Shown here: positions 1 through 14,043 of the stretch, in pieces
How positions within the stretch are numbered: position 1 is the first letter of the stretch
Layout of the letters: every line of letters begins with the position of its first letter
Origin: Thermococcaceae archaeon
GTDB taxonomy: Archaea; Methanobacteriota_B; Thermococci; Thermococcales; Thermococcaceae
Direction of reading: 5' to 3'
DNA: 14,043 bases
Assembly (NCBI GenBank): GCA_027064745.1
Contig: JAMOPD010000089.1
Span: 1 to 14,043, forward strand
The notes under the pieces: generated by a model
Told to the model about the DNA's origin: nothing
Databases searched by the model: none
What the model saw: the letters and a program-made list of their open reading frames with translations, nothing else
Position numbers and translations under genes: made by a program

Positions 1-1304
1 CTGCTACACTAATGTTCCTCATCGCAATCTACAGTTACCGCTACCTTGAGGGCGAGGGTGGTTTGGAGTGGTACTATACACTCTACCTTGGCCTTGAGGC
101 CGGCTTACTCGGCGTCCTCTTGACTGGAGATGCGTTTAACCTCTTTGTCATGATTGAGGTTACGAGCATTGCGGCTTACGCCTTAGTCATGTACTACAGG
201 GACAGGGGTGATTCGGTAATTGCGGGCTTGAAGTACGCGCTGATTGGAGCGGTTGGAACGACGATGTACTTCCTAGCCTTAGGAGTCCTCTATTACGGCT
301 TTGGAACGCTGAACTTCGCAAACCTGAGCGCGCTGGTTCACGGGATGAGTTTTCCAGTGGTTGGGAAGCCCTATGGGGATGTAGTTATCGCTTCCGGGGT
401 TGCCTTGGCTTTAGCCACTTGGGCGTTCCTGATTAAAGCTGCTGTCTTCCCAAACCACTTCTGGCTTCCGGAGGCACACCCTGCAGCACCGAGTCCGATT
501 TCGGCAATCCTCTCGGGGCTTGTAGTTAACGTTGGCGTTTACGCTCTGGCCAGGTTCCTGTACACGGTTTACGGTGGGGCTTTAACTTCCAGCCTGTCCA
601 GTGTTGTTCACGCGCTCAGCGTCGTCCTAATGCTCCTTGGGGCGGTTTCGGCCCTCTTTGGAGCCTTAATGATGCTCGTGCAGAGGGACGTGAAAAGGCT
701 GATCGCCTACTCGACGGTAATGCACATGGGTTACCTTGTAATGGCTGTGGGCGTTGGAACCGAGCTGGCTTTGAGTGCAGCCATCTTCCACATGGTGAAC
801 CACGCTATCGCTAAGGCCTTGCTATTCCTCTCGGCTGGAGTGTTCATTCACGCTGTGGGCTCGAGGAATTTGGATGACTTTGCAGGGCTTGGAAGGAAAA
901 TGCCGGTAGCGACGTTCAGCTTGGCAATAGCTTCGTTAAGTCTCGTTGGCGTTCCGCCGTTCAACGTGTTCTTCAGTAAGCTATTACTCTTCAACGCGTT
1001 CTTGGATAAGAATCCAGTGCTGGCTTTGGTGCTGGTGGTTAGTTCGGTAACTGCCTTGGTGGCTTATGTTAGGGTGTTTTACGAGGTTTGGCTTGGGAAG
1101 CCGAGGGGGGACGTTGAGGCTGGGGAAAGCTGGGGTTTGAGTGGTGTTTGTTTGGTTTTGGCTTTGGCATGCATTGTTATTGGTTTGGTCGCCCCGTATG
1201 TGGTCAGTCACTATGTTGACCCTGCAGCCCTTCAGGTGGTGAGTTACAAGCTTTACATTCAGAAGGCCGTCGAGTACGCAGCAAAAATCAAGCTCAACCC
1301 CTAA
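1..1304 (+). CDS. Mrp/Mbh-type cation/proton antiporter subunit (MrpD/MbhH/NuoM family), 5'-truncated by the window edge
   Basis: This is an integral membrane subunit of the proton-conducting antiporter family shared by Mrp Na+/H+ antiporters, membrane-bound hydrogenases and complex I. In Thermococcales such modules couple H2, formate or CO metabolism to a sodium gradient. About 430 residues are visible. The frame is open to the window edge (codons for A-T-L precede the first ATG at 12), so the N-terminal membrane helices lie outside. Many hydrophobic helices are seen. Family hallmarks are the acidic helix FVMIEVTSIAAY (Glu near residue 49), the lysine helix WAFLIKAAVFPNHFWLPEAH (Lys near 143) followed by PSPISAILSG, RDVKRLIAYSTVMHMGY, and FHMVNHAIAKALLFL. 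The hydrophilic tail runs to LNP. No partner subunit follows, so it is probably the last gene of its operon, as mrpD-type genes often are. I cannot tell Mrp-associated from hydrogenase-associated versions with the upstream genes missing. Confidence 0.88.
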   Translation, partial: ATLMFLIAIYSYRYLEGEGGLEWYYTLYLGLEAGLLGVLLTGDAFNLFVMIEVTSIAAYALVMYYRDRGDSVIAGLKYALIGAVGTTMYFLALGVLYYGFGTLNFANLSALVHGMSFPVVGKPYGDVVIASGVALALATWAFLIKAAVFPNHFWLPEAHPAAPSPISAILSGLVVNVGVYALARFLYTVYGGALTSSLSSVVHALSVVLMLLGAVSALFGALMMLVQRDVKRLIAYSTVMHMGYLVMAVGVGTELALSAAIFHMVNHAIAKALLFLSAGVFIHAVGSRNLDDFAGLGRKMPVATFSLAIASLSLVGVPPFNVFFSKLLLFNAFLDKNPVLALVLVVSSVTALVAYVRVFYEVWLGKPRGDVEAGESWGLSGVCLVLALACIVIGLVAPYVVSHYVDPAALQVVSYKLYIQKAVEYAAKIKLNP

Positions 1305-1350
1305 ACTTGAGGTTATGAACGCCAGCCTTATCAATTTGCAAGCTAAATCT

Positions 1351-1388
1351 CCCTTTTCAAACTTTTTTCGATCAAAGGGGCCTTTTTA
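1351..1388 (+). terminator. Oligo-T transcription terminator region
   Basis: Three T-rich runs (TTTT, TTTTTT, TTTTT) lie 47-83 bp after the antiporter stop codon. Archaeal RNA polymerase terminates at such U-tracts without needing a hairpin. No gene follows on this strand for over 2 kb, which fits the end of the operon. Confidence 0.45.
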
Positions 1389-1587
1389 GTAGAGTAGGCG
1401 TCATCGGTTAAAGGACCCTGTCATTCCTCTTTCAAAAATGCATGAGGAATGGGCTAATAAAACTTTCTCACAATGATTCAAACAGGACTTCACTTAATAT
1501 GGGTTATTAAATTGAATTTTTAAGGGGAATGCACAAACTTACATAATGGGGGACTACTATGAGAAAATTTACTCATAGTGATTATTA

Positions 1588-1818
1588 TGAGGGCTGCTCT
1601 ATTTTAGAAAGGTATCATTTGATTATCCCGCCAAAATATTTATATTCAATTTTTTAAAATCGTTAGCTATTTTGTTGCATTTTGGATATTCTCCTCTATG
1701 GCCATTATCCTGCTTGAACGTGAAAATAATTTGAATGCTTTGTATGTGAGTGCTGTGGGCACTACTCAATTAGCGCCTGTTTATGTTGGATTAATTGCAG
1801 CGTTGATACTTTCAGGAT
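1588..1818 (+). pseudogene. Remnant of a membrane protein, possibly an ABC-2 type permease
   Basis: The frame from 1623 to the TAG at 1816 is open for 64 codons and strongly hydrophobic (YFVAFWIFSSMAIILL). It is followed by LERENNLNALYVSAVGTTQ, which resembles the E-R-E-x-x-L-x-A-L-x-V-S segment of ABC-2 permeases. Just upstream, another frame continues a similar pattern (LYFRKVSFDYPAKIF from about 1597), suggesting a frameshift, and a short in-phase MRAALF start is cut by a TAG near 1605. The frame ends inside a short inverted-repeat element (1807-1873), whose TTTCAGGATAG supplies the last codons and the stop. I infer a permease gene killed by frameshifts and by insertion or deletion at the element. 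The family call rests on eye-matching of one motif. Confidence 0.38.
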
Positions 1819-1873
1819 AGGCCAGACTGCCCTATACCGGATTTATCATCAGGCGCTCTCACAGCTGACAGTA
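1807..1873 (-). repeat. MITE-like element, copy 4 (inverted orientation)
   Basis: Reading plus, the copy starts TACTTTCAGGATAG and ends CTGACAGTA, so its ends are inverted repeats with one mismatch and a short deletion at the right end. The internal core ATACCGGATTTATCATCAG (1834-1852) is the reverse complement of the core in copies 1 and 2, with one base change. Flanking bases give GATAC on the left and GTATC on the right. It terminates the permease-like remnant. Confidence 0.75.
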
Positions 1874-2338
1874 TCGCACCATTTGTCGAAATTTTAAAAA
1901 TCATAGTTGGCCAGATATTTGAGATTAAATCCGCGTTTCACCCCCTCAATTAATGGTGCTCTTGTTCTGCTTACTTCTTAATGAGATAGTTGCAAATCCC
2001 AAAACACATGAACCTAAAGATAAATCTATCTCTATGTGATAATGTTGGAGATTGTGATGTAATGGATAATGTAATTTCTTGTGTTGTCAAATCATTTCTA
2101 GGAACTGGAAATAATGTGAATATTGTGTATTATCGACTGTTGAATACAACAATCCTATTTGTCATTGGACATAGATTGCATAAAAGTGATGCAAGCATAA
2201 GGTATATCACAGAGAAGGATGTGTTTTTCAGCATATTTTAATCGGCTTTCACTATCAATAAGGTTTGTCTACTATGTTACCATTATTAAATGTGGAAATT
2301 TAGCTCTTATGACTCCAATATGCCCATGTTACGTTGTT

Positions 2339-2801
2339 TTAATTCTCTTTAAGATCCTCCTCTAATACTGGCTTAACATTATCTACTATTATGCTGACTA
2401 TTTAGTATCCCTAGCAATATTAAGCTTCTAAAAGACTTTAAACTGGATGCCTTCTTAGTATTCCTCTGGCAATATCTTCCATGATAGAAATAAGGTTACT
2501 CTATAACATGTAATGGAGTTGTATCAATGAGAAAAGAGACTGAATCAGGTATCCATCTTGGGTAGACACTGTAGGAATCTAGATGACTATCAAGTTTTAG
2601 TTTTAGATGATCAAGTATATTTTACTTAGGCTTATCAACATTAAAATATCCTAGATCAGTTACATAATTATAAAGAGAGTTGTCATCTATATCCACAACA
2701 GTTAAATTAAATGCAGATTTCCCAAATTTAAGAATCTGCTCGTGAATGATGTTATCTCTTTTTAAGTCTTTTTTAGGATCTGTCAAATTACCTCCAGTTC
2801 A
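2339..2801 (-). pseudogene. Decayed coding region, unrecognised protein
   Basis: On the minus strand one frame stays protein-like for over 400 bases but is broken by TGA at 2799-2801, TAA at 2622-2624 and TAA at 2496-2498. Segments include DLKRDNIIHEQILKFGKSAF, VVDIDDNSLYNYVTDLGYFN and SVSFLIDTTPLHVIE. Near 2390 the coding pattern jumps frame to SIIVDNVKPVLEEDLKEN, ending at the TAA at 2339-2341. The same frame also continues upstream of 2801 to 3008, but that part is hydrophobic and may be chance. The FLIDTTP segment could be read as the first catalytic Asp of a DDE transposase, but that is speculation. I do not recognise the family. Confidence 0.4.
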
Positions 2802-3033
2802 TAACTGTGTCTGGGAGATACGTGAAAGACAATGAGTACAGGGAGATTTTAAAGAAACAATTAAAAATAAAACGAAGTCTTTCACAGTAACAGTTGTTAG
2901 GTTATAGATGTGTGAAAAATATCTCAAAACCATGAGCGCTAATTTATATATTGCAAATGCGTAGATAACCGTGAAAATGTAGAAATGAGCACTGTAAGAA
3001 TATACCACGGATTCATTTCACCTAACCAAAGAT

Positions 3034-3258
3034 TTACATATCACGAATACATAAATAACAGTGAAATTTTTGTACAATCGAAGGTTTTACGCATGGTTTT
3101 GGCATAAATATTTGTGAAGTTCCAACTCTAATCTTTCCATGCCATCTTGAAACAGCAATCACAAAATAATGTCAAATCCTAAAGTTCGCATACATAGCTT
3201 CGTTCCATAATTCCCGTGTATTCTTACATCGCTGGATCTCCTTTATTTCATTAGACAT
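3034..3258 (-). pseudogene. Possible decayed small coding region, unrecognised
   Basis: From ATG at 3258-3256 the frame encodes MSNEIKEIQRCKNTRELWNE and continues to a TGA at 3174-3172. After that single stop it stays open for another 45 codons, including SRWHGKIRVGTSQIFMPKP, up to TAA at 3036-3034. The composition is more protein-like than its surroundings. No family match is apparent, and part of the frame runs through copies of the 40-bp repeat. This may be chance. Confidence 0.2.
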
Positions 3259-3299
3259 TATGTTTTTGTAATTACATACCTCTCAATAATCCTCAAGAG

Positions 3300-3322
3300 T
3301 TAGCGTGAAAAATTCACGCTAA
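3300..3322. other. Perfect 10-bp hairpin
   Basis: The arms TTAGCGTGAA and TTCACGCTAA are perfectly complementary around an AAA loop, followed by a short T-rich tract (TGTTTTA). No gene ends nearby on either strand. It could be an end hairpin of a lost IS200/IS605-like element, a terminator remnant, or a protein binding site. Confidence 0.55.
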
Positions 3323-3529
3323 ATGTTTTAGACTTACCAGTTGTGATTAATTGTTGTTGCAATTGCATTTCCACTCATGCAAGAACCTCTCATAAATGTA
3401 AAGATTTACCTATAGTTTTAACACAAATAATAATGAAACAAATTGTCGTTTGGTACTTCATTGCAACCTTTGCTTTTCTCTTTGCGTATTCCAGCCACTA
3501 ACTTGAAAAGATCACTGCATAAAGGATCA

Positions 3530-3612
3530 TACTGTCAGGGTAACCTGTGAGAGCTCCTGATAATAAATCCGGTATAACTATTAAATGCGCTGTCTAACTT
3601 ATCCTGACAGTA
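3530..3612 (+). repeat. MITE-like element, copy 1 (most complete)
   Basis: This 83-bp copy begins TACTGTCAGGGTAA and ends TTATCCTGACAGTA, a 14-bp terminal inverted repeat with one mismatch, and both ends carry TA. The core CTGATAATAAATCCGGTAT is at 3557-3575. Inside, GAGAGC and GCTGTC can form a second, imperfect stem around the core. It ends 47 bp before the start codon of the YgjP gene, and its TATAACTATTAAATG stretch (from 3572) could act as a TATA region for that gene. Confidence 0.8.
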
Positions 3613-3659
3613 AAGGGTTATGGGAAAATTTTTCTACTCTTTCTTCCAGAAAGAATTCA

Positions 3660-4325
3660 ATGAGGAGCATAAATCTGAATGGCAGGGAAGTCAGGTATGA
3701 GGTGATTAAACGGCCTGTTAGATATCTACGGATTTATGTTATGCCAGAGGGATATCTTAAAGTTGTTTCACCAACTGAGGACGTGGAAGAATTCATCAGA
3801 AGGAAAAAGAGCTGGATTCTGGAAAAACTCGCACTTTTCGAGGAGATTCCATCGGAGGCCTTTGAGAGATTCCCTTTATTTGGAAGTTTTTATGAGATTG
3901 AAACGGGCGATAAAACCGGAATATACAAAAACAGGATTTACTATCGTGATTTGCCCCAGCTTGAGCGGTTTCTCAGAACTATCTTGAAAGAGAATCTTCT
4001 GAAACTTGTTAGCATGTATTCACCTTTAATCGGCCAATCCCCCAACAGAATTTTCATAAGAAAAAACAGGAGCAGATGGGGCAGCTGCTCTTCCAGAGGC
4101 AACCTAAGCTTCAATCTGATGGTTGTTTCACTGCCAGCTGAACTTATCGATTACCTTGTTGTCCATGAACTTGCCCATTTGATCGAGCTGAACCACAGCA
4201 GGAAGTTCTGGGACATCGTGAGCCGATTCCATCCAGATTACAAACAGAAAAGGGAGGAGCTCAGAAGGTGGTGGCTTATAGTGAGGAACAACCCCTACTG
4301 GAAGCTCATCATGAGATGCTGTTAG
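3660..4325 (+). CDS. YgjP/M48-type zinc metallopeptidase (DUF45 family)
   Basis: The protein (221 aa) belongs to the YgjP-like gluzincin family, SprT-like putative zinc proteases found in bacteria and archaea; the substrate is not known. The zinc site is visible as HELAH at residues 169-173, with the third ligand His in LNHSRKFW near 179. Just before it comes the family signature RWGSCSSRGNLSFN (139-152). The N-terminal half is a beta-rich domain ending in the charged EEFIRRKKSW helix. I chose ATG at 3660 because residues before it (from 3585) are translated repeat element. The ribosome binding site is weak (AGAAAG). The UPF0282 gene follows 99 bp downstream on the same strand but has its own TATA-like stretch. 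Confidence 0.85.
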   Translation: MRSINLNGREVRYEVIKRPVRYLRIYVMPEGYLKVVSPTEDVEEFIRRKKSWILEKLALFEEIPSEAFERFPLFGSFYEIETGDKTGIYKNRIYYRDLPQLERFLRTILKENLLKLVSMYSPLIGQSPNRIFIRKNRSRWGSCSSRGNLSFNLMVVSLPAELIDYLVVHELAHLIELNHSRKFWDIVSRFHPDYKQKREELRRWWLIVRNNPYWKLIMRCC

Positions 4326-4390
4326 GAGCCAACGCCTGACGATTATAAAGCCTGTGCATTACAAGCCCTCACAGCGTGCATCATGAAGGG

Positions 4391-4403
4391 CTAAAATTTT
4401 AAG
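4391..4403 (+). promoter_or_regulatory. Putative TATA box of the UPF0282 gene
   Basis: The AT-rich CTAAAATTTTAAG stretch is centred roughly 28 bp before the ATG at 4425. This would start the transcript at or just before the start codon, in keeping with the lack of a strong ribosome binding site. Confidence 0.4.
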
Positions 4404-4424
4404 GTTAGGCTCGTATTGAAAACC

Positions 4425-5336
4425 ATGAGGATAGTTCCCATAGCATCTGAAAGCCTCGGCGTTAGAAGTCTGGCGATTTTCGTGCAAATGGGAAAGCGAG
4501 GAATTTTGATCGATCCTGGCGCGGCTCTCGGGCCCAAGCGTTACGGCCTCCCGCCTGCTAAAGCGGAACTTGAGGCGCTGAATGAGGCAAGGCAGAAGAT
4601 TCAGGCCTATGCCAGAAAGGCAGATATAATAACAATCTCCCATTACCATTACGATCACCACACACCTTTCTTTGAGGGTATTTATGAGAGTTCATCCCCT
4701 GAAAGGGCAAGGGAGATCTATGAGGGTAAAATCCTCCTGATAAAGCATCCAAAGGATAATATAAACTTCAGCCAGAAAAAGCGCTCGTGGGTCTTTCTCA
4801 AAAGTGCCCAGCCAATAGCAGGAAAGATTGAATATGCCGATGGCAGATTCTTTGACTTCGGTGATTTCATCATGGAATTCTCCCCAGCGGTTCCCCATGG
4901 AAGTGAAGGTACAAAGCTCGGCTTCGTGATTATGGTGATGATCGACGACGGCACCAGAAGGATAATACACGCGAGCGATACCCAGTTCCTGAACCGAGTC
5001 TCTGCTGAATGGATAATCAAGCAGATGCCTGACTTGATAATAGGTGATGGCCCACCCACATATCTTGAAGGCTATCGGGTGAAAAATGCCTGGAAAACCG
5101 GCCTGGATAATCTCAATCTGATCATCAGGGAGACGAATGCTGAGCTGATCCTTGATCATCACCTAATAAGGGATAAGAGGTATCCCCGATTTTTTGAGGA
5201 GCTTGAAAAGCCTCCTAAGACCTTTGCAGGCTTCATGAAGGTTGAGGATAGACCTCTCGAAGCTTACAGAAAGGAGCTTCACAAAATAGAGAGGGGAGAA
5301 AAGGTGGAGCTACCCTTTCCTTACAGGATTAGTTAA
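4425..5336 (+). CDS. UPF0282 family metallo-beta-lactamase-fold hydrolase
   Basis: The 303-aa protein is an MBL-fold hydrolase of the archaeal UPF0282 family, widespread in Thermococcales and without an established substrate. The metal-binding motif is HYHYDHH at residues 73-79 (H-x-H-x-D-H). Further likely ligands are His158 in VPHGSEG, Asp185 in IHASD and His245/246 in LDHHLIRD. The conserved start IASESLGVRSLA and the IDPGAALGPKRYGLPP segment are typical of the family. Length is normal and the frame is intact. An upstream TTG (4416) is in frame, but family N-termini begin at the ATG. Its 3' end overlaps by 27 bp the dead minus-strand fragment at 5310-5490. Confidence 0.88.
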   Translation: MRIVPIASESLGVRSLAIFVQMGKRGILIDPGAALGPKRYGLPPAKAELEALNEARQKIQAYARKADIITISHYHYDHHTPFFEGIYESSSPERAREIYEGKILLIKHPKDNINFSQKKRSWVFLKSAQPIAGKIEYADGRFFDFGDFIMEFSPAVPHGSEGTKLGFVIMVMIDDGTRRIIHASDTQFLNRVSAEWIIKQMPDLIIGDGPPTYLEGYRVKNAWKTGLDNLNLIIRETNAELILDHHLIRDKRYPRFFEELEKPPKTFAGFMKVEDRPLEAYRKELHKIERGEKVELPFPYRIS

Positions 5337-5490
5337 TTCTCTCAGCGGGTATTCTTCTCTGAAACATTCCCTGGGTGAACTCTTTAGAAGTATCGTGTTC
5401 TCTATTAGCTCGTTTTCTTTAATAATGCCCTCAGTCAATATAACATAGCCGCTCACTCTGACTATCCATTCTTTAGGTATGATATTTCGA
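5310..5490 (-). pseudogene. C-terminal gene fragment, unrecognised, cut at a MITE-like element
   Basis: The minus strand is open for about 58 codons with convincing protein character: IPKEWIVRVSGYVILTEG, then IIKENELIENTILLKSSPRE, ending in ELTNPVRKG at TAG 5312-5310. It has no start codon of its own and begins exactly at the end of the repeat element at 5491. It could be the C-terminus of the SDR gene on the other side of the element or the end of a different gene joined by deletion. I do not recognise it as an SDR C-terminus. Confidence 0.45.
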
Positions 5491-5541
5491 TACTGTCAGG
5501 ATAACAGCCCGCATACCGGATTTATTATCAGGCGCTTTCAC
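5491..5541 (-). repeat. MITE-like element, copy 3 (one end lost)
   Basis: The copy starts with a perfect TACTGTCAGGATAA end at 5491 and carries the core ATACCGGATTTATTATCAG at 5513-5531, reading opposite to copies 1 and 2. After GGCGCTTTCAC the match stops and SDR-like sequence begins, so its far inverted repeat has been deleted. It sits between the two parts of dead minus-strand coding sequence. Confidence 0.75.
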
Positions 5542-5835
5542 TCTCATCAACCTCTGTGAAGTCCTTGAACCAGTATACGGTGTTGTTCATAATGATATCC
5601 GGCTCCCTGCTCTTCAAGGCCTCTCAAAGGGCATCTATTTCGACTTTCCGCGAGAGATTAACGCGATAGATATTCACATCACTTCCATCAGTTTCTTCAT
5701 ATCTCTCAGTCCAAACTCGTCTATATCCACAAGCTCCAGGTTTGTCCTCTCAAAGCAGTTACACGACCTATTCCCGAAGCAGCGCCGGTTATCAGGGCCC
5801 CTCAGGGAGATAAGCCTACCAATGGAGATATTCAT
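5542..5835 (-). pseudogene. Short-chain dehydrogenase/reductase (SDR), decayed N-terminal half
   Basis: On the minus strand the nucleotide-binding motif ALITGAASGIGR (TGxxxGIG) is encoded at 5799-5764. Other frames continue with ERTNLELVDIDEFGLRDMKK, the usual second strand with its acidic LVDID end, then SDVNIYRVNLSRKVEIDA and PDIIMNNTVYWFKDFTEVDE, where the NNAG motif has become NNTV. At least two frameshifts and an in-frame TGA (5626-5624) separate these pieces. An ATG at 5835-5833 follows a good GGTGA ribosome binding site, 46 bp after the TetR gene. The catalytic Ser-Tyr-Lys half is missing, and the coding sequence runs into the repeat element at 5541. I infer an operon partner of the TetR gene that was lost. 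Confidence 0.75.
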
Positions 5836-5881
5836 ACAATCACCGATTTATCTCTACGCTTTCCGGCAATAAATAGGTTTC

Positions 5882-6445
5882 TCACGACCGTTTTGAGCAG
5901 GTAAAGATTCGAAACGCCTCTTTTTTGGCCTCTTTAACCGATACCTCGTCCCGAAATACCATGTAGTCTAGGGCAAATCCATCCACCAGAGCCCCAAGGA
6001 GAAACGCCCTCGCCCGGGGATTTTCGGCTCCAATCTCTCTGAAAATATCCTCCAAAATCCGAAAGTACTGACTTCTGAAGGCTTTCCACACGTCTAGACC
6101 ATTCTTTTGCCTTAAGCTTTCCTCATAAACCTCAAGAAAGAAGTGTGAGAACTTAAGGCTCTGTATGACAAAGTCAAAGGATGCATCTATTATCGCCCAG
6201 AGCTTTTCCTCCGTGGATTCCAGCGGCTGAATCCTGGAAATAACCTCCCGTCCCCATATTTCAAGACCATAGAGGAGGGCTTCTTTTGCAAGCTCGTACT
6301 TGCTCGGAAAGTGGTGAAAAAGGCCACCTTTTGAGATACCTGCGTTTCTAGCTATCTCTTCCATTGAAACTTTGTGATATGACCTCTCGCTGAACAGCTT
6401 AAACGCAGCTTTTATTATTCGCCTCTTAGTTTCCTCGCCCTTCAT
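5882..6445 (-). CDS. TetR/AcrR family transcriptional regulator
   Basis: This is a 187-aa TetR-type repressor: an N-terminal helix-turn-helix DNA-binding domain (residues about 5-50) followed by an all-helical ligand and dimerisation domain. The DNA-binding part is textbook: RRIIKAAFKLFSERSYHKVS, then MEEIARNAGISKGGLFHHFP and SKYELA. The C-terminal domain has no recognisable ligand signature. I chose the ATG at 6445 because AGGTGG lies five bases ahead; a GTG nine bases further upstream is less likely. It starts 48 bp after the 88-aa gene and 46 bp before the dead SDR, all co-directional. The likely operator is the palindrome at 7216-7229 at the head of the operon, implying autorepression. 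Confidence 0.9.
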   Translation of the reverse strand: MKGEETKRRIIKAAFKLFSERSYHKVSMEEIARNAGISKGGLFHHFPSKYELAKEALLYGLEIWGREVISRIQPLESTEEKLWAIIDASFDFVIQSLKFSHFFLEVYEESLRQKNGLDVWKAFRSQYFRILEDIFREIGAENPRARAFLLGALVDGFALDYMVFRDEVSVKEAKKEAFRIFTCSKRS

Positions 6446-6493
6446 GATATCCACCTATCCCTACTCCTCCATAATCTAACAACCTCTTGAGTT

Positions 6494-6760
6494 CTATCCC
6501 TCAAATACTTTTCTTGGAGTTCGTGTGAACCGTTGGAAATCCAAAAAGAATTCGGCCGTCTTTGAGAAGTACTCCAGGATCAGGGCATCCTCACCCCACA
6601 GTATTATGATGACCGGTTCAACGTTTCCAAAATCGTGCAGCCCGGCTTCCGGGTAGCTGGGAAACACGGCGTTCAGACTGGTCTCCTCCTTGAGCTGCGA
6701 CGCAGAAGCCATAAAAAGGAGCGTCAGCTTCTCCACGACAGATTTGGTAATTGCCCTCAA
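6494..6760 (-). CDS. Hypothetical 88-aa protein, translationally coupled to flavodoxin
   Basis: I do not recognise this family. The start is a TTG at 6760-6758, five bases after a perfect GGAGGTGA that sits on the last codons of the flavodoxin gene; the flavodoxin TGA ends one base before the TTG. The frame stays open further upstream inside flavodoxin but without a start of this quality. The protein begins RAITKSVVEKLTLLFMASAS and contains FPSYPEAGLHDFGNVEPVII and ILEYFSKTAEFFLDFQRFTR. It looks soluble, alpha/beta, with no metal motif. Coupling to the flavodoxin suggests a shared function or complex. Confidence 0.65.
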   Translation of the reverse strand: MRAITKSVVEKLTLLFMASASQLKEETSLNAVFPSYPEAGLHDFGNVEPVIIILWGEDALILEYFSKTAEFFLDFQRFTRTPRKVFEG

Positions 6761-6761
6761 C

Positions 6762-7208
6762 TCATTCACCTCCCCCCACCACCTCCACCGCCCAGGACCG
6801 GGCCTCGGCGATTGTGGCCTCATTTTCCCTGAAGACCCAGCCATCGAAGACCTTGGCAGCAATTATCCTGCCCTTAATGGGTTCCATCATCAGGCGCAGG
6901 TATCTCTTCTTGGTGTATTCCTTTCCAAGCTTTCCAAATTTCTGCGCCATGGCGAGGATAAAGACGACAACTCTCTTTCCAGCCAGTCCCTTCTTTTCTT
7001 TGATGAACCTCAGCACCTCGGAAAGCGGTCTCTCGTAGTAAATCGGCGCCCCCATCATTATGAGGTCGCAACCATCAAGGTTCGGGTTCTGCTCCACGTT
7101 CCATGTGTGGGTCTCAAAGCCTCTCTCCCTAAGGGCGTTTTCAATCGCCCTTGCCACCCTTTCGGTCGAACCTCTCTTGGACCCATACACGATGCAGACT
7201 TTCATCAT
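6762..7208 (-). CDS. Flavodoxin-family (HemG-like) FMN protein
   Basis: The protein (148 aa) is a short-chain flavodoxin domain, expected to bind FMN and carry electrons in the cytoplasm. Strand 1 and the phosphate loop read VCIVYGSKRGSTERVARAI, a variant of the T/S-x-T-G-x-T loop. The IMMGAPIYYERPL segment is where flavodoxins contact the flavin ring, and KRVVVFILAM is the central strand. The look is closer to HemG-like flavodoxins than to classical electron-transfer flavodoxins. Either of two adjacent ATGs (7208 or 7205) could start it. It is the first gene of the flavodoxin, 88-aa protein, TetR, SDR operon, directly behind the TetR-type operator, so it is probably induced by whatever ligand releases the repressor. 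Confidence 0.85.
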   Translation of the reverse strand: MMKVCIVYGSKRGSTERVARAIENALRERGFETHTWNVEQNPNLDGCDLIMMGAPIYYERPLSEVLRFIKEKKGLAGKRVVVFILAMAQKFGKLGKEYTKKRYLRLMMEPIKGRIIAAKVFDGWVFRENEATIAEARSWAVEVVGGGE

Positions 7209-7215
7209 TTCACTT

Positions 7216-7229
7216 ACCGACCGGTCGGT
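7216..7229. promoter_or_regulatory. Perfect 14-bp palindrome, probable TetR operator
   Basis: ACCGACCGGTCGGT is its own reverse complement. Closely similar ACCGACC-GGTCGGT palindromes are known targets of several bacterial TetR-family repressors. It lies between the TATA box and the flavodoxin ATG (7208), covering the expected transcription start, the right place to block initiation. A TetR gene is third in the same operon. I saw no second copy in the window. The pairing of this site with this regulator is inferred. Confidence 0.75.
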
Positions 7230-7236
7230 TGGTATG

Positions 7237-7250
7237 ATATTTATACTTTT
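7237..7250 (-). promoter_or_regulatory. BRE/TATA promoter of the flavodoxin-TetR operon
   Basis: On the minus strand AAAAGTATAAATAT gives a strong archaeal TATA box with an upstream A-rich BRE. A start about 25 bp downstream would fall near 7217, inside the palindrome and about 9 bases before the first ATG. Confidence 0.7.
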
Positions 7251-7300
7251 CTATGATTTTGTAACTGGGCAGTTTTGTCCTTTGGGACATTATCAGATGA

Positions 7301-7314
7301 GGAAAGTCTTAAAT
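7301..7314 (+). promoter_or_regulatory. Putative promoter of pncB
   Basis: GGAAAG (BRE-like) followed by TCTTAAAT, about 36-40 bp before the ATG, would give a short leader containing the AGGTGG ribosome binding site. An inverted repeat, TGTCC-TTTG-GGACA, lies just upstream at 7276-7289 and could be an operator. Confidence 0.4.
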
Positions 7315-7347
7315 CACCAGGGAACAAAATCATTACAGGTGGTAGCG

Positions 7348-8520
7348 ATGAAAGATTTCTATATAGCCCATGAAGATGAAATAAAGAGTGGAAAAACAAC
7401 CGATGTATATTTCATTAGAACAAAAAAAATTTTAGAAACAAAGGGTATTCATAAAAAAGTTTTTGCTGATGTTAGTACGACCAGCCTTCCAAAAGGCTGG
7501 AAATGGGGAGTTCTGGCGGGAATCGAGGAAGTCGCGAAGCTCCTTGAAGGTTTACCAGTGAACGTCTACGCGATGAGGGAAGGCACGATATTCCACCCCT
7601 ACGAGCCCGTCCTTCAGATAGAAGGTTACTACAAGGAGTTCGGAATCTACGAAACCGCTTTGCTGGGAATGCTCAGTCAGGCGAGTGGGATAGCCACGGC
7701 CGCTTTAAGAATCAAGATTGCCGCGAACTTCAAACCGGTCTACTCCTTCGGCATAAGGCACATGCACCCCGCGATAGCGCCGATGATTGATAGAGCGGCC
7801 TTCATAGGCGGCTGCGACGGCGTGAGCGGTGTTCTTGGGGCGGAGATGATAGGGGAAAAGCCCGTTGGAACGATGCCACACGCACTCATTCTAACAATCG
7901 GCGACCAGGTTAAGGCCTGGAAGTACTTCGATGAAGTTGTCGAGCCAGAAGTTCCGAGAACCGCTTTGGTTGACACCCTCTGCGACGAGAAGTTCGAGGC
8001 GCTGATGGCGGCCGAGGCCTTGGGCAAAAGGCTGAACGCGGTTCGCTTGGACACCCCGAGCTCCAGGAGGGGGGACTTCAGGAAGATAATCGAGGAGGTC
8101 CGCTGGGAGCTCAACCTGAGGGGCTACGACTGGGTGAAAATCTTCGTCAGCGGTGGCCTCGACGAGGAGAGCATAGAGGAGATAGTTGATTTGGTCGATG
8201 CCTTCGGCGTTGGAGGCTCGATAGCATCGGCAAAACCCGTTGACTTCTCGCTCGACATAGTGGAGATCGAAGGGAAGCCGATAACGAAAAGGGGCAAGCT
8301 CAGCGGAAGGAAGCAGATTTACCGCTGTGAGAACGGTCATTATCACCGCGTTCCTGCCGAGAAGAAGCTCGAGCGCTGTCCCCTCTGCGGGGCGAAGGTC
8401 GAGCCGCTCCTCCAGCCGCTCATCGAGAACGGCGAGATAGTGGCAGAGCTGCCAAAAGCGAGGGAGATAAGAGAGTACGTGCTTAAGCAGGCTGAGAAGT
8501 TTAATTTGGATATTGAGTAG
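7348..8520 (+). CDS. pncB: Nicotinate phosphoribosyltransferase
   Basis: The enzyme makes nicotinate mononucleotide from nicotinate and PRPP, with ATP, in NAD salvage (EC 6.3.4.21). The 390-aa product matches the archaeal family over its whole length: start MKDFYIAHEDEIKSGKTTDV, the phosphoribosyl-site segments YSFGIRHMHPAIAPMIDRAA and GVSGVLGAEMIGEKPVGTMP, then RLDTPSSRRGDF and FVSGGLDEESI. The C-terminus carries a zinc-ribbon-like C-x4-H...C-P-L-C segment (YRCENGHYHR and ERCPLCGAK). ATG 7348 follows AGGTGG with five bases between. The first ~120 bp of the gene are very AT-rich (about 26% G+C by my count at 7351-7470) whereas the rest is near 55%, a mosaic pattern. It is divergent from the flavodoxin operon and convergent with ferredoxin 1. 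Confidence 0.95.
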   Translation: MKDFYIAHEDEIKSGKTTDVYFIRTKKILETKGIHKKVFADVSTTSLPKGWKWGVLAGIEEVAKLLEGLPVNVYAMREGTIFHPYEPVLQIEGYYKEFGIYETALLGMLSQASGIATAALRIKIAANFKPVYSFGIRHMHPAIAPMIDRAAFIGGCDGVSGVLGAEMIGEKPVGTMPHALILTIGDQVKAWKYFDEVVEPEVPRTALVDTLCDEKFEALMAAEALGKRLNAVRLDTPSSRRGDFRKIIEEVRWELNLRGYDWVKIFVSGGLDEESIEEIVDLVDAFGVGGSIASAKPVDFSLDIVEIEGKPITKRGKLSGRKQIYRCENGHYHRVPAEKKLERCPLCGAKVEPLLQPLIENGEIVAELPKAREIREYVLKQAEKFNLDIE

Positions 8521-8529
8521 TCGAGGGAA

Positions 8530-8546
8530 TAGAAAAGAAAAAAGAG
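8530..8546 (-). terminator. Oligo-T terminator after ferredoxin 1
   Basis: On the minus strand, directly after the ferredoxin stop, the sequence reads CTCTTTTTTCTTTTCTATT, two T-runs in the short convergent gap with pncB. Confidence 0.5.
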
Positions 8547-8549
8547 ATT

Positions 8550-8759
<210 letters not shown>

Positions 8760-8784
8760 TCACCAAGAATAGTTGAAACGGGAG

Positions 8785-8799
8785 TAATATAAATCTTTC
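8785..8799 (-). promoter_or_regulatory. BRE/TATA promoter of ferredoxin 1
   Basis: Minus strand GAAAGATTTATATTA is a strong BRE plus TATA element about 40 bp ahead of the ATG. The spacing allows a short leader carrying GGTGAT. Confidence 0.7.
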
Positions 8800-8901
8800 G
8801 TTGGAGTTAGGTATGGAGAGCTGTTAAAACAAAGAGACAAGAGACGTTAATGAACATTTTACTACAAAGTTATCTACAAATGGCCAAATCATGAATTAAT
8901 G

Positions 8902-8916
8902 GAAAAACAGAAAAAA
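8902..8916 (-). terminator. Oligo-T terminator after ferredoxin 2
   Basis: Minus strand TTTTTTCTGTTTTTC follows immediately on the stop codon of ferredoxin 2, separating it from ferredoxin 1, which has its own promoter. Confidence 0.55.
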
Positions 8917-9167
<251 letters not shown>

Positions 9168-9243
9168 CGTTAAACCCTTGTCAAAAATAAAGTTAAAACA
9201 GAGATAAGATAAGTGTAGTAGCTTGGCTTCATGTTCATGTTAA

Positions 9244-9771
9244 TCAATAAAGTCCGAGTTTCTTCTTGTACTCTGGACTTATTCTATCGGGCGTCCAAGG
9301 CGGGTCGAAGGTGAGCTCAATCTCAGCATCTTTGACACCTGGGATCTCAAGAATTTTATCCTCAACAGCTCTGAGAATCCACATGGTAAGCGGACAGCCT
9401 GGTGTTGTCATCGTCATCTCAACATACACAGTTTTATCCGGTCTAACCTTTACCTTGTATATGAGGCCAAGGTTAACGACATCAATACCAATTTCAGGGT
9501 CTATAACCTCCTTGAGCTTCTCAAGCACTGTCTTCTCATCCAGCTTGACATTTTCGGAGACTTCCTTTTCTGATCTCGGAAGTTTTATCTCAATGTTCCT
9601 AATTCCACTAATCTTTCCAAGTTCCTGATGGAGCTTTATCAGAGTAACATCGTCTATCTCTTTCTCAAGCTCAACAAATAGAGTGCCGTCATCTTTAACT
9701 TCAACTTCCTTAACGAGATCATCATCAAGAATCTCACTGAGCTTTGCCAATACTTCCACTTCTTTCACCAT
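9244..9771 (-). CDS. DUF59/MIP18 (SufT/PaaD-like) iron-sulfur assembly protein with an extra N-terminal domain
   Basis: The C-terminal ~95 residues are a DUF59 (MIP18) domain, a family used in iron-sulfur cluster maturation. Evidence is LKEVIDPEIGIDVVNLGLIY (86-105), EMTMTTPGCPLTMW (118-131, with the conserved Cys126) and the tail LTFDPPWTPDRISPEYKKKL. The first ~70 residues are extra relative to single-domain members and look like a worn copy of the same fold: VLAKLSEILDD, DDGTLFVELEKE and GIRNIEIKL parallel VLEKLKEVIDP, DKTVYVEMTM and GVKDAEIEL. The Cys loop is absent from that half. ATG 9771 follows AGGTGA by six bases. It lies 49 bp after the PP-loop gene, with TATA boxes between, next to two ferredoxins. 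Confidence 0.88.
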   Translation of the reverse strand: MVKEVEVLAKLSEILDDDLVKEVEVKDDGTLFVELEKEIDDVTLIKLHQELGKISGIRNIEIKLPRSEKEVSENVKLDEKTVLEKLKEVIDPEIGIDVVNLGLIYKVKVRPDKTVYVEMTMTTPGCPLTMWILRAVEDKILEIPGVKDAEIELTFDPPWTPDRISPEYKKKLGLY

Positions 9772-9802
9772 ATCATTTCACCTAAACCCAATTTAAAGCA
9801 CC

Positions 9803-9818
9803 ACATTTAAACCTTTTG
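9803..9818 (-). promoter_or_regulatory. Putative promoter of the DUF59 gene
   Basis: Minus strand CCAAAAGGTTTAAATG is a BRE/TATA-like stretch about 40 bp before the ATG. A second GCTTTAAATT lies closer, near 9790-9799. Confidence 0.5.
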
Positions 9819-9820
9819 GG

Positions 9821-10552
9821 TCATTTTTGTAGAATATCATAAATCAGAGTCAGTGCAATTTCCTCATCAATAACCCTCGCACGAAGTTCCCTCAAAACTC
9901 TCTGAATGGCAAAACGCTTAAGCACAGGAACATTCTTGGCCGCAGTCTTCCATAAGGGACATCCAAAGCTTAGTGTATATTTGCCCCCAATAACCCCGAT
10001 AACTTCCCTCTTATCCATGGCAAGAAAAGCAGGAAGGTTCAGGGTTGTGATGTCACCCTTCTGGTATATAGATACCAGTCCAGAGCTCAGAAGATCACCG
10101 GAGGCCACAATTTTTACTTTATTCTCACGGGCATATTTCTCAACGGCCTCCATTATCATTGAGTGGCATACTCCACAGATAGGGGCTTTCTTCCTTATTC
10201 TCTCGTTCATTACCTCCATGTATCCGGGGATTTCCACAAAAACCACATCGTAGTTAAGGGCATGCATCTTTATCTGAGGAAGCTTCACCATTACAGGGAC
10301 AACATTAAAACCAGCCCACCTTAGAATCTTCAGCGAAGCCGTGCTGTCACTTCCCATAGAGAAAGCTAAAACTATCTTCTCATCAAGTGGACTCCTATCA
10401 AACTCCTTTCCATAAAGTCTGTACTCAAGGAGTGATCTCAGTCGTTCATAAATTCTTTCTCCAATCTCATTCTTGACTCTCTCCAAAGCTTCGAAGCTCT
10501 CACGAATTCTATAGATTTTTACGAAGTCATCTTCTATTCTCCCTATCATCAT
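9821..10552 (-). CDS. PP-loop superfamily ATP pyrophosphatase with CxxC and a third Cys (thiolation-enzyme-like)
   Basis: PP-loop enzymes adenylate a substrate, often a tRNA base, to prepare sulfur or nitrogen transfer. The loop is AFSMGSDSTASLKIL (about residues 63-77 from the start chosen here), a SxGxDST variant. Downstream come ICGVC (Cys126 and Cys129) and SFGCPLWK (Cys198), the C-x2-C plus C arrangement that holds a [4Fe-4S] cluster in TtcA/TtuA-type tRNA thiolases. The zinc fingers of TtuA are missing, so the substrate is open. Two starts are possible. ATG 10552 has GGGAG nine bases ahead and an AATTTAATAAAG box about 24 bp upstream. The longer ATG at 10609 is formed at the very end of the repeat element and has no ribosome binding site. 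Neighbours suggest an iron-sulfur role. Confidence 0.78.
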   Translation of the reverse strand: MMIGRIEDDFVKIYRIRESFEALERVKNEIGERIYERLRSLLEYRLYGKEFDRSPLDEKIVLAFSMGSDSTASLKILRWAGFNVVPVMVKLPQIKMHALNYDVVFVEIPGYMEVMNERIRKKAPICGVCHSMIMEAVEKYARENKVKIVASGDLLSSGLVSIYQKGDITTLNLPAFLAMDKREVIGVIGGKYTLSFGCPLWKTAAKNVPVLKRFAIQRVLRELRARVIDEEIALTLIYDILQK

Positions 10553-10608
10553 GTTCCCAAACTCCCGGAGCTTTATTAAATTTCTCCTTGAAAAAGTCTG
10601 AAGGCTCA

Positions 10609-10674
10609 TACTGTCAGGATAACCTGTGGAGGGCCTGATAATAAATCCGGTATAAGCCCTCTGACTTATCCTGA
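10609..10674 (+). repeat. MITE-like element, copy 2 (right end eroded)
   Basis: Starts with a perfect TACTGTCAGGATAA at 10609, has the core CTGATAATAAATCCGGTAT at 10635-10653 and ends CTTATCCTGA before diverging, so the last bases of the right inverted repeat are lost. GAGGGC and GCCCTC flank the core as a perfect inner 6-bp stem inside the AGGATAA/TTATCCT outer stem. It fills the divergent gap between the PP-loop gene and bpsA and touches the alternative ATG of the former. Confidence 0.8.
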
Positions 10675-10681
10675 AGGCTTA

Positions 10682-10696
10682 GGAAATCTTTAAAAA
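10682..10696 (+). promoter_or_regulatory. BRE/TATA promoter of bpsA
   Basis: GGAAATCTTTAAAAA lies about 53-67 bp ahead of the bpsA ATG, just outside the repeat element. The expected start near 10717 gives a ~30-base leader containing GGAGGTGAT. Confidence 0.6.
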
Positions 10697-10748
10697 TGCC
10701 CCTAGCTAACCTCCTTTTACTGATGAATTCCTTCTGGAGGTGATTGAA

Positions 10749-11804
10749 ATGAGGGAAATTATTGAAAAGGTTAGAAAGAAGACTAGCATCCCCGTTTACG
10801 AGAGAACCGTTGAGAACGTTCTTTCGGCGATTCAGGCGAGTGGAGACGTGTGGCGCATAGTAGACCTCAGCGAGGAGCCGCTTCCCCTCGTGGTGGCTGT
10901 CATTACGGCGCTCCACGAGCTTGGTTACCTAACCTTCGACGGCCTGAGCATCGTCCTCACTCAGAGCGGCAGGAAGCTGGTGGAGAAGTACGGAATAGGC
11001 GCCAGGAGGGACTACACCTGCTCCCACTGCGAGGGCAAGACCGTTGAGCTTTCAGCCTTCAGCGACCTGCTTGAGGAGTTCAAGGAGATAGTCAAAGACC
11101 GCCCACAGCCCAAGCACGACTTCGACCAGGCCTACGTCACGCCAGAAACAACAGTGGCGAGGATAGCCCTCATGCACACTAGGGGTGACCTTGAGAACAA
11201 AGAAGTTTTTGTCCTCGGCGACGACGATCTGACCAGCATAGCCCTCATGCTCAGCGGCCTTCCGAAGAAAATTGCCGTCCTCGACATAGACGAGAGGCTG
11301 ATAAAGTTCATCGAGAAGACCGCAGACGAGCTCGGCTACGAGAGCATCGAGATATTCACCTTCGACCTCAGGAAGCCCCTACCAGACTACGCGCTCCACA
11401 AGTTCGACACCTTCATCACCGACCCGCCCGAGACCGTCGATGCTATAAGGGCGTTCGTCGGCAGGGGAATAGCTACGCTTAAGGGTCCGGGATGTGCCGG
11501 CTACTTCGGCATAACTAGGAGAGAGAGCTCACTCGACAAGTGGAGGGAAATTCAGAGGTTGCTCCTCAACGAGTTCGGGGTTGTCATCACCGACATAATC
11601 AGGAACTTCAACGAGTACGTCAACTGGGGCTACGAGGAAGAGACCCGCGCCTGGAAGCTCCTCCCGGTCAAGGTCAAGCCGTCCTACAACTGGTACAAGA
11701 GCTACATGTTCAGGATTCAGACCCTTGAGGGCTCGAAGGGCTTCGAGGAAAAAATAGAGATCGGCGACGAGCTCTACAACGACGAAGAGGCTTCAACAAC
11801 ATGA
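10749..11804 (+). CDS. bpsA: N4-bis(aminopropyl)spermidine synthase (branched-chain polyamine synthase)
   Basis: BpsA adds aminopropyl groups from decarboxylated S-adenosylmethionine to spermidine, giving the branched polyamine N4-bis(aminopropyl)spermidine that supports growth at very high temperature in Thermococcales. The 351-aa product is near-identical in layout to the T. kodakarensis enzyme: an N-terminal winged-helix part (SIPVYERTVENVLSAIQASG to about residue 85), a short CSHC element (91-94), and a Rossmann catalytic part with FVLGDDDLTS (GDDD at 157-160, the known catalytic Asp being in this motif), VLDIDERL, and ITDPPETV. It closes with NWYKSYMFRIQTLEGSKGFE. ATG 10749 follows GGAGGTGAT with ideal spacing; a GTG at 10740 overlaps that site and is unlikely. 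The gene is GC-rich and intact. Confidence 0.96.
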   Translation: MREIIEKVRKKTSIPVYERTVENVLSAIQASGDVWRIVDLSEEPLPLVVAVITALHELGYLTFDGLSIVLTQSGRKLVEKYGIGARRDYTCSHCEGKTVELSAFSDLLEEFKEIVKDRPQPKHDFDQAYVTPETTVARIALMHTRGDLENKEVFVLGDDDLTSIALMLSGLPKKIAVLDIDERLIKFIEKTADELGYESIEIFTFDLRKPLPDYALHKFDTFITDPPETVDAIRAFVGRGIATLKGPGCAGYFGITRRESSLDKWREIQRLLLNEFGVVITDIIRNFNEYVNWGYEEETRAWKLLPVKVKPSYNWYKSYMFRIQTLEGSKGFEEKIEIGDELYNDEEASTT

Positions 11805-11832
11805 CCCAAATGTTAATCTAAACATTTCGGCA

Positions 11833-11845
11833 GAAATTTTATAAG
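11833..11845 (+). promoter_or_regulatory. BRE/TATA promoter upstream of the dead MFS gene
   Basis: GAAATTTTATAAG is a good TATA element about 26-30 bp before ATG 11868, so the pseudogene may still be transcribed. Confidence 0.55.
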
Positions 11846-11867
11846 ACCCTCCTACGTTCTCATTTTG

Positions 11868-12907
11868 ATGATAGGAAAGAGAGTAACCCCAAGATGTTCT
11901 TCAGGTTAAACGTAGAAATGTTTATCGCCAACATGGCCTTTGGAATGGCTTTTCCCGATCTGAGCGTTTATATGAGAATTCTCGGTGCGAACATGTTTAT
12001 GGTCGGCTTCTTGAGCGTCACCTTCAACTTAACCTCAACAGTCTTCCAATATCCTTTTGGCTGGCTCTCCGACTCTACTGGCAACAGAAAGGACTTCATA
12101 GCCTTTGGCGTGGCCTCAATTGGCGTTTTCTACACTGCCATGGCCTTTGTTAGTTCTGCTACCGGTGTTTTAATCCTGAGAACCCTCCAGGGAATCTTCG
12201 GTTCCGCCATGATGCCGGCGCATTCTGCGTTAATTTCGGAACTCTCGACGAATTTGGCCTCCTCTTTAACTCAATTGAGAATGCAGGTTTCATGGTAGGC
12301 AACTTTTTAGGGTCTGTAATTGTTAGCTATCTTAGCATCAGAAGACTGTTTATTCTCTCTGGAGTTCTAAGGTTGGAGGAGCTAACGGGCAACAGTTAAA
12401 GGTTCAGCTTTCAATCTTCTATCTTACAGTCTTTTTCGTTATGATAGCCAACGGACAGTTCTACAGCGTTTCGTCGGTCTACTTCAAGGAGACATTCGAC
12501 GAGTGGAGCGTTGGCGTTATCTTCGGCATCGCGATCCTCGCCGCGGCTTTAACCGGCTACTTCCTCGGGAAGCTGATAGATCGTTACGGTGCAAAGCGGT
12601 TCTACCTCCTCGTGATAGCGGGCTACGGCCTAGCATTCCTGCTCTATGCCATCGTCAGAAACGTCTGGCTCGTCTTTGGGGTGGCGTTCCTCTCGAGCGT
12701 TAAGTTGGTTCTAACCATAAATTCGACTTCAGCATACGTGGCCCAGAACGTCAAGGTTAGTGAAAGGGCACAGGGGATGGGCTTGCTCAAAGCAATGATA
12801 AGCCTCGGTTGGGTCGTTGGACCGCTCATAGGTCCGGAATAACCTTTAAGCTGAACTTCCTCAGTATGTTCATTCCCCTTGGACTGACCCTCAAACTGCC
12901 AAGATGA
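11868..12907 (+). pseudogene. Major facilitator superfamily transporter, frameshifted
   Basis: An MFS permease (two bundles of six membrane helices) is spread over several frames. From ATG 11894 the first frame gives helices 1-4, including YPFGWLSDSTGNRKD, the D-R/K loop between helices 2 and 3, and LRTLQGIFGSAMMPAHSAL. Near 12250 the frame shifts to FGLLFNSIENAGFMVGNFLG (helix 5) and on to RRLFILSGV. The central loop is deleted, and near 12390 another frame resumes with QLSIFYLTVFFVMIANGQFY and GYFLGKLIDRYGAKRFYLL (second-half signature), to KAMISLGWVVGPLIGP, stopping at TAA 12840. A last frame ([19 protein letters not shown]) ends at 12907. At least three lesions make it non-functional. Substrate unknown. 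Confidence 0.88.
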
Positions 12908-13298
12908 TGCATTCGGGCGGAACGCGCTTGACGATTCTCACGTTCTTTCCCACCTTATAAACTCTCAGTCCCTTTCTCCTCAGGCAGTACGCATCGATAA
13001 TCAACAGAATGACATCTCTCCCGTGCCGTTTCTAGGCTGCTCGTGCTTAGGTGGATAAACTGTCTCTTCATCGGCTTCAAGCCCTCGCGCATAATCCTTC
13101 CGAGGTTCCTCCCCGATGTGCCGTGATAAAGGAGTTTTGATTCCCTGTCTTCCTCGTGGTTCAAATTAACCTCAAAACCTTCGCGTCCCTCACGAACTCC
13201 TCCGTAACGTCGGGAGTCCGGAGCGCCTTGACCGAGTGGGGTGAACCCCTAACGCCCGGCCTGAGCTCTCCCAGAGGCTTGCTGACCTTCATGGTCAT
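12891..13298 (-). pseudogene. kptA: RNA 2'-phosphotransferase (KptA/Tpt1), decayed
   Basis: KptA/Tpt1 moves an internal 2'-phosphate from RNA to NAD. On the minus strand the family is clear but split over three frames. ATG 13298 or 13292 begins MKVSKPLGEL, where the RH-containing N-terminal domain is scrambled and shortened, down to TEEFVR. A second frame gives [32 protein letters not shown] and LETA (the HGT and KPMKRQ-HLS motifs). A third gives [31 protein letters not shown] and [11 protein letters not shown], ending at TGA 12891. The catalytic Arg-His pair normally in the N-terminal domain is not found. Its 3' end overlaps that of the MFS pseudogene by 17 bp. Confidence 0.85.
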
Positions 13299-13324
13299 GA
13301 GTTAAGTTTCAATTGCTCAAAACG

Positions 13325-13338
13325 ATAGAAAAAAGAAA
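13325..13338 (-). terminator. Oligo-T terminator after the flavoprotein gene
   Basis: On the minus strand TTTTCTTTTTTCTA follows the stop codon within a few bases. Confidence 0.5.
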
Positions 13339-13340
13339 AC

Positions 13341-14043
13341 TCAGCGGAACCTCCGAAGGGCCATCTCGGCGGCAACGCTTATCGGGTCTATCGTCGGGCT
13401 TATCGGGGGAGCGTAGGCGGTCTCGAGGTAGACCACGTCCTCAACGGTCGCTCCCTTCTGCGCTAAAGCCGAGAGCGTCATTATCCTGCCCCAGATGCGC
13501 TCGCCGCCGACTATCTGGGCGCCGATGAGCTTCCTGTCCGACTTCCTGAAGATGATCTTGACCGTTATCGGCTTTCCACCCGGATAATATTCGGGCTTGG
13601 TGGAGCCCTTGAACTTGCCGACGGCTATCTCAATTCCCGCCTTCTTCGCCCGCTCCTCGGTTATTCCAAAGGTGCCTATCTCAAGGCCGAAGAGCTCAGT
13701 TATGGCGGTGTTGAAGACTGGCCTGAATGAGACGTCTTTTCCGGCTATGTGTTCAGCGGCAACCTTCGCCATTCTAACAGCTGAAGTTCCGAGCTGGCTG
13801 AGGATTCTCTCTCCGGTTACCGCGTCTATAACCTCGGCGCAGTCGCCTATCGCGTAGATGTCCGGATCGCTGGTCTGGAGGCGCTCGTTCACAACTATAC
13901 CGCGGTTCACCTCCAGCCCTGCTTTCTTGGCGAGGTCGGTATTTGCTCTAACGCCAGTAGCAACGAGAACTAAATCCGCCTCAACCTCTTCATTGCCTAT
14001 TTTCACCGCTTTAACCGGATTGCCGATTATCTCGCTAACCCCA
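13341..14043 (-). CDS. FAD-dependent CoA-disulfide reductase / NAD(P)H oxidase class, C-terminal part
   Basis: A class III pyridine nucleotide-disulfide oxidoreductase; in Thermococcales such proteins include CoA-disulfide reductases, NADH oxidases and the NAD(P)H:sulfur oxidoreductase. About 233 C-terminal residues are visible; the frame runs off the right edge, so the N-terminal FAD motif and redox Cys are outside. Seen are EADLVLVATGVRANTDLAKK (end of the NAD domain), TSDPDIYAIGDCAEV (the second FAD motif, with the ligand Asp in GDCAE), RMAKVAAEHIAGKD, and the dimerisation domain with VKIIFRKSDRKLIGAQIVGG and YAPPISPTIDPISVAAEMAL. Length and motifs look intact. The exact activity cannot be read from this half. 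Confidence 0.9.
   Translation of the reverse strand, partial: GVSEIIGNPVKAVKIGNEEVEADLVLVATGVRANTDLAKKAGLEVNRGIVVNERLQTSDPDIYAIGDCAEVIDAVTGERILSQLGTSAVRMAKVAAEHIAGKDVSFRPVFNTAITELFGLEIGTFGITEERAKKAGIEIAVGKFKGSTKPEYYPGGKPITVKIIFRKSDRKLIGAQIVGGERIWGRIMTLSALAQKGATVEDVVYLETAYAPPISPTIDPISVAAEMALRRFR

Follow-up and report, generated by a model that had tools for sequence, protein, structure and literature searches.

Short mobile elements in a Thermococcales genome, probably mobilised by an ISPfu-type IS6-family transposase and often inserted at a set position relative to promoter-like motifs

Four short repeats in a 14,043-nucleotide stretch of archaeal DNA (the window) belong to a MITE family that occupies at least 134 places in the source Thermococcales genome. 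Taken as a whole, the evidence is probably best explained by mobilisation of these elements by an ISPfu-type IS6-family transposase, with insertion positioned relative to promoters. A reading made from the letters of the window alone had called the repeats MITE-like, and this is borne out by their short length (48-86 bp among the 116 copies with both ends), the absence of a transposase gene within them, their inverted ends, their high copy number, the target duplications beside them and, for the single copy examined in relatives, an unoccupied site.

All copy numbers given here are lower bounds. A profile model built from 52 copies returned 135 matches, one of which is the reverse reading of another, and the resulting 134 places come from 150 scored candidates among 1161. 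One place lacks sequence, leaving 133 for analysis in a genome that is 85% complete. Both ends are present in 100 copies at three or fewer edits, the set used for the duplication table, and in 116 at four or fewer. Flank profiles were drawn from the 115 right and 115 left flanks that were long enough (114 copies have both), and no two flanks are alike over their first 40 bases. A genome-wide search for the core at up to three mismatches gave 63 matches, and the reversed-pattern control gave 0. Two ends at C303 that seemed to bound a full-length element proved to belong to two separate MITEs.

Within the window, the four repeats share the core CTGATAATAAATCCGGTAT as had been described, exactly in three copies and with one mismatch in the fourth, a pattern for which 200 shuffles average 0.01 per window. 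Two copies lie in each orientation, also as described, and all four had been placed, with boundaries that require small shifts. E1 (1806-1874, minus strand) has both ends and carries the mismatched core at 1834-1852. It is bordered by target duplications, identified by eye, at 1797-1804 (GCAGCGTT) and 1876-1883 (GCACCATT) that have 6 of 8 bases in common. A BRE/TATA-like motif, also recognised by eye, occupies 1889-1899 on the plus strand and begins 13 bp from the duplication start; the ORF list of the window shows no convincing gene downstream of it. E2 (3529-3613, plus strand) is nearly full length, with an exact core at 3557-3575 and an altered right end, CAGTAA, and has the top score of the profile model (4.1e-21). 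E3 (5490-5541, minus strand) has lost its left end and retains an exact core at 5513-5531.

The fourth copy, E4 (10608-10671, plus strand, exact core at 10635-10653), occupies the intergenic spacer that precedes the gene at 10740-11804. Its right end is cut at TTATCC with the last bases lost, and the end coordinate first assigned to it (10674) was wrong, extending into the target duplication. That duplication, TGAAGGCT, is present at 10599-10606 and 10672-10679 with 8 of 8 bases identical, as judged by eye. The adjoining BRE/TATA-like motif (10684-10694, plus strand) reads AAATCTTTAAA and begins 12 bp from the duplication start. In all 10 relatives examined, which were chosen among those matching both flanks and having the locus sequence in hand, the site is empty and the motif reads GGGAAAACCTTAAAA.

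Across the family, the target duplication is 8 bp long and starts one base outside ATACTG...CAGTAT. The eight paired flank positions show 55-70% identity, and at least 6 of 8 bases match in 57 of 116 copies, compared with 0.65% for random pairing. The same ends occur on elements of about 780 bp with IS6-family transposase matches in related genomes, and these are the full-length relatives that the sequence-only reading had proposed looking for. The partner transposase pieces match IS6 models (NF033587, PF13610). In the source genome, itself 85% complete, PF13610 gave no match and no intact IS6 transposase was found; its IS6 relics, one decayed copy (C33) and one 3' fragment (C376), have the same ends as judged by eye. 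The earlier remark that no transposase is present is correct for those entries of the window's ORF list that were inspected, and elsewhere in the genome only these IS6 relics were seen. Separately, PF01609 has one match, at C129, in an 88-aa open frame with an internal stop.

The main finding concerns where the elements insert. Using a motif that was defined after inspection of flanks of the source genome, we find an outward-pointing BRE/TATA-like sequence starting 13-15 bp from the duplication start in 84 of 230 flanks, while other distances have a mean of 8.2 and a maximum of 18. The peak is retained when flanks that run into another copy are left out (84/215), and motif matches fall from 53/116 to 0-7 when the insertion is moved by 5 bp or more. 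Either end can face the promoter (left 41, right 34 and both 7 among 114 copies), such that the motif is one-sided in 75 of the 82 positive copies. At starts 12-16, 32 of 114 copies lack the motif at a 7/9 match and 62 of 114 at 8/9. The motif in the opposite direction forms a smaller local peak (35/230 at 7/9, 6 at 8/9), probably because the TATA-like sequence is partly palindromic. Furthermore, an open frame lies beyond 63 of 91 flanks with the motif, compared with 53 of 135 without it (p = 1.2e-5). The spacing of tandem copies fits positioned insertion as well: six tandem MITE pairs are spaced 10-11 bp apart, and the next larger gap is 277 bp.

Full-length IS6 elements carry the motif at the same position in 25 of 37 cases from 8 genomes, where control windows give 5-8; the remaining 12 are without it. 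These 37 were hand-picked, among the matches listed, from pairs of ends about 745-780 bp apart, and 27 of them come from one genome, with 5 of the 10 elements in the remaining genomes having the motif. A fixed distance to the promoter-like motif is therefore found in both MITEs and IS6 elements, and the position belongs to the transposition system rather than to the MITE core.

We propose that an ISPfu-type IS6-family transposase would recognise ends of the form (C/G)ATACTGTCAGGATAA and cut the target with an 8-bp stagger. This enzyme presumably acted on the MITEs in trans; only IS6 relics were seen in the source genome. Insertion strongly favours sites at which a promoter's BRE/TATA-like motif starts some 5-7 bp past the duplication, and the promoter may be faced by either end. 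The position might be set by promoter-bound TBP/TFB, or by DNA bent by these proteins, and a cut falling just outside their footprint may leave the promoter usable. By analogy with Ty3, which is led to its targets by TFIIIB, we give an even chance to the view that bound TBP/TFB leads archaeal IS6-family transposases to promoters that are left intact.

A second possibility is that the transposase itself reads an A/T-rich or bendable BRE/TATA-like target at a set distance, with no transcription factor involved. The signal is, after all, a matter of DNA sequence at a constant spacing. Moreover, weak base preferences are seen beside the duplication (for instance, A at position 9 in 48% of 230 flanks), and in 28 of 91 flanks with the motif the sequence examined contains no open frame of 50 codons. 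A symmetric transposase might be expected to favour both sides, however, and the mostly one-sided motif counts against direct reading without being decisive. We regard such reading as a reasonable possibility, though one we do not favour.

It is far harder to see the pattern as the residue of random insertion, in which the survivors are harmless copies upstream of promoters. Compact genomes offer little harmless room, and the gene-by-gene context is known for a minority of copies, both of which leave space for this view. However, selection should allow any upstream distance, whereas the observed peak spans only about 3 bp and is gone after a 5-bp move. In addition, the members of tandem pairs are separated by exactly one duplication. 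We therefore consider this explanation very unlikely.

Equally improbable is that the core is a functional site carried by the family, whether as a recognition sequence or as structured RNA or DNA. The sequence-only reading had found the core better conserved than the arms and suspected a function for it. Conservation of the core (89%) does exceed that of the inner arms (81-83%), and the consensus folds as a long hairpin (z = -7.7), although inverted ends alone would largely yield such a fold. The ends are more conserved still (93%), however, and 27 of 116 copies have no core. Duplications matching at 6 or more of 8 bases are found in 14 of these 27 copies and in a like share, 27 of 53, of those bearing the core. 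The core is dispensable for mobility, and a special function for it is not supported. Finally, the initial assignment to Tc1/mariner/IS630-type MITEs with a TA target, suggested by ends that start with (A)TA, can be discarded with near certainty, because the 8-bp duplications lie just outside the ends and the ends match those of IS6-family elements.

Among known systems, the closest are ISPfu1, ISPfu2 and ISPfu5 of the archaeal IS6 clade, which a table in PMC6807381 gives as about 780 bp long, ending in GA and flanked by duplications of 8 or 9 bp. They resemble the MITEs in end sequence, duplication length and promoter-relative position, but carry a transposase gene, and their interiors show no clear likeness by eye beyond the ends. 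IS6-family MITEs mentioned in a review (PMC7986276) are likewise non-autonomous with IS6 ends, yet the two described there measure 227 and 336 bp, in contrast to the 48-86 bp and more than 100 copies seen here. The Thermococcus kodakarensis MITE linked to ISTko3 comes from the same archaeal order but differs, according to PMC3852290, in its length (274 bp), 5 copies, 14-bp ends, lack of duplication and unassigned IS family. The same paper cites a 2007 review of archaeal ISs as giving 26 archaeal MITE families.

Positioned insertion also has precedents outside archaea. According to PMC3942029, TnGBS, ISLre2 and some members of the ISKra4 group enter the DNA ahead of promoters at a constant spacing of 15-17 bp from the -35 box. 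These are bacterial Mutator-like elements with an unrelated transposase that target sigma-A promoters, usually in one fixed orientation, whereas the present system is of IS6 type, is associated with archaeal BRE/TATA sequences and uses both ends towards promoters. Yeast Ty3 similarly integrates within a narrow interval ahead of a TBP-dependent promoter, where it does no harm, and its intasome contacts TBP (PMC8632968). Ty3 differs in that its integrase is that of a retrotransposon and its targets are RNA polymerase III genes, and TBP contact, which has been shown for Ty3, is inferred for IS6.

If our interpretation is correct, fixed spacing to archaeal BRE/TATA boxes by an IS6 system would add another case, independent of the others, from the domain in which promoters are served by the simple relative of the eukaryotic machinery. 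Because only a few proteins are needed to reconstitute archaeal transcription, tethering by TBP/TFB is directly testable. Promoter targeting, if true, would explain how a small genome can contain more than 100 insertions, and ISPfu-type insertions would mark promoters used in the past. The MITE burst would also have put more than 100 near-identical inverted repeats beside promoters, and these repeats could serve there as boundaries or regulatory sequence.

The earlier statement that no described family has this core agrees with our searches of open-licence papers, in which we found none, though an earlier description is possible. In the same searches, archaeal IS6 elements were nowhere reported to insert at a set position relative to promoters. 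Viral spread was considered and rejected: a degenerate core is matched in 17 viral contigs, but not one of them carries ends on either side of it as a pair, and two have a weak one-sided end-like match (4 edits). Exact cores in Ignavibacteriales and Bacteroidales contigs have no ends nearby. At up to two mismatches, the core is absent from the 60 other genomes of the genus. With 51 candidates scored per genome in the survey of relatives, at least one MITE copy was found in another genus of the family.

The short repeats of this contig belong to a family of MITEs that combine IS6-type ends and target duplications with a dispensable core, and our analysis shows that they strongly prefer, in either orientation and in common with full-length IS6 elements, sites that precede a BRE/TATA-like motif by about 5-7 bp. 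The four repeats described in the sequence-only reading were recovered at 1806-1874 and 5490-5541 on the minus strand and at 3529-3613 and 10608-10671 on the plus strand, with a core that is exact in three copies and carries a single mismatch in the remaining one (chance expectation 0.01 matches in the shuffled window). Across the host genome (2.38 Mb in 424 contigs including the window, 85% complete), we found 63 matches to the core with up to three mismatches and at least 170 matches to the MITE end TACTGTCAGGATAA with up to one mismatch, while both reversed-pattern controls gave 0. A sequence-only model built from 52 copies returned at least 135 matches at no fewer than 134 distinct places when 150 of 1161 candidates were scored. 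These genomic copies differ mostly by transitions (361 vs 144 transversions) and carry similar internal deletions at different loci, which suggests amplified subfamilies.

Kinship with IS6 elements is evident from the flanks as well as the ends. Eight paired flank positions, one base outside ATACTG...CAGTAT, agree at 55-70% each among 100 copies; other pairings agree at 5-41%, except the two terminal bases, which reach 54% because C is preferred at both. The 8-bp duplication is complete in 39 of 116 copies and retains at least six matching positions in 57, a level reached by 0.65% of randomly paired flanks. MITE ends with at most one mismatch occur in 37 of 94 Thermococcales genomes (three for the reversed control, among the matches listed), PF13610, the IS6-type DDE domain, is matched in 12 of the 94, and transposases of this type lie between end pairs about 780 bp apart. 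Transposase pieces also match the NCBIfam IS6 model, with scores under its full-length cut-off. The published sizes, ends and duplications of the archaeal IS6 elements ISPfu1, ISPfu2 and ISPfu5 (781, 782 and 779 bp; ends beginning GA; duplications of 8, 8 and 9 bp; PMC6807381) fit the full-length elements of relatives, of which 22 of 37 have a perfect duplication in an 8-bp frame and six more have one of about 9 bp by eye. PF13610 matches 33 times in one relative, G076, as many as the IS6 copies reported for P. furiosus COM1 (33; PMC6640164), which makes P. furiosus the probable identity of G076. In two other genomes, G061 and G004, copies of about 780 bp (L128 and L136) have transposase frames broken at different points.

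The MITE may have been moved in trans by an IS6-family transposase. PF13610 has no match in the 85% complete host genome. The sole transposase relic that the search found there lies at 975-1335 of contig C33 (L097 376-736) and is a degenerate, shortened IS6 copy that shares its ends with the MITE (best transposase match 8.8e-8). On contig C376 (L109 905-1061), a coreless MITE adjoins, by eye, the 3' fragment of an IS6 element. A PF01609 transposase fragment of another family, with an internal stop, lies at 4816-5046 of contig C129 (L138).

The core had been described as better conserved than the arms, which was taken to suggest a function. In a set of 53 copies selected for a length of 70-95 nt and for their ends, the core agrees with the majority base at 88.6% on average, above the inner arms (83.2% and 81.3%) but below the ends (92.7% and 92.9%). 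The core is present within three substitutions in 53 of the 116 copies and within six edits in a further 36; 27 lack it. Because 14 of the 27 coreless copies keep at least six duplicated positions, much like 27 of the 53 with a core, mobility does not need the core, and the proposed function is not supported. The consensus folds into a long hairpin (z = -7.7), which inverted ends would largely produce.

The insertion preference was scored with the motif AAANNTTTAWA, read outward with starts counted from where the duplication begins, against 3-bp background windows from start 25 onward. At starts 13-15, the motif is matched at seven, eight and nine of nine positions in 84, 52 and 17 of 230 flanks, vs background means of 8.2, 2.0 and 0.4 (maxima 18, 5 and 2); the same counts stand among the 215 flanks left after removing 15 that enter another copy. 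For the opposite direction of this partly palindromic motif, the largest windows hold 35, 6 and 2. Counted per copy, a start at 12-16 is found beside one or both ends in 82 of 114 (control windows average 11.6 and peak at 18) and, at 8/9, in 52 (average 3.0, peak 7). Of the 82, 41 have the left end towards the motif, 34 the right and seven both, so orientation is free. The motif accompanies 46 of 56 copies with at least six duplicated positions vs 36 of the remaining 58. When flanks are joined, 53 of 116 copies score at 8/9 at the true insertion position, 3-5 when it is shifted by 5-10 bp, and a mean of 2.5 (maximum 7) over 44 positions shifted by 11-120 bp. A start codon with at least 50 open codons follows in 63 of 91 motif flanks vs 53 of 135 without the motif (p = 1.2e-5). 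Given the median BRE distance of 33 bp from the start site in T. kodakarensis (PMC4247193), we estimate that the duplicated 8 bp lie at roughly -38 to -46.

Among 37 full-length elements from eight genomes (among the matches listed), scored with the same motif in a 9-18 window, 25 show it beside one end or both (four control windows give 6, 8, 5 and 5) and 19 at 8/9 (0, 2, 0 and 1), so the preference is a property of the IS6 system; G076 contributes 20 of 27 and other genomes 5 of 10. Six of 44 neighbouring same-contig MITE pairs in the host genome (contigs C9, C63, C68, C79, C287 and C373) are tandem, with gaps of 10, 10, 10, 11, 11 and 11 bp; none measures 12-276 bp, and the next is 277 bp. 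Such a gap equals one duplication plus terminal bases, as expected if a promoter-adjacent spot is hit twice, and one G076 element has the same arrangement. Within the genus, 57 of 61 genomes, the host counted among them, match the joined flanks of the copy at 10608-10671. The site is empty in all ten relatives aligned in detail, with an unbroken alignment in four and, in six, a spacing between the flanks that is 15-21 bp shorter than that of the joined query, and GGGAAAACCTTAAAA is kept directly downstream in all ten.

Promoter-bound TBP/TFB might steer insertion to this spot. The main rival is that the transposition machinery reads A/T-rich or bendable DNA directly. Selection alone does not explain the position, as the peak is too narrow. 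As with these IS6-type MITEs, TnGBS, ISLre2 and some ISKra4-group elements insert at a fixed distance upstream of promoters (PMC3942029); for archaeal ISH6, the same paper goes no further than a suggestion that an A/T-rich target might favour promoters. For Ty3, the intasome touches TBP (PMC8632968), whereas for the MITE we infer TBP/TFB guidance. In the open literature covered, with the main older review outside its scope, we found no report of fixed promoter-distance insertion for archaeal IS6 elements.

At up to two mismatches, the core is absent from the 60 other genomes of the genus. Among 94 Thermococcales genomes (best 51 candidates per genome, stricter filters), the MITE model matches the host genome, G063 and G057. 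The G063 copy, one strong match (2.7e-20), is identical to a copy in a contig of Thermococci archaeon isolate B89_G9 and has, by eye, a motif start at 14, with the perfect duplication GGCGTTAA. The family is therefore a burst within one lineage, with at least one further host in Thermococcaceae. The weak G057 match (2.1e-4) corresponds to an element of 87 bp that has IS6 ends and, inside, sequence like an IS6 left end (C1:34365-34451; L305 151-237). A 106-bp element on contig C84 of G063 (L306 151-256), with the same ends, another interior, the perfect duplication GAGGGCTC and a motif start at 13 by eye, is apparently a deleted IS6 copy.

In the window, the copy at 1806-1874 sits in a long A/T-rich stretch (1305-3528) with one ORF of at least 80 aa wholly inside (1990-2241, TTG start). 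An ATG at 10607-10609, from the end of the copy at 10608-10671, lengthens the minus-strand ORF 9821-10609, whose real start is probably further in.
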